The notes beneath the pieces are model-generated. The model made no database searches, was not told the origin of the DNA, and saw nothing but the letters and a program-made list of their open reading frames with translations. From positions 124,001 through 188,000 of the forward strand of contig NZ_REFJ01000004.1 in NCBI RefSeq assembly GCF_003688415.1: a DNA stretch of 64,000 bases, read 5' to 3'. Positions 1 to 64,000 of this stretch are shown here, piece after piece. The position numbers and the translations under genes are program-made. Every line of letters starts with the position of its first letter. The first letter of the stretch is position 1. Origin of the DNA: Umboniibacter marinipuniceus. Lineage in GTDB: Bacteria > Pseudomonadota > Gammaproteobacteria > Pseudomonadales > DSM-25080.

Positions 1-521
1 CCCTTTCCAGTAACGCGAATAAGACCTTGGTTGATATTAAGCGACAAGATGGACAAATTTACGAGCTCGGATACCCGCAACCCCGTTGCGTACATCAGTT
101 CGAGCATGGTGCGATCGCGGCATCCTAACGCCGATGTAACATCAGGCTCAGCTAATAGCAGTTCAACCTGTTGCTCACTAATATCCTTGGGAAGGCGCCG
201 TCCAAGCTTAGGTAATTCAATATTTGCACAGGGGTTGTCGGCGCGGTAGTTACTGCTAATTAACCACAAACAAAGATTACGCAAACTCGAAAGCCGCCTC
301 GCTTGCGACTTGGCCGACGCTTCCCCTTTAAAGCCGTTAGCTAACCAATGCTTCACATCATCACTATTGAACTTATCAAGCGAGATATCGGCAAAGCGGA
401 TGAACTGACTGACATCGCGGCGGTAACTCTCACAGGAGAGTTTTGATAGGCCTGCTTCAAACTGCAGATAATGACACCAGCCTTCGAGCCTATCCCGATT
501 AGCTGGGCTCAATTCGGACAT
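1..521 (-). CDS. xerD: Tyrosine recombinase XerD (partial, N-terminal part)
   Basis: Site-specific tyrosine recombinase that, with XerC, resolves chromosome dimers at dif. Translating the minus strand from an ATG at 519-521 gives about 173 residues before the window edge. They cover the core-binding (SAM-like) domain and the start of the catalytic domain. The stretches LPKDISEQQVELLL and YATGLRVSELVNL match XerD better than XerC, and the arginine in GLRVSEL is the first catalytic Arg of the family. The remaining catalytic residues lie outside the window. A GTG directly upstream (522-524) is an alternative start. The gene follows ampE by 28 bp on the same strand, so it may be cotranscribed with ampDE. 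Confidence 0.9.
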   Translation of the reverse strand, partial: MSELSPANRDRLEGWCHYLQFEAGLSKLSCESYRRDVSQFIRFADISLDKFNSDDVKHWLANGFKGEASAKSQARRLSSLRNLCLWLISSNYRADNPCANIELPKLGRRLPKDISEQQVELLLAEPDVTSALGCRDRTMLELMYATGLRVSELVNLSILSLNINQGLIRVTGK

Positions 522-549
522 CACACTAACAACTACCCGCGCAATTCAC

Positions 550-1380
550 TTAAGCACCAGCGATGGCTAACAGACTAAAGGCCGCCAACCACACCAACTC
601 GGCATTTTGCACCAATTGAAAGAGCCGCTCGAAGGGTTTTTCACCTTCATCTTGAGCATCATTATCCACCACCAGTGCCGCCTTAGCGCCATCACAGAGT
701 AGGCGGCTAGTGCGAATATGGAAGTCAGTTAGCGAACGCATTAATACGGGGATAGTGGTACTAAAATTACCGACAAACGCGTAACCCAACAACGCCAACC
801 TAGCGGGAATCCACCCTGCCATATGACGTAACTTAAAGAACCAGCTGTCGTGCGCAGCACCAATAAAGATAAGCCGCCAAGCCATGGCGAACAGTGCGCC
901 TAAACCAAAGAAGCTTTCGCCCAGCCAGTACCAAAATAAGATGGCAAAGAAGTCAATAAAAGCACGACGGGCAAGGGCCTGCCACACCAACTTATAGGCG
1001 CTTTCGCTATCTGTAGGATTATCATAACCAAGATCCTTCGCTGCTTGAGCACCAACCTCCATCATCTCGCCCGCTACCAACTGCTCACGATAATCATCAA
1101 AATGAGCACGAAGGGACTGTTCGCCCAAGATCTGAACCAGAACAAAGAGATCAATCAGGACTAACGCTAAACTGCCCATCAACCCCATGGGCGAAAGCAG
1201 CCAATAGGCTGAAGCAAGCCCACCCAGCGGTAGCGCCAGGTAAATAAACCTACCAACAGCCGTACCCTTATCGCCACTGACATTCCACCAATTACCCAGC
1301 CACACTCGGCGCTGGAGACGATGCCAACCCTCACCCTTGCGATAAAGTAAATACACAACCAAAACTACAAAGAAGCTCAT
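550..1380 (-). CDS. ampE: AmpE, regulatory signalling modulator (inner membrane)
   Basis: Predicted inner-membrane protein of 276 residues of the AmpE family (CobD/CbiB-related fold). In enterobacteria it is encoded with AmpD and linked to beta-lactamase induction, although its biochemical role is unsettled. Several hydrophobic segments are visible (about residues 1-12, 46-62, 66-86, 140-175, 190-215 and the C-terminus). Family hallmarks are the GDKGTAVGRFIYL-type N-terminal region and the RRAFIDFFAILFWY segment. The ATG overlaps the ampD stop in an ATGA arrangement (1377-1380), indicating translational coupling. Length is typical for the family. Confidence 0.9.
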   Translation of the reverse strand: MSFFVVLVVYLLYRKGEGWHRLQRRVWLGNWWNVSGDKGTAVGRFIYLALPLGGLASAYWLLSPMGLMGSLALVLIDLFVLVQILGEQSLRAHFDDYREQLVAGEMMEVGAQAAKDLGYDNPTDSESAYKLVWQALARRAFIDFFAILFWYWLGESFFGLGALFAMAWRLIFIGAAHDSWFFKLRHMAGWIPARLALLGYAFVGNFSTTIPVLMRSLTDFHIRTSRLLCDGAKAALVVDNDAQDEGEKPFERLFQLVQNAELVWLAAFSLLAIAGA

Positions 1381-1919
1381 GCTTTCTCCAATTCTTCCCT
1401 AAATTCTTTCCAGGCAAACTGCGGCCCGGGATCGGTCTTGCGACCTGGTGCGATGTGCTCGTGCCCAACCACTCTCTCCGAAGAAAGCGCTGGGAAGTAA
1501 TCCTGTAACCGCTTTACTAGGTCACGTAACACCTGATACTGCGCGGGTTCGTACCCATCTTTGTCACAGCCTTCCAGCTCAACGCCAATGGAGAAATCAT
1601 TACAGTTAGTGCGCCCATTGAATGACGACAACCCAGCGTGCCAAGCGCGGCTAAAACAATTCACGTACTGAGTAAGCGTACCGTCTCGAGCGATAAAAAA
1701 ATGTGCCGAAACTTCCAAACCTTCGAGGTCAGCAAACGAAGGATGTTCCGTCCCGCGAATTCGATTTAGAAACAGCCTATCTACCCACGGGCCACCATAA
1801 CTACCCTCTGGCAAGCTAATACAATGTACTACCAGCAGGTCTACCTGACAGTCCGGTCGCTCATTAAAATTGGGCGACGTTCTTTTCTCGGCATTGTCTA
1901 ACCAACCGTCCCACTGCAA
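1377..1919 (-). CDS. ampD: AmpD, 1,6-anhydro-N-acetylmuramyl-L-alanine amidase
   Basis: Cytosolic zinc amidase that cleaves the stem peptide from 1,6-anhydro-MurNAc during peptidoglycan recycling. This lowers the muropeptide signal that activates AmpR. The protein has 180 residues. The zinc ligands of the family are visible: His32 (VVHCIS), His153 (GHEHIAPG) and Asp163 (KTDPGP), with the conserved Lys161 between the last two. The reading frame starts at TTG (1917-1919). AAGGAG lies about 8 bp upstream and no ATG is nearby, so TTG appears to be the true start. It is coupled to ampE and divergent from nadC. AmpG, which imports the substrate, is encoded at 38939-40240. Confidence 0.95.
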   Translation of the reverse strand: MQWDGWLDNAEKRTSPNFNERPDCQVDLLVVHCISLPEGSYGGPWVDRLFLNRIRGTEHPSFADLEGLEVSAHFFIARDGTLTQYVNCFSRAWHAGLSSFNGRTNCNDFSIGVELEGCDKDGYEPAQYQVLRDLVKRLQDYFPALSSERVVGHEHIAPGRKTDPGPQFAWKEFREELEKA

Positions 1920-2094
1920 TGGCGGACTCCTTCTAGTTCGCTTAGTAGCAGTATGGGGGGCTATTATCCTGAGTTCAAGAGCGCCTTAACGGGAATTCCA
2001 CCTGAGCAAACCCTCAACTCACTGAGTTTGCCTAGCACTACAAAATTTTCACTGCCAAAATAGCGGCTTGCATTATTACCTCCGCGATTTGCTG

Positions 2095-2103
2095 TGCTAG
2101 AAT
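2095..2103 (+). promoter_or_regulatory. Candidate extended -10 promoter element for nadC
   Basis: TGC followed directly by TAGAAT resembles an extended -10 (TGnTATAAT). It lies about 80 bp before the nadC start, in the 265-bp divergent ampD/nadC region. No convincing -35 is seen at 17 bp spacing. This is a weak call. Confidence 0.3.
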
Positions 2104-2148
2104 TCGCCCAATTGGGAGAAATGCCAGACCAACGGCACACCCCCTTAA

Positions 2149-3030
<882 letters not shown>

Positions 3031-3135
3031 TTTTTTAGGTAAACACCGCTTCTCAAGAAAAACTTGTCACTAATTAAGCACCCTAAAGTAAAGCTAGCTT
3101 TAAATGCTTAAGACTATCTCAAACCTAACATGCAC

Positions 3136-3161
3136 AAAAAGGGGTAGCTCACTGCTACCCC
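3136..3161 (-). terminator. Rho-independent terminator of pilA
   Basis: Read on the minus strand, GGGGTAGC, a 5-nt loop and GCTACCCC form a perfect 8-bp stem followed by five T. It lies about 50 bp beyond the pilA stop. Confidence 0.85.
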
Positions 3162-3211
3162 ATAAAGTATCTCTGTGATCTGATTTCTCGCTTAGAAAAA
3201 AGCCTTATCGC

Positions 3212-3700
3212 TTAGTCACACCCTTTAGGCGCGTGATTATCTGTACCACCATTTGCAGCGACAGGAGTATATTCACACGTCCAAGTACCGTTTAGATCTC
3301 TGTCGAGTTGAATAGTTGCACCTTTAACAGCCGGCGACACACTCGCGGTAGCATCTGCCGAAAAGACGAAACGAATGTAGCAAGCATCTGCCGCACAGCC
3401 GTCCGAATAATCCGAGCTCACAACTCCAGTTGTAAGAGCAACCAGCTGGGGAGCTCCAAGAACGTTATCTGTATCAGTACTTAATGAAACAGAAGCTGGT
3501 AGAGCGATACCAGTAGTTTCTCCACGAAGAATTAACTCTTCGTAAGCCGTTTTAAGGGGGCTAATTGTCGCTAGTCCAGTAGAAGCCTCAGAGCGCGCAA
3601 CATAGTTTTGGTACTGCGGAATCGCTACCGCAGCCAAAATACCGATGATCGCAACAACGATCATCAATTCAATTAAGGTGAAACCCTTTTGGTTTTTCAT
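3212..3700 (-). CDS. pilA: Type IV major pilin PilA
   Basis: Type IVa major pilin of 162 residues, polymerised into the pilus fibre after processing by PilD. The class III leader is six residues (MKNQKG) and cleavage before Phe7 is expected, with Glu5 of the mature protein in [15 protein letters not shown] long N-terminal hydrophobic helix follows. The C-terminal globular part has two cysteine pairs: Cys at CAADAC in the middle, and Cys in WTCEY with the penultimate Cys, which fits the D-region disulfide of pilins. The Shine-Dalgarno GGAG is 7 bp before the ATG. The gene faces pilBCD and has its own sigma-54 promoter and terminator. Confidence 0.95.
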
Positions 3701-3762
3701 GATAAATCTCCATTATAAAATTTTATCGCATCACAGCGAAAACTGCTGTTGCCTAGACACAA

Positions 3763-3777
3763 GCATTTACCGTGCCA
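3763..3777 (-). promoter_or_regulatory. Sigma-54 (-24/-12) promoter of pilA
   Basis: The minus strand reads TGGCACGGTAAATGC, close to the RpoN consensus TGGCACG-N4-TTGC. The invariant GG and GC doublets are separated correctly. The -12 C is at 3763, so transcription would start near 3751 and give a leader of about 50 nt. In Pseudomonas and relatives pilA is transcribed by RpoN with the activator PilR; by analogy the same is inferred here. Confidence 0.8.
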
Positions 3778-3894
3778 ACTTTATATGAGTAACCACTTAC
3801 ACCCTTAATTTTTAGCTCAACATAGGGACTAGCCTCTGAGCCGCACGTGTAATCTAAGTTAGATGCTAGATATCCAGCTAACTCCTCCATTAGC

Positions 3895-3955
3895 GAGTGA
3901 CAATTTGCGTCACTCAACTACAACCACACTATACATTTCGCGTCACTCTGGTGAC
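3895..3955. promoter_or_regulatory. Putative enhancer sites upstream of pilA (PilR-like)
   Basis: GAGTGAC (3895-3901) and GTCACTC (3909-3915) form one inverted repeat. GTCACTC (3942-3948) and GTGAC (3951-3955) form another. The two GCGTCACTC copies are 33 bp apart, about three helical turns. The distance of 145-205 bp from the inferred pilA start suits an enhancer-binding protein acting on sigma-54. The link to PilR is inference. Confidence 0.4.
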
Positions 3956-4112
3956 AGCAACTATGCGGATAGGAGCAACTCACCAACTTAAGCTGTACCT
4001 TGTTCTCTCATCATTTTTCCAACACCATCACCTTTTCCGCCTTAATGGAGCTGTTTAGGTGCTATTAATTGGGTTAAGCTAAGTTTAATAATCACAATGA
4101 TGAAAATTTGCT

Positions 4113-5837
4113 ATGGCTTATCTGCAAAACGATGCAAACCTCTTAAAGCGGCTAGCGGAAGAAAAACTGCTGAGCGAAGAACAACTCGAAGAATTACCTC
4201 CCCTGTTAAAGCGGGAGGAAGACAGCACCATTGCTTACCTGGTTAAGAATGAATTGGTGCCAGCAGCAGTGCTTGCTCGTTCGCAGAGTAAAGCCTATGG
4301 CTCGCCGCTGTTCGCGGTAGATGCAATGAACCCCGAAATGATCCCAGAAGAGATACTCAAACCGGAGCTTATCGAGAAGCTTCAGGTTTTACCTCTTTAC
4401 GTACGCGGGTCACGGCTATTTATTGCCTCTAGTGATCCGTCTCGCTTTGACGTCTTCGACGATATTAAGTTCGCCTCAGGCATGAGCATTGACGTTATCA
4501 CCGTTGAACACCCAGCACTTTTAGAAGCAATTAGCGCCTTTCTGAAAGGTTCAGCCGGTGAAACAACTTCAGGCATGGATGACCTGGATGACGAAGAGCT
4601 TGACGACATCGAGACCGTTGAAACCGAGGTTAATGATGACGCTAGCGCGGAGGGGGCCTCCGAGACCCCTATCGTCCGCTTCGTTAACAAGATGCTGTTC
4701 GATGCCATTAAGATGGGATCTTCAGATTTACATTTCGAACCCTATGAAAAGGCCTATCGCGTTCGCTTCCGTACCGATGGCGTATTACACGAAGTAGCTC
4801 GCCCTCCTATTGCTACCGCCGGCAGAATTTCCGCTCGCCTCAAGGTACTGAGCCAGATGGACATCTCGGAGCGGCGCAAACCACAGGACGGGCGAATCAA
4901 ACTCAAGGTTTCCAAAACCAAAGCTATCGATTTCCGGGTGAATACACTACCCACCTTGTGGGGCGAAAAGATTGTTCTTCGTATTTTGGATCCAACCAGC
5001 GCTCAGATGGGTATTGATGCGCTGGGCTATGAGGATGATCAAAAGCAACTCTTCATGGATGCGCTTAGTCGGCCTCAGGGAATGATCTTGGTCACCGGCC
5101 CTACGGGTTCAGGGAAAACCGTATCACTCTATACGGGTCTAAATATTCTCAATACGGAGGAGCGGAATATCTCCACCGCCGAAGATCCGGTTGAGATTAA
5201 CCTTGAGGGGATTAACCAGGTTAACGTGAATGCCAAGGTGGGCCTGACTTTCTCCACCGCGCTACGCTCTTTCCTGCGTCAGGATCCTGATATTGTGATG
5301 GTTGGTGAGATTCGAGATTTAGAGACGGCGGAAATTGCCATTAAGGCAGCGCAAACTGGCCACTTGGTACTCTCCACGCTCCACACTAATTCGGCACCGG
5401 AGACGTTAACTCGCCTAGCCAATATGGGCGTTCCTTCGTTTAATATTGCCACCTCCGTCAACCTCATTATTGCCCAGCGATTAGCAAGGCGGCTCTGTAA
5501 GAATTGTAAGATTCCAGCCGAGGACATTCCTCAGGAGGTTCTTCAGAAAGAGGGCATTTTGGATTGCGGCTTCGCCGTTGAGGACATGGAGCTCTATCAC
5601 CCCAACCCTAAAGGCTGCGGTGGTTGTACCCGCGGCTACAAAGGGCGTGTTGGTATTTACGAAGTAGTTCGCATTACTCCTACTATCTCTCGGATTATCA
5701 TGGAAGAAGGGAATGCAATTCAAATCGCAGATGCCGCCGCCGAAGCCGGCTTCAACAATCTCCGTATTTCAGCCTTACGCAAGGTTTGTATGGGTGTAAC
5801 TAGCCTCGAAGAGGCCAACCGAGTAACCAACGACTAA
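4113..5837 (+). CDS. pilB: Type IV pilus extension ATPase PilB
   Basis: Cytoplasmic hexameric ATPase that powers pilus polymerisation. The 574 residues match the family. An N-terminal MshEN/GspE-II domain occupies about residues 1-150 and is followed by an acidic linker. The ATPase domain has a Walker A GPTGSGKT (about residue 330), Asp-box residues, a Walker B region DIVMVGEIRD and a His box (GHLVLSTLHTN). The tetracysteine zinc site CKNCK plus CGGC of GspE-type ATPases is present near the C-terminus. It is the first gene of pilBCD and is divergent from pilA. Confidence 0.97.
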   Translation: MAYLQNDANLLKRLAEEKLLSEEQLEELPPLLKREEDSTIAYLVKNELVPAAVLARSQSKAYGSPLFAVDAMNPEMIPEEILKPELIEKLQVLPLYVRGSRLFIASSDPSRFDVFDDIKFASGMSIDVITVEHPALLEAISAFLKGSAGETTSGMDDLDDEELDDIETVETEVNDDASAEGASETPIVRFVNKMLFDAIKMGSSDLHFEPYEKAYRVRFRTDGVLHEVARPPIATAGRISARLKVLSQMDISERRKPQDGRIKLKVSKTKAIDFRVNTLPTLWGEKIVLRILDPTSAQMGIDALGYEDDQKQLFMDALSRPQGMILVTGPTGSGKTVSLYTGLNILNTEERNISTAEDPVEINLEGINQVNVNAKVGLTFSTALRSFLRQDPDIVMVGEIRDLETAEIAIKAAQTGHLVLSTLHTNSAPETLTRLANMGVPSFNIATSVNLIIAQRLARRLCKNCKIPAEDIPQEVLQKEGILDCGFAVEDMELYHPNPKGCGGCTRGYKGRVGIYEVVRITPTISRIIMEEGNAIQIADAAAEAGFNNLRISALRKVCMGVTSLEEANRVTND

Positions 5838-5842
5838 TTATT

Positions 5843-7057
5843 ATGGCTACAGTAACTAAAGAAAAAGTATTCGAATACTCTGGATCTGACCGCCGTGGCA
5901 ATAGCACCAAGGGTGAGATTCGCGCTGTAAGCTCAGCGGCCGCCAAGGCACTTTTGAACAAGCAAGGCATCATCGCCAAGAAGGTTCGTCCGAAGGCACA
6001 GCCGTTATTCGGGGCCTCAAAGAAGGTTACCCCACAAGACATCGCCCTTTTCACCCGTCAACTCTCTACCATGATGAAGGCGGGTGTTCCTCTGATTCAG
6101 TCCTTTGAGATTGTCGCCGAGGGCTCGGACAGTGCAGGCGTAAAGGAATTAATGACGGATGTCAGAGATACCGTGGCAGGCGGTGAGAGTTTTGCCAACG
6201 CCATCCGCAAACATCCAAAGTATTTTGATGACCTGTTTTGCGAACTTATTGCTGCCGGTGAACAATCGGGTGCACTTGAGACCATGTTGGATCGCGTTGC
6301 TACCTACAAAGAAAAGTCAGAGTCACTCAAGAAGAAAATCAAAAAAGCTATGACCTACCCCATTGCCGTCTTGGTGATTGCGGCCATTGTAACCGTAGTG
6401 TTGTTGGTAAAGGTTGTCCCACAGTTTGCCACCACCTTTGCCGGGTTTGGCGCCGAACTTCCCGCCTTCACGCTGTTTGTTTTGGGCCTCTCTGAAACCA
6501 TGCAGGCCAATTGGTGGAAAATGTTAATAGGAATTGGGGTTATCGGCATTGCCTTTAAAGAAGCGAAGAGTCGCTCCAAGGCGTTCGCTGACGGCGTGGA
6601 CAAGTTTGTTCTAAAGATTCCGGTGCTAGGCGCCATTCAAGAGCAGTCTGCTATCGCCCGCTTTGCTCGTACGCTATCCACCACGTTTGCTGCCGGTGTT
6701 CCGCTTGTTGATGCGCTAGACTCCGTAGCCGGCGCAGCGGGTAACGCCGTATTCCGTGATGCATCCAAGCAGGTTAAAGAAGACGTAACCTCTGGTATTG
6801 CGCTCAATGTTGCCATGCGCCAAACCGATACTTTTCCAAGCCTTGCCATTCAGATGACCGCCATTGGTGAAGAATCCGGCGCCCTAGATGAAATGCTAGA
6901 CAAAGTCGCTACCTTTTATGAAGAGGCGGTGGACAACCTTGTTGACCAGCTTACGGCATTAATGGAGCCATTCATCATGGCTGTACTTGGTGTACTTGTT
7001 GGTGGTCTTTTGATTGCTATGTACCTACCCATCTTCTCCATGGGGAACGCGATGTAA
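5843..7057 (+). CDS. pilC: Type IV pilus inner-membrane platform protein PilC
   Basis: Polytopic inner-membrane protein of 404 residues of the GspF/PilC family. It links the PilB motor to the pilin assembly platform. Two homologous T2SSF domains are visible, about residues 70-195 and 275-395. Each carries the FxRxLSTxxxAGVPL pattern (FTRQLSTMMKAGVPL and FARTLSTTFAAGVPL) and a GEESGAL- or GEQSGAL-type motif. Transmembrane segments lie after each domain. It starts 5 bp after the pilB stop, and its own stop overlaps the pilD start. Confidence 0.97.
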   Translation: MATVTKEKVFEYSGSDRRGNSTKGEIRAVSSAAAKALLNKQGIIAKKVRPKAQPLFGASKKVTPQDIALFTRQLSTMMKAGVPLIQSFEIVAEGSDSAGVKELMTDVRDTVAGGESFANAIRKHPKYFDDLFCELIAAGEQSGALETMLDRVATYKEKSESLKKKIKKAMTYPIAVLVIAAIVTVVLLVKVVPQFATTFAGFGAELPAFTLFVLGLSETMQANWWKMLIGIGVIGIAFKEAKSRSKAFADGVDKFVLKIPVLGAIQEQSAIARFARTLSTTFAAGVPLVDALDSVAGAAGNAVFRDASKQVKEDVTSGIALNVAMRQTDTFPSLAIQMTAIGEESGALDEMLDKVATFYEEAVDNLVDQLTALMEPFIMAVLGVLVGGLLIAMYLPIFSMGNAM

Positions 7058-7908
7058 TGCTAGCGCTATTCCAACAACACCCCGGTTATTTTATTGCCGT
7101 CGCCACTCTATTAGGCCTAGTGGTGGGTAGTTTTCTAAATGTTGTCATTCATCGCCTACCTAAGATTCTTCAAGCCCAATGGGCTGCTGAATTTGCTGAC
7201 GATGACGCTAACACCGAGAAGAAATATAATCTCGCGTTTCCCGCTTCGCATTGCCCTAGCTGCAACGCGCCTATCAAACCTTGGCAGAACCTCCCGCTCA
7301 TCAGTTGGTTAATGCTCAAAGGCCGCTGTACTAGCTGTAAGGTGAAAATCCATTGGCGTTACCCAGCGGTGGAGCTAGCTACCGGTCTGCTCACTGGCTT
7401 TGCAGCCTGGTATATGGGTGTTGGCGCACCGGTGATGTATGTATTTCTCGCCATTTGGATTTTAGTCGCACTCATTGCCATTGATATTGACTGCTATCTA
7501 TTGCCGGATTCTCTCACCCTCCCGCTACTCTGGGCCGGACTTATTGCTAACAGCATGGGTTGGTTCACAGATTTAGACTCTGCGCTTTGGGGTGCTGTTG
7601 CCGGCTATATGTCCCTTTGGCTAATCTTTTGGCTATTTAAACTTGCCACCGGTAAAGAGGGAATGGGCTACGGTGACTTTAAACTGCTTGCAGCGCTGGG
7701 CGCGTGGATGGGCTGGCAGGCGCTGCCAATGATTATTCTTATCAGCTCCTTTGTTGGTGCGGCACTCGGAATTTTGGCAATAGTTATTTCGGGCCGAGAC
7801 AAAGCTAAGCCTATCCCCTTCGGCCCCTACTTGGCCATTGCTGGGCTACTGGTGTTTTTCTTTGAAGACTTTATCCGCCAAGCCATTCCGTTATTCGCAG
7901 GCCTCTAA
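7057..7908 (+). CDS. pilD: Prepilin peptidase / N-methyltransferase PilD
   Basis: Inner-membrane aspartyl protease that removes the leader of type IV prepilins and methylates the new N-terminal Phe. The 283 residues are of normal length. Evidence is the tetracysteine cytoplasmic domain (HCPSCNAPI and GRCTSCKVKIHWRYP), the two catalytic aspartates in IDIDCYLLPD and GYGDFKLL, and about eight hydrophobic segments. The start ATG overlaps the pilC stop (TAATG), indicating coupling. Unlike many relatives, coaE and yacG do not follow; the next gene is yqcC on the opposite strand. Confidence 0.96.
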   Translation: MLALFQQHPGYFIAVATLLGLVVGSFLNVVIHRLPKILQAQWAAEFADDDANTEKKYNLAFPASHCPSCNAPIKPWQNLPLISWLMLKGRCTSCKVKIHWRYPAVELATGLLTGFAAWYMGVGAPVMYVFLAIWILVALIAIDIDCYLLPDSLTLPLLWAGLIANSMGWFTDLDSALWGAVAGYMSLWLIFWLFKLATGKEGMGYGDFKLLAALGAWMGWQALPMIILISSFVGAALGILAIVISGRDKAKPIPFGPYLAIAGLLVFFFEDFIRQAIPLFAGL

Positions 7909-7931
7909 AAGCCCTTAGGACGAGAGGCCAA

Positions 7932-7955
7932 ACCGCCCCGAAGCTTAGGGGCGGT
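7932..7955 (+). terminator. GC-rich hairpin after pilD, possible terminator
   Basis: ACCGCCCC and GGGGCGGT form a perfect 8-bp stem with an 8-nt loop, 24 bp after the pilD stop. No T run follows, so termination efficiency is uncertain. A second nested hairpin (AGCTT/AAGCT around GCCTA/TAGGC) follows at about 7971-8003. Confidence 0.45.
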
Positions 7956-8022
7956 AGCACTTGCTCGGAGAAGCTTGCCTACCTTGAATAGGCTTGGGGA
8001 AGCTCACTGCTAGCAGAACGCA

Positions 8023-8380
<358 letters not shown>

Positions 8381-8382
8381 GA

Positions 8383-10503
8383 TTACACCTCAATGCGCCG
8401 GCGATATGGCGGTAGCGAATTAAGTAATTGGTGACCGTAGCGCTTAGTTACCACACGTTTGTCTAGCAGGACTACCTGCCCGGTATCACGCTCAGTTCGA
8501 ATCAAACGGCCACAGGCCTGTACCAATTTGAGCGATGCATCGGGCACCGATACCTGCATAAAGGAGTTACCTCCCTCCGATTCAATCCATTCTGATAGCT
8601 GCGCCTCAACTGGCGCATCGGGTACCGAGAAGGGCAGCTTTACAATCACAACGCGCTCGCAGTATTCACCGGGCAAGTCTAGTCCCTCGGCGAAGCTGGC
8701 GAGCCCTAACAGGCAACTTCGTTTACCTTCATCAATTCTAGCTTTATGCAACTCCAAAACACGAGAGCGCGAGAACTGCCCCTGATATAAGGTTTCTTCT
8801 AGCTGCTCCGCTGTTAAGGCCTCAACGTATTGCTCCATATGACGTCTTGCGGTAAACAGCACCAGTGTTGCTACGTCGTCATTCACCAAGGCAGGCAAGT
8901 CCGTCTCAATAAGGTGGTCGAAGGCTGAAGCCTGACTGGGGTCAACGGCAATAGGAGGGATCCACAGTTCCGCCACGTTGGCGAAATCAAAGGGGCTTTG
9001 CACTATGGCATAGGTGTCTTCGGCGGCGGTACCTGCACGCATCTTAAAGCGGTCAAAATGACCCAAACTAGATAGCGTTGCCGAGGTTACTACCGCGCCA
9101 AAGCATCTATTCCATAACTTATTCTGTAGGGTTCCCGAGGCTAAAATTGGGCTACAGCTCAACAGCGGGTCACCGTCATTTAACCAGGTAATCCAACGTG
9201 CATGCGGAAGACGACCGGCAATGTCTACGTCGGACCAAGCTTCCCAAAGCGCTAAATTCTCCTCACCCCGAGATACCGCTGCACCCACACCGGCTATGGC
9301 GGCCTCTAGTTGCCCACGCTCATCACCCACGGCTAATTCAATACCGTCTTGCAGTGCGTCCCGGAAACGCCCCAACCAACTATTGAGGCGCTTGTAGGTA
9401 TCCCGGTTACGCTCAGCTTCATTGCGTAGCTGTGTTGGAACCTGGCCCTGAGGGAAGCGATATCTTGGCAGATCATGACGCTCATTAATGGGTATTTCGA
9501 TCAGCGCGTTCATTACTGGTTCGAATTCCTGTTGAACGCGAATAGTATCGGCCACCGCACGTGGCAACTCGCCAACGGCAGCAAGCCCCAGCGATAATTT
9601 CTGAGCAAGGTCTAAGACAGGCGGTAATTGTTTCTCTAGGCTGGCCAGCCATTTGATTGAAGCATTCAGCCGACAGGTAGCCGCGAAATGATCCAACGCC
9701 TTATCAGGTAAATGATGTCCCTCATCAAATACATAGATGCTATCTTCTGGGCGTGAAAGGATGGCCCCACCCCCCAAACGAAGATCCGCAAGAACTAAAT
9801 CATGATTGGCAACAATCACATCGGCAGACTCAAGACTTTCTCTGGCCTGATAAAACGGGCACGAATTAAACTGTTCACAGCGACGTCCGGTGCAGCGATT
9901 GTGATCCGTGGTCACACGGCGCCAGTTTTGATCTTCAATGGTGTCCGGCCAGGAATCCCTATCCCCTTCCCAACGCCTCGCATCAAAGGAGGCTTTTAGC
10001 TCCTCAAATAGTTCGCGCTGATCTTTGGTTGGCAAGCCGTCTGCTTCGTCAGGATATAAGCCCAATGAACCCTGAGAGGGGTCCGCATTAGAAAGTTGTT
10101 GTTGAAGCTGAACGGGACACAGGTAACGCCCTCGTCCCTTCGCTAATTCAAAGGAAAACGACAGCCCACTATGACGCAGTACCGCAGGCAAATCCTTATG
10201 CAGAATTTGCTCCTGAAGTGCAACCGTAGCGGTGGAAACAATGAGCTTCTTATCGTGACGTTTTGCCAAGGGGATGGTAGGAATTAAATAGGCGATGGTT
10301 TTACCCGTCCCCGTACCCGCCTCGATAACGGCCAAGCCACCAGAGACGCGCTCACCGGACTCATCGTCAATTTCAACGGCGCCCATCGCTCTAGCGATAT
10401 GAGCAATCATTTCCTTCTGACCTTGACGCGGGCCGAGGTCATTCGCCTTGAGGTAGCGACTGTAGGCCTTCTGAATAGTCGACTTGTCAGAGTCATTCAA
10501 CAT
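8383..10503 (-). CDS. dinG: ATP-dependent DNA helicase DinG (Fe-S, XPD-like)
   Basis: Superfamily 2 5'-to-3' DNA helicase with a 4Fe-4S cluster, acting on R-loops, forks and other structures. The 706 residues fit the family. Motif I is EAGTGTGKT (about residue 62). The Fe-S cysteines are in RGRYLCPVQ and in the CTGRRCEQFNSCPF region. The DEAH-box equivalent is VFDEGHHLPD, and C-terminal motifs include VVTSATLSS and ACGRLIRTERDTG. No LexA-type CTGT-N8-ACAG box was seen upstream, so SOS control as in E. coli is not supported here. yqcC follows by 2 bp. Confidence 0.95.
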   Translation of the reverse strand: MLNDSDKSTIQKAYSRYLKANDLGPRQGQKEMIAHIARAMGAVEIDDESGERVSGGLAVIEAGTGTGKTIAYLIPTIPLAKRHDKKLIVSTATVALQEQILHKDLPAVLRHSGLSFSFELAKGRGRYLCPVQLQQQLSNADPSQGSLGLYPDEADGLPTKDQRELFEELKASFDARRWEGDRDSWPDTIEDQNWRRVTTDHNRCTGRRCEQFNSCPFYQARESLESADVIVANHDLVLADLRLGGGAILSRPEDSIYVFDEGHHLPDKALDHFAATCRLNASIKWLASLEKQLPPVLDLAQKLSLGLAAVGELPRAVADTIRVQQEFEPVMNALIEIPINERHDLPRYRFPQGQVPTQLRNEAERNRDTYKRLNSWLGRFRDALQDGIELAVGDERGQLEAAIAGVGAAVSRGEENLALWEAWSDVDIAGRLPHARWITWLNDGDPLLSCSPILASGTLQNKLWNRCFGAVVTSATLSSLGHFDRFKMRAGTAAEDTYAIVQSPFDFANVAELWIPPIAVDPSQASAFDHLIETDLPALVNDDVATLVLFTARRHMEQYVEALTAEQLEETLYQGQFSRSRVLELHKARIDEGKRSCLLGLASFAEGLDLPGEYCERVVIVKLPFSVPDAPVEAQLSEWIESEGGNSFMQVSVPDASLKLVQACGRLIRTERDTGQVVLLDKRVVTKRYGHQLLNSLPPYRRRIEV

Positions 10504-10588
10504 TGTATAAACCTAGGCGAATAGAGAGGCTGCAGTTTACCATGTGAACCGCGCCTCCCAACTACCCCATCAGTGAATTTTTTAATTC

Positions 10589-12043
10589 TTAAGCCGCTGC
10601 CTGCGTCTCGTTCTTTGCCAGCTTAATATTTAACAGGCCATAGGCAATACCAATGAATGGGCAGATGATATTGAAGAGCGCCCAGGGAGCGTAGGTCCAA
10701 GTAGCAATCCCTAGCGTTGCAGCCATGTAGGCACCACACGTATTCCAGGGAATAAGTGGCGAGGTAATGGTGCCCGCATCCTCTAGGCTTCGGGAAAGAT
10801 TTAATGCGTTAAGTCCCCGGCGCTCGAATTCTAAACGATACATTCTTCCAGGCAACACAATCGCCATGTACTGATCCGAGGTGACCACGTTAGCGGCAAA
10901 GGCCGTTACAATAGTGGTTGTGATCAACGAACCCGTTGAGTGCACCATACTTAGCGCCCCGCCCACGAGCTTCTCTAAAATACCAACTTTCTCAATGGCA
11001 CCACCAAATGCCATGGCGCAAACAATTAACCAAACGGTGTTCAGCATACTGCTCATTCCACCTTTGGAAAGCAGCGAACCCAGCATCTCATTGTTTGAAT
11101 CCGAGGTGTAACCGTCAAATAAAGTAGTCCATATGCCCTTCAAGTGCAGCGCCACTACGCCCAAATCTCCTACCTCTCCTGCTAGCTTTTCAACCGCCTG
11201 AGGTTGGAGCACTGCGGCCATAATGGCGCCAAACAGTGCACCCAGCAAAATAGTTGGGAATGCCGGTACTTTTTTATAGGCAAGAAACAAGAGGAACACC
11301 AGTGGTAGCAAGCTAATCAGCGAGATATTGAATTCAACCTGAATGGCGGATACTAAAGCGGTAATTTCTACCGGCGTTATTTGCGCATCATTACCAAAGC
11401 CTAAGAACGCGAAGAACACTAACGCCACAACATAGGCGGGAACGGTAGTCCACAACATATGGCGTATATGATCGAACAAATTAACCCCGGTAATTGCCGA
11501 CGCCAAGTTAGTGGTTTCGGATAACGGCGACAGCTTGTCGCCAAAGTAGGCGCCCGAAATAATGGCTCCAGCAGTAATGGCGGGATCCAGCTGTAATGCT
11601 TCAGCAATACCAATCAAACCAATGCCCAATGTGCCTGCGGTGGTCCACGAGGAGCCAATGCTGACCGAGACCAAAGCGCAGATAAGACAGGCGGCAAAGT
11701 AGAAAATTGATGGATCGAGAATCTGAACACCGTAGTAAATCATTGCTGGCACGGTACCCGATAAGATCCAGGTGCCAATCAACGCGCCAACCGCAAGCAA
11801 AATCATGACCGAGCCGAAGGCCAGCGAAATCCCCTTAAGCATCCCCTCTTCGAAGCTCTCCCAGCTCATGCCGTTGTAGATACCAATGAGGCCAGTGATG
11901 GCAGCACACAATAGCAACGCAATTTGATTGGCGCCATAGGAGGAATCTGCGCCGTACAGATAAACGGACGCGGACAACATCAGTATTAACGAGATAACTG
12001 GAATGAGTGATTGCAAATATGAGGGTGATTTTACGGTAGACAT
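10589..12043 (-). CDS. nhaC: NhaC family Na+/H+ antiporter
   Basis: Inner-membrane secondary transporter of 484 residues with about 11-12 hydrophobic segments. The family signature GAYFGDKLSPLSETTNLAS is present around residue 180, preceded by SIGSSWTTAGTLG; both are typical of NhaC and the related malate:lactate antiporters. The likely role is Na+ extrusion and pH homeostasis, in line with a saline habitat. The exact substrate pair cannot be fixed from sequence. It stands alone, 85 bp upstream of dinG on the same strand. Confidence 0.85.
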   Translation of the reverse strand: MSTVKSPSYLQSLIPVISLILMLSASVYLYGADSSYGANQIALLLCAAITGLIGIYNGMSWESFEEGMLKGISLAFGSVMILLAVGALIGTWILSGTVPAMIYYGVQILDPSIFYFAACLICALVSVSIGSSWTTAGTLGIGLIGIAEALQLDPAITAGAIISGAYFGDKLSPLSETTNLASAITGVNLFDHIRHMLWTTVPAYVVALVFFAFLGFGNDAQITPVEITALVSAIQVEFNISLISLLPLVFLLFLAYKKVPAFPTILLGALFGAIMAAVLQPQAVEKLAGEVGDLGVVALHLKGIWTTLFDGYTSDSNNEMLGSLLSKGGMSSMLNTVWLIVCAMAFGGAIEKVGILEKLVGGALSMVHSTGSLITTTIVTAFAANVVTSDQYMAIVLPGRMYRLEFERRGLNALNLSRSLEDAGTITSPLIPWNTCGAYMAATLGIATWTYAPWALFNIICPFIGIAYGLLNIKLAKNETQAAA

Positions 12044-12218
12044 AACGCTTATGACTCTGGCTATTATTATGCGTTACAGTTTGCCGCAAACTCATGCGAA
12101 GTGATAGTTCCCGCCAAAAAAAATCATTTCTTTGCCAAGTGACTAATCGGTCATTGTTGTTTGCACGAATCTAACTTAAAATCGACCTCCTATTAAACCG
12201 TGGTATTTGAAAGCATTT

Positions 12219-13382
12219 ATGGCAAATTTCGACGACATTCGCCCCTTTAACGATGGCGAAGTACAACCTACTCTGCAAAAACTTATTCGTGATCCGGAGT
12301 TATTAGCAACCTTTAGCCAATACAAATTCAGCAATTGGCCGAAATTCCTGCGTCAATCACTCGGCAGCAAGCTCGTTTCAATTGGACTACGTCGCCACGT
12401 CAACAAACTTCAGACAGTCCGTGACTTTCAGGAAGATGTTGAGCAATACATGAATAAGATGATCAGGGAAACCATTACTGATCTGTCGGTGGAGGGCGTT
12501 GAGAATATCCCTAAGGGTGCTTGCCTGTTCATCTCCAACCATCGCGATATCGCTATGGATCCGGCGTTAATCAACTGGAGTATCTTCCAGCACGGCCGCG
12601 ACACCGTCCGCATCGCCATTGGCGATAATCTCCTGTCGAAGCCATGGACTAGTGACGTGATGCGCCTTAACAAGAGCTTCATTGTGCAACGCTCTATCAC
12701 TGCACCACGCAAACTGTTCGCTGCGTTTAAAAAGTTATCGGCCTATATCGGCCATTCTGTAACCGTGGATCAACATGACGTGTGGATTGCGCAGCGCGAG
12801 GGAAGAGCAAAGGATGGTGTGGATATCACTGAGCCGGCAATTATTAAAATGTTTGCAATGAGTAAGGCTAAGGATGAATCACTGGCGGCGTACCTTAATA
12901 CACTCAATATCGTGCCCGTGAGTCTAAGCTACGAGTATGATCCGTGTGACGTTGCCAAAGCACGAGAACTAACGCTTAAAGCCACTACCGGTCACTACGA
13001 AAAGGGTGAACACGAAGATATTCAAACTATTGGGGCTGGTATTACTGGGTTCAAAGGACGAGTGAGTGTTGCTTTCGGTAAACCGCTCAACCAATTGAAC
13101 GATGAAACCACCGCCGATGAACTAGCAGCCATGATTGACGAATCGATTCTTGCGCAGTATGAAATTCGACCTGCGAATATTTTAGCGCTGCAAAAACTTG
13201 ATCCTGAACGTGAAATTGACGCCACCGCTTTTAACGTCTCCGCCCAAGATATTGCTCAACAACAAGCTGTATTTGAGCAACGCCTTGCTGATTGCGATGA
13301 AGCCTATCACGCCCAATTGCTCAGCGCCTATGCTGCGCCACTCAAGCGCAAATTAGCACTGGCAACAAAAAAGGAGTCCTAA
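12219..13382 (+). CDS. PlsC-like 1-acylglycerol-3-phosphate acyltransferase family protein
   Basis: Putative membrane-associated glycerolipid acyltransferase of 387 residues. The catalytic motif is present as NHRDIAMD (HX4D-type, spaced as HRDIAMD). The later acceptor-binding element is not textbook and the segment around VDQHDVWIAQREGRAKDG replaces it. The extended N- and C-terminal regions resemble the long acyltransferases found in marine gammaproteobacteria more than classical PlsC of about 245 residues. A TTG start at 12207 is possible, but ATG 12219 has GAAAG just upstream and is preferred. The stop codon sits inside a terminator hairpin. Acyl acceptor specificity is unknown. Confidence 0.75.
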   Translation: MANFDDIRPFNDGEVQPTLQKLIRDPELLATFSQYKFSNWPKFLRQSLGSKLVSIGLRRHVNKLQTVRDFQEDVEQYMNKMIRETITDLSVEGVENIPKGACLFISNHRDIAMDPALINWSIFQHGRDTVRIAIGDNLLSKPWTSDVMRLNKSFIVQRSITAPRKLFAAFKKLSAYIGHSVTVDQHDVWIAQREGRAKDGVDITEPAIIKMFAMSKAKDESLAAYLNTLNIVPVSLSYEYDPCDVAKARELTLKATTGHYEKGEHEDIQTIGAGITGFKGRVSVAFGKPLNQLNDETTADELAAMIDESILAQYEIRPANILALQKLDPEREIDATAFNVSAQDIAQQQAVFEQRLADCDEAYHAQLLSAYAAPLKRKLALATKKES

Positions 13383-13394
13383 GGACTCCTTTTT
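13367..13394. terminator. Bidirectional terminator overlapping the acyltransferase stop codon
   Basis: AAGGAGTCCT, a central A and AGGACTCCTT form a near-perfect palindrome with an A run before and five T after it. The final codons GAG TCC TAA of the upstream gene lie inside the stem. The opposite gene ends at 13415, so the hairpin can serve both convergent units. Confidence 0.85.
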
Positions 13395-13414
13395 ACACTT
13401 CGCAACTCACGCTA

Positions 13415-14569
13415 TCAGCAGGCTGCCAGGCGATTCACGAAACGAATCATCCGCTTACGCTGCTGTTTTATTTCAAACTCCAATGCCGCAAGCTTTTCGG
13501 AGATGACCAGTAGCTCTGTTTCGGCCATTGAACGCAACTCTTCGCCGCGCTGTTCCATCAACTCCTTTTGCGCTTCAACCCAACTTAGACGAAGCTCTTT
13601 CCAGTGTTGTAGCTGCTGTTGGAAGCGCATAGACTCCAAGGCAATCTGATCGCTAAAACGAAGTGAAAGTGGCTTTGACTTAAAGGTCTCTTCCGCTCTC
13701 TTAAGCTGGGTCTCAATCATCGCCTGATTGATCTTAGCCGCAGGGGTTCGCTTCAACTTACTCGCCAGTCCTAGCTTGGAGGCCACAAAGATTAGCCATT
13801 TCGTTGGATCGTATTGCCACCACTTAACACCATTTCGATAATCACCTTGGAAGAGGTGGTGATAGTTATGGTAACCCTCACCGTAGGTAAAGAACGCCAA
13901 GACATCGTTATCACGAGCCGTATTGGCTTCGGTATAGGGACGACGCCCCCAAATATGCGCCAAGGAATTAATGAAGAACGTGGTGTGGTGCGAAACTACT
14001 AAACGTAAGAAGCCGATGAGCAATGCGCCCGCGACGATATCACCAAGCAACCAACCCAATGCCAGCGCCGGAATGAAATTCATGGCGATTGCCAACACTA
14101 CATAGTGCTTGTGCTGCCAGACCACAATTGGATCACGCTGTAGATCTTTGACGTTGGAAAAATCCACTTTGCCACTGGGGTAGGCGCGGAGCATCCAGCC
14201 AATATGAGAGAAGAAAAATCCGCGTTTAGCCGAATAGGGATCGCGCTCATTATCGTCTACATGGCGATGGTGACGGCGATGACCTGACGCCCACACTAAA
14301 ATACTATTCTGCGTGGCGGCAGCACCAAATAGTGCGAACAACAAACGGAGACTCCAGTGAGCGCGGTAGCTATTGTGCGCCCACAATCGGTGATAGCCGG
14401 CAGTGATCGACATGCCGTTAGCGCCAAGCACTAAGATGGCGGCAAGCCACATCGCACCACTGTAACCCACGGCGTAGCCGTACCAGGGAACGCCAATCAC
14501 AGTAACAATAGTGGTAAATAAGAACACGGTGACCGGAAGCCACATAATGGGGGGTTTTTCTGACTGCAT
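13415..14569 (-). CDS. Acyl-CoA/acyl-lipid delta-9 fatty acid desaturase
   Basis: Integral-membrane di-iron desaturase that introduces a cis double bond into saturated acyl chains. With the start at ATG 14567-14569 it has 384 residues. The three histidine boxes are HRLWAH (60-65), HRRHH (97-101) and HNYHH (234-238), and four hydrophobic segments surround them. The C-terminal 100 residues are charged and predicted coiled coil, a longer tail than in many homologues. The frame extends upstream to 14641, but the family normally begins at KPPIxW, and GGAAAG lies 4 bp before the chosen ATG. The product probably tunes membrane fluidity. Confidence 0.88.
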   Translation of the reverse strand: MQSEKPPIMWLPVTVFLFTTIVTVIGVPWYGYAVGYSGAMWLAAILVLGANGMSITAGYHRLWAHNSYRAHWSLRLLFALFGAAATQNSILVWASGHRRHHRHVDDNERDPYSAKRGFFFSHIGWMLRAYPSGKVDFSNVKDLQRDPIVVWQHKHYVVLAIAMNFIPALALGWLLGDIVAGALLIGFLRLVVSHHTTFFINSLAHIWGRRPYTEANTARDNDVLAFFTYGEGYHNYHHLFQGDYRNGVKWWQYDPTKWLIFVASKLGLASKLKRTPAAKINQAMIETQLKRAEETFKSKPLSLRFSDQIALESMRFQQQLQHWKELRLSWVEAQKELMEQRGEELRSMAETELLVISEKLAALEFEIKQQRKRMIRFVNRLAAC

Positions 14570-14686
14570 AACACTTTCCAATACTTCTGATGCAGCCACT
14601 TTACGAAAGCCAGCTCTACGAAACATGACAGAATACGACACACAGACAAAAGGCAGCCATACCGCCGTTCAGCGAATTCTAGCTAT

Positions 14687-14724
14687 AAAAAAAGCGCCCC
14701 CTGTTAACCAAGGCGCGCTCTTTT
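14687..14724 (-). terminator. Rho-independent terminator of the rplS operon
   Basis: On the minus strand AGCGCGCC and GGGGCGCT pair (one mismatch), followed by seven T. It lies 36 bp beyond the rplS stop and separates the operon from the desaturase gene. Confidence 0.85.
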
Positions 14725-14759
14725 GGTGCTACCGAAGTAGCAAGATGGTTAAGCTAAAC

Positions 14760-15113
14760 TTAGCTCAACTTCTCTTTGATACGTGCTGAACGACCAGAAC
14801 GCTCACGCAAGTAGTACAACTTCGCGCGACGAACGTCACCACGACGCTTAACGCTAATGCTGTCAACCAACGGGCTGTAAGTCTGGAACGTACGCTCTAC
14901 ACCAATACCGTGAGAAATCTTACGGACGGTGAAAGCTGAGTTTAGGCTGCGGTTACGCTTAGCAATAACAACACCTTCAAACGCCTGTAGACGCTCACGG
15001 TTGCCTTCTTTAACCTTAACCTGAACAACGACTGTATCACCAGGTCCGAAGACTGGGATTTCTTTGTTCATCTGCTCTGCTTCAAGCTGAGCAATAATTT
15101 TGTTGGCGCTCAT
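14760..15113 (-). CDS. rplS: 50S ribosomal protein L19
   Basis: Large-subunit protein at the 30S-50S interface, 117 residues from the ATG at 15111-15113. The frame could be extended upstream by 14 codons, but the family begins with M(S)xNKIIxQLE, and AGGAG sits 7 bp before this ATG. Diagnostic segments are [27 protein letters not shown] and [11 protein letters not shown]. It is the last gene of rpsP-rimM-trmD-rplS and is followed by a strong terminator. Confidence 0.98.
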
Positions 15114-15171
15114 TTCAGTGCTCCTGTTAATCACTTTTTCCAGCTTGGCTATCAAAGCCAGGCATCATAAA

Positions 15172-15939
15172 TTATTTCTGTTTCCGTTCCTCGAGGTATT
15201 CCTCAAGTAAACGCTGCTGTTCGTCGCTCAGCTCCAGACGCTGTAGCAAATCCAAACGCCGCTCGTAAGTGCGGCCCAACGACTGTTTTAATCGCCATTG
15301 GCGAATTCGCTCATGATTTCCCGACAATAACACCTCGGGAACCGTTTCGCCTTCGTATACTTCTGGACGAGTATAGTGAGGGCAATCGAGCAATCCATCC
15401 GAAAATGAATCTTGCTCGGCTGATTGGTTGTGTCCAAGAACTCCCGGTAATAATCGCACTATTGCGTCAATCATCACCATGGCGCCCAGCTCACCGCCGC
15501 TCAACACGTAATCACCGATAGACCATTCTTCGTCTATCTCGGCATTGATCAATCGTTCATCAACACCTTCGTAGCGCCCGGCCAGAAAAACCAAACCGGG
15601 TTCTGCCGCCAACCGCTGCGCTGCGCGCTGATTGAACGGCTGTCCCTGAGGGGACAAATAGATAACCTTAGAACCTTCGCCCGCCCATGCTTTAGCCGCA
15701 TGAAGCGCTTGTTTAAGTGGCTCAACCTTCATCAACATACCAGGGCCGCCCCCGTAAGGACGGTCATCGACAGTATGATGTCGATCGTGCGTAAAACTAC
15801 GCGGATTCCAAGCTTCCAGTGCAACCGATCCCTGATCTATTGCTCTGCTAGATACACCATATTGGCTAATAGCAGAGAGCATTTCAGGGAATATGCTCAC
15901 AACCCCATATCGTTTTGCGCGACGACGATCGCTACTCAA
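15172..15939 (-). CDS. trmD: tRNA (guanine37-N1)-methyltransferase TrmD
   Basis: SAM-dependent SPOUT-class enzyme that makes m1G37 in tRNAs with G36, preventing +1 frameshifts. The 255 residues match. Evidence includes VVSIFPEML at the N-terminus, [11 protein letters not shown], the trefoil-knot region [13 protein letters not shown] and [20 protein letters not shown], and [11 protein letters not shown]. The reading frame has no ATG near the expected N-terminus. It starts at TTG (15937-15939), which overlaps the rimM stop and therefore looks translationally coupled. Confidence 0.96.
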
Positions 15940-16472
15940 AACTCAGGGTCCCAGTCGATCAGCATTTCACCGACTGCGATATCCACATTGAGGATGTACT
16001 GTTCGGGCACGAAGGGAATAAGGCGCTCGCGTTCATCGATGCTACCTTTACAGCCGCGTACTACAAGGACGTCGTTAGCACCCGTCTCAACTAGGCGCTG
16101 TACCTTTCCCAAGAGTTGACGTTCGCCGCTGTACTCACTGACAACATGCAAACCAATCAACTGACTCCAGTAGTACTCTCCCTCGTCTAGCGGTGGTAAC
16201 TGGCTATTAGCTACCACACAATCCGATTGACAGTAAGTTTGTGCAATATCGCGGTCATCGACACCTTTAAGGTGGGCAATTAAGCCCTTCCCATGTCTCT
16301 GCCACTGATCAACCTCAACTGTTTTATCGCCTTGCGGCGTTTTAACAGTCCAGGGCTGGTAATCAAATATATTTTCAATGGGTGAGGTATAAGAATAAAT
16401 CTTAACCCAACCTTTCACTCCGAATACCGAAGTGATTTTCCCTACGGTTAACAATTTCGCGTTATTTTCCAT
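15936..16472 (-). CDS. rimM: Ribosome maturation factor RimM
   Basis: 16S rRNA processing protein that binds S19 and assists 30S head assembly. The 178 residues are of normal length. The N-terminal RimM beta-barrel shows [20 protein letters not shown]. The C-terminal PRC-barrel shows [24 protein letters not shown] and [16 protein letters not shown]. It sits between rpsP and trmD, 12 bp after rpsP, and its stop overlaps the trmD start. Confidence 0.97.
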
Positions 16473-16484
16473 AGGGGCAGCGAA

Positions 16485-16724
16485 TTACTTCGCTTCTTTC
16501 AATAGCTTAGCAACGCGATCAGTTGGTTGTGCGCCTTTGCTCAACCAGTACTCTGCACGTTCGCTATCAACGCGTAAACGCTCTTCTTGACCACGGGCTA
16601 CCGGGTTGAAGAAGCCAACACGCTCAATGAAACGGCCGTCACGCGAATTGCGTACGTCACTTACTGTGATGTGGTAGAACGGGCGCTTTTTTGAGCCACC
16701 ACGTGCTAGTCGAATAGTAACCAT
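16485..16724 (-). CDS. rpsP: 30S ribosomal protein S16
   Basis: Small-subunit assembly protein of 79 residues beginning [18 protein letters not shown], the standard S16 start. The upstream in-frame extension to 16793 has no family similarity and overlaps the promoter leader, so ATG 16722-16724 is chosen. It is the first gene of the rpsP-rimM-trmD-rplS operon, with a well-formed sigma-70 promoter about 95-125 bp upstream. Confidence 0.98.
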
Positions 16725-16819
16725 ACGTATACGTATCCTGTAGTTAAAATTAGCACGAAAAGCGTGCAAACATCTTAGAGCCTCAAAACCCATGCACAGG
16801 CATAGCTTTGAGGCGCGCT

Positions 16820-16848
16820 ATCATACGGAAAAAAAGCCCTCGATGCAA
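16820..16848 (-). promoter_or_regulatory. Sigma-70 promoter of the rpsP-rimM-trmD-rplS operon
   Basis: The minus strand reads TTGCAT, 17 bp, TATGAT. Both hexamers are close to consensus and the spacing is optimal. Transcription would start near 16813, giving a leader of about 90 nt before rpsP. It lies in the ffh/rpsP gap. Confidence 0.65.
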
Positions 16849-16912
16849 AGCCTAGTTTCCCCTTATAGAGAAAGGCGATTACACCAAGATGGAACTCGTA
16901 GCTAAAACTAGC

Positions 16913-18319
16913 TTAGAGCCCAGGGAATCCGCCCCCACCAGGGAACTTACCACCCGGTGGCATGCCGCCTTGTCCAGGCATCATTCCACCCATGCCGCGC
17001 ATCATATTAGACATGCCGCCTTTTTTACCCATTTTCTTCATCATTTTAGCCATTTGCTTGTGTTGCTTGAGCAAACGATTCAAATCCTGAATTTGTGTTC
17101 CTGACCCCATGGTAATACGACGCTTTCGCGATCCGTTAAGCAGGTCTGGATTAGCTCTTTCAGCTGGCGTCATTGAGTCAATGATGCACTCCATACGCTT
17201 AAAATTCTTGGTCACCTCAGGGTTCTGCGCCATCTGACTTACTTGGCCCATACCCGGCATTTTATCTAAAATACCGCCGATACCACCGAGGTTTTGCATT
17301 TGCTGGAGCTGGTCGCGAAGATCTTCGAGATCAAAGGCTTTACCCTTCTTAACCTTCTTCGCCAGCTTCTCAGCTTTCTTCTTATCCAGCTTACGCTCAG
17401 CTTCCTCGATCATGGTGAGCATATCGCCCATACCCAAAATACGTGAAGCGATACGATCAGGGTGGAATGGCTCTAGCGCGTCAACTTTCTCGCCGGCACC
17501 AATAAATTTAATTGGTTTGCCCGTTACATGACGAACCGAGAGCGCTGCACCGCCGCGAGCGTCACCATCTGTTTTGGTGAGAATTACACCCGTTAGTGGC
17601 AACGCTTCATTGAAAGCCTGTGCCGTATTCACAGCATCTTGACCAATCATCGCATCAATGACGAACAAGGTTTCAACCGGATTAACCGCGGCGTGAAGCG
17701 CTTGAATTTCCGCCATCATTGCGTCATCAACAGCTAGTCGGCCCGCAGTATCCACAAGTAGCACATCGGCGTGCGTCTTACGGGCAGCATCGATGGCACC
17801 CGTTACGATATCAACAGGCTTTTCATCGGCCGTTGAAGGGTGAAAGATTGCATCCACTTCAGCGGCGAGCGTCTGCAGCTGTTTAATCGCCGCAGGGCGA
17901 TAAACGTCAGCCGAAACGACCATGACCTTTTTCTTTTCACGTTCGATGAGGTATTTGGCAAGTTTAGCCGTAGAGGTGGTCTTACCTGCACCCTGCAAGC
18001 CGGCCATCAATACCACTGCCGGTGGCGTTGCCTTTAGGTCTAGGCTCTCATTGGCCTCGCCCATGACGAGCGTTAGCTCATCATTTACAATCTTAATAAA
18101 CTGCTGACCAGGATTTAGACTCTTGGCCACCTCGGTGCCCACTGCACGCTGCTTAACCTGCTCAACAAAGCTCTTTACAACAGGGAGCGCCACGTCGGCA
18201 TCAAGCAATGCCCGGCGAACTTCACGCAGGGTATCTTTAATATTGTCTTCGCTTAATTTCGCCTTGCCCTGAATGGAGCGTAGCGTTGACGATAAGCGAT
18301 CGGATAGTGAATCGAACAT
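16913..18319 (-). CDS. ffh: Signal recognition particle protein Ffh
   Basis: SRP54 GTPase that binds 4.5S RNA and signal sequences and delivers ribosomes to FtsY. It has 468 residues from ATG 18317-18319. An in-frame GTG four codons upstream is less likely because GGAAAG sits just before the ATG. The N and G domains carry GLQGAGKTTSTAKLA, DTAGRLAVDD and TKTDGDARGGAALS. The M domain (from about residue 300) is methionine-rich and ends in a Gly/Met-rich tail with MRGMGGMMPG-like repeats. It is transcribed toward rpsP, as in many gammaproteobacteria. Confidence 0.98.
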   Translation of the reverse strand: MFDSLSDRLSSTLRSIQGKAKLSEDNIKDTLREVRRALLDADVALPVVKSFVEQVKQRAVGTEVAKSLNPGQQFIKIVNDELTLVMGEANESLDLKATPPAVVLMAGLQGAGKTTSTAKLAKYLIEREKKKVMVVSADVYRPAAIKQLQTLAAEVDAIFHPSTADEKPVDIVTGAIDAARKTHADVLLVDTAGRLAVDDAMMAEIQALHAAVNPVETLFVIDAMIGQDAVNTAQAFNEALPLTGVILTKTDGDARGGAALSVRHVTGKPIKFIGAGEKVDALEPFHPDRIASRILGMGDMLTMIEEAERKLDKKKAEKLAKKVKKGKAFDLEDLRDQLQQMQNLGGIGGILDKMPGMGQVSQMAQNPEVTKNFKRMECIIDSMTPAERANPDLLNGSRKRRITMGSGTQIQDLNRLLKQHKQMAKMMKKMGKKGGMSNMMRGMGGMMPGQGGMPPGGKFPGGGGFPGL

Positions 18320-18354
18320 AAAGCTTTCCACAAGATAAATTCTGTTAGCCGCGC

Positions 18355-18363
18355 ATCATAGCA
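18355..18363 (-). promoter_or_regulatory. Extended -10 promoter candidate for ffh
   Basis: The minus strand reads TGC followed by TATGAT, an extended -10, about 36 bp before the ffh ATG. The sequence at the -35 position is poor, which is tolerated by extended -10 promoters. Confidence 0.45.
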
Positions 18364-18513
18364 CAGACCTGAGTGTAGTTTAATCACCTCGTAGTACTTA
18401 TTCATCGCAAAAAAGCCGACACTTAAGCTGTAAAAAAGTTGCCAACACGCAGACGAATAAACGACAATCACAGTTACTAGCGCACTTTATGCATCACAAC
18501 CAAGGCAACTGCC

Positions 18514-19311
18514 ATGTTCGATAGCTTAATTGTAATTTCCGCGGCCATTTTTCTCAGTTTAGGCTGGAGTCAACTTCGTGCTCTCAAGCACGGCAAGCCA
18601 CGCCATGCCAAGCTTGGCACTAGCGGCCTATTAATCGCCTGCGTGCTCGCTATGCCGCCATTACTTGCTGCGCTCTATGACGGTTACGCACTTCGTCTTG
18701 GCCTTCTTAACGTGCTCGCACTCATCATGATTAGCTCTCAGTGGGTGTTACTTATTGCCAGTGTTCGCCAACCTACCCAAGGGCTGTCTTTTGCACTCGG
18801 CCCCATTACTGCCCTCACCCTGTTCGGTCTGTTACTTGGTGACCAGGACCTAGCAACGCCCATCAGCGACCTAAGCCCCGGCTTGATCGCCCATATATTA
18901 CTTTCAGTACTTGCCTATAGCTTCCTGACTAGCGCGGCAATACAAGCCATCTTAACCGCTATTCAGCATCGGCAGCTGCGCAATCACAACGTCACGGGAT
19001 TCAGTTCAGTTATGCCCCCGCTTCAGACCATGGAAGCTATTCTATTTAGCTTTCTCTGGGCAGGTTTCATCATCCTCAGCGCGGCCATCGCCACTGGCTT
19101 TATCTACGTAGAGGATCTGTTCGCTCAACATCTTGCTCACAAGACTGTACTCAGTATCATGGCGTGGTGCTTCTATGCGGGATTGTTAGTGGGACATTAT
19201 GCGTTAGGTTGGCGCGGACAGCGGGCAACTACGCTCACCTTCGTTGGTTATGGCCTGTTGCTCTTGGCCTACGTGGGTAGCCAGTTAGTCTTGGAATACT
19301 TCATTAAGTAG
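18514..19311 (+). CDS. CcsA/YpjD-like cytochrome c assembly family membrane protein
   Basis: Polytopic inner-membrane protein of 265 residues with about eight hydrophobic segments, resembling the CcmC/CcsA/HemX superfamily. The C-terminal half contains the family-type stretch LHxxLSxxAYSxxTxAAIQA (here IAHILLSVLAYSFLTSAAI). The later histidines in LAHKTVLSIMAW and GHYALGWRGQRA fit heme-handling members. In pseudomonads a homologue sits divergent from ffh exactly as here. Its biochemical role is not established; heme handling is inferred from the family only. Confidence 0.75.
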   Translation: MFDSLIVISAAIFLSLGWSQLRALKHGKPRHAKLGTSGLLIACVLAMPPLLAALYDGYALRLGLLNVLALIMISSQWVLLIASVRQPTQGLSFALGPITALTLFGLLLGDQDLATPISDLSPGLIAHILLSVLAYSFLTSAAIQAILTAIQHRQLRNHNVTGFSSVMPPLQTMEAILFSFLWAGFIILSAAIATGFIYVEDLFAQHLAHKTVLSIMAWCFYAGLLVGHYALGWRGQRATTLTFVGYGLLLLAYVGSQLVLEYFIK

Positions 19312-19316
19312 TTGAA

Positions 19317-19850
19317 CTATGACGCGCTCGGGTCGCTCTTTAGGTTCACCAACTTTTCAACGTCGCATTCCACTTGCTTAGCGAGCTTTTCAGCCTTTTT
19401 TTCTGCTCGTCTACGCTTGAAGAACCCCTGAAGCAAAACTTTCGCCTCCTCAGCGAGTACTCCTCCCTCAACCTCAGGCCAGGCATTAAGCCACTCAGAC
19501 TTAAAGAAGTTTGCCTGGCTTTTCGCCACCCCTGACTTTGGCTCATCGGCACCAAAAATAACTCGCTTCACTCTACTATGAACAATTGCTCCGGCACACA
19601 TGGAGCAGGGTTCCATGGTGATGTATATTTCGGCTTCGGGCAGTCTGTAATTTTGCAAATTCTTGGCCGCTTGCCGAAGTGCCACCATCTCAGCATGAGC
19701 TGTGGGATCATGGGTGGTGATAGGTTGATTAAAGCCTTCACCAATGATTTCTCCATCAAGCACTACCACGGCGCCAACGGGAACCTCATTTATGTCGGCG
19801 CCCATAGCTGCTAGTTCAAGCGCCCTGCTCATAAAGTAGTTATCGTTCAA
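19317..19850 (-). CDS. tadA: tRNA-specific adenosine deaminase TadA
   Basis: Zinc enzyme converting wobble adenosine 34 of tRNA-Arg(ACG) to inosine. The 177 residues carry the deaminase signatures HAEMVAL (His and catalytic Glu) and PCSMCAGA (two Cys zinc ligands), with EVPVGAVVV near the N-terminus. The frame starts at TTG (19848-19850), overlapping the upstream gene by 11 bp. An ATG six codons later is possible, but the TTG version retains the YFMSRAL segment conserved in the family and has GGAAG at good spacing. The C-terminus is Lys/Arg/Glu-rich. Confidence 0.95.
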   Translation of the reverse strand: MNDNYFMSRALELAAMGADINEVPVGAVVVLDGEIIGEGFNQPITTHDPTAHAEMVALRQAAKNLQNYRLPEAEIYITMEPCSMCAGAIVHSRVKRVIFGADEPKSGVAKSQANFFKSEWLNAWPEVEGGVLAEEAKVLLQGFFKRRRAEKKAEKLAKQVECDVEKLVNLKSDPSAS

Positions 19851-21732
19851 TCTGTTCTTCCTTCGCTAACATTGTGGCAATCTGCTGCTGTAATACTTCG
19901 GCCGTCGCTTCCTCTGGTACCACTGGGCACCCAAACTCCACGCCTACACGAGAATACACGCGCTTGAACGGCTTGCGCATTGCCCGCCCCCATCGACGGG
20001 AGAAAAAACTCCCCCAGAGGCCGTGTAAGGCAGCCGGTATCACCGGCACGGGCACTTCTGCTAACACTCGTTCAAAGCCCGTTCGAAACGTCTGAAGCTC
20101 TCCCGTTTCACTGAGCTTCCCCTCCGGAAAGACCAGCACCAACTCACCGTCGCGTAGCGCTTGTTTAATTGCATCCATAGCTTCACGATAGCACTTCTCA
20201 TCTTCGTGGCGCGGCGAAATGGGTATGGCTCCCGCCCAACGAAGTATTGGTCTCAGCACTCGTATGTCATAGAAGGGCTTGTACATAACGAATCGCAAAG
20301 GTCTAACGCTAGCTGCGCCTAATAGCATCCAATCTATAAAGGTAACGTGATTTGCCAAGATTAATCCCGGTCCGGTCTCGGGTAGGTTTTCTCTCCCTGC
20401 AACGCGTAGCCGGTAGCTTAATTGTGCCACCAGCCACATCAGCATACGGATAAAGTAGGCAGGAACGGCTTTCACAATCACCGCTAACACCACCAGATTA
20501 CCCAGTGCTGTGAGCAATAGCAGCGTGGAGAGCGACCACTCCAGAATCACCAAGACAACAATACTAAACAGCGCTGCGACAACCATGAAGAGCGCGTTCA
20601 TCACGCTATTAATAGCCATGGTGCGCCCGCGCATATCGCTGCTGGTCTTCGCCTGAATAAGCGCCATAAGTGGCACAATGTACAACCCACCGAATACGCC
20701 TATTAAGACAACGTGAAGGCCCACCCAAATTCCACTTCCAGAACTGAAAAACGACAGCGCACTCACCAACTCCACCCCGCCAGCAGCGGGAGCGAAGGCG
20801 AACAAACTACCAAAAACTGCCATCCCTATGGCACCCAACGGCACTAAGCCAATCTCCAAACGTCCTGCCGACAATCTTTCACACAGCAGTGAACCCGCGC
20901 CAATGCCTACCGAAAAAATGGCTAATAAAACACTGACAACGGTGGCATCACCACCGAGAACCGACTTACTGAAGCTTGGCAATTGCGTAAGCACTACCGT
21001 TCCGAGAAACCAAAACCAAGACACCGCCATAATGGCGAGTAACACCCCCGGTGTCTTACGAATTTCCTTAACGGCTAATTGGCCCATGCGCCAGATATTC
21101 CAGTCAACCTTCGCCGTGGTATCTTGACTTGGTGGCGCGGGCGGAACATAACAGGCGAAGACATAACCCAATATCGCTACGCAGACAATCAAGCCACATA
21201 ACCAATACAGAAGCAGTTGACTACTCGCGAAAATGCCACCAACTAAGGTTCCCACGAGAATAGCGACAAAGGTCCCTAGTTGAACCAGCGCATTACCGCC
21301 CACGAGTTCGTGCATGGCTAGGTGCTGTGGTAGCAGTGAATACTTGGCCGGCGCAAAGAAGGCACTTTGTAGACCGAAACCGAACAATACCGCCAACATT
21401 AATTTAACGTCGCCGCTCAATAGGGCTGGCACGGCGGCGAATGCGAGTAAACATTCCGTCAATTTGAGGCGTTTAATGATGAGTTGTTTATCAACGGTAT
21501 CGGCAATGTTTCCAGCCACCAACGCAAAGAGAAAGAAAGGAAGAATAAACAGGCCAGCTGCCAGGTTATTTATAAGGCCAATTTCCTGCTCACTGCGCGC
21601 GGCACCAAACGCTACGATTATCAGCAGGGCGTTCTTAAATAGATTGTCGTTAAACGCACCGAGAAACTGGGCCACAAAATACGGACCAAATCGTTTTTCT
21701 CGTAACAACTGAAGGGATGACGAAGTCTTCAC
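19840..21732 (-). CDS. LplT-type MFS transporter fused to PlsC-type acyltransferase
   Basis: Fusion protein of 630 residues. Residues 1 to about 420 are an MFS transporter with LplT-like features (FNDNLFKNALLI, FAPAKYSLLPQ, RGRTMAINSVMNALFMV). Residues from about 435 to the end are a lysophospholipid acyltransferase with NHVTFID (HX4D), VFPEGKLS (acceptor-binding EG motif) and VPVIPAALHG. The known Aas/LplT system imports lysophospholipids and re-acylates them; this protein appears to combine import and acylation but lacks the acyl-ACP synthetase domain of some fusions. Start is GTG with GAGG 7 bp upstream. tadA overlaps its 3' end. Confidence 0.87.
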   Translation of the reverse strand: MKTSSSLQLLREKRFGPYFVAQFLGAFNDNLFKNALLIIVAFGAARSEQEIGLINNLAAGLFILPFFLFALVAGNIADTVDKQLIIKRLKLTECLLAFAAVPALLSGDVKLMLAVLFGFGLQSAFFAPAKYSLLPQHLAMHELVGGNALVQLGTFVAILVGTLVGGIFASSQLLLYWLCGLIVCVAILGYVFACYVPPAPPSQDTTAKVDWNIWRMGQLAVKEIRKTPGVLLAIMAVSWFWFLGTVVLTQLPSFSKSVLGGDATVVSVLLAIFSVGIGAGSLLCERLSAGRLEIGLVPLGAIGMAVFGSLFAFAPAAGGVELVSALSFFSSGSGIWVGLHVVLIGVFGGLYIVPLMALIQAKTSSDMRGRTMAINSVMNALFMVVAALFSIVVLVILEWSLSTLLLLTALGNLVVLAVIVKAVPAYFIRMLMWLVAQLSYRLRVAGRENLPETGPGLILANHVTFIDWMLLGAASVRPLRFVMYKPFYDIRVLRPILRWAGAIPISPRHEDEKCYREAMDAIKQALRDGELVLVFPEGKLSETGELQTFRTGFERVLAEVPVPVIPAALHGLWGSFFSRRWGRAMRKPFKRVYSRVGVEFGCPVVPEEATAEVLQQQIATMLAKEEQIER

Positions 21733-21805
21733 TTTCTATCCTCTTAACTTGGCTTTTATTGGTGAAACGCTGGGAATCACCCACGACTTTCTCTATTCTA
21801 GCCTT

Positions 21806-22111
21806 ATGATCACGCTTAAAAAATATCCCAATAGACGAATCTATGATACGTCAATTAGTCGCTACATCACACTTGATGATGTCCGAGATATGATTTCCTC
21901 CAGTGAAGCATTCACTGTTGTGGATTCTAGAACGGGGGTGGACCTCACGCGTACTACTCTACTGCAAATTCTCTTCGACATCGAAAGTGAAAAGCAATTT
22001 GCGCTGCTTTCCCAGCAGGCGCTCGCCTCGCTTATTCGCCTCCACAGCTCCCCGGATAAAGCAAAATTCGCACCGGTAATTGATCAACTGCTGAATATCT
22101 CTGATGTGTAA
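21806..22111 (+). CDS. PhaR-like polyhydroxyalkanoate synthesis regulator (short)
   Basis: DNA-binding regulator of the PHB/PHA accumulation family. The protein begins MITLKKYPNRRIYDT, the signature of the PhaR N-terminal DNA-binding domain, and continues with YITLDDVRDMI and a second conserved block (TLLQILFDIES). An upstream TTG extension to 21749 lacks homology and is rejected. At 101 residues it keeps only the DNA-binding part plus a short second domain; many PhaR proteins are 150-190 residues. No phaC, phasin or depolymerase gene is in the window, so its targets are elsewhere. Confidence 0.85.
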   Translation: MITLKKYPNRRIYDTSISRYITLDDVRDMISSSEAFTVVDSRTGVDLTRTTLLQILFDIESEKQFALLSQQALASLIRLHSSPDKAKFAPVIDQLLNISDV

Positions 22112-22301
22112 CTCAGCGCTCTGATCAAACCAATATCGCTTTCAAGCCACATGCGAATTCACTTTAAACGGTCAGTGATGAGGGTTGATGAGCAGCGCTT
22201 ATATGAAATACTGAAAAGGCAAAAACGAGCGTATTCTCATCAAGAATACTTCGGCGTATAATCACGCCAAAGGCCAAGCAACCAAATTAGTTGAGTAAAT
22301 T

Positions 22302-23213
22302 ATGAGTACCCTGAACCGCTATCAACCTTCGTTTTCGCTGCTGCGCGGACTGATTGCCGTAACCATCATGATTACCAATACGCTCATATGCTTCTTACCG
22401 CTTGTCCTGGTCAGTGCCTTGCGCGTATTACCAATGCGAAGCTGGCAGACCTTGTGCACCCGCCTAGCATGCTCTATAGCTACCTTCTGGATCAGTGTGA
22501 ATAGCTGGGCCCTCAGCATCACTGAAGCAGACCACTGGAACGTGGACGTGCCGGAGAACTTATCCCCCGATAAGTGGTACTTCGTTACGGCCAACCATCA
22601 AAGTTGGGCCGATATTCTCATCGCCCAGCGGATTCTCAACCGTAAAGTTCCCATGTTGAAGTTCTTTCTCAAGCGCGAATTATTCTGGGTACCCGTTCTG
22701 GGAATTTGTTGGTGGGCGTTAGACTTTCCCTTTATGCGCCGCTACAGCCGCGAATACCTCGCCAAACATCCGCACAAGCAAGGTAAAGATTTGGCTGAGA
22801 CACGCAAAGCATGCGAAAAGTTTCAATACACACCCACCGCCGTCTTCAATTTTATGGAAGGCACTCGCTTTACTGAGCAAAAATACCAACTAAAACAAAG
22901 TCAGTTTCAACATTTACTTCCGCCAAAAGCTGGCGGTGCCGGCTTCGTTTTAGGCGCCATGGGAAACACTCTGGATACACTGCTCGACATCAGCATCCAC
23001 TACCCACACGGCAGACCCACCTTCTGGGATTTCCTCTGTGGAAAAGCTGGCGCGGTTGAAGTATCTGTCCGAAGTGTAAGCATCCCAGACCATGTTCGCG
23101 GTGGTGATTATCAGAACGACGCCCGCTACAAAGGCGATGTTCAGGAGTGGGTGAATAACGTGTGGCACGAGAAAGACCAGCTCCTCACCACACTTAAAAC
23201 ATCGAAAGACTAA
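22302..23213 (+). CDS. Acyltransferase of the YihG/PlsC2 type
   Basis: Putative 1-acylglycerol-3-phosphate acyltransferase of 303 residues. It has an N-terminal hydrophobic anchor (about 20-60), the catalytic NHQSWAD (HX4D), the conserved segment KRELFWVPVLGICWWALDFPFMRRYSR, and the acceptor motif FMEGTRFT, followed by LLPPKAGGAGF. These match the inner-membrane YihG/PlsC2 group, which makes phosphatidic acid with particular acyl chains. It stands alone. The reading frame downstream of its stop runs through an in-frame PAKLK repeat (23253-23373). Confidence 0.88.
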   Translation: MSTLNRYQPSFSLLRGLIAVTIMITNTLICFLPLVLVSALRVLPMRSWQTLCTRLACSIATFWISVNSWALSITEADHWNVDVPENLSPDKWYFVTANHQSWADILIAQRILNRKVPMLKFFLKRELFWVPVLGICWWALDFPFMRRYSREYLAKHPHKQGKDLAETRKACEKFQYTPTAVFNFMEGTRFTEQKYQLKQSQFQHLLPPKAGGAGFVLGAMGNTLDTLLDISIHYPHGRPTFWDFLCGKAGAVEVSVRSVSIPDHVRGGDYQNDARYKGDVQEWVNNVWHEKDQLLTTLKTSKD

Positions 23214-23252
23214 CTCTATTAGAAGGCACATCCACTGGCGGCCAAAAAAGCC

Positions 23253-23373
23253 CCAGCAAAGCTAAAACCAGCAAGGCTAAAACCAGCGAAGCTAAAACCA
23301 GCGAAGCTAAAACCAGCGAAGCTAAAACCAGCGAAGCTAAAACCCAGAGAGGTAACCCCCAGCGAGACTAAAA
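23253..23373. repeat. 15-bp minisatellite, about 8 units (six near-identical)
   Basis: The unit CCAGCGAAGCTAAAA is repeated head to tail: units at 23253, 23268, 23283, 23298, 23313 and 23328 differ by at most two bases. A degraded unit lies at 23343 and another recognisable one at 23359. Each unit encodes Pro-Ala-Lys-Leu-Lys (one has Arg), in the same frame as the preceding acyltransferase but after its stop and a second stop. No start codon is available, so it is not called as a gene. Confidence 0.95.
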
Positions 23374-23401
23374 CCAAGCCGCCGCTATACGCTCTCGAAC
23401 G

Positions 23402-25882
23402 TTACTCCACCGCGAGTTCAATGGATAGAATTAATTCCACCTCAGTGGTTGGCGCGGAGGTTCTAACGGGGTTAATGACCTGAATTCGCCCCTCATCTAA
23501 CTGTGTCTCATCCACCAGGTAGCTAACAATCCTCTGAGCTCTCTCATCAGCAAGCGACTCAAGGCGCTCCTGCTCACGCTCAGCGAGAGGTTGGGGCTGA
23601 TCCGTGTCTAAACTATTATGCGCGGTTGGCGTGATTCGCAGTACTAGGTCTGGCTTACTTAACAGCGCTTCAACTAGGTGATCAAGCTTGAGTTTCTCGG
23701 ACGCCCTGAGCTCGTAACTGTTAGGGCTAAATAGGACGACATTTAAATCATCTTGCCCCACCAAACTACCTAACAGCGTGAAGGGGGACGTCGCCGCGTT
23801 GATAATCGCTTGGGTCATCACTTCAGCAACCACACTGCCTACAGAGAAGCTGGGATCATCCAAGTTACCGCGAATGGGGAGCGATAGCTCAATGTCGCCG
23901 TTTGAATCACTGAGCATGGCCGTGGCAAGTGGCAGCGGAAGGGTGTTCTCATCACGAATAGCTCGCCCGAGCTCAAAACTACGCACCTTAAGCTCGTTGT
24001 CAACGGCCAAAGCCGAATCACTGATGGTGTAGCGCCCGTCAAGGTTGAAGGTTCCCCGCTGCACTTCATAACCACTTAGCGCGGCAATATAGCCGGAGAT
24101 ATTCGCCATTGGTAGATCCGCTATACGATACGTAGCCACCGTATTGTCATCCTGGGTGGCGCCATCAAATTCCAAGATTCCAGCTCGGCCGAAGTTCATC
24201 CTAGCAATGGCAGATTCAGGGCGCTTCACCGAACTCACGCCGTTCACCTGAATATGATCCAGACCAATCGTCATATCGAAGGGTGAGGTCAAGGAGTCAT
24301 CACTAAAACGAAACTGCCCATTCTCGACTCGAGCCACCTGCACTGCCAAGCCGAACTGAGCGCCCACTTCCTCGACTTTTTTACCTTCCTCAATAAGCGT
24401 CTCTTCACTTACACGAGCCAGCGACAAGAGACTGAATTCGCCATCGGAATTAATAGACAGCGTCAACTCAGAGTCTATTAGCGCCGCCTCTTCCGCACGA
24501 ACCATCATGTTCCCGAGGTTAAAGTCCAGTCCGATAACTTGTAGGCTTTCGTGACCAGCAATGAAACTGCCATCGCGTCGATCGATGAGCCGTAGGTTAT
24601 CAACAGAAACGTCGCCTAGGTACTCCACCGTTGGACTGCCCTCACCGACCATATTGGCGTTGAGGTGCCCATTCAATGTAATCGAGCCCTGCTCGATGTC
24701 AGCCCAAGTAACACTATCTAAATAGGGCTGAAACTGGCTGAGCTCTAGTTGACTAATAGTGATATTGGCATCTGAGACCAGTGGGATTAATTGCAGTTTC
24801 CCGTCAATCGTAATGGACGATTCTCCACCCAAGCTAGCTTGAAAGTTAACGTCCGCCTCTTGAAATGGTTTGGTCTCAAAATTCTCCAGTGATATATCGA
24901 TGGGGCCCAACTGGTAGTTGGCCTCGCGTTCTAATGACAAGTCCCAGAAATTAAGCTGATAGTTGTTGATTGCCACCTGATGAAGCGCAACTATCCATCC
25001 TTCGCTAGTATTATCTGACACTACTGAATCCTTGGGACTAGCCGCCATACCTTGGTCTTCTTCCGAAGTTTGGTCAGCTATTGGCGAATCCGTCGCGTCA
25101 GAGCTTGATGAAGCAGACTGATCCACGAGGGTCACCTCGGTTGCCGTCTCGATTTTACTATTGTCTTGGTTTGCAACAGGAATCACCGAGCCCAATAAGC
25201 GATTGACGTTCACATCCCCATTTTCGGACACCCATCCGTTTGCCACCAGCGAGGACGAACGAATACTATCAATATCTACACGCTCTAGTATTGGGTCCAC
25301 CATCAGACCATCAATCTCCAACCGCTCAATCACCACCAGTTCCTCCGCCGGAGGGTTGGGATGTTGTTGGTCACTAAACCCTAAACTTGCCCGCTGAAGT
25401 TGAAACGAGAGCAGTGAAAACCGCCAAGGTTCACTATCTTCCTTAGATGGTTCAACTTCTTCAGTGGTAGACGACTGTAGCGCTAACTTCTCATTAACTA
25501 GCGTTAACTGGCGTTGCAGGTTCGAATCACCGTCGGCGGTTTCAACATTAACGTCTAGCTCCGTGATCGAAACCGATTCGAGCTGCACTTCGCCACGAAA
25601 TAACGCCGCAAGGTTGACATCAACAGCTAAATTGCCAATTTGGGCCAGCACTTGGTCACGATCGTCGCGCAGCTCAATTTCATCGAGGGTTATGGCGGCT
25701 TGATGCCAAGTGATATCGGGAGTTGCCATGCTTAGGTTTAAGCCATAACTTGGCGCAATTCGCTGAGTGACGATGTGTTTGAGGGCAGTTGGCGTTGCAA
25801 CAAGCAAAATGATGACTAAAAGCAGTACCGAAACAAGCACCTTGAACCAACGTGAATTTACCAATCGAGCATCCTTCGCCAT
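23402..25882 (-). CDS. DUF748 (AsmA-like) envelope protein
   Basis: Large envelope protein of 826 residues with a single N-terminal membrane anchor (about 13-32), then a long periplasmic region rich in beta-strand repeats. Segments such as VDVNLAALFRGEVQLESVSI, ISLENFETKPFQ and RPESAIARMNFGRAGILEFDG are characteristic of DUF748/AsmA-like proteins, which are related to lipid-transfer bridge proteins. A Ser/Asp/Glu-rich low-complexity insert lies about residues 245-290. The C-terminus (LRITPTAHNS to REQERLESLADERAQRI) resembles an OmpA-type domain. No direct function is established for DUF748. Confidence 0.82.
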   Translation of the reverse strand: MAKDARLVNSRWFKVLVSVLLLVIILLVATPTALKHIVTQRIAPSYGLNLSMATPDITWHQAAITLDEIELRDDRDQVLAQIGNLAVDVNLAALFRGEVQLESVSITELDVNVETADGDSNLQRQLTLVNEKLALQSSTTEEVEPSKEDSEPWRFSLLSFQLQRASLGFSDQQHPNPPAEELVVIERLEIDGLMVDPILERVDIDSIRSSSLVANGWVSENGDVNVNRLLGSVIPVANQDNSKIETATEVTLVDQSASSSSDATDSPIADQTSEEDQGMAASPKDSVVSDNTSEGWIVALHQVAINNYQLNFWDLSLEREANYQLGPIDISLENFETKPFQEADVNFQASLGGESSITIDGKLQLIPLVSDANITISQLELSQFQPYLDSVTWADIEQGSITLNGHLNANMVGEGSPTVEYLGDVSVDNLRLIDRRDGSFIAGHESLQVIGLDFNLGNMMVRAEEAALIDSELTLSINSDGEFSLLSLARVSEETLIEEGKKVEEVGAQFGLAVQVARVENGQFRFSDDSLTSPFDMTIGLDHIQVNGVSSVKRPESAIARMNFGRAGILEFDGATQDDNTVATYRIADLPMANISGYIAALSGYEVQRGTFNLDGRYTISDSALAVDNELKVRSFELGRAIRDENTLPLPLATAMLSDSNGDIELSLPIRGNLDDPSFSVGSVVAEVMTQAIINAATSPFTLLGSLVGQDDLNVVLFSPNSYELRASEKLKLDHLVEALLSKPDLVLRITPTAHNSLDTDQPQPLAEREQERLESLADERAQRIVSYLVDETQLDEGRIQVINPVRTSAPTTEVELILSIELAVE

Positions 25883-25961
25883 ACCTTTACCTTATTGTTA
25901 TCCCTTAATTTAGTATACGTAACTCTGGAATGATTTCCGAAGAATCGATAGAAAATAGTAC

Positions 25962-25996
25962 AAAAAAAGCCCAACGCTCGTTAGGGCGATGGGCTT
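25962..25996 (-). terminator. Rho-independent terminator after guaA
   Basis: On the minus strand AAGCCCA and TGGGCTT form the outer stem with an inner CGC/GCG pairing, followed by seven T. It lies about 30 bp after the guaA stop. Confidence 0.88.
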
Positions 25997-26024
25997 CAGC
26001 TGATTGGCGCTAATTAGGGAGTAA

Positions 26025-27599
26025 TCATTCCCACTCAATCGTCGCCGGCGGTTTACCGGAAACATCGTAAACAACCCGCGAAACGCCACTAATTTCGTTA
26101 ATGATTCGGTTGGATACATGCCCTAGCAATTCATAGGGCAAGTGAGCCCAATGCGCTGTCATAAAGTCCACGGTCTGCACAGCGCGGAGTGAGATCACCC
26201 ACTCGTAGCGACGACCGTCACCCACAACACCTACTGATTTCACCGGTAGGAATACCGCAAACGCTTGGCTAGTTTCGTGGTACCAACCAGCGTTGTGTAG
26301 TTCTTCAATAAAGATGGCATCGGCTTCGCGAAGGATGTCGGCGTATTCACGCTTTACTTCGCCCAGAATACGAACACCAAGACCAGGGCCTGGGAATGGA
26401 TGGCGATACACCATGTCGTAGGGTAATCCCAGCTCTAAACCAATTTTACGCACTTCGTCTTTAAACAGCTCGCGCAGTGGTTCAACTAATTCAAAAGCCA
26501 TATCCTCAGGAAGACCACCCACGTTGTGGTGCGACTTAATGACGTGTGCTTTACCGTGCTTTGAAGCGGCTGACTCAATGACATCGGGATAGATGGTACC
26601 CTGCGCAAGGAAATCGATCCCCTTCAGAGCCGTCGCCTCTTCGTCGAATACATCAATAAAGGTATTGCCAATGATCTTTCGCTTAGCTTCCGGATCACTA
26701 ACCCCTGCCAACCGATCGAGGAATAGATCTTCGCGGTCCGAGCGAATCACTCGGATTCCCATATTCTGAGCGAACATATGCATCACTTGGTCACCTTCGT
26801 TCTTACGAAGCAAACCGTTGTCCACAAAGACACAGACCAATTTATCGCCGATGGCTTTATGCAGTAGCGCCGCCACCACTGACGAATCAACACCGCCCGA
26901 TAACCCAAGAAGCACTTGTTTATCGCCAACCTGCTCACGAACGGTCGCAACCAAATCATTGACGATATTACCGGGTGTCCATAGCGTTTCACAGCCACAG
27001 ATATCAACCACGAAACGGCGAAGAATTCGCTCACCTTGAAGCGTATGCGTCACTTCGGGGTGGAACTGCACACCGTATAGCTTCTTGTCTTCATTCGCCA
27101 TACCAGCAATAGGACACGAAGGGGTTGAAGCCGTCACCACAAAACCCTCTGGAAGCGTAGTGACCTTATCACCATGGCTCATCCAGACATCAATCTGCTG
27201 ACCCACTTCGTCGTCGTGATCAACAATACCCGCTAACAACGTGCCAGCGGTCTCAAGCTTAACGCGAGCAAAGCCGAATTCACTTTCGTCGGAACCCGTT
27301 ACCTTTCCACCCCACTGTTCAGCCATGGTCTGCATGCCGTAACAGATGCCAAGCACTGGCAGGCCTGAGTCAAATACATAATCCGAAGCTCGAGGAGAGT
27401 CCTGCTCCGTAACACTCTCCGGCCCGCCCGAAAGAATGATACCCGTAGGGTTGAATTCTTTAATATGCTCTGCGGCTAAATCCCAAGGTAGAATCTCGCA
27501 GAAGACCCCAATCTCTCGAACACGACGAGCAATGAGCTGTGTGTACTGCGAACCGAAATCGAGAATAAGAATACGATGTTGATGAATATCTTGCGTCAT
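26025..27599 (-). CDS. guaA: GMP synthase (glutamine-hydrolysing)
   Basis: Converts XMP, ATP and glutamine to GMP. The 524 residues contain the class I glutamine amidotransferase domain with the nucleophile Cys in LGICYGMQ and the His/Glu in FHPEVTH. The ATP-pyrophosphatase domain has the P-loop [10 protein letters not shown]. The C-terminal dimerisation domain ends [19 protein letters not shown]. It follows guaB by 122 bp, with a large inverted repeat between them, and is followed by a terminator. Confidence 0.98.
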
Positions 27600-27659
27600 A
27601 GCTATTTCACTTTGTTGGCCGAATCAAAGAATCGGCGAAAATGGTTCTGCAAAATGCAA

Positions 27660-27698
27660 AGAACCGAGTAACTAGCCTAGGCCCACTTACTCGGTTCT
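27660..27698. repeat. 12-bp inverted repeat between guaB and guaA
   Basis: AGAACCGAGTAA (27660-27671) and TTACTCGGTTCT (27687-27698) are perfect complements around a 15-nt loop. No T run follows in either direction, so it is not a canonical intrinsic terminator. It may act on mRNA stability or on the guaB/guaA ratio; that is inference. Confidence 0.75.
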
Positions 27699-27721
27699 GC
27701 ATGGCCATTACTTCCCAAACG

Positions 27722-29227
<1,506 letters not shown>

Positions 29228-29290
29228 CTAGTGTTAAAGTATCCATTGATGACTTTAGCTAGCTGCCCGAGAATATATAAGCCATAAATT

Positions 29291-30754
29291 ATGCACAACT
29301 TACCCCCCTCAGAGCAAAGGCAAATATTCACGGTCGCCCAGCTCAATAACTTCGCCAAACAAACGCTAGAAGCCAATCTACCTACGATGTGGGTAGAAGG
29401 CGAGTTATCGAATGTAACTATTGCCGCGTCGGGTCATTGGTATTTCACCCTGAAGGATGCACGCGCCCAAGTTCGCTGCGCCATGTTTAAGGGGCGTAAT
29501 CTGCGCGTTCAACTTCGCCCCACCAATGGCCAAAAGGTGTTGGTATGCGGAAGGGTGAGCCTCTACGAGGGCCGGGGTGACTACCAGCTTTTAGTAGACC
29601 ATATGGAAGACGCCGGACTTGGCGCGCTGCAGCGCCAGCTGGATGAATTAAAAGCGAAGCTCCAAAACGAGGGGCTATTTAATCCTGAATTCAAGCAACC
29701 TATTCCCACTCAGCCGAAACATATTGGCGTCATCACCTCGCCAAAGGGAGCCGCTATTCACGACATCCTCAAGGTTCTTAAAGCCCGCTGCCCAGCTATT
29801 CCTGTCACCATTATTCCAACGGTGGTTCAGGGCAGTGAAGCGCCTGCCGCGATTGTGGACGCCATTGCTAAAGCGGAGCGTAGCGGCCTATTTGACGTGT
29901 TGATCGTCGGCCGCGGCGGCGGCTCACTGGAAGATCTCTGGGCGTTTAATGATGAGCGCGTTGCGCGGGCAATTTTTTCAGCGGAAACACCCATCATTGC
30001 GGCAGTAGGTCATGAATCAGACGTTTCAATTGCTGACCTGGTTGCCGATTTGCGCGCCGCAACGCCGTCACAGGCAGCTGAGCTTGCCAGCCCGGATCAA
30101 GGCCATTGGTTCAGACAGATACAGCAGCTATCGCAACGCTTGCACATTGCGCTAGTTCGAATTGGTAAGCAAAACAAACAGCAATTTCGACAGCTCGAGC
30201 AGCGCTTACGGTCACCCGAACGCCTACTCCAACAATTTGCCCAAACCGTTGACACCCTTGACTATCGACTTCAGCAGCAACTCAGAGTAAAACTGAGCGA
30301 GTCACAACAACGCTTAAACCTGTTAAAGCAGCGCTTGCGTCATCCCGGCGAACGCCTAACCAACCAGCGTACCACCATTGAAGCACTTGAACGCCGACTC
30401 ATTCGCGCTCAACAAACCTTGATCAATACCAAGACTCAGAGTCTGCGAACACTGCCACTGTCAAATAGCTTACTGGTGAGTAACCTAAACAACAGCCACC
30501 GTCGCGCCGATCAAGCACAGCAATCGCTTATTCAAAACGCGCAGCACCTGCTGCAGAAAAAGCGTGATCGCTGGACCCTTCTTGGCTCAACGCTGAACTC
30601 CGTTTCCCCGCTTGCGACGCTAGAGCGCGGCTACAGCGTGGTCCTGAGCGAAGACGGTAAAGTCATCACCGCAGCAGCTGAGCTCAACAGCGGTGATGAG
30701 GTTGAGCTGCGCTTTCACAACGGTAGGCGGAGCGCGATAATCGCTGATGAGTAA
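29291..30754 (+). CDS. xseA: Exodeoxyribonuclease VII large subunit
   Basis: Catalytic subunit of ExoVII, which degrades single-stranded DNA to oligonucleotides with XseB. The 487 residues comprise an N-terminal OB fold (MWVEGELSNVTIAASGHWYFTLKD), the catalytic core with ITSPKGAAIHDIL, GRGGGSLEDLWAFNDE and PIIAAVGHESDVSIADLVADLRAATPS-type motifs, a long coiled-coil region (about 270-440) and a C-terminal LERGYSVVL tail. It is divergent from guaB. xseB is not in the window. Confidence 0.97.
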   Translation: MHNLPPSEQRQIFTVAQLNNFAKQTLEANLPTMWVEGELSNVTIAASGHWYFTLKDARAQVRCAMFKGRNLRVQLRPTNGQKVLVCGRVSLYEGRGDYQLLVDHMEDAGLGALQRQLDELKAKLQNEGLFNPEFKQPIPTQPKHIGVITSPKGAAIHDILKVLKARCPAIPVTIIPTVVQGSEAPAAIVDAIAKAERSGLFDVLIVGRGGGSLEDLWAFNDERVARAIFSAETPIIAAVGHESDVSIADLVADLRAATPSQAAELASPDQGHWFRQIQQLSQRLHIALVRIGKQNKQQFRQLEQRLRSPERLLQQFAQTVDTLDYRLQQQLRVKLSESQQRLNLLKQRLRHPGERLTNQRTTIEALERRLIRAQQTLINTKTQSLRTLPLSNSLLVSNLNNSHRRADQAQQSLIQNAQHLLQKKRDRWTLLGSTLNSVSPLATLERGYSVVLSEDGKVITAAAELNSGDEVELRFHNGRRSAIIADE

Positions 30755-30852
30755 CCCCCCTTTTATACCTATCGTCTCATCTAAGTAGCGCTTTTCATCG
30801 CTTTTAATTACTATGTTGGCGCGATAATTATAAATCCCAAAAGGACGACAAC

Positions 30853-33123
30853 ATGACGCGACTAACGCCTTGGTTGAGTGCTACCGCACTTGGCCTTGCA
30901 CTGGCATCCTGCTCAGCCACGGATAACAATGCAACTAACACTACGCCAACTCTTGATGTAAGCAACGACAGTTTCAACACTGAAGGCATGTGGATGCCAG
31001 AACAGCTGCCAGAACTAGGCCCCCGACTGGAAGCGCTAGGACTTGAGTTGCCCGTTGAATCACTCACTCAGCTGACCGAATTCCCAATGAATGCCGTGAT
31101 TAGCCTAGGTGGCTGTACTGCCTCATTTGTTTCGCCGCAGGGTTTGGTTGCCACTAACCACCACTGTGCCTACGGCTCTATCCAGTACAATTCCACCGAA
31201 GACAACGATTTGTTGGCCAATGGTTTCTACGCCGAAACCTTCAACGACGAACTTCAGGCCGCCCCCGGTTCGCGTGTTTATGTTACCGAAGATGTGATTG
31301 ACGTCACCCAGACCATCCGTAGCGCCTTAACGGCGGATATGACCGGGTTCGAGCGTAATCAGGCCATTGAAAACGCTGAAAAATCAATTGTTGCAGAATG
31401 TGAGACTACCGATGGCTACCGCTGTAATGTTTACTCCTACTATGGCGGCCTTCAGTACTACTTACTCAAGCAGATGGAAATCCGAGATGTTCGTTTAGTT
31501 TACGCACCGGCAAGTTCCATCGGTAAATTCGGTGGCGATATTGATAACTGGATGTGGCCTCGTCACACCGGTGATTTCAGCTTCTACCGCGCTTACGTAG
31601 GTGTTGATGGCAAGCCTGCTGACTTCAGTGAAGATAACGTTCCCTACCAGCCGAAACATCATCTTCAGGTTGCTACCCAGGGACCTAGTGAACATGACTT
31701 CGTCATGGTGGCCGGCTACCCAGGCAGCACCAATCGCTACCGTACTGCTTTGGAAGTTGAGAATCAGTTCAACTGGTACTATCCAACCATGCAGAAGGTG
31801 CTCGCAGACTGGTCTGCTACCATTGGTGAAGCGGCGGGCGAAGGCACTGACGCGGAGCTAAAGTACGCCAGCCAAGTAGCCGGGCTCAACAACTACGCAA
31901 AAAACTTCATGGGCATGATGGAAGGCTACGCACGCTCTGATCTGTTGCAGCGTAAGTTGAAGCTTGAGACGGATCTCCAGGCATGGATTGATGCGGACGT
32001 CCAGCGTACCGAGCAGTACGCAACAAGTCTAAACGATTTAAGTACCCTGATTAGCGAAGATAGCCTGAATCAAGAGCGTGACTTCGCGCTTAACTACATG
32101 GCACGCAGTAGCCTCCTTGGTGCGGCGAATACCCTTGTACGCTTAGCCCATGAAAACCAAAAGCCAAATGAAGAACGCACTCAGGGTTATCAAGAGCGTG
32201 ACCTTCCGCGCATTGAAGCAGGCCTTCAGCGCATCAACCGTCGTTATGATCAAGCCGTTGATAAAGCGGTTTGGATGTTCTTCGTGCAGAACTATTTGGC
32301 ACTACCAGCTGATCAGCGTGTCGCCGATTTTGATTCGTTCTTTGGCCTAACCGGCACGGCAAGCGATAGCGATATCTTAGCTGCCAAGTTGGACGAAATG
32401 TACGCGACTTCGCAATTTGAGGATACCGATACTCGGGTGGCATTGATGAACGCTACACCAGAAGAGCTGGCGGCGTCAGATGAGCCTTTCGTTCAACTTG
32501 CCGTCGCGCTGTTCGACTTCCGTATGGCACGTGAAGAAGAAGCACGCGAGCGTTCAGGTTTGTATTCAGCACTGCGCCCACGTTACATGCAGATGCTTAT
32601 CGACTTCTATGGCGAACAGGGCTTACCGGTCTACCCAGATGCCAACAGCACTTTGCGCGTCACCTACGGTGTAGTGAAAGGTTACACGCCACCAGCGGGA
32701 AGCTTCAGCGAAGCAGCCGACGGTAACGATGGCGTTGATTCCTATGTACCGTTTACCACGCTTAAAGGCATCACGGCTAAATATACAGGCGAGGATCCTT
32801 TTGATTCACCGGCCCTTCAACTAGAGCAGATTGAAGCGAAGCATTACGGTCGCTACTACGATGAGGCGCTAGACTCAGTGGCAGTGAACTACCTCAGTAC
32901 GGTTGATACCACCGGAGGTAACTCAGGCTCCCCAACTATGAACGGCAAGGGTGAATTCATCGGACTGCTATTTGACGGCACCTATGACAGCATCAACGCC
33001 GACTGGGACTTCACCTCGTCAACTCGCTCAATTCATGTTGATGTAAGCTACATGCTTTGGGTCATGGAGCACGTTGATAACACTGAACGCCTGCTCGACG
33101 AGATGAATATTCCTCGCGATTAA
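30853..33123 (+). CDS. S46 family dipeptidyl-peptidase (DPP7-like), lipoprotein signal
   Basis: Secreted serine exopeptidase of the S46 family, which releases dipeptides from N-termini of oligopeptides. The signal peptide ends in a lipobox-like LASC (Cys at about residue 20), implying lipidation. The catalytic triad is recognisable: His in ATNHHCAYG, Asp in the middle region and Ser691 in GGNSGSP. The specificity position after LLFD is Gly709 (FDGTYDS). In Porphyromonas S46 enzymes this residue is Gly in DPP7 (hydrophobic P1) and Arg in DPP11 (acidic P1), so a DPP7-like preference is inferred. AGGA precedes the ATG, and a strong terminator follows. Confidence 0.9.
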   Translation: MTRLTPWLSATALGLALASCSATDNNATNTTPTLDVSNDSFNTEGMWMPEQLPELGPRLEALGLELPVESLTQLTEFPMNAVISLGGCTASFVSPQGLVATNHHCAYGSIQYNSTEDNDLLANGFYAETFNDELQAAPGSRVYVTEDVIDVTQTIRSALTADMTGFERNQAIENAEKSIVAECETTDGYRCNVYSYYGGLQYYLLKQMEIRDVRLVYAPASSIGKFGGDIDNWMWPRHTGDFSFYRAYVGVDGKPADFSEDNVPYQPKHHLQVATQGPSEHDFVMVAGYPGSTNRYRTALEVENQFNWYYPTMQKVLADWSATIGEAAGEGTDAELKYASQVAGLNNYAKNFMGMMEGYARSDLLQRKLKLETDLQAWIDADVQRTEQYATSLNDLSTLISEDSLNQERDFALNYMARSSLLGAANTLVRLAHENQKPNEERTQGYQERDLPRIEAGLQRINRRYDQAVDKAVWMFFVQNYLALPADQRVADFDSFFGLTGTASDSDILAAKLDEMYATSQFEDTDTRVALMNATPEELAASDEPFVQLAVALFDFRMAREEEARERSGLYSALRPRYMQMLIDFYGEQGLPVYPDANSTLRVTYGVVKGYTPPAGSFSEAADGNDGVDSYVPFTTLKGITAKYTGEDPFDSPALQLEQIEAKHYGRYYDEALDSVAVNYLSTVDTTGGNSGSPTMNGKGEFIGLLFDGTYDSINADWDFTSSTRSIHVDVSYMLWVMEHVDNTERLLDEMNIPRD

Positions 33124-33155
33124 AGCTGCAAGTTCTTTGTGGTAGATGAAAATAC

Positions 33156-33184
33156 AAGGGGCTTCAATCGAAGCCCCTTTTTTT
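33156..33184 (+). terminator. Rho-independent terminator of the S46 peptidase gene
   Basis: AAGGGGCTTC, a 4-nt loop and GAAGCCCCTT form a perfect 10-bp stem running into a T tract. Confidence 0.93.
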
Positions 33185-33241
33185 CGTTTGGTATCTGCGG
33201 ATCATCTCGTCACCTTGGTTCACCTCCACCTAACGTATAGC

Positions 33242-34687
33242 TTAACTTAACGCCACATAACAGAAAGCGGTAATAAATAGCCCTGCTACAATATTCAGTC
33301 GCATACCCGCCCTAGCCATATCGGCAACTTGGAAGCGTCCCGAAGAATACACAATTGCGTTGGGCGCCGTAGCGACGGGAAGCATAAAGGCGCAGCTCGC
33401 TGCTAGCGCAACGGGTACACATAGTAGCAATGGATTGAGATCTAACTGCACCGCCACGGCAGCTACGATCGGCAAAAACGTTGCCGTTGTCGCCAGGTTA
33501 GATGTCAGTTCGGTGAGGTAGACAACGGTGAAACTAATTGCCAACATTAGTGCGAATAGGCCTAAAACGCTGACCGGTGAGAGCATTTCCCCTAGCCAAA
33601 CCGCTAAGCCCGACTGACTTACCGCGGCCGCTAAACTCAACCCCCCGCCGAACAAAAGTAACACCGCCCAAGGCAATGTTTTTGCTACATCCCAAGTCAT
33701 CAGCTTATCACTAGCCTGACTCCTTGCCGGGATGATGAAGAGCAGTAGCGCGCCGATCAATGCAATCCCTGCATCACTCAACGAACTCATTCCGGTAGCC
33801 GCAACAATGGGCTTACGGAACGCCCAAGCTAACACCACCAATAAAAAGACCATCCCAACGCGTTTTTCAGACTGCGTCATAGCGCCCAGCTCAAGTGTCA
33901 TTTGCTTCACATGCTGATTCACCGCTTCGCTTGCAGGGACTTCAAATTTGAATACCAGTCGTGTCAGCACCCACCAAGTCACCGGCAACATAAAAATGGT
34001 AACGGGTAGCCCAATCACCAACCAGTCACTAAAGCCGATATCGATACCATATTGCTCGCTAACAAACGCGGCGAGTAATGCATTAGGTGGCGTACCGATC
34101 AATGTGGCCATTCCTCCAATTGTGGCACCAAAGGCGACACCCAGCAGTAATGCAACGGTGAAAGCCTGCTTATGCTGCTCGCTGACGTCCTCACGCTCAC
34201 TAATAATTGCACTCACAGAAAGCGCGATGGGCAATAGCATCATCGTGGTAGAGGTATTGGTCATGCCCATAGAAAGCAGCGCCGCGATGAGCATAAATCC
34301 CGCAATCAACCGGCTACCTTCCGTTCCGGTACGCAGCAAAATATTGAGTGCGAGCCTGCGGTGGAGGTTCCAGCGCTCCAGCCCCAAGGCCAAGATAAAG
34401 GCGCCGAGGAATAAAAATATTAGCGGATGGGCGTAACTCGAACCCAAAGTTCGCACATCGGAGAATCCAAGTAATGGCAATACGATCACTGGAAGTAGTG
34501 CCGTTACGGCGACAGGTAACGCCTCCGTGGCCCACCAAATTGCCATCAAGACCGCCACTGAAGTCACCTGCCACGCCGCGGCCGGCATCACCGTTTGGTA
34601 GAAGCCCATCATATACATAACTAAAAAACTGAGAGCGCCAACAAAAAGTGACAGGTTGGATCGATTAACGAATGCTGCAGAGGTCAT
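33242..34687 (-). CDS. SLC13/DASS family Na+-coupled anion (dicarboxylate) symporter
   Basis: Inner-membrane transporter of 481 residues with about 11-12 hydrophobic segments. The duplicated SNT-type signatures of the divalent anion:Na+ symporter family are visible: NTSTTMMLLPIAL in the first half and LTSNLATTATFLPI in the second. Conserved stretches ALPVAVTALLPVIVLPLLGF and ATAPNAIVY are also typical. Substrates in the family are C4-dicarboxylates, citrate or sulfate; the exact one is not readable. It is a single gene, convergent with the S46 peptidase. Confidence 0.87.
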   Translation of the reverse strand: MTSAAFVNRSNLSLFVGALSFLVMYMMGFYQTVMPAAAWQVTSVAVLMAIWWATEALPVAVTALLPVIVLPLLGFSDVRTLGSSYAHPLIFLFLGAFILALGLERWNLHRRLALNILLRTGTEGSRLIAGFMLIAALLSMGMTNTSTTMMLLPIALSVSAIISEREDVSEQHKQAFTVALLLGVAFGATIGGMATLIGTPPNALLAAFVSEQYGIDIGFSDWLVIGLPVTIFMLPVTWWVLTRLVFKFEVPASEAVNQHVKQMTLELGAMTQSEKRVGMVFLLVVLAWAFRKPIVAATGMSSLSDAGIALIGALLLFIIPARSQASDKLMTWDVAKTLPWAVLLLFGGGLSLAAAVSQSGLAVWLGEMLSPVSVLGLFALMLAISFTVVYLTELTSNLATTATFLPIVAAVAVQLDLNPLLLCVPVALAASCAFMLPVATAPNAIVYSSGRFQVADMARAGMRLNIVAGLFITAFCYVALS

Positions 34688-34757
34688 GTGATGCCTTTTT
34701 TATTATCTTTCCGAAAGCGGGACAGGTTCGTTGCAGGAGCATAACAAATTCGAGACG

Positions 34758-34799
34758 AAAAAAAACCGCGTACCTATTTCCAAGGTCCGCGGTTTTTTT
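34758..34799. terminator. Terminator after groEL (bidirectional shape)
   Basis: An inverted repeat AAACCGCG-ACCT / AGGT-CGCGGTTT with one-base bulges is flanked by A8 on one side and T7 on the other, so it can terminate in both directions. It lies just beyond the groEL stop. Confidence 0.88.
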
Positions 34800-34819
34800 G
34801 GGTGAGGCTAGGCGCCGAT

Positions 34820-36472
<1,653 letters not shown>

Positions 36473-36495
36473 TCAATTCGTTTAAACCGGTGTGA

Positions 36496-36789
36496 TTAAG
36501 CTTCAACAATGCCGTAGATTTCGGACTCGCTCATGATAATAAGCTCTTCGTCGCCATCTTTGATGGTGTTGCTATCTGCGTAACGACCAAAGACAACCTG
36601 ATCGCCTACTTTGACGCTCATAGTGCGAACTTCGCCATTATCCAAAGCGGCCCCTGGGCCTACCGCTACAACTTCGCCTTGATTCGGCTTCTCTTTTGCT
36701 GCTGCGGTTAGAATAATACCGCCTGCCGTTGTCTCTTCTTGTTCGTTGCGACGAACAACAACGCGGTCATGTAGAGGACGAATTTTCAT
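36496..36789 (-). CDS. groES: Co-chaperonin GroES (Hsp10)
   Basis: Lid of the GroEL chamber, 97 residues. It starts [19 protein letters not shown] and contains the mobile loop [10 protein letters not shown] and the [18 protein letters not shown]-like C-terminus (here [19 protein letters not shown]). First gene of groESL. The sigma-32 promoter lies about 65-95 bp upstream. Confidence 0.99.
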
Positions 36790-36853
36790 CGTGGTATATC
36801 TCCAATAGATTATTATTGCGGTTTACAACGTGCATTAACGTAGCACTGTTGCT

Positions 36854-36882
36854 TAGATGGGCTCGAATTCTGTGAATTCAAG
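36854..36882 (-). promoter_or_regulatory. Sigma-32 heat-shock promoter of groESL
   Basis: On the minus strand CTTGAAT is followed 13 bp later by GCCCATCTA, close to the RpoH consensus CTTGAAA-N13-15-CCCCATnT. The two elements lie in the arms of an imperfect inverted repeat (36856-36889: GATGGG-CT-GAATTC on each side). A T run precedes the repeat on the transcribed strand, so it is not an intrinsic terminator for fxsA. Confidence 0.8.
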
Positions 36883-36896
36883 CCCCATCAAAAAAA

Positions 36897-37331
36897 TTAT
36901 TTTAGATTTTTATCTGGATTTCGTTCGAACTCAGCATCAATGATCACACCATCCTGACTCGACGAATAGAACTGCGCACGTGATTGATAGTACTTGGCTA
37001 CACGGGCAATGAATAGGTAACGAGTTGCGGGAAGAATCAAAAGGAAACCCACCACATCCGATACAAATCCTGGGAACAACAGCATGCCGCCGCCCACTGC
37101 CATTACCACGCCTTCCACCAACTCACCGGCCGGTGCTTCGCCACGAGCCACTTTTTCATCTACTTGTCTTAGCAAGGCGAAACCCTGATGGCGCAGGAGC
37201 TGCACGCCAATAAAGGCGGTAACAAAACAGAGTGCAATAGTTGCTAGCGCACCGATTTCAGCGCCGATACTAATGAGTACCCACAGTTCAACAACCGGAA
37301 TAGCGATTAGGCCAAATAGTACTTTATGCAT
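36897..37331 (-). CDS. fxsA: FxsA family inner-membrane protein
   Basis: Small membrane protein of 144 residues of the FxsA family. In E. coli overexpression relieves F-plasmid exclusion of phage T7; the normal role is unknown. Visible are two to four hydrophobic segments (about 2-22, 26-46, 77-100), the conserved VELWVLISIG near the N-terminus and the LLLFPGFVSDVVGFLLILP-like core, then a hydrophilic tail. It lies immediately upstream of groES, as in E. coli and many relatives. Confidence 0.93.
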   Translation of the reverse strand: MHKVLFGLIAIPVVELWVLISIGAEIGALATIALCFVTAFIGVQLLRHQGFALLRQVDEKVARGEAPAGELVEGVVMAVGGGMLLFPGFVSDVVGFLLILPATRYLFIARVAKYYQSRAQFYSSSQDGVIIDAEFERNPDKNLK

Positions 37332-37356
37332 AGCGAACCCTCTTTATCTGAAACAT

Positions 37357-37383
37357 AAAAATGGGGGCGATGCCCCCATTTTT
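37357..37383. terminator. Bidirectional terminator after the DUF481 gene
   Basis: AAAAATGGGGGC, a 3-nt loop and GCCCCCATTTTT form a perfect 12-bp palindrome with built-in A and T runs. It lies 18 bp after the DUF481 stop and before fxsA. Confidence 0.93.
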
Positions 37384-37400
37384 CAAGTGGTGATCAATAC

Positions 37401-38435
37401 CTACCAGGAGTATGAAACACCTAGGCGAATCTGGTAGTCCGCTTTTTCATTGCCCGCACTTGGCTTGGTATCGTAGTCTGCTTCAAAATCGATGTCGGCA
37501 TTAATACTTCCAAAGACTGGAAATCGGACACCGGTGTTTGATTCGAACTGAGTACGGAAGTGATCTGCATCCGTCATGGTCACCGTATGGCGATGATAAA
37601 AATCTGGCGCCGCACCAAAATCCTCGGGCCACAGTGGCAGTGGTGCCGACCAATCTAGCTTATAACGCCAACCAATTGAGTTGGTGGTATCTTCCACGCC
37701 GCTGTTGTCGAGCGTCTCTTTTACGTAGGCAGGACCATTCTCTATGAACAGGTGACCGGTATCGTTGTCCCAAAAGCGATAACCCACACCAACACCAAGG
37801 GTATAACGGCTGACCACGGAATTACTGTCATCGCGTCGCGCCTCGGTATTCCCGTTTAAGTACCAGTGCTCACTGTAAAACCAATCTATTCCGTAGCTCG
37901 CAATCCACTTAATATCCGGCTCTACCAGAGGGTCTGAGTTGTCATCTCGTTTGTAATAAAGTGCGGCAGAATGTCTAAAATCACCTTTATAGACATTAGT
38001 TGCCGAATCCAGCGTCCAATCTTTATCCGTTTTATTACCCCAAAAGAGTTCGCCGGTAAGACGAACATGGCCGGTCCAGCTGAAGTATTCATAGTCTGGG
38101 TCAACCCACGGCTCCAACGATTGCAGCATATCCAGGTGAACAAATGACTCTGTTCCCTCACAGTTGAGCTGCATCATGCCGTTGACAAAACTGTCCATGT
38201 AACAGGGGTCGTCATGGCCGTTAATTTTAATCTCTTGGGTTAGCACTAGCTCAGCTATATCTGATTTAGAGAGCGTCAAGGTACTAAAGGAGTCAGATTT
38301 CCAAACAAGGGAATCACCGCGAATCGATTCGAGCGTTCCCAATAAACGTTCACCATTTTTAGTCACCAGCACATCGGCATCCACCATTCCAGATAGTGAC
38401 ACCAGCGCCGTTGCAGCAAAAATCTGTTTTATCAT
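37401..38435 (-). CDS. DUF481 outer-membrane beta-barrel protein
   Basis: Exported protein of 344 residues with a signal peptide (residues 1-20, ending VDA). The N-terminal quarter is a small domain (VLVTKNGERLLGTLESI) often found before DUF481. The rest is a DUF481 barrel with alternating beta-strands, for example YTLGVGVGYRFW, SIGWRYKLDW and YQIRLGVSYSW. The C-terminal Trp after alternating residues is the outer-membrane assembly signal. A function is not established for the family; alkaline or salt inducibility is known only for a few members. Confidence 0.85.
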   Translation of the reverse strand: MIKQIFAATALVSLSGMVDADVLVTKNGERLLGTLESIRGDSLVWKSDSFSTLTLSKSDIAELVLTQEIKINGHDDPCYMDSFVNGMMQLNCEGTESFVHLDMLQSLEPWVDPDYEYFSWTGHVRLTGELFWGNKTDKDWTLDSATNVYKGDFRHSAALYYKRDDNSDPLVEPDIKWIASYGIDWFYSEHWYLNGNTEARRDDSNSVVSRYTLGVGVGYRFWDNDTGHLFIENGPAYVKETLDNSGVEDTTNSIGWRYKLDWSAPLPLWPEDFGAAPDFYHRHTVTMTDADHFRTQFESNTGVRFPVFGSINADIDFEADYDTKPSAGNEKADYQIRLGVSYSW

Positions 38436-38495
38436 TATGATCTCTTTTCAAATCGTTGTAGATTGAGTGTAATCACAGAACTAAGAATTGCACCC

Positions 38496-38807
38496 ATGAC
38501 CGCCACATTCAATGATCAAGTGTATTCCATCTTGAGTCAAATCCCAGCAGGATCTGTTACTAGTTATGGTGAAATCGCCAAACTTGCCGGCTACCCATCG
38601 CATGCACGACAGGTGGCTCGCGTCCTGAAGAATCTTCCCAAAGACACCAAGTTACCCTGGCATCGAGTACTCAATAGTCGCCACCATATTGCACTCCCGA
38701 TTGACTCCCCGTCAGGTCAACAGCAACGCCAGCGATTGCTCGATGAAGGTGCGCAGATAGTAGGCGTTCGCGTTAGCTTTCCCTCGTCCTCTTCCAGGTT
38801 AAGTTAG
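38496..38807 (+). CDS. Alkyltransferase-like protein (ATL, MGMT fold without active Cys)
   Basis: Small DNA-binding protein of 103 residues related to O6-alkylguanine-DNA alkyltransferase. The active-site PCHRV is replaced by PWHRV with Trp55, the defining change of ATL proteins (E. coli YbaZ/Atl1 type). These bind alkylated bases and recruit nucleotide excision repair instead of repairing directly. The helix-turn-helix with SYGEIAKLAGYPSHARQVARVL is intact. ATG 38496 fits the family start; the upstream TTG extension is not supported. It is divergent from the DUF481 gene. Confidence 0.9.
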   Translation: MTATFNDQVYSILSQIPAGSVTSYGEIAKLAGYPSHARQVARVLKNLPKDTKLPWHRVLNSRHHIALPIDSPSGQQQRQRLLDEGAQIVGVRVSFPSSSSRLS

Positions 38808-38890
38808 CACGGATTCGTTTGCTAGGCGTTCAAACTCAGCTTCATCTGTTTAGCCATCACTAAAACTTACTTTCCCCTCGCTTGCTCGTC

Positions 38891-38944
38891 ACCCAAACTC
38901 CTTTAGCTACCCAAACTCCTTTAGCTACCCAAACTCCTTTAGCC
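38891..38944. repeat. 18-bp tandem repeat, three units, at the 3' end of ampG
   Basis: ACCCAAACTCCTTTAGCT occurs at 38891, 38909 and 38927 (last base C in the third), with a partial fourth from 38945. The third unit contains the ampG stop codon (complement of 38939-38941), so the array looks like successive duplications of the gene's end into the spacer. Confidence 0.95.
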
Positions 38945-40240
38945 ACCCGAACCCATAGTCGGCACGCTCGACTTCGCTCTTCGGGTAATATGTGCAATCA
39001 GGGGTAAAAGCAAGATAGCGGGCAGCCCCAGTCCAGCACAGATAAAGAAGAAATCGGTAAAGCCGTAAGATTCTACCCATAATCCTGAGGTGGTTGAAAA
39101 CAGCTTGCCTGGAAGCGTCATGAAGGAACTGAATAACGCGTATTGGGTGGCCGTATAAGCTCTGTCAGTTAAGGACGAAAGAAAGGCCACAAACGCAGTA
39201 TTTGCGATTCCCGCGGCTAAATTATCCGCACTGATTACAAGTGTTAATACCGTTAAGTCAGCGCCCGATACTGACAACCAAGCAAACAGCAGATTGGTGG
39301 TGGCAACAAGAATAGCGCCAACAAATAATGGTTTGATAACACCGAAGCGTACCACCGCAAAGCCGCAGGCAAAAGCGCCTAAGATGGTCATAAAGAAGCC
39401 GAAGACCTTGGCGATACTGGCCACATCAGACTTTGAAAAACCCAGGTCACTATAGAGCGGATTGGCCATACCTCCCATGGCAATATCGCTTAATCGATAA
39501 AGCGCAACAAAGGCCAATATGACTAAGCTAGCGCGGCCATAGCGATAAAAGAAATTTTTGAATGGTTCAACCACAACACGCTGAATCATCGCTCGCCAAC
39601 TGTCATCGTGAACGGCGTCTACATGGGCGTCACGTCGGAGTAATAGCAGCACCAGTATTGGCAGTATCATGAACATCGCCATGCACTGATAGGCGAATTG
39701 CCAAGACACAAAGTCGGCCAAATACAACGAGCCGGCACCCGCGATGAGCAAGCCAACGCGATAGCCAAAGATGTAAGACGCGGACATCAAACCTTGATAG
39801 GCCTCGTCAATCGCTTCAATGCGCCAAGCGTCTAGGGCTACATCTTGTGTCGCCGAGCTAAAAGCCACTAATACTGAAGCTACCGCCAGCCATTGCAGCT
39901 CAGTTTTCGGGTCCAGCAAACTCATCCAGAAGAGCGCGAGCGCTATGCCTAACTGGCCTAAAAAGATCCAGCTTCTCCGACGGCCTAATTGGCTAAGAAA
40001 CGGTAACCGCCACTGATCGATAAGCGGCGCCCAAATGACTTTAATTGAGTAAGTGATGCCCACCGCGGCAAAAAAACCAATGGTAGATTTGGCTACTCCC
40101 TCATCGGCCAACCAGTAGTTTAAGGTGGAGAAGACAAGTAAAAATGGCAGTCCAGCGCCTACGCCCAAAGCCGCCATCGCTATGACCTGAGGCTTAAAGT
40201 AGTGCTGCAGGGAGTGAACTAGCGTGTTGGATTCTGCCAC
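38939..40240 (-). CDS. ampG: AmpG family muropeptide permease
   Basis: MFS-type inner-membrane importer of GlcNAc-anhydro-MurNAc peptides, the entry step of peptidoglycan recycling. The protein has 433 residues and about 12-14 hydrophobic segments. Family features are LGVGAGLPFLLVFSTLNYWLAD, KVIWAPLIDQWRLPFLSQLGRRRSW and SSATQDVALDAWRIE. The frame is open to 40315, but GTG 40238-40240 has GAGAGG 5 bp upstream and starts near the usual N-terminus, so it is preferred; this leaves a 22-bp overlap with the adenosyltransferase gene. Its substrates feed AmpD (1377-1919). Confidence 0.88.
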   Translation of the reverse strand: MAESNTLVHSLQHYFKPQVIAMAALGVGAGLPFLLVFSTLNYWLADEGVAKSTIGFFAAVGITYSIKVIWAPLIDQWRLPFLSQLGRRRSWIFLGQLGIALALFWMSLLDPKTELQWLAVASVLVAFSSATQDVALDAWRIEAIDEAYQGLMSASYIFGYRVGLLIAGAGSLYLADFVSWQFAYQCMAMFMILPILVLLLLRRDAHVDAVHDDSWRAMIQRVVVEPFKNFFYRYGRASLVILAFVALYRLSDIAMGGMANPLYSDLGFSKSDVASIAKVFGFFMTILGAFACGFAVVRFGVIKPLFVGAILVATTNLLFAWLSVSGADLTVLTLVISADNLAAGIANTAFVAFLSSLTDRAYTATQYALFSSFMTLPGKLFSTTSGLWVESYGFTDFFFICAGLGLPAILLLPLIAHITRRAKSSVPTMGSGG

Positions 40241-40773
40241 AGGACCTCTCCACCATCCTTTCGAGCAAGGCTTCTCGCCATGACAAACAATAAATCCGAG
40301 AGGCGATTCAGCCAACGGATAAGCACAGCACTGATATCCATATCCGGAGCTAGGCCTACGGCCTGTCGTTCTGCTCGCCGAACTACCGTACGAGCAACGT
40401 GTGTAGTGGATGCAGGAAGATTACCGCCAGGAAGAATAAATTCCTTCAACGCGGGAAGCGTTTCATTCATCGCATCGATGCGATCTTCCACCCACGTGAC
40501 ATCCTCTTCGTGAATAAGCTGCATCCCAGGGACGCTCAACTCACCCCCGGCATTAAACATCCGGTGTTGGATCTGAGTGATCAATTCGGTTTCAGCATCA
40601 TAGCCAGCGGCGGCGCAGTGAGACGCGGCAGTACCCAACAATGCGTTACATTCATCCAGCGTGCCGATTAGCTCAATCAGCGCACTAGATTTAGGAATCC
40701 GCGAGCCGTCACCCATTCCTGTGGTCCCATCATCACCCGTGCGCGTATATATTTTTGATAATCTATTACCCAT
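40219..40773 (-). CDS. Cob(I)alamin adenosyltransferase, PduO type
   Basis: Transfers adenosyl from ATP to cob(I)alamin, making coenzyme B12 (184 residues, PF01923 family). Typical motifs are KIYTRTGDDGTTGMGDGSRIPKSS (ATP-binding P-loop-like N-terminus), IELIGTLDECNA, FILPGG, and the C-terminal VRRAERQAV and LNRLSDLLFVMAR. The ampG start overlaps its 3' end, so the two are coupled. A divergent CobC-like phosphatase lies 39 bp away, supporting a B12 context. Confidence 0.93.
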   Translation of the reverse strand: MGNRLSKIYTRTGDDGTTGMGDGSRIPKSSALIELIGTLDECNALLGTAASHCAAAGYDAETELITQIQHRMFNAGGELSVPGMQLIHEEDVTWVEDRIDAMNETLPALKEFILPGGNLPASTTHVARTVVRRAERQAVGLAPDMDISAVLIRWLNRLSDLLFVMARSLARKDGGEVLWQNPTR

Positions 40774-40812
40774 TGGTACTATTGCTCTAGCAAATTTTTA
40801 AGGTAGCTTAAC

Positions 40813-41451
40813 ATGAGTTCATCAACCACGGTTGTCGATTTTTTACGACACGGCGCTTGCGAGGGCGGAGAAATATTTCGCGGTAGTACAGACGTATCCT
40901 TGTCTCCATTGGGGTGGCAACAGCTGCGCAACAAAACTCAGGAGAATAATGGCGGTTGGGAGCAGGTGATTGCCTCGCCGCTAGTTCGCTGTCGACGTTT
41001 CGCTGAAGAGTTTGCCACGAATCACTCCCTCGATATTGAAGTGGATGAGCGCTGGCGCGAGATGAGTTTCGGTAGTTGGGAAGGCAAGCTGGTTAAGGAT
41101 GTCTGGAAGACTGATAAGGCGGCGGCGATGGCCTATTTTAGCGACCCGGTCAATTGCAACGAGGTCGGCATTGAGCCCATGGAAACACTGGTAGAACGCA
41201 CTCAGAGTGCCTGGCAAGAATTACTGGAAAAACATCAAGGTAAGCGGGTTTTAGTGGTCTCTCATGGTGGCTTGATCCGAGTACACCTGGCCACTATTTT
41301 AAATCTACCACTCGCCAGTATTGGACAATTACATCTTCCCTACGCAGCCATTTCCCGTATTGTTCATTCGCACGGCCCACTAGGCCAACGATCCAGCGTT
41401 CACTTTATTAACGGCACGGTGATGAACGGTGGGGATGCGTTACTGAGCTAG
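40813..41451 (+). CDS. Histidine phosphatase, alpha-ribazole phosphatase (CobC)-like
   Basis: Histidine phosphatase superfamily protein of 212 residues. The catalytic RHG is in DFLRHGACEGG, a second basic residue in SPLVRCRRFAE, Glu in MSFGSWEG and the second catalytic His in VVSHGGLIR. The first motif RHGxCEGG and the overall size resemble CobC, which dephosphorylates alpha-ribazole phosphate in nucleotide-loop assembly. The divergent corrinoid adenosyltransferase supports this, but other substrates are possible for the superfamily. Confidence 0.78.
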   Translation: MSSSTTVVDFLRHGACEGGEIFRGSTDVSLSPLGWQQLRNKTQENNGGWEQVIASPLVRCRRFAEEFATNHSLDIEVDERWREMSFGSWEGKLVKDVWKTDKAAAMAYFSDPVNCNEVGIEPMETLVERTQSAWQELLEKHQGKRVLVVSHGGLIRVHLATILNLPLASIGQLHLPYAAISRIVHSHGPLGQRSSVHFINGTVMNGGDALLS

Positions 41452-41455
41452 CCGC

Positions 41456-41491
41456 CGAGCAATAGGCGGTATTAGCAAAGCTTACTAGCAC
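41456..41491. repeat. Copy 1 of a 36-bp intergenic direct repeat
   Basis: The stretch starting CGAGCAATAGGCGGTATTAG is nearly identical to 41525-41561 (one indel and a few substitutions). It starts five bases after the phosphatase stop, in the convergent gap before der. Confidence 0.75.
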
Positions 41492-41524
41492 TAGCGAAAC
41501 CGACATGTACCGTCCGTACTACGA

Positions 41525-41562
41525 CGAGCAATACGGCGGTGTTAGCAAAGCTCGCTAACACC
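41525..41562. repeat. Copy 2 of the intergenic repeat, with REP-like hairpin
   Basis: This is the second copy of the direct repeat. It contains GGTGTTAGC and GCTAACACC, a perfect 9-bp stem with a 7-nt loop (41538-41562), 12 bp from the der stop. It could act as a weak terminator or REP-like element for the convergent genes. Confidence 0.7.
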
Positions 41563-41574
41563 ACAAGTGAAAGT

Positions 41575-43047
41575 TTAGCGTGAGGTGGGACGTTTCGGCG
41601 CCGGCTTTTTACGAGCAGGCTTCTTGGTTCCTGCCAACTTTGCCTTCGCCTTCTCTTTGTTCTTGTGACTCTTTAGTCCACGTTTACGATTAACCTGTCG
41701 ATCCACGAGCTTGGGCTTCTTGTGTTCAAACGGGTTTTCGTTACCTTTGAATTCCAAACGGAGCGGCGTTCCCGCCAACTTCAAAACGCGGCGGAACGTC
41801 TTTTCGAGATAACGAACGTAGCTTGCCGGAACCTTATCGGTCTGATTACCGTGAATAACAATCAACGGCGGATTCTGACCACCAGCGTGCGCGTAGCGAA
41901 GCTTAATTCGACGCCCGTTCACCAGTGGTGGTGGATGGGTGGCTACCGCGTCTTCCAAGATGCGCGTAACTTGGTTGGTATTGAGTTTCTGGGTGGCACT
42001 TTCATACGCCGCATCAATAGATTCATATAGATGACCAACACCCGTGCCGTGTAGAGCTGAAATAAAGTGAATATCCGCGTAATCAAGAAACACTAAGCGG
42101 CGATTCAGTTCTTTCTTGACGTAGTCTCGCTGCTCTTCAGGTAGACCATCCCACTTATTTAGGGCAACAACCAAGGCTCGACCTCGTTTGATACAGTGCC
42201 CCAGAAGATGTAGATCCTGATCCACCAAACCTTCACTCGCGTCCATCACCAACACCACAACGTTGGCATCATCAATGGCCTGAAGACTCTTGACGATAGA
42301 GAATTTCTCTACTGTCTCTCGAATACTCTTGCGACGCCTAACCCCTGCTGTATCAATAATGGTGTAGGACTGGTCATTGCGCTCGTAGTCAATGTAAATA
42401 CTATCTCGAGTCGTCCCCGGGTGGTCATACACAACTACCCGATCTTCACCTAACAGGCGGTTAACAAGGGTAGATTTACCCACATTCGGACGACCAACAA
42501 TCGCCATCCGAATGCCGCGAGCCGCATCATCCTCTTCGTCTTCTTCCACCACGCTCTCTGGAATATCCTCCAGCGCGTCTTCAATAAGCTGTTTAATGCC
42601 GCGGCCGTGGGAGGCAGCGATAAGGTGCAGCTCGCCTAGACCCAAAGCGAAGAACTCCGCACTCTGAGCTTCCGCATGCAGGCCGTCAATCTTATTGACG
42701 ACAAGATAGACCGGCTTATTCACCGAACGGAGGTGCTCCGCAATCATTTCATCGGTTGCGGTCATTCCCGCTCGACAGTCAACGAGGAAGAAGACACGGT
42801 CCGCCTCTTCAATCGCCGCCAAGCTTTGATCCGCCATACCGCGGTCAATACCCTGTTCATCTCCGCTGATACCTCCGGTATCGACCACCACGAACTTGCG
42901 GCCTTCGTAGTTGGCGTTGCCGTACTTTCGGTCTCTAGTGAGACCCGAATAGTCGGCCACCAACGCGTCTCGCGACTTCGTTAGCTGATTAAATAGCGTT
43001 GATTTACCAACATTTGGGCGCCCTACTAGAGCAATAACCGGTATCAC
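41575..43047 (-). CDS. der: Ribosome biogenesis GTPase Der (EngA)
   Basis: Essential double-GTPase acting in 50S assembly, 490 residues. The two G domains show [13 protein letters not shown] with DTGG and NKID, and [13 protein letters not shown] with DTAGVRR and NKWD. The C-terminal KH-like domain contains [23 protein letters not shown], followed by a Lys/Arg-rich tail longer than in E. coli. The start is GTG (43045-43047) giving [12 protein letters not shown]. It is the last gene of the ndk-to-der block, separated from bamB by a terminator-like hairpin. Confidence 0.97.
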
Positions 43048-43072
43048 TAGGATATTTTCCTTTTAATGAAAC

Positions 43073-43108
43073 AAAAAAAAGCGGCCCGCAGACTTCTACA
43101 GACCGCCT
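43073..43108 (-). terminator. Intrinsic terminator or attenuator between bamB and der
   Basis: On the minus strand GCGGTCTG pairs with CGGGCCGC (two wobbles), followed by eight T. It lies between bamB and der and could reduce read-through into der, or der may have its own promoter. Confidence 0.7.
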
Positions 43109-43122
43109 TCTAACAATTTAGC

Positions 43123-44265
43123 TTACTCTTCGATACTTAGCGCAGTAATTCGCCCACTATCGTCAAGTACATATAATGATTTGCCTCGCGAGGCCATTAG
43201 GGAACGCACCGCTCCGCTTACTGAGAAGCGCGCCACGAAGCTTCCATCGCGTTGAGACATTACGTGCACATAGCCATCCGCATCGCCCACCGCGAGGTAA
43301 GAGCTCCATGTCACTGGCGCCGAAAGGCCACGATAGCTCAACTGATCATTTCGCCATACCTGGGCGCCGGTATCAGCGCGATAAGCCGTAACGCTTCCAT
43401 CCAGTTCCGCGATATAAACTTGGCTAAAGCCCGCTGCAAGCGCCTTACTGGTTGAAGCATCTGCCTCCCAAAGCACTCGGCCACCACGCATATCTAATGC
43501 CTTAATGGACCCTTGGAGTGTTGCCGCAATCACAGACTGCCCCACCACGACGGGCTCGCCATCTAGGTCAACCATGCGCTCAATATCAGAGCGACCACTC
43601 GGCAGTGCAATAAGCGCCTCCCAAGCTGGCAGACCGGTATCGGTACGAATGGCTGATAGCTTTCCTGAAGCAAAGCCAACTAATGCCAACGGGCCTTCAA
43701 GAATAGGCTCGGAAACGCCCTGCATAGTCAATAGTGGTAAGGTTTCTTTATACTTCCAAAGCTCGGAGCCATCGGAGCTAGACAACCCGGTAACCAGACC
43801 ATCTGGTGTATGAACCACCACCTGACGACCCGTGTTCACCGGCGCTGATAGGACTTCGGTGGCCAGCTTAGCTCGCCATTTCTCCGTGCCATCTACCGTG
43901 CTTAACGCTACCACTTCGCCCTGCGGACCACCTACGGTAACCAATCCACGAGAGGCCGAAACACCCCCTGACAGGGGAATATCCAGTGCCACTTCCCAAA
44001 CCTTTTCACCAGAGTTACGGCGGAAGGCACTCACCTCGCCGTCAAGGTTTGCGGCAAAGATAACACCAGCATCTTCCGCTAAGCGCATTGGCGATAAATA
44101 CTCGTGCTGTGAGCCAATCTTTTGAGACCAATCCTTGCTCACTGAGAGCGTTGGCTCAAAATCAACTAAATCTGCCGGCGCTTTGGGGTCCTCATCGTCA
44201 AAGATCTCACAACCGCTAAGTAGGGTTGCGACCACCACGCCCGCTACGAGCTTGCTAAATCTCAT
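43123..44265 (-). CDS. bamB: Outer-membrane assembly lipoprotein BamB
   Basis: Periplasmic lipoprotein of the BAM complex that folds outer-membrane proteins. It has 380 residues, a signal peptide with lipobox LLSGC (Cys about 19), and an eight-bladed PQQ-type beta-propeller. The blades are visible as repeated motifs such as GEVSAFRRNSGEKVWE, GEVVALSTVDGTEKWR, GLVTGLSSSDGSELWKY, GSIKALDMRGGRVLWE, GSVTAYRADTGAQVWR and GYVHVMSQRDG. The ATG overlaps the yfgM stop (ATGA). Confidence 0.96.
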   Translation of the reverse strand: MRFSKLVAGVVVATLLSGCEIFDDEDPKAPADLVDFEPTLSVSKDWSQKIGSQHEYLSPMRLAEDAGVIFAANLDGEVSAFRRNSGEKVWEVALDIPLSGGVSASRGLVTVGGPQGEVVALSTVDGTEKWRAKLATEVLSAPVNTGRQVVVHTPDGLVTGLSSSDGSELWKYKETLPLLTMQGVSEPILEGPLALVGFASGKLSAIRTDTGLPAWEALIALPSGRSDIERMVDLDGEPVVVGQSVIAATLQGSIKALDMRGGRVLWEADASTSKALAAGFSQVYIAELDGSVTAYRADTGAQVWRNDQLSYRGLSAPVTWSSYLAVGDADGYVHVMSQRDGSFVARFSVSGAVRSLMASRGKSLYVLDDSGRITALSIEE

Positions 44266-44954
44266 TCTGCATCTCCAACCGGTGCTGCATCGTCAACGAG
44301 AATACTATCGATCTTCATGGTGAGCAGCCCTTCGCGCTGCATGCTCGCTTGACCCTGATCGCTGTTTTGCAATGCGGTAAGTGCCGATTGATAGTAGGCG
44401 CGAGCACTAACACGATCTGCCTGTGAAAAAGCAATATCACCACGTAGCTCATCATAGAGGCTAGCAAAGGTAGACACCGACACACTATTAAGCGTAGCGA
44501 GGGCTGCATCCGCATCGCCATTCGCCCACTGAGCTCGCGCTAAGCGTAATGCAGCAAGCTGAGCCACTTCCGGACGCGCTTCCGCTAAATTGATAGTACT
44601 TAACGCCGCTTCGGCGCCGAGTGTATCGCCCTGATTAAAGCGGTATTTAGCTAACTCGAGTGCTGCAAATTCGGCATAACCGGTATCGTCAAACTCATTC
44701 TGCAAGCGCTGACCTAAGGTCTCAATTGACGCCTTTTGGATATCGGTTAGCTCGGGAGTAGCCACTAGTGTTTGTAGCTGACTATACAGTGCCGACCCAT
44801 CTTCACGGTGAGCTTGCTCTTGCGCTCCCCAGTACTGCCAGCCGCCCCAGCCCGCCGCAACAAGAACAATCGCAGCAACCGTTTGCTTACCATTTTCTTC
44901 CCACCACAGTTTTAATGCTTCTAGCTGCTCTTCTTCTGTACGTAATGGATCCAC
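44262..44954 (-). CDS. yfgM: YfgM-like ancillary SecYEG translocon subunit (TPR)
   Basis: Membrane-anchored periplasmic TPR protein of 230 residues, a YfgM/DUF2133 homologue. E. coli YfgM associates with PpiD at SecYEG. The N-terminus shows RTEEEQLEALKLWWEENGKQ, the family motif, followed by a single transmembrane helix (about 22-41). The remainder is helical TPR-like repeats (for example ALELAKYRFNQGDTLGAEAAL). Start is GTG with GGAGAG upstream. It lies between hisS and bamB as in most gammaproteobacteria. Confidence 0.92.
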   Translation of the reverse strand: MDPLRTEEEQLEALKLWWEENGKQTVAAIVLVAAGWGGWQYWGAQEQAHREDGSALYSQLQTLVATPELTDIQKASIETLGQRLQNEFDDTGYAEFAALELAKYRFNQGDTLGAEAALSTINLAEARPEVAQLAALRLARAQWANGDADAALATLNSVSVSTFASLYDELRGDIAFSQADRVSARAYYQSALTALQNSDQGQASMQREGLLTMKIDSILVDDAAPVGDAE

Positions 44955-45007
44955 TTGTTCTCTCCTACTACTTTAGCGCTGTGTTTGCGCCTATTATTTA
45001 TTGTTTG

Positions 45008-46282
45008 TTAAGCAATCTGTTCAACCAAAAAACTGGCAACGTCCGTAACGGGAATGGTGACCTGATCGCGTTGTTCACGAAGCCACTTCACGTTAATCTC
45101 GCCACGCGCTTTCTCGTCTTCAGCAAAGATTAATGCCAGCGAGGCACCCGAACGATCAGCCTTCTTCATTTGCGACTTAAAGCTACCACCACCACAGTGC
45201 ATTTGAACTCTAAGACCTGGAATCGCCTCGCGTGCGGATTCCGCAATTTGCATCGCGTTCGCGACGACGTCGCCCACGGCTACAACATAGACATCCACTT
45301 GCTGGCTTAGTTCAGCTGGAACCACTTCAAGCGCTTCCAACAATAGCACCAAACGTTCAAGCCCCATAGCGAAACCCACTGCAGGAGTTGGCTTGCCACC
45401 GAGCTGTTCAACCAAGCTGTCATAGCGGCCGCCCGCACAGACAGTGCCTTGAGCACCTAATTTATCCGTCACCCACTCAAAGACCGTGGCGTTGTAATAA
45501 TCCAGACCACGGACTAATCGAGGATTCACCCGATAGCTAATACCCATAGTATCTAGATACTCGCGAAGTTGCTTGAAGTGCTCCGCCGACGCTTCATCGA
45601 GGTAGTCTAATAAATTGGGCGCATCGGCTAGCAGTGCTTGAACGTCTTGATTCTTAGAATCTAAGATTCTTAGTGGGTTGGTTTCAAGGCGACGAACACT
45701 ATCTTCATCCAGCTTTTCAATGTGCTGTCGTAAGAAACTAACCAGCGCTTCTTTATACTCTGCTCGCGCCGCGAGTGAGCCAATAGAATTCAGCTCCAGT
45801 GTCACCGCGTCGCGAATACCGAGTTGTCGCCATAGTTTGTCACTGATGGCAATGACTTCGGCATCAATATCTGGGCCTATCATACCGTAGGTTTCAACGC
45901 CTACCTGATGAAACTGTCGTAAACGCCCTTTCTGCGGGCGTTCATGACGAAACATGGGTCCGTTGTACCAAAGTCGCTGGGTTTGATTATAAAGCAGGCC
46001 GTTTTGTTCACAGGCACGAACACAAGGCGCAGTGCCTTCTGGGCGTAGCGTTAGACTATCGCCATTGCGATCTTCGAAGGTATACATTTCCTTCTCTACG
46101 ATATCTGTCACTTCACCAATTGCACGCTTAAACAATGCCGTTTGTTCTACCACAGGGAAACGGATCTCACGATAGGCGTAGCTCGCCAACAGATCAGCAA
46201 TCACACCTTCTAGGTATTGCCAAACAGGAGAACCCTCTGGAGTAAGATCATTCATGCCTCGCACGGCTTGAAGTTTTTTCAC
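45008..46282 (-). CDS. hisS: Histidine-tRNA ligase
   Basis: Class II aminoacyl-tRNA synthetase of 424 residues. Motif 1 is around [31 protein letters not shown]. Motif 2 is [16 protein letters not shown], with the later [21 protein letters not shown]. The histidine-specific loop is [15 protein letters not shown], and motif 3 is [15 protein letters not shown]. The C-terminal anticodon-binding domain ends the protein. Start is GTG preceded by AAGGG. It lies 10 bp after ispG in the cluster. Confidence 0.98.
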
Positions 46283-46292
46283 GTTTTAACCC

Positions 46293-47405
46293 TTAGCTCT
46301 TGGCAATAATAGTCGCGTCAAGCGCCGCTTTTTCGGCCGCCTTCTTACGAATTAAAGACTCTAGTTCATCTACCAAGTTACCTTGGCCTAATTTGTGGCT
46401 TGGTTCACCGTCCACGTAAACGAGGTTATTCGGCGTACCACCGGTGAGGCCAAGATCCGCTTCACGTGCTTCACCGGGGCCGTTCACAATGCAACCAATG
46501 ACGGCAACGTCCAATGATGTAGGGATATCCTCAACACGCATTTCGAGCTCGTTCATGGTCTTAACCACATCAAAGTTTTGTCGAGAGCAACTTGGACAGG
46601 CAATAAAGTTAACGCCCTTTGAACGCAAGCGTAGGCTCTTCAGAATGTCGTAACCTACCTTGACCTCTTCCACCGGATCAGCGGCCAGAGACACGCGAAT
46701 GGTGTCACCAATTCCATCCATCAAGAGCATACCAAGGCCCACGGCTGACTTCACCGCCCCCGCACGGAAACCGCCAGCTTCGGTGATCCCCAAATGTAAC
46801 GGCTGGTCAATTTGTTGCGACAATTGGCGATAGGCGCCAACCGCCATGAAGACATCACTGGCCTTTACAGAAACCTTGAAGTCTTGAAAATCAAGCTGAT
46901 CGAGAATATCAATGTGGCGCATCGCTGACTCAACCAAGGCAGCGGGTGTTGGCTCACCATATTTCTTTTGAATATCCTTTTCCAACGAACCGGCATTCAC
47001 ACCAATTCGAATAGGAATGCTGTGTTCGCGAGCCTTATCAATCACCGCGCGAATACGTTTTTCGCGGCCAATGTTGCCCGGGTTAATACGCAAACAGTCA
47101 ACGCCCAAATCAGCCACACGAAGGGCGATACGGTAATCGAAGTGAATATCAGCCACTAACGGGACTGATACCTGGCGACGAATTTCACCGAATGCTTCCG
47201 CAGCTTCCATGGTTGGCACCGAGACGCGGACGATATCAGCACCGGCATTCTCTAGGCGCAATATCTGCGCCACGGTAGCGTCAATGTCATCGGTACTGGT
47301 ATTAGTCATACTTTGCACCGCAATGGGGGCATCACCGCCCACGGGCACATTTCCGACCATTATTTGCCGCGTCTTGCGACGTTTAATTGGGGACTCAAAC
47401 TTCAT
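46293..47405 (-). CDS. ispG: 4-hydroxy-3-methylbut-2-en-1-yl diphosphate synthase IspG
   Basis: 4Fe-4S enzyme of the MEP isoprenoid pathway (MEcPP to HMBPP), 370 residues. Visible are [20 protein letters not shown] at the N-terminus, the TIM-barrel segments [16 protein letters not shown] and RINPGNIG, and the cluster ligands CPSCSRQ and the later Cys in [16 protein letters not shown]. It lies between rodZ and hisS. Confidence 0.98.
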
Positions 47406-47413
47406 ATCTTGAC

Positions 47414-48445
47414 CTATTCACCCACGTAGAAGAACGCCGAAGCGTTATCTCGAACTCTGAACTCAACCGCTTCACCTGCGAACGTTACGCTTGCCGCTGG
47501 ACCATAACCCAACAAAATCGAAACGCGTTCATCGGTATTCACGATGAGGCGTCGATTTGGGTTAAATAAATCACCAACCAACAGCGAACCATCTGCTCGC
47601 TTAACTTCAACCCAGCACTCGGCATTAAAGTTCAATTCCAAGCGCTGACCAGCGCTGCCGACGATGGTTTCGCGAATAGCCGCGGCAACCACATTATCAC
47701 TCTCTGCCGAAGACGCTGGCAGCACTATCTCTGAACTATCTGCTTGGGGCTGCGTGTTAAGCTGATTAGCGGTAGAAGCTTGCTCTGCCGCTTCGGCATT
47801 CTCAGCCATTGCACTGGCATCTGTACTAGCCTCCGTCGCTGATTCACTCGCTAGCACGTCAGTCTCAGCGGCTAAATCGTTCCTATCAACACCGGCACTC
47901 TCATCGGTTGTACCAATAGCTTGCTCAGTGGAGTCCGCTTGTGAAGATGACCCCATCACTGCCACGGTACTCAATGCCGTTGTGGGGCTGTCCTCGGCTA
48001 CTGAAACAGCGGCGGTGCTGCTAGGGCGTAGGTAGATATAGGCCAGTACTGCGGTAATAACTATCACTACCAGTGCAACAATAAGTCCCTTTTGCCAAAT
48101 TGGTGTGTCAATTTGGTCATGAAAAACCTCAGATTTATCAACACCCCCATCAATTCGTTGGGAAGACGACATCTCTGCTGGCTTGGGAAAGACTTGCGCC
48201 AACTCCTCGGCGAAACTTTGCTCGTCTAATTCGAGGGCACGAATATACGAGTGAATATAGCCCAAAATAAAGACTCGCTTAGGCAGCTGAGACTCGTCGC
48301 CTGCCTCAATAGCGGCCACTACCTTAGGCGTTAAACGTAGTAGCTGCGCTAACTGGTCAAGCGTTAGCTCGGCGGCTTCGCGCTGCGCCTTAAGCCGTAT
48401 ACCAAGGCGTTCGAAATTATTTAGATCCTGCATGGATTCACTCAT
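47414..48445 (-). CDS. rodZ: Cytoskeletal protein RodZ
   Basis: Inner-membrane protein linking MreB to the elongation machinery, 343 residues. The N-terminal HTH (about 15-75; [25 protein letters not shown]) is followed by a transmembrane helix (about 118-138), a Ser/Thr/Ala/Glu-rich periplasmic linker and a C-terminal DUF4115 domain ([21 protein letters not shown]). It is coupled by ATGA to the upstream pilF and followed 8 bp later by ispG, the conserved order. Confidence 0.95.
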
Positions 48446-49227
48446 TGGTTACTCATCTCTCGATAGGCGAGCCATTCATCCGAGTAGGGATAACGCAGCT
48501 GTAATTGTTGCGCAAAGGTTCGCTCCGCCGTGATATTACCGAACGCTCGCTCAACTTTGATTGCAACGAGTAAGGCCTCTGCGGTCTCCGCGCCAAAACG
48601 GAAATACTCGCTCAGCGTCGACTTCGCCAACGGCAACTCGTTTTTCGCCAAATAGACTTGGGTCAATTCTAGATATGATGCCGCGAAGCGAACGTTAATT
48701 CGATTCGCAAGCAGGAGTGCGCGTTCTGCTTCCACGTAGTTCTCACGTTTAAACTCGCACCGGCCGTAGTAGAATAACGCGACGTGGCGCTGCGTCCACT
48801 CACGGTCTGCGGTAGCACGCTCAAGCTGACTACAGGCTTCGCGGTAGCGGCTTTGACCGAGCAAAAACACACCGTACTGCACCTTAGCTGGCGTATAGCC
48901 ACTGTCTGCTCGCAATGCTTTTTTAAAGTATTCTTCTGCCTCGTCGTACTCGGATGAGCGAAGATAAACCACAGCTAATCCGGTATAGGCACCAGCGGCG
49001 TCATCGTCAATCTCGATGGCACGAAAGAAGCGCTGTTTTGCACTCTCGCGATCATCAACCTTGAGGTATTCTTCACCAAGCTGGATATAGGCGTCGCGGG
49101 CGGCATTGGGATTACGTTCACCCAAATCACCGGTAGTAGTTGTGGTACAAGCGGCTAGCCCAGCAACCACTGCAAGCGGCATTAGCAGCTTGGTAACGCG
49201 TTGATGGAGCTTTATCATTTTTGTCAT
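48442..49227 (-). CDS. pilF: Type IV pilus biogenesis/stability lipoprotein PilF (PilW)
   Basis: Outer-membrane lipoprotein of 261 residues needed for localisation and multimerisation of the PilQ secretin. The signal peptide ends in a lipobox LAAC (Cys about 27), and about six TPR repeats follow (for example AYIQLGEEYLKVDDRESAKQ, AYTGLAVVYLRSSEYDEAEEYFKKAL). AGGAAAAG precedes the ATG. It belongs to the pilus encoded at 3212-7908 although it lies in the housekeeping cluster, as in Pseudomonas. Confidence 0.93.
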   Translation of the reverse strand: MTKMIKLHQRVTKLLMPLAVVAGLAACTTTTTGDLGERNPNAARDAYIQLGEEYLKVDDRESAKQRFFRAIEIDDDAAGAYTGLAVVYLRSSEYDEAEEYFKKALRADSGYTPAKVQYGVFLLGQSRYREACSQLERATADREWTQRHVALFYYGRCEFKRENYVEAERALLLANRINVRFAASYLELTQVYLAKNELPLAKSTLSEYFRFGAETAEALLVAIKVERAFGNITAERTFAQQLQLRYPYSDEWLAYREMSNQ

Positions 49228-49259
49228 CTGCTTTTCCTAGTTAGCAATCAGCCAACGGA

Positions 49260-50405
49260 TTAAGGAACCTGCTTGACTGGAATAATTTTTTCTTGATCTT
49301 GCGCTCGTGCTTCGTAACGTTCACGGCGACGAGTCCTGTCGTAGAACTGACCCGCTAACTGCCCACAAGCGGCATCGATGTCATCGCCGCGAGTAGTTCG
49401 AATTGTTACGACATAACCAGCATTGTGCAGGATATCGCGAAAACGATACAGCGCATTATTGCTAACCCGTTCTAGGTCTGACAAGGGAAACGGGTTGAAA
49501 GGTATTAAGTTTACCTTACAGGGAATATCGCGCAATAGCTCAGCTAATTCTTCAGCGTGATGCTGACGGTCATTGACCTCTTTGATAAGCGTATACTCAA
49601 TTGTGATATCTCGCTTATCAGACAAGCCCGTAATATAGCGCTTAGCCGAATCTAAAAGTTGTTTGATTGGATATTTCTTATTGATAGGAACAAGCTGATT
49701 ACGCAGTTCATCATTGGGTGCATGCAGCGATATTGCTAGGCACGCGTCGGTGTAGTCACCCATTTTGTCTAGCATTGGTACCACGCCAGACGTAGATAGC
49801 GTCACTCGGCGCTTGGAAATTCCATAGCCGAAGTCGCTCATCATAATGTTCATTGAGTCCATAACATTGTGGAAGTTCATCAGCGGTTCGCCCATGCCCA
49901 TCATCACAACGTTGGTAACTTTACGATCACCCTTGGGCTCAAGCTGACCGAAGGATTTTGCCGCAATGAATACCTGGCCGATAATCTCGGCAGCCGTCAA
50001 ATCACGGTTAAAACCTTGCTTGCCTGTTGAACAGAAAGAGCAGTCAAGCGCACAGCCCACCTGCGATGAAACGCAAAGGGTTCCGCGCCCAGCTTCTGGA
50101 ATATATACGGCCTCTACATTTTGCCCTTCGCCAACGCGAATCAGCCATTTGCGAGTTCCGTCTTTCGAATCCCAGCGCTGAACAACTTCTGGAGGCGTTA
50201 TTTCGGCAATGTCCTTCAGTTTTTCGCGCAGCGATTTACTGATATTGGTCATTTGATCGAAATCTTCCGCCCCCAGATGGTGAATCCACTTCATAATCTG
50301 TTGGGCACGGAACGACTTCTCACCAATACTGGCAAAAAATTCAGTCATTTTTTGCTCGGACATACCCAGCAAATTGACCTTTGGCGTTACCTGTTCAACT
50401 GTCAT
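49260..50405 (-). CDS. rlmN: Dual-specificity RNA methyltransferase RlmN
   Basis: Radical SAM enzyme making m2A2503 in 23S rRNA and m2A37 in tRNA, 381 residues. The radical SAM CxxxCxxC motif is in [16 protein letters not shown]. The substrate-bridging cysteine region near the C-terminus ([12 protein letters not shown]) is present. [12 protein letters not shown] and [11 protein letters not shown] are further signatures. It lies between ndk and pilF. Confidence 0.98.
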
Positions 50406-50435
50406 AAAGTTACCTTCACCATTGCCGACGCTAAA

Positions 50436-50861
50436 TTAGCGTGGGCAAAGCTCTGTTGCGGCGAAGAAGTAAGCAACTTCACGCGCTGCAGAAGTAGTAG
50501 AGTCAGAACCGTGAACCGCATTCGCGTCAATTGACTCAGCGAAGTCTGCACGGATAGTGCCCGCATCAGCTTCTTTCGGGTTTGTCGCGCCCATCAAATC
50601 ACGGTTAGTTAGTACCGCGTTCTCACCTTCAAGCACCTGAACCATTACTGGACCAGAAGTCATGAACTCAACCAAAGCACCGAAGAAAGGACGCTCAGCG
50701 TGCTCAGCGTAGAAGCCTTCAGCTTCTTTCTGTGAAAGGTGCTTCATCTTAGAAGCAACAACCTTTAGGCCTGCTTTCTCGAAACGAGTGTAGATTTCGC
50801 CGATTACGTTTTTTGCAACTGCGTCAGGCTTGATAATAGAAAGAGTGCGTTCGATCGCCAT
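50436..50861 (-). CDS. ndk: Nucleoside-diphosphate kinase
   Basis: Exchanges gamma-phosphate among NTPs and NDPs, 141 residues. It begins [21 protein letters not shown], and the phospho-accepting His is in [12 protein letters not shown] precedes the ATG at good spacing. It is the first gene of the ndk-rlmN-pilF-rodZ-ispG-hisS-yfgM-bamB-der block. Confidence 0.98.
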
Positions 50862-50946
50862 GTTTAAAACTCCATTAAGTCGATAAGTAGATCGCGAGCA
50901 ACTGACAAAACACTTACTTCGCGCTCATTTTTTAAAAAATCGCGCA

Positions 50947-50952
50947 ATTATA
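50947..50952 (-). promoter_or_regulatory. Candidate -10 element for ndk
   Basis: A perfect TATAAT on the minus strand lies about 85 bp before the ndk ATG. No good -35 is found at standard spacing, so the call is tentative. Confidence 0.35.
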
Positions 50953-51021
50953 GAGTGAAGAACGAAGCTAAGCTAGTGAATTATAGATCAGAAAGGGTGG
51001 TAGATACGCGTAGCTGGTGCC

Positions 51022-51051
51022 GCCTCGATAGTAATGATTTACTAACGAGGC
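51022..51051. repeat. Strong inverted repeat between the PuuB-like gene and ndk
   Basis: GCCTCG-TAGTAA and TTACTA-CGAGGC pair with a single A/A mismatch around a 4-nt loop. No T run follows on the minus strand. It may be a terminator variant for the PuuB-like gene. Confidence 0.6.
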
Positions 51052-51127
51052 TAATTATTGAAAAAATTTGCGGCGCGAGGATTAAAGGGGCCAAGCGCCG
51101 GCTTTGCAATCGTTAAGTCCCGAGTGC

Positions 51128-52402
51128 TTACAGACGATCTAACATCGCGTACCACAACATGCCAGCAACCATTCCCGGGTAGCGCAACAGCGTACCACCA
51201 GGGAAAGTGTACGTAGGAGCGCGGCACAAGACATCAAATTGTTCCGCCGTGCCTGCCAGAGCGTCGGCAATTAGCTTACCAGCGAAAGAGGCCAGCACCA
51301 CACCATGACCGGAATAGCCCTGTGCGTAGAAGACATTCTTACCTAGACGTCCGAAGTGAGGCATGCGATTCATGGTAATCGCCAAGGTTCCACCCCACGC
51401 ATAATCAATTTTTACATCGTCCAACTGGGGGTAAATAGACAGCATCGGCTTGCGGACGAAATTGGCAATATCCTTCGGGAATTTCTTACCATAGTTTTCA
51501 CCACCGCCAAAACAGAGACGATTGTCCGGGGTCAGACGCCAATAGTTCACCACAAACTTCGAATCTACAACCGCTTCGTTATCACGAATTAAGGAGCGAG
51601 CACGGTCGTACCCAAGCGGCTCCGTAGCCACCACAAAGTTGTTAATAGGTAGAATTTTTCCTGCCACACGCTTTTCTAGTTTTTCAAGGTAGCCGTTACA
51701 GCCAAGCACAACATAGTCTGCTACCACCACACCGTCAGCGGTCTCAATTCGCGTTGGCTCACCCTGGTCATAACTAATCACGCGTGATGCTTCATAAATG
51801 ATCGCACCGGCTTCTTCAGCGGCTTTAGCAAGACCGCAAACATAGTTAAGCGGATGAACATGACCTGAGCGTGTATCGAGCTGTCCGCCGTTAAAGACCT
51901 TAGCACCTACTTTCTCAGACATTTCCTCAGCGGAAACAAAGTTAATCCAATCACACTGGTATTCGGTATTCAGTTTATCGATATAACCCTTGTACCATTC
52001 CTCGTCGGACTTCTTGTAGCACGCGTGAATGATACCTGGCGTCCAATCACACTCAATGTTGTGCTTTTCGATCCGACGCTTCATCTCATCCATCGCCGCC
52101 CAGTTTAAGTCCCACTGAGCTTTAGCATCACCCTTGCCAACCTTCTTCTCCAGGTCAATCTGATCGTGACGAGGCTCACCGCTGGCTTGACCACCGTTTC
52201 GTCCCGATGCACCCCAGCCAACTCGATTCGCCTCTAAAAGGATGACCTTGTAGCCACGCTCCGCCAAATTTAAGGCGGCGCTGACGCCGGTAAAACCACC
52301 ACCAATGACACAGACATCGGCACGTTGCTCGCCTTTAAGTGCGGGCCGAGTGATGAGTTCATTTGCCGTAGCGGCATAATAGGACTGAATGTGTTCGCTC
52401 AT
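51128..52402 (-). CDS. FAD-dependent oxidase, gamma-glutamylputrescine oxidase (PuuB)-like
   Basis: DAO-family flavoenzyme of 424 residues. The N-terminal dinucleotide-binding motif is VIGGGFTGVSAALNLAERG (about residues 32-50), followed by LLEANRVGWGASGRNGGQASGE, the signature of the PuuB/OrdL group. A second FAD segment is near the C-terminus (YAQGYSGHGVVLASFAGKLIAD). PuuB oxidises gamma-glutamylputrescine; relatives act on other secondary amines. No puuA, puuC or puuD is adjacent, so the substrate remains open. A perfect palindrome sits 31-48 bp upstream of the start. Confidence 0.82.
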   Translation of the reverse strand: MSEHIQSYYAATANELITRPALKGEQRADVCVIGGGFTGVSAALNLAERGYKVILLEANRVGWGASGRNGGQASGEPRHDQIDLEKKVGKGDAKAQWDLNWAAMDEMKRRIEKHNIECDWTPGIIHACYKKSDEEWYKGYIDKLNTEYQCDWINFVSAEEMSEKVGAKVFNGGQLDTRSGHVHPLNYVCGLAKAAEEAGAIIYEASRVISYDQGEPTRIETADGVVVADYVVLGCNGYLEKLEKRVAGKILPINNFVVATEPLGYDRARSLIRDNEAVVDSKFVVNYWRLTPDNRLCFGGGENYGKKFPKDIANFVRKPMLSIYPQLDDVKIDYAWGGTLAITMNRMPHFGRLGKNVFYAQGYSGHGVVLASFAGKLIADALAGTAEQFDVLCRAPTYTFPGGTLLRYPGMVAGMLWYAMLDRL

Positions 52403-52432
52403 GCTTTAAATCCTGAATCATGTGTAAAATAT

Positions 52433-52450
52433 ATTTTACAGAGTGTACAC
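52433..52450. promoter_or_regulatory. Perfect 18-bp palindrome, probable operator of the PuuB-like gene
   Basis: TGTAAAATATATTTTACA reads identically on both strands. It lies 31-48 bp before the oxidase ATG in the divergent gap with the Kazal-type lipoprotein gene. The shape suits a dimeric repressor (TetR, GntR or Cro-like). The regulator is unknown. Confidence 0.65.
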
Positions 52451-52552
52451 CGAAGTCTGCGTCGAAAGAAAGCGCCCTAGAGCACAAAAAATTGCGGTCA
52501 GCCCCCCACTGTAACTACAATAGCGCTCTTTCAAATTTTCGGAGCTGCTTTC

Positions 52553-52867
52553 ATGCCCTTTCGCGTTGTTTTTGGCACATTTTTGCTACTATTAAGCCTA
52601 TCGGCCTGTGCACCATTCACCTTGCCTGGCGACGAAAGTGAAGAGGCTGAAGCGTCACAACCGATTAAAGTTGAATGCCCTCACTTCCCAGCCGATGGCG
52701 CATTAACCATTTGCACAATGGAATATATGCCGGTCTGCGGCCAAGACACTCAGGGCGAATGGCGTACCTATGCCAATGCCTGTGATGCGTGCGCCAGCGG
52801 TGCCACACATCACTTAGCTAATTCGTGCGAAATGCACGCTAACTCCGAGGAATCGAATGGGAAATAG
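52553..52867 (+). CDS. Kazal-type protease inhibitor-like lipoprotein
   Basis: Small predicted lipoprotein of 104 residues. The signal peptide has a lipobox LSAC (Cys19). The mature part has exactly six further cysteines (42, 54, 62, 77, 80, 92) in a Kazal-like order, with C-x7-C and C-x2-C spacing, and the diagnostic YMPVCGQD and YANACDAC. Kazal domains normally inhibit serine proteases. A few bacterial examples are known, but the target here is unknown. The gene overlaps cmoA by 11 bp and probably shares its transcript. Confidence 0.75.
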   Translation: MPFRVVFGTFLLLLSLSACAPFTLPGDESEEAEASQPIKVECPHFPADGALTICTMEYMPVCGQDTQGEWRTYANACDACASGATHHLANSCEMHANSEESNGK

Positions 52868-53588
52868 AAAGGACAGTGTTTACGCCAATCCCTTAACCGA
52901 AGTTCATCAGTTCAAATTTGATGACCGCGTAGCACAATGCTTCCCCGATATGATCACCCGTTCAGTTCCGGGTTACGAGACGATTATTGCGATGACTGGC
53001 GTAATGGCTCAGCGCTTCGCGCAGGCCGATAGCCATATCTATGACTTGGGTTGTTCTCTGGGCGCGTCGTTATTGTCCATGCGACAACATGTTGATGACG
53101 CTTCCATCCAAATTATTGGTGTGGATAACTCGGCGGCGATGATTGAACGCTGTACTCATATCGTGGCATTGAACAACTCGCCTATTCACACTGAGCTTCG
53201 CCTAGAAGACATGCAAACCACCGAACTTTGCAATGCCTCGGTGGTGGTCCTCAATTTCACGCTTCAATTTATTCCAATTGAAGAGCGCGGCCCACTCATT
53301 GACCGAATCTACGCAGCGATGAAACCTGGTGGGATTCTCATTCTAAGTGAAAAGATTCGCTTTGAAGACGAGCATCTGCAACAGCTCAATACCGAACTCC
53401 ACCACGAGTTCAAGCGCGGCAACGGTTACAGCGATCTAGAGATTGCACAAAAGCGGAGTTCCCTGGAAAACTACCTTCGCGCCGAAACCATTAAGAGTCA
53501 TGAGTCACGCCTTGCGACGGCCGGTTTTAGTAGTATTGACGTATGGTTTCAGTGTTTCAACTTTGCTTCAGTGGTGGCGATTAAATGA
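52857..53588 (+). CDS. cmoA: Carboxy-S-adenosyl-L-methionine synthase CmoA
   Basis: Makes carboxy-SAM from SAM and prephenate for wobble cmo5U synthesis, 243 residues. Signatures are FKFDDRVAQCFPDMITRSVPGYETII and the SAM-binding YDLGCSLGASLLSMR, then LNFTLQFIP. The start overlaps the lipoprotein gene and the stop overlaps the cmoB start (ATGA-type), so the three are coupled. Length and motifs are normal. Confidence 0.96.
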   Translation: MGNRKDSVYANPLTEVHQFKFDDRVAQCFPDMITRSVPGYETIIAMTGVMAQRFAQADSHIYDLGCSLGASLLSMRQHVDDASIQIIGVDNSAAMIERCTHIVALNNSPIHTELRLEDMQTTELCNASVVVLNFTLQFIPIEERGPLIDRIYAAMKPGGILILSEKIRFEDEHLQQLNTELHHEFKRGNGYSDLEIAQKRSSLENYLRAETIKSHESRLATAGFSSIDVWFQCFNFASVVAIK

Positions 53589-54544
53589 TAGATTTCAATA
53601 ACGCACTAAAAGCCATGACCGACGCAGGGGTCAACCCCTGGCCGGGGCTCGCTGAGCAGCTCAGCGCCCGCTTTAATCAGCAGCGTTACGGGGATTTGCC
53701 TCGCTGGCTAGATGCATTAGATCAACTGCCTGAATTACCCGTGGATACCCGTCGTACTGATCTTGATACGGTTACTGTCAGCGGTAGTGAGCAAGTTGAC
53801 TTGCGTGATCAGCTCATGCAGTTTCATCCTTGGCGTAAGGGGCCCTTCTCACTCTTTGGCACCCATATTGATACCGAATGGCGCAGCGATTGGAAATGGC
53901 AGCGACTTGCACCGCATCTCAGCCCGCTGGGAGGGCGAAAGGTGCTTGATGTAGGTTGCGGTAGCGGCTACCACTGCTGGCGAAGTCATGGCGCTGGCGC
54001 GGCGTTTACCTTGGGCATTGACCCAACGCCACTGTTTAATGTGCAATTTCGAGTGCTACAGAAATACTTAGGTTACCAAAATGTCCAAGTACTGCCGCTA
54101 GGTATTGAGGATCTACCCGCGAAGCTTCATTGTTTTGATACGACCTTTTCAATGGGTGTTCTTTATCATCGTAAGTCACCGATTGATCATTTGATTGAAC
54201 TGCGGGATACACTTAGACCCGGCGGTGAACTAGTGTTAGAAACCTTGGTGGTTGATGGTCCTGAAGGATATAGTTTGGTGCCTTCCGGGCGCTATGCAAA
54301 GATGGGGAACGTGTGGTTTTTGCCGTCAGTGGCCACCTTGACGAACTGGCTTGAGAAAGTCCGTTTCAAGAACGTGAGAGTTGTTGACCTAAACACCACC
54401 TCAACCGAGGAACAGCGCACCACCGACTGGATGACCTACCATAGTCTGGCTAACTTTCTTGACCCCGAGGACAGCACTAAGACGCTAGAGGGCTATCCAG
54501 CCCCCAAGCGGACGGTTGTGATTGCGGAAGCGCCCACTAATTAA
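53585..54544 (+). CDS. cmoB: tRNA U34 carboxymethyltransferase CmoB
   Basis: Transfers the carboxymethyl group of carboxy-SAM to 5-hydroxyuridine 34, yielding cmo5U, 319 residues. Typical segments are RKGPFSLFGTHIDTEWRSDWKW, the SAM-like fold VLDVGCGSGYHCWR, the family-typical TFSMGVLYHRKSPIDHL, and PGGELVLETLVVDG near the C-terminus. It is coupled to cmoA. Confidence 0.97.
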   Translation: MIDFNNALKAMTDAGVNPWPGLAEQLSARFNQQRYGDLPRWLDALDQLPELPVDTRRTDLDTVTVSGSEQVDLRDQLMQFHPWRKGPFSLFGTHIDTEWRSDWKWQRLAPHLSPLGGRKVLDVGCGSGYHCWRSHGAGAAFTLGIDPTPLFNVQFRVLQKYLGYQNVQVLPLGIEDLPAKLHCFDTTFSMGVLYHRKSPIDHLIELRDTLRPGGELVLETLVVDGPEGYSLVPSGRYAKMGNVWFLPSVATLTNWLEKVRFKNVRVVDLNTTSTEEQRTTDWMTYHSLANFLDPEDSTKTLEGYPAPKRTVVIAEAPTN

Positions 54545-54625
54545 CCGCAAAGCCGGTATGACGATGGCAACTTTGTCCGCCGGCTAATTAGTGTAAGCGT
54601 TAAATTGAACGCCGAGCTTCAGCCA

Positions 54626-55260
54626 TTACTTTGGCATTAAACGCCCTTTAGCCACTAACACCATCTTTACTAACTCAGCTAAAGAGTGTGTCTTCATCTT
54701 CTTCATTACTCGCCCGCGATGAATTTCGACGGTACGTTCAGAGATGCCTAGGTCAATACCAATCACCTTATTGGCATTGCCATCAACCATCATTTCCATC
54801 ACTTCGGTTTCACGCGCTGTGAGTGTAGCCAGGCGCTCCTGGACCACCCGCTTCTCGATGAGGAATTGACGCTTAGCGGCATCCTTGTCTAAAGCTCTGC
54901 TGATGGTATCGAGGAGCTCTTGCTCTCGATAGGGCTTAGTGACGAAATCTAATGCGCCATTTTGCATCGCTTCGACTGCCATTTGAATATCACCATGACC
55001 GGTTACGAAAATGATGGGCAGATTACAACCTAGTTCATTTAGGCGGCGATGGAGTTCCATGCCGTTCATACCAGGCATCCTGACATCCTGACATCCATCA
55101 CAATACAGCCGGACATTGATGAATTGTAGTCATCAAGGAATGCTTGCGCATCCGCATAAGTCTTGGCGGGTTGATCGACCGATTCCATCATTAATTCGAT
55201 AGAATCTCTAACTGCCTCATCGTCTTCAACGATGAATACCATTGCATTTTCTTCTGTCAT
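54626..55260 (-). pseudogene. FixJ/StyR-type response regulator, split by an 8-bp duplication
   Basis: Two overlapping minus-strand frames (55066-55260 and 54626-55078) together encode one NarL/FixJ-type regulator. The first has the receiver N-terminus (VFIVEDDEAVRDS; acceptor Asp56 in CIVMDVRM). The second continues GMNGMELHRRL, the receiver Thr/Lys (VTGHGD, VTKPY) and the LuxR-type HTH (LTARETEVMEMMVDGNANKVIG, SERTVEIHRGRVMKKM). Removing one copy of the 8-bp duplication at 55077-55092 restores a 208-residue protein of normal length. The second frame has its own ATG with AGGA upstream. It is divergent from a matching histidine kinase. It may be a pseudogene, a phase-off allele or a sequencing error. 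Confidence 0.85.
55077..55092. repeat. 8-bp tandem duplication (ATCCTGAC x2) inside the response regulator
   Basis: ATCCTGAC is repeated head to tail (55077-55084 and 55085-55092), followed by ATCC. One copy would keep the reading frame of the regulator; two copies shift it. See the split response regulator entry. Confidence 0.97.
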
Positions 55261-55361
55261 ACCTAACCTTTATCCGTAAGGGTGCTATTTACTTTGTATA
55301 AGCGTAGACTAATTTAGACCATTGCTTAAGCTATTAATTCACATTAGGACAACAATTTCCA

Positions 55362-56888
55362 ATGGATCATCAAGAGATTGAAGAACAGGACTGCCTCCTG
55401 TTGGTTGACGACCACCCTACCGCACTGTCAATGTTGCAGCTAGTACTTGCTAACAAACCCTATCGTTTAGTGACAGCTAGCAACGGTCAAGAGGCGATAC
55501 GTCAGGCGAAATATCATCGTCCAGCCCTGGTTCTTCTTGATATCATGATGCCAGACATGGATGGCTTTGAAGTTTGCGAGAGGCTCAAAGCCGATGCAGA
55601 CACCGCTGATTCAGCCATTATTTTCCTCTCGGCAGTAGACGACAGCGAAGTAAAAGTTCGTGGATTTAATGTGGGTGCGGTTGATTATATCAACAAGCCC
55701 TTTTCGGGCCCGGAAGTCGTCGCTCGAGTCGAGACCCACCTGCGAACCAAACACCTAGAAGATCGACTTGCCCGACAGAATAGTCAGTTAGAGGCGCAAA
55801 ACCAACGGATACTCGAATCTATTAACGAAGGCATCATCGGCACCGATCGCGAGGGACGCATTACCCTCATAAACGATGCCGCTGAGCAAATGACCGGCTG
55901 GGCTAACCAATCCTTAATGGAGAAAAGTGTTAGCAACGTCTTCGAGGAGAGTGACCGACTGATACTCCAACAACTCATTACTCAGGGCCAAAGTTTTGCG
56001 AGTGAAACTATTGATATGCTATCGGCAAGCCAACGGGCTTTCCCGGTATCGCTATCCATTACACCTACTCGCTATCGCGGTGAGATTGAAGGTGCCGTAT
56101 TAGTTTTCCGAGACATCACAGAGCAGCTCGCTCAGGATGATGCGTTGAATAATGCCGCGGAGGAGCTCAAAGAACAGCGGGAACGGCTCGCTCATATCGA
56201 AAGGCTGAGCACCATGGGCGAAATGACGGCGGGGTTTGCCCATGAGGTGAATCAACCTCTCACTGCAATTTCCAATTATGCCCGCGTTTGCGAGCGCTTC
56301 GCGAATAAGCTAGATCACCCACCTGAGCGACTCATCGAAACGCTCCAGAAGATGGAAAAACAAGCACTCCGGGCCAGTGAGGTTATTCAGCGCTTAAGAG
56401 ACTTTGTGAAACGCCCCATTGATGGCCGCGCATTATACTCACCTAATGAGCTGCTGTTAGAGATTGTTCAACTCGCTGAGGTTGATGCGAGAAATAATGG
56501 TGTTCAGATTCACCTAGATTTGCAATTCGGCGATGAACAGGTTTTCGTGGATCCAATCCAAATTCAGCAGGTGGCACTCAACCTCATTCGGAATGGGCTT
56601 GAAGCTATGGCTGACAGCGCTGAAAAGGACCTCGGTCTCTGGGTTAAGGGGATTGTTTTGGGTGATAAGATCCAGGTGTCTATTCGTGACCGAGGCGTTG
56701 GCCTAGCTGAAGGCGCAGAGAATGAACTATTTAACCCTTTCTACACCACCAAGAAAAATGGCATGGGTATTGGCCTCAGCGTTTGCAATACCATCATTAA
56801 GGACCATCAGGGCCATATTGGCTATCGGCGCGAGCCTTCAGGTGGAACGACATTTTGGTTTGAGCTGCCAATAGGGTTAGCGGAATAG
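55362..56888 (+). CDS. Histidine kinase with receiver and PAS domains (REC-PAS-HisKA-HATPase)
   Basis: Soluble sensor kinase of 508 residues without membrane segments. The receiver (about 10-130) has acceptor Asp60 in LVLLDIMMPDMDG and the switch Lys in INKPF. A coiled linker and a PAS domain (about 148-258) follow. The HisKA domain carries His294 in GFAHEVNQPLTAISNY, the FixL/TtrS-type H box. The ATPase N box is NLIRNGLEA, and the G boxes are RDRGVG and GMGIGLSV. No heme-binding His of FixL is recognisable with confidence. The divergent FixJ-type regulator is its likely partner and is frameshifted here. Confidence 0.88.
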   Translation: MDHQEIEEQDCLLLVDDHPTALSMLQLVLANKPYRLVTASNGQEAIRQAKYHRPALVLLDIMMPDMDGFEVCERLKADADTADSAIIFLSAVDDSEVKVRGFNVGAVDYINKPFSGPEVVARVETHLRTKHLEDRLARQNSQLEAQNQRILESINEGIIGTDREGRITLINDAAEQMTGWANQSLMEKSVSNVFEESDRLILQQLITQGQSFASETIDMLSASQRAFPVSLSITPTRYRGEIEGAVLVFRDITEQLAQDDALNNAAEELKEQRERLAHIERLSTMGEMTAGFAHEVNQPLTAISNYARVCERFANKLDHPPERLIETLQKMEKQALRASEVIQRLRDFVKRPIDGRALYSPNELLLEIVQLAEVDARNNGVQIHLDLQFGDEQVFVDPIQIQQVALNLIRNGLEAMADSAEKDLGLWVKGIVLGDKIQVSIRDRGVGLAEGAENELFNPFYTTKKNGMGIGLSVCNTIIKDHQGHIGYRREPSGGTTFWFELPIGLAE

Positions 56889-56895
56889 CAGCCAT

Positions 56896-56924
56896 AAAAA
56901 AACGCGCTTTAGCGCGTTTTTTTT
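56896..56924. terminator. Bidirectional terminator between the kinase gene and csrA
   Basis: AAAAAAACGCGCT and AGCGCGTTTTTTTT form a compact hairpin with A and T runs on both sides, serving the two convergent genes. It touches the csrA stop. Confidence 0.93.
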
Positions 56925-57126
56925 AAGAGTTGACGATAAGCTCTGATGGCTCGATATCATCATCTTCATTTTGAATTCGTTCATAAATCTCTTCGCGATG
57001 AACCGACACATCACGCGGCGCCTCAATCCCAAGGCGAACTTGGTTGCCTCGACACCCTAAAACGCTGACTACGACGTCATCGCCAATCACCAGTCTTTCA
57101 CCAATTTTACGGGTTAGGATCAACAT
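56923..57126 (-). CDS. csrA: Carbon storage regulator CsrA
   Basis: RNA-binding dimer that binds GGA motifs in mRNA leaders and regulates metabolism, motility and biofilm. It has 67 residues, starts [20 protein letters not shown], and ends with the RNA-contacting [16 protein letters not shown] segment typical of the family. It stands alone here, with no alaS or tRNA genes beside it. Confidence 0.97.
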
Positions 57127-57278
57127 AACTCACTCCCTGTATTAACTTCGGCAATAACAAACAACTGCGTTATCACCCCATTGAGTTAATTATCGTCGGA
57201 AGCAGCCTTTTTTTATATCCGAAAGATCACCTAATTAGTAAGCAATTACTCGCAGACCCCCCAACCTCCATCGCCAAC

Positions 57279-57299
57279 AAAAAAAGCGCCTAGCGCCTG
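57279..57299 (-). terminator. Rho-independent terminator of the hybrid kinase operon
   Basis: On the minus strand AGGCGC-TAG-GCGCTT forms a short stem (one G-T wobble) followed by seven T, 11 bp after the stop. Confidence 0.7.
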
Positions 57300-57309
57300 A
57301 TCTCGAAAA

Positions 57310-60300
57310 CTAAATCTCCCTGAATCGTTCTATTTCAGCAGGATCTACGGAGAACTCCACAGCAACCGCATCCAGATACGCCAGCCAAGACAAGACGATA
57401 CTTTCTTTTGTCTGAGTCCACTGGGAAGTCTGCCCCGCTTTTGCATCGCGATCTACCGCTGTAACCAGCTGTGCCATACGTTTCGCGCCAACCATCGGCG
57501 CTGTGCCCTTAATTCGATGTGCCGAGCTCTGTAACTGCTTCGCATCACCCATCAACTCAGCGTGCTTCATCACCACTAAATCGGCATGAGTAGAGCGCAG
57601 AAACTCCATTAATAGGGTATCGAGCATAGCGTTGTCGTCAACTAGCGCCTTTAACTCTGCAAAGTCTGCATCAGCAGCGATCTTTTCCTTCGGGTTGGCA
57701 GCAGCTGAGCCAACGGCAGCGTCATATTCAGCATCACCCCTTGTCGGCAACGCAGGCTCCGTTGTCGCATCGGCATCGCCATGAGCTAACGGTTCGCGAC
57801 CTTTCCGTTCAGTGTGTTGATCTACCTTGATCATCAGCCCTGAAGACAGTCCTTCGCCTTCCGCTACAGGAGGGGATTTTGGCTTAGGGAGCGGCTCTAT
57901 GCTGGACTTGGAGCTTGCTGGCTGCAGTTCAACTTCGGATTCCGGCTCGCTAAGATATTTAGCCAACTCATCGCGAAGCATCCGCAATGAAAATGGTTTG
58001 GGTAAGTAACCACTGAAGCCAACTTCCAGACAGTGCTCACGCTCACCGTCGAGCGCATTCGCAGTGGTCGCAATCACCGGGAGTCCCGATGCACCCTCGG
58101 CTTCCTCATTGGCCCTAATTCTTCGAACCAGCTCGTAACCGTCCATTTCAGGCATATGACAATCAGACAAGATTAAGTCGTATTGCTGTTGCGACATTGC
58201 GGCAAGTGCTTCCACGCCATTATTTGCCAAATCTGCCACTAAGCCAATTCGCGATAGCTGAGCCAAGGTTACCTTTTGATTAGTAGGATGGTCCTCCACT
58301 AATAGGATTTTGGCACTCGCCAGGGGCCTTACTGATTCCACTAACGGAATAGATGCAATGGCCGGAAGCGCACAGGGCTCTGCAGGAAAGCGGAAAGTTG
58401 CTACCGTGCCCTGTGGCGAGTTCGGTCGAAGACTCAGCTCTCCAGCCATTAAGTCCACCAAGCGCTTACAAATTGAAAGCCCTAGGCCAGTGCCGCCGAA
58501 GCGCCGTGACGTGCTTGACTCAGCCTGCTGAAACGGTGCGAAGATGGTCTCGAGTTGTGCGGAGTCGATGCCAATCCCGGTGTCGATAACTTGAACCTTC
58601 AACCAGCATTCAGCATGGTTCTCCATTGAGAAAACGATATCGACTTTGCCGCGCTCAGTGAACTTCAGCGCATTGCCAAGCAAATTCATAATCACTTGAC
58701 GCACTCGAGTCTGATCGAGCATAAAGCCGGTGGTGGGCCGATCCTTGAAGACAAGGTTAAACTGTAATCCACGTTTCGATGCAACGGGCCCCAAAGCCTG
58801 GTGGGCATGGCTAATCAAGGCCACGACATCAACGGGAATCCGCTCAATGATTAATTTTCCGGCATCAATCTTAGAGAAATCGAGCACATCATTGATAATC
58901 TCCAGCAAGCTTTCACCTGAAGAACGGACAGTTCGCAGCTGATCCTGCTGTACCTCGTCAAGCCTAGATTGTGCCAACACCTCCAGCATACCTAGGACAC
59001 CATTCAATGGTGTGCGAATTTCATGACTCATGGTAGCCAAAAACGATGATTTAGCGTCGGCAGCAGACTCGGCAACTTCTCGCGCCGCAATCAATTCGTT
59101 CTCCGCCCGTTGACGAGCCTTTACCTCATGCCTTAAGCGCTGATTCCAAAGAAAGATACCAATGAAGAAGCCAGCGATAACTAAGCCAGCTACGCCAAGG
59201 TAGCGATAGAAACGAACTCGGTCTAAGCCATAGTCATACTGCACTCGAAACCAGCGGTTTCGAGCCGTGGTTAGCTCTTCTTCCGTGACCGAGGCTAACC
59301 CCTTATTGAGGATGCTAACCAATTCAGGACGATCGTTTCGCACAGCTAGGTGAACCGGCGGTTCACCTAGGTCGATAGGCGTTGCTACCTTCAAATTACT
59401 ATGATTACCGCGGTCAATTTCGTAGCTTGCGTTGAGCGAGTTGCCAACAAACGCAAACGCCGTGCCATTCGCTACTAGGCTCAACGCGTCCTGCACGTTA
59501 TTAGTAAACAGGATACGAGCTTGAGGAACCGCGCGCTGCACTTCATCTGATACACGCCAGCCGCGCTGAAGCGCGACCAGCTTGTAGCGAAGATCACCCA
59601 AGTCCCGTACGTTGACATCTCTACGCGTAACAATCACATCGTTGGTGGTGTAGTAGGAGTCGGTAAACGATAGGTATTCACTTCGAGCATCGGTCCGCAC
59701 AACACTCGTTAGCAAATCGGCTTCTTTCTGCTCCAAGCTCGCTAAGCCATCATCCCAGCTCTCAACTCGCTGAATATCGAAACTTAGCCCTGTACGTTCA
59801 CTTAACAGTCTGAGTAAGTCGAGATCAATTCCGGATAGCTGATCGCGATTATCGAAGTAAAATGGCGCGTAAGGATCTTCAGGGAAGACTACTCGAATGG
59901 GTCCGCTGGATTCAACGAAGCTCACTTCGCGCTCACTCAGCCTAATCCCGCTATTTACAGCCTGAAAGTATCGCGCTGCGGCGCTATCAATTTGCGCCAC
60001 TTCAATCTCAGCCAGACGCTCTCGAGGCATCACATCGAAACCACGATCAATCAACAGCCGGAGGTCAGTGCGATTACTTCGCACCACAGGGTAAAGCAAA
60101 CTATAGGCTCTAAGATTGTGGTCGGACACAAGTCCGTGCCCCTGCTGCGCCGCCAAGAAATTCTCCGCGAAAATGGTGGAGCCAACCATGGCGACATCGG
60201 CCTCGCCGGATAACAACGCTTGCATGGCCTCTTGGTCTGAGCCCACTAGCGAAAGTTGATTGTCAACGCGATTTGCAAAGCGAGTGAATTCTGGGGAATA

Positions 60301-60726
60301 CTGAAGCATTGGCGTGGTCACTAGCCTGATGTCTTTAGCTTCAGGATTAATGCCTACTGCATGATAGAGGCCTACTGAGATCCCGTAATAGGGTTTAGCT
60401 TTCTTCAATACCGCCGATGGAAGATACTCCCCTAAAACGCTTAGGTAGATATCCACGTCACCAAACGCTACCGCCCGAGTTCCCGCATCTACCTCCATGG
60501 CAACAAAATTTAGCGCAACGCCCTGTCGCTGAGCCCACTCTTGCCATAAATCTACCACCACACCACGCGGGTTTTCGCTGTCTCGTAAATCTAAATAAGG
60601 GGGATAATAAACGGGCGCCGCAACGCGGTATTCAGGCACATCCGGTTGCGCCGTTGCCGAGTTATAGGCCAATAATGACGATATACTCAAGAGTAACGCG
60701 ATGATATATCGTCTGCAGCTAGTCAT
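57310..60726 (-). CDS. BvgS/EvgS-like hybrid sensor kinase
   Basis: Inner-membrane hybrid kinase of 1138 residues. Signal peptide 1-26; two periplasmic Venus-flytrap (SBP_bac_3) domains at about 30-240 and 265-495; transmembrane helix about 508-527; HisKA with His568 in MSHEIRTPLNG; HATPase with NLLGNALKFT, DTGIGI and GTGLGLSI; receiver with Asp855 in LILSDCHMPEMDG; Hpt domain with His1070 in SAHRIKG. No PAS domain lies between the membrane and HisKA, unlike BvgS itself. The chosen ATG (60724-60726) overlaps the K+ channel stop; an upstream extension is rejected. No response regulator is adjacent, so the output is unknown. Confidence 0.9.
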   Translation of the reverse strand: MTSCRRYIIALLLSISSLLAYNSATAQPDVPEYRVAAPVYYPPYLDLRDSENPRGVVVDLWQEWAQRQGVALNFVAMEVDAGTRAVAFGDVDIYLSVLGEYLPSAVLKKAKPYYGISVGLYHAVGINPEAKDIRLVTTPMLQYSPEFTRFANRVDNQLSLVGSDQEAMQALLSGEADVAMVGSTIFAENFLAAQQGHGLVSDHNLRAYSLLYPVVRSNRTDLRLLIDRGFDVMPRERLAEIEVAQIDSAAARYFQAVNSGIRLSEREVSFVESSGPIRVVFPEDPYAPFYFDNRDQLSGIDLDLLRLLSERTGLSFDIQRVESWDDGLASLEQKEADLLTSVVRTDARSEYLSFTDSYYTTNDVIVTRRDVNVRDLGDLRYKLVALQRGWRVSDEVQRAVPQARILFTNNVQDALSLVANGTAFAFVGNSLNASYEIDRGNHSNLKVATPIDLGEPPVHLAVRNDRPELVSILNKGLASVTEEELTTARNRWFRVQYDYGLDRVRFYRYLGVAGLVIAGFFIGIFLWNQRLRHEVKARQRAENELIAAREVAESAADAKSSFLATMSHEIRTPLNGVLGMLEVLAQSRLDEVQQDQLRTVRSSGESLLEIINDVLDFSKIDAGKLIIERIPVDVVALISHAHQALGPVASKRGLQFNLVFKDRPTTGFMLDQTRVRQVIMNLLGNALKFTERGKVDIVFSMENHAECWLKVQVIDTGIGIDSAQLETIFAPFQQAESSTSRRFGGTGLGLSICKRLVDLMAGELSLRPNSPQGTVATFRFPAEPCALPAIASIPLVESVRPLASAKILLVEDHPTNQKVTLAQLSRIGLVADLANNGVEALAAMSQQQYDLILSDCHMPEMDGYELVRRIRANEEAEGASGLPVIATTANALDGEREHCLEVGFSGYLPKPFSLRMLRDELAKYLSEPESEVELQPASSKSSIEPLPKPKSPPVAEGEGLSSGLMIKVDQHTERKGREPLAHGDADATTEPALPTRGDAEYDAAVGSAAANPKEKIAADADFAELKALVDDNAMLDTLLMEFLRSTHADLVVMKHAELMGDAKQLQSSAHRIKGTAPMVGAKRMAQLVTAVDRDAKAGQTSQWTQTKESIVLSWLAYLDAVAVEFSVDPAEIERFREI

Positions 60727-61558
60727 CTTCCGCTCGCTTAGCCGTTTGCCGTTTTGCCGACATCGACGCCCCACAATGACGGCAATAATGCGCATCCTTT
60801 TCATGACCAAACCGACCACAATGCGGACAGCTAAATGCACTGCGCTGGTTGGACTTTATTTCACTCGCCAAGCTGGCTGTGAAAACCCCGGTGGGTACAG
60901 CAATAATAGAGTAACCCGTTAACATCACCAGCGTTGACACCGCTTTACCAATAGCCGTCTGCGGGGTGATATCGCCGTAGCCAACGGTAGTGATTGTCAC
61001 CACAGCCCAGTAGATACCTTCTGGAATGGAGTTGAACCCGCTCTCAGGCCCTTCAATGACGTACATGGTTGAACCAAAGACCGTGGCAAGTATGGCAACA
61101 ATTAAGAAGAAAATGAAAATCATCTTACTTGACTGCTGAATTGCACGTATCAGCAACTGTTCTTCGACGAGAAATTCAGTTAAGCGCAGAATTCGGAATA
61201 ATCTCAGCACCCGAAGTATTCGCACTACAACAAGATGCGCAGCGGAAGGATCAACCCAAAGGAAGAGAATGGGCAAAAGGCTGAGCAAATCAATAATCCC
61301 ATAGAGCGATTTTACATAACCCCAGCGATTCGGCGACACCCAGATTCGCGTAGCATATTCCACCGCGAAAATAATGGAGAAAACAATTTCGGCCAGCAGA
61401 AAAGCATCGTGCCATTGCAGATGGTAGCGTTCCACCGAATCTAAGACCGCCACTAGGAAGCTAGCAACAATTAGGCTCAGTAGCGTCAGATCGAACAGTT
61501 TTCCTGCCCAGGTATCGGTACCGAAAATAATGACGTATAAACGTCGCCTTAACTCCAT
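60719..61558 (-). CDS. Voltage-gated K+ channel with C-terminal zinc ribbon
   Basis: Kv-type channel of 279 residues with six transmembrane segments. S4 (about 109-126) has arginines at 113, 116, 119, 122 and 125, every third position, as in voltage sensors. The selectivity filter TVGYGD is at 191-196. After S6 comes a short cytoplasmic tail with a zinc ribbon (Cys244, Cys247, Cys259, Cys262). ATG 61556-61558 has GGAG 6 bp upstream; the longer frame to 61672 is rejected. The hybrid kinase overlaps its 3' end by 8 bp. Confidence 0.9.
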   Translation of the reverse strand: MELRRRLYVIIFGTDTWAGKLFDLTLLSLIVASFLVAVLDSVERYHLQWHDAFLLAEIVFSIIFAVEYATRIWVSPNRWGYVKSLYGIIDLLSLLPILFLWVDPSAAHLVVVRILRVLRLFRILRLTEFLVEEQLLIRAIQQSSKMIFIFFLIVAILATVFGSTMYVIEGPESGFNSIPEGIYWAVVTITTVGYGDITPQTAIGKAVSTLVMLTGYSIIAVPTGVFTASLASEIKSNQRSAFSCPHCGRFGHEKDAHYCRHCGASMSAKRQTAKRAEDD

Positions 61559-61649
61559 TCTATCTCCAAGTCTGTCTTTAATTTTATGAGTGTAGTTTAA
61601 ACAAGTTATACTAGTTGCCAAAGCATGTAATCTAAAACTGAGACAATTT

Positions 61650-61964
61650 ATGTTCTTTTTAAAACCTCGCAACGTTCGCTGCCCTCATTGCGGCACCACC
61701 TTCTTAACCGACTTTCGCGGTAGCGAAGTGAATCAGGCTGCTATGAAAAGCGGTGCGGCACTAGAGTGCCCTGAATGCCAGCAGGCATCAAACTATCCGC
61801 GCTATGCCGATTGGGTCTTCGGACTTGGGTTATTGACCGCGGTAGTGATCATGCCGCTCGCATTCCAAGAGATCATTAGCTTCATCAGCGTGCCAACTTT
61901 GGCGGTTATCGCCACGAGCTTAGTGATCATTGGTAGCGCCTTACGCCGACTACATAAAGTCTGA
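61650..61964 (+). CDS. Small zinc-ribbon membrane protein
   Basis: Protein of 104 residues, not assigned to a named family. The N-terminal half has a four-cysteine zinc ribbon (Cys11, Cys14, Cys40, Cys43 in CPHCG and CPEC). Two transmembrane helices follow (about 54-76 and 79-97). It is divergent from the K+ channel, 91 bp apart, and the channel itself ends in a CPHCG-type ribbon. Function unknown. The coding potential is supported by the cysteine pattern and the hydrophobic segments. Confidence 0.6.
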   Translation: MFFLKPRNVRCPHCGTTFLTDFRGSEVNQAAMKSGAALECPECQQASNYPRYADWVFGLGLLTAVVIMPLAFQEIISFISVPTLAVIATSLVIIGSALRRLHKV

Positions 61965-62012
61965 TTTAGCGTCTACACTAATTGCAATATCAATTAATGG
62001 CGAGACCAATCA

Positions 62013-62489
62013 ATGACACTCACCGCCATCCATATTTGGGTGCTTGTTTTCTGTGGCGGAGCAGCGGCGCTAGCCGGCCTAATGTTGATGCAAAGCGCCG
62101 CCGTCAGCCATAGAAGTTCCGCACGGCTTCGTTGTGACCTACTGGATCAGGCCGCCATCTTGATTGGCACCTCGGCCTCGGTGGCGCAACTCTGCCTTGC
62201 CCGTCATCGTCGTGCTCAGCTAACCTCACATTTAGACGTCTTGGGCGAGAACTTAGTGCGCCTTCAGCAACTGAGCACGCGCTTGAAATTGAGTGGTGAA
62301 GACGATGCCGTGGAAGTCATTAATAAATCACAACTATTACTCTCGCGGGCCTACAACCACTGCCTCAGCGACGAGGATTCACAAGTGAGCACGATCGTGG
62401 CAAAATTCCAAACTGTCATCGAGCGACGTAAACAGCATGCGCTTGAAACCATCAACCTACGTTATCAACAAGCGTTAACTGAGCTCTAA
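62013..62489 (+). CDS. Hypothetical single-pass membrane protein
   Basis: Protein of 158 residues with one N-terminal hydrophobic segment (about 7-28) and a mostly helical cytoplasmic or periplasmic remainder. Two charged helical stretches (HRRAQLTSHLDVLGENLVRLQQLSTRLKL and VAKFQTVIERRKQHALETI) suggest coiled coils. I recognise no family. The following peptidase gene starts 2 bp after the stop, so the two are likely cotranscribed. Confidence 0.5.
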   Translation: MTLTAIHIWVLVFCGGAAALAGLMLMQSAAVSHRSSARLRCDLLDQAAILIGTSASVAQLCLARHRRAQLTSHLDVLGENLVRLQQLSTRLKLSGEDDAVEVINKSQLLLSRAYNHCLSDEDSQVSTIVAKFQTVIERRKQHALETINLRYQQALTEL

Positions 62490-62491
62490 TT

Positions 62492-64000
62492 ATGCGTCCT
62501 CTCAGCTTCGGCAGCTGGCCTTCGAAAATTTCTTCAGCCACCCTATCCTCAGCCAATCGTGCGGTAAATTATCCGCAAATCTGCAACGACACGCTCTTCT
62601 GGCAAGAAGCCGTGACTGATGAGCGCAGAACCACTATTCGCTCACTCACCCCCGAAGGCGTTGCAAACATCCTTAAGCCTCCTTACGGGGTTGGTACCAA
62701 GGCAAATATATACGGAGGGCAGTGCTGGACGCCAACACCTCATGGGCTGGTATTCGTTAACAAGAGCGACCAAAAAATCTATTTGGCGACTCATCAAAGG
62801 ACCATTAATATCTCTCCGAAGGTTGCGGCCTATTACGCAGATTTTCACTACTGCGCGGCGTTGAATTCGGTCTTCTTTGTCGGCGAGCATCATCGCGAAG
62901 CAGAGCACCCCCTCGCCACCATCGAGTCTATTCACCTGTTGACCGGCGAACACCAAATCCTCCATCGTACCGAGGACTTTTGTGCAGCACCTACGGTCAG
63001 CGAAACGGGCGAGCAGATCGCTTGGATGAGTTGGTCGAAGGAAGTGATGAACTGGGATGCCTCAACAATCAGCCTAGCAGCACTTCAAAACGGCTGCCTT
63101 AACCAATTATCCTCACTGGAAACCGACCCCTGCGATGGTGTCTTTCAACCTTGCTTCTACGACCAGGACCTCTGGTATTGCAGTGATAGAAGCGGCTGGT
63201 CAAAGCTCTACCGTTACGCCATAACAAACGGTAGCCAAGCACTGATGGTTGATCTAGACCGAGACATTGGCAGGCCGCTCTGGCTCTATGGCTGGAGCAG
63301 TTATTGCTTCAATTCAAACAGGGTCTATTCCGTATCAACTCGTGAGGGACTTACCCAGCTTTGGTGTTCATCACTGCAGGGCGAAATATTAGAGCAGATT
63401 GAATTACCCTATTCTCAGTTGGAGGCACTTCAGTCCTATCAAGACGGTGTCGTTTTCATCGCTTCAAATTGGTGTGAGCTACCTACGCTTTGCGCTTGGA
63501 GCCCCTCGAAAGGCCTTGTAGTCCTTCGCTCGAGTGCACTTGAACCCGCTGAAACCGAGTGGATATCCAAGCCGGAGCACCTTCGATTCCCTACCTCTGG
63601 TGAGTCCGAAGCCTATGGCTACTTTTATCCACCAAAGCACCCTCACTACCACGGCCCCGAACACAGCTTACCACCGCTAATTGTGATGGCCCATGGCGGA
63701 CCGACTGCGGCGAATACGGACGCTCTCAACTACAAGGTACAGTTTTGGACTAGCCGCGGTTACGCCGTAATGGATGTTAACTACCGCGGTTCTATTGGTT
63801 ATGGTCGTCACTACCGTGAATCACTTAACGGTCATTGGGGCTGCCGCGACGCAGACGATGTTATTGCTGCCGCAAATTATCTTATCCAAACCAAGCGAGT
63901 GAATGCTAAGCAAGTGGCCATTAAGGGAAGTAGTGCGGGCGCTTATACACTGCTCCAAGCTCTGCGCCGCCCCTCACCATTTCAGGCCGCGGCCTGTCAC
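62492..64000 (+). CDS. S9 family prolyl oligopeptidase-like serine peptidase (partial)
   Basis: The window holds 503 codons of this gene; the 3' end is outside. There is no signal peptide, so it is probably cytosolic. The N-terminal part shows WD-like propeller strands (for example YCSDRSGWSKLYRY and RVYSVSTREGLTQLW). The alpha/beta hydrolase domain has the oxyanion segment MAHGGPT, the conserved NYRGSIGYG and the nucleophile Ser481 in GSSAG. These features match S9C acylaminoacyl/dipeptidyl peptidases. The Asp and His of the triad are beyond the edge. Confidence 0.85.
   Translation, partial: MRPLSFGSWPSKISSATLSSANRAVNYPQICNDTLFWQEAVTDERRTTIRSLTPEGVANILKPPYGVGTKANIYGGQCWTPTPHGLVFVNKSDQKIYLATHQRTINISPKVAAYYADFHYCAALNSVFFVGEHHREAEHPLATIESIHLLTGEHQILHRTEDFCAAPTVSETGEQIAWMSWSKEVMNWDASTISLAALQNGCLNQLSSLETDPCDGVFQPCFYDQDLWYCSDRSGWSKLYRYAITNGSQALMVDLDRDIGRPLWLYGWSSYCFNSNRVYSVSTREGLTQLWCSSLQGEILEQIELPYSQLEALQSYQDGVVFIASNWCELPTLCAWSPSKGLVVLRSSALEPAETEWISKPEHLRFPTSGESEAYGYFYPPKHPHYHGPEHSLPPLIVMAHGGPTAANTDALNYKVQFWTSRGYAVMDVNYRGSIGYGRHYRESLNGHWGCRDADDVIAAANYLIQTKRVNAKQVAIKGSSAGAYTLLQALRRPSPFQAAACH

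Follow-up and report, generated by a model that had tools for sequence, protein, structure and literature searches.

The closest described counterparts of this locus are duplications in the capsule genes of pneumococci and slippage-prone tracts in other bacterial genes. In the type 3 locus, cap8E and tts, tandem duplications arise spontaneously (Waite et al. 2001, 2003, as cited in PMC4022640); they are exact, lie within the gene and break its frame, and loss of one copy restores it. Such duplications revert, at a rate expected to be no more than about 1e-5 for insertions of 9 bp or less (PMC4022640). A review of phase variation requires reversible switching at a single locus, detectable without selection at about 1 in 1e5, and warns against applying the label to short chance tracts (PMC11868660). 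The same review covers an 8C-to-7C slippage lesion in the regulator gene mga, which is associated with laboratory growth and reversible in principle. At the protein level, the nearest relatives are the FixJ and StyR-type regulators (NCBIfam NF006900; PDB 5xso and 1yio), in which a receiver is joined to a LuxR-type helix-turn-helix in a protein of about 208 aa.

The present locus was found in the window, by which is meant the whole stretch of 64,000 nucleotides that was analyzed. The plus-strand sequence ATCCTGACATCCTGAC at 55077-55092 consists of two head-to-tail ATCCTGAC units, and this duplication cuts a regulator gene on the minus strand (55260-54626) into open reading frames (ORFs) of 64 and 150 aa. 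The features of the locus are:

55076-55096, no strand assigned: exact run of period 8 (TRF), 21 bp and 2.6 copies, with full ATCCTGAC units at 55077-55084 and 55085-55092.
55066-55260, minus strand: upstream ORF of 64 aa; the N-terminal half of the receiver, with Asp56, occupies residues 1-59 (Response_reg profile positions 1-54), and the last five residues are out of frame.
54626-55078, minus strand: downstream ORF, 150 aa from ATG 55078; the remaining receiver (Pfam Response_reg positions 52-110) and a LuxR/GerE helix-turn-helix.
55079-55089, minus strand: AGGA resembling a Shine-Dalgarno sequence, placed 7 nt before ATG 55078 and with a duplex energy of -4.4 kcal/mol.
55066-55069, minus strand: ATGA start-stop overlap, formed by an in-frame ATG at 55069 and the stop codon of the upstream ORF, where translation could also re-initiate.
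55362-56888, plus strand: FixL-like hybrid kinase (receiver-PAS-HisKA-HATPase), divergent and intact, the probable partner of the regulator.

ATG 55260, preceded at a distance of six bases by AAGG, is the start of the regulator gene, which would be expected to end at 54626. The receiver acceptor, Asp56, lies in the sequence IVMD of the upstream ORF. The frame shifts after residue 59, and five foreign residues follow before a TGA stop codon at 55068-55066; the downstream frame begins with MPGMNG at ATG 55078 and continues to 54626. The two ORFs match complementary parts of a single Pfam receiver profile, and the LuxR domain of the downstream ORF is complete (GerE match of 75.8 bits). An earlier note on this DNA had described an exact 8-bp tandem duplication that splits a FixJ-type regulator just past its phosphorylation site, with 208 residues encoded by the one-copy form and termination at residue 64 in the two-copy form. 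All of this is borne out by the units and frames given above, residues 1-58 and the downstream 150 together making 208. In simulated windows about one exact 8-bp tandem occurred per 64 kb, and a run of at least 21 bp was seen in 1 of 100. As bare sequence statistics the tandem is weak; its weight comes from its breaking a conserved gene exactly at that point.

The two halves together match Response_reg and GerE, the domain pair of FixJ-type regulators, and the orthologues carry both in one intact ORF. FixJ is the best-matching profile, and a FixL-like PAS kinase adjoins the gene, as in FixJ systems. However, the intact orthologue of the sister species scores 239.3 bits against the FixJ equivalog model NF006900, for which the curated cutoff is 255 (the split halves score 178.1 and 55.1 bits), and the kinase carries an additional receiver at its N terminus. 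By these scores and this architecture, the regulator is FixJ-type and not FixJ itself. The kinase is 89.5% identical over 505 aa to that of the sister species, a kinase of the same type is found close to the regulator in many relatives, and it is the probable partner of the broken regulator. A second FixJ-type regulator is encoded elsewhere in the genome with the broken allele (G000), at G000:C2:121077-121517 (L123); it is intact, 54% identical to the broken one and also present in the sister species, and is a possible partial back-up. Gene conversion or mis-assembly with this paralog as the source of the extra unit was considered and rejected, the paralog being intact and free of the tandem repeat.

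Within the genus, three genomes were compared: G000, a second genome (G001) and the sister species (G002). The G001 ortholog is intact, with an open frame of 208 codons. That of the sister species has one unit in one open frame (215 codons from stop to stop, a protein of 210 aa) and is 100% identical to the downstream 150 residues; in the DNA alignment with G000, an 8-base gap falls exactly on the repeat. At the DNA level, all 31 orthologs, comprising the sister species and 30 others mostly from the same order, have the core motif once and the frame open, and a split regulator gene was absent from these 31. The earlier note had looked to a single copy in every sister genome as a sign of assembly error. 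A single unit is indeed what all of them have, a result that fits an assembly error and a fresh mutation alike.

The age of the lesion was estimated from divergence on either side of it. Comparison of G000 with G002 gives 80 synonymous differences, which is saturation, and no amino-acid difference in the 150 codons downstream of it, and 12 synonymous differences and one amino-acid difference, with a dN/dS of about 0.015, in the 56 codons upstream. Neither half has acquired further stops. A neutral G000 branch would have accumulated roughly 120-360 non-synonymous changes, the figure varying with the value taken for dS, and the 0-1 amino-acid changes seen therefore imply that the break is either very young or not real. 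If it is real, the period of relaxed constraint would have occupied at most about 1-4% of the G000 branch since the split from G002, as a rough bound. An old pseudogene is excluded by the undecayed halves (no changes in 150 codons and 1 in 56), and with it the suggestion that decay in both halves might mark the gene as a plain pseudogene.

The most probable reading, to which a probability of about 0.7 is assigned, is that the two-unit form is a spontaneous and very recent slippage allele of the sequenced strain that causes loss of function and is revertible in principle. The reconstructed one-unit form holds CATCC-TGA-CATCC, a 5-bp direct repeat at a distance of 8, and short direct repeats at such a distance are a classical substrate for slippage. 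Replication mispairing at this repeat would have added one 8-bp unit. Translation from the normal start would then give a 64-residue stub ending inside the receiver, and the two-unit allele would yield no full-length regulator; at most, a C-terminal piece with the DNA-binding domain and no receiver might be made at low level if ribosomes re-initiate at ATG 55078 or 55069. The mutation most probably dates from the sequenced culture or from shortly before isolation. Loss of a unit would restore the frame, but rarely.

The earlier proposal that the duplication could revert is sound in principle, the lesion being a precise direct repeat. As with the pneumococcal duplications, it is an exact direct duplication within an ORF for which an intact allele exists, known here from relatives. 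In pneumococci, however, reversion has been seen in culture, whereas nothing at this locus points to reversion and its unit lies at the bottom of the size range or under it. Like the mga lesion, it would be a slippage event in a regulator gene during laboratory growth, although here we infer the culture origin, and the repeated element is an 8-bp unit and not a homopolymer. The locus is most likely a fresh instance of a well-known kind of mutation, which has abolished the function of a conserved FixJ-type regulator or at best changed it. The main practical caution is that this regulator, highly conserved across its genus, is probably missing from the sequenced strain, and that results on the physiology of that stock may not hold for the species. 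The locus also shows a recent slippage mutation cleanly and in a form that can be dated, and its importance would increase if both alleles were found together in nature.

The alternative that survives best, though an unlikely one, is that the second unit is a sequencing or assembly error and that the regulator gene of the cell itself, with a single unit, is intact. A population mixed for the two forms is a further possibility. Every relative has one unit, and both halves are pristine in a gene under strong constraint, as such an error would predict. The quality of the assembly argues against it, as the genome is in only 16 contigs and is 99.4% complete and 0.02% contaminated. Reads and k-mers are also much longer than a 21-bp run with an extra 8-bp unit, which is not the usual type of assembly mistake. 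In a survey of frame breaks, the 354-kb contig of G000 was compared with the homologous 293-kb contig of G002, on which 243 genes are shared. The regulator gene was the only one of the 243 to be broken in G000, the other 242 being free of frame breaks; four apparent breaks in G002 all lay at ORF N-termini, where they reflected stop-to-stop extensions, and were left out of the count of real breaks. A single break among 243 genes implies that errors are not frequent in the assembly as a whole and that broken genes are not common in the strain.

A functional split regulator, in which coupled translation would produce the stub and a working C-terminal piece of 147-150 aa, possibly constitutive, is considerably less probable than an error. 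The signals for re-initiation are ordinary ones: the duplex energy at ATG 55078 is close to that of genuine starts across the window (median -4.15) and of the native start (-4.0), in agreement with the earlier claim that the downstream ATG has a usable ribosome site. The further claim that its AGGA was supplied by the duplication holds in part. The duplication alters only the base preceding GGA, which takes the energy from -3.4 to -4.4, but GGA is already present at the same spacing in the one-unit form; a restart site that mostly predates the duplication is not an adaptation to it. The ATGA overlap, another feature that might be expected of coupled translation, is evidently coincidental, because those bases read as Met-Asn codons when the gene is intact.

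The downstream piece retains a complete LuxR domain, and the DNA-binding domain of FixJ can be active on its own. Some C-terminal piece may, on the strength of these start signals, be made from ATG 55078 or 55069; without the acceptor half, it could be either inactive or phosphorylation-independent. An altered, phosphorylation-independent activity could thus take the place of loss of function, as the two restart sites have ordinary ribosome-binding strength. However, the cut separates the acceptor-bearing strand from the rest of the receiver, which makes phospho-control unlikely, and too little time has passed since the lesion arose for any selection on the two pieces to show. Neither a slippery heptamer (X XXY YYZ) in the 64-nt overlap, nor unusual RNA structure at the locus (fold z-score 0.43), nor an Rfam match there was found. 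Without a heptamer or a distinctive RNA structure, the allele is not expected to yield full-length protein, and programmed -1 frameshifting was rejected on these grounds and on the absence of the split from relatives. The split receiver made by coupled translation that had been envisaged earlier is not supported, given the lack of a frameshift signal and of any relative with a split gene.

Less probable again is a phase-variable switch, in which frequent gain and loss of a unit would keep regulator-on and regulator-off cells in populations. The earlier note had raised this possibility, and the lesion has some of the expected properties: the length of the unit is not divisible by 3, as in coding-region contingency loci (PMC11868660), the two copies are exact and stand early in a regulatory gene, and the pneumococcal capsule genes offer documented cases of such reversible duplication (PMC4022640). 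Contingency loci, however, have tracts that are longer than chance and maintained in relatives. The tract here has only 2.6 units, with no sign of switching in either direction, and comparable 5-bp seeds at lag 8 occur by chance 48 times in the window. The seed at the regulator site is present in 0 of the 31 orthologs, the sister species included, and has not been kept by selection; nothing in these comparisons indicates that evolution has kept the site slippery. The reversion ceiling expected for insertions this short (PMC4022640) only reaches the lower limit for phase variation (PMC11868660), and no other of the 243 shared genes on the contig is broken by such a repeat. These points leave the idea with little to support it. 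Least probable of all is a natural on/off switch combining the two preceding alternatives, in which one-unit cells would be phospho-controlled, two-unit cells would re-initiate a receiver-less, constitutive or dominant DNA-binding piece, and populations would keep both.

Other repeats were noted in the same genome. Heptanucleotide arrays of up to 7-8 copies lie at G000:C4:211486-211555, 268077-268160 and 279517-279586 (L133 and L136); the first two are intergenic and the third overlaps the 3' end of an ATPase-like ORF, and their flanks align with G002 while the arrays themselves do not. At G000:C4:301419-301664 (L137), a minus-strand ORF of 81 aa, mostly alternating Arg-Ala and Arg-Val, lies over a 12-bp tandem repeat, and no homolog of this region was found in G002 contig C3. 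Within the window, a 15-bp unit is repeated about six times between convergent genes (23253-23344), and ATAG is repeated 9.5 times at 8023-8060, where it abuts the stop codon of a minus-strand ORF of 106 aa (8060-8380), the 3' end of which could be altered by changes in copy number. Separately, at 14701-16900 in the window, fading through 18400, rplS-trmD-rimM-rpsP is 97.3% identical to G002 with exact runs of 100-180 bp, against 72-81% in neighboring DNA, and looks like either an interspecies recombination tract or a region of very strong constraint.
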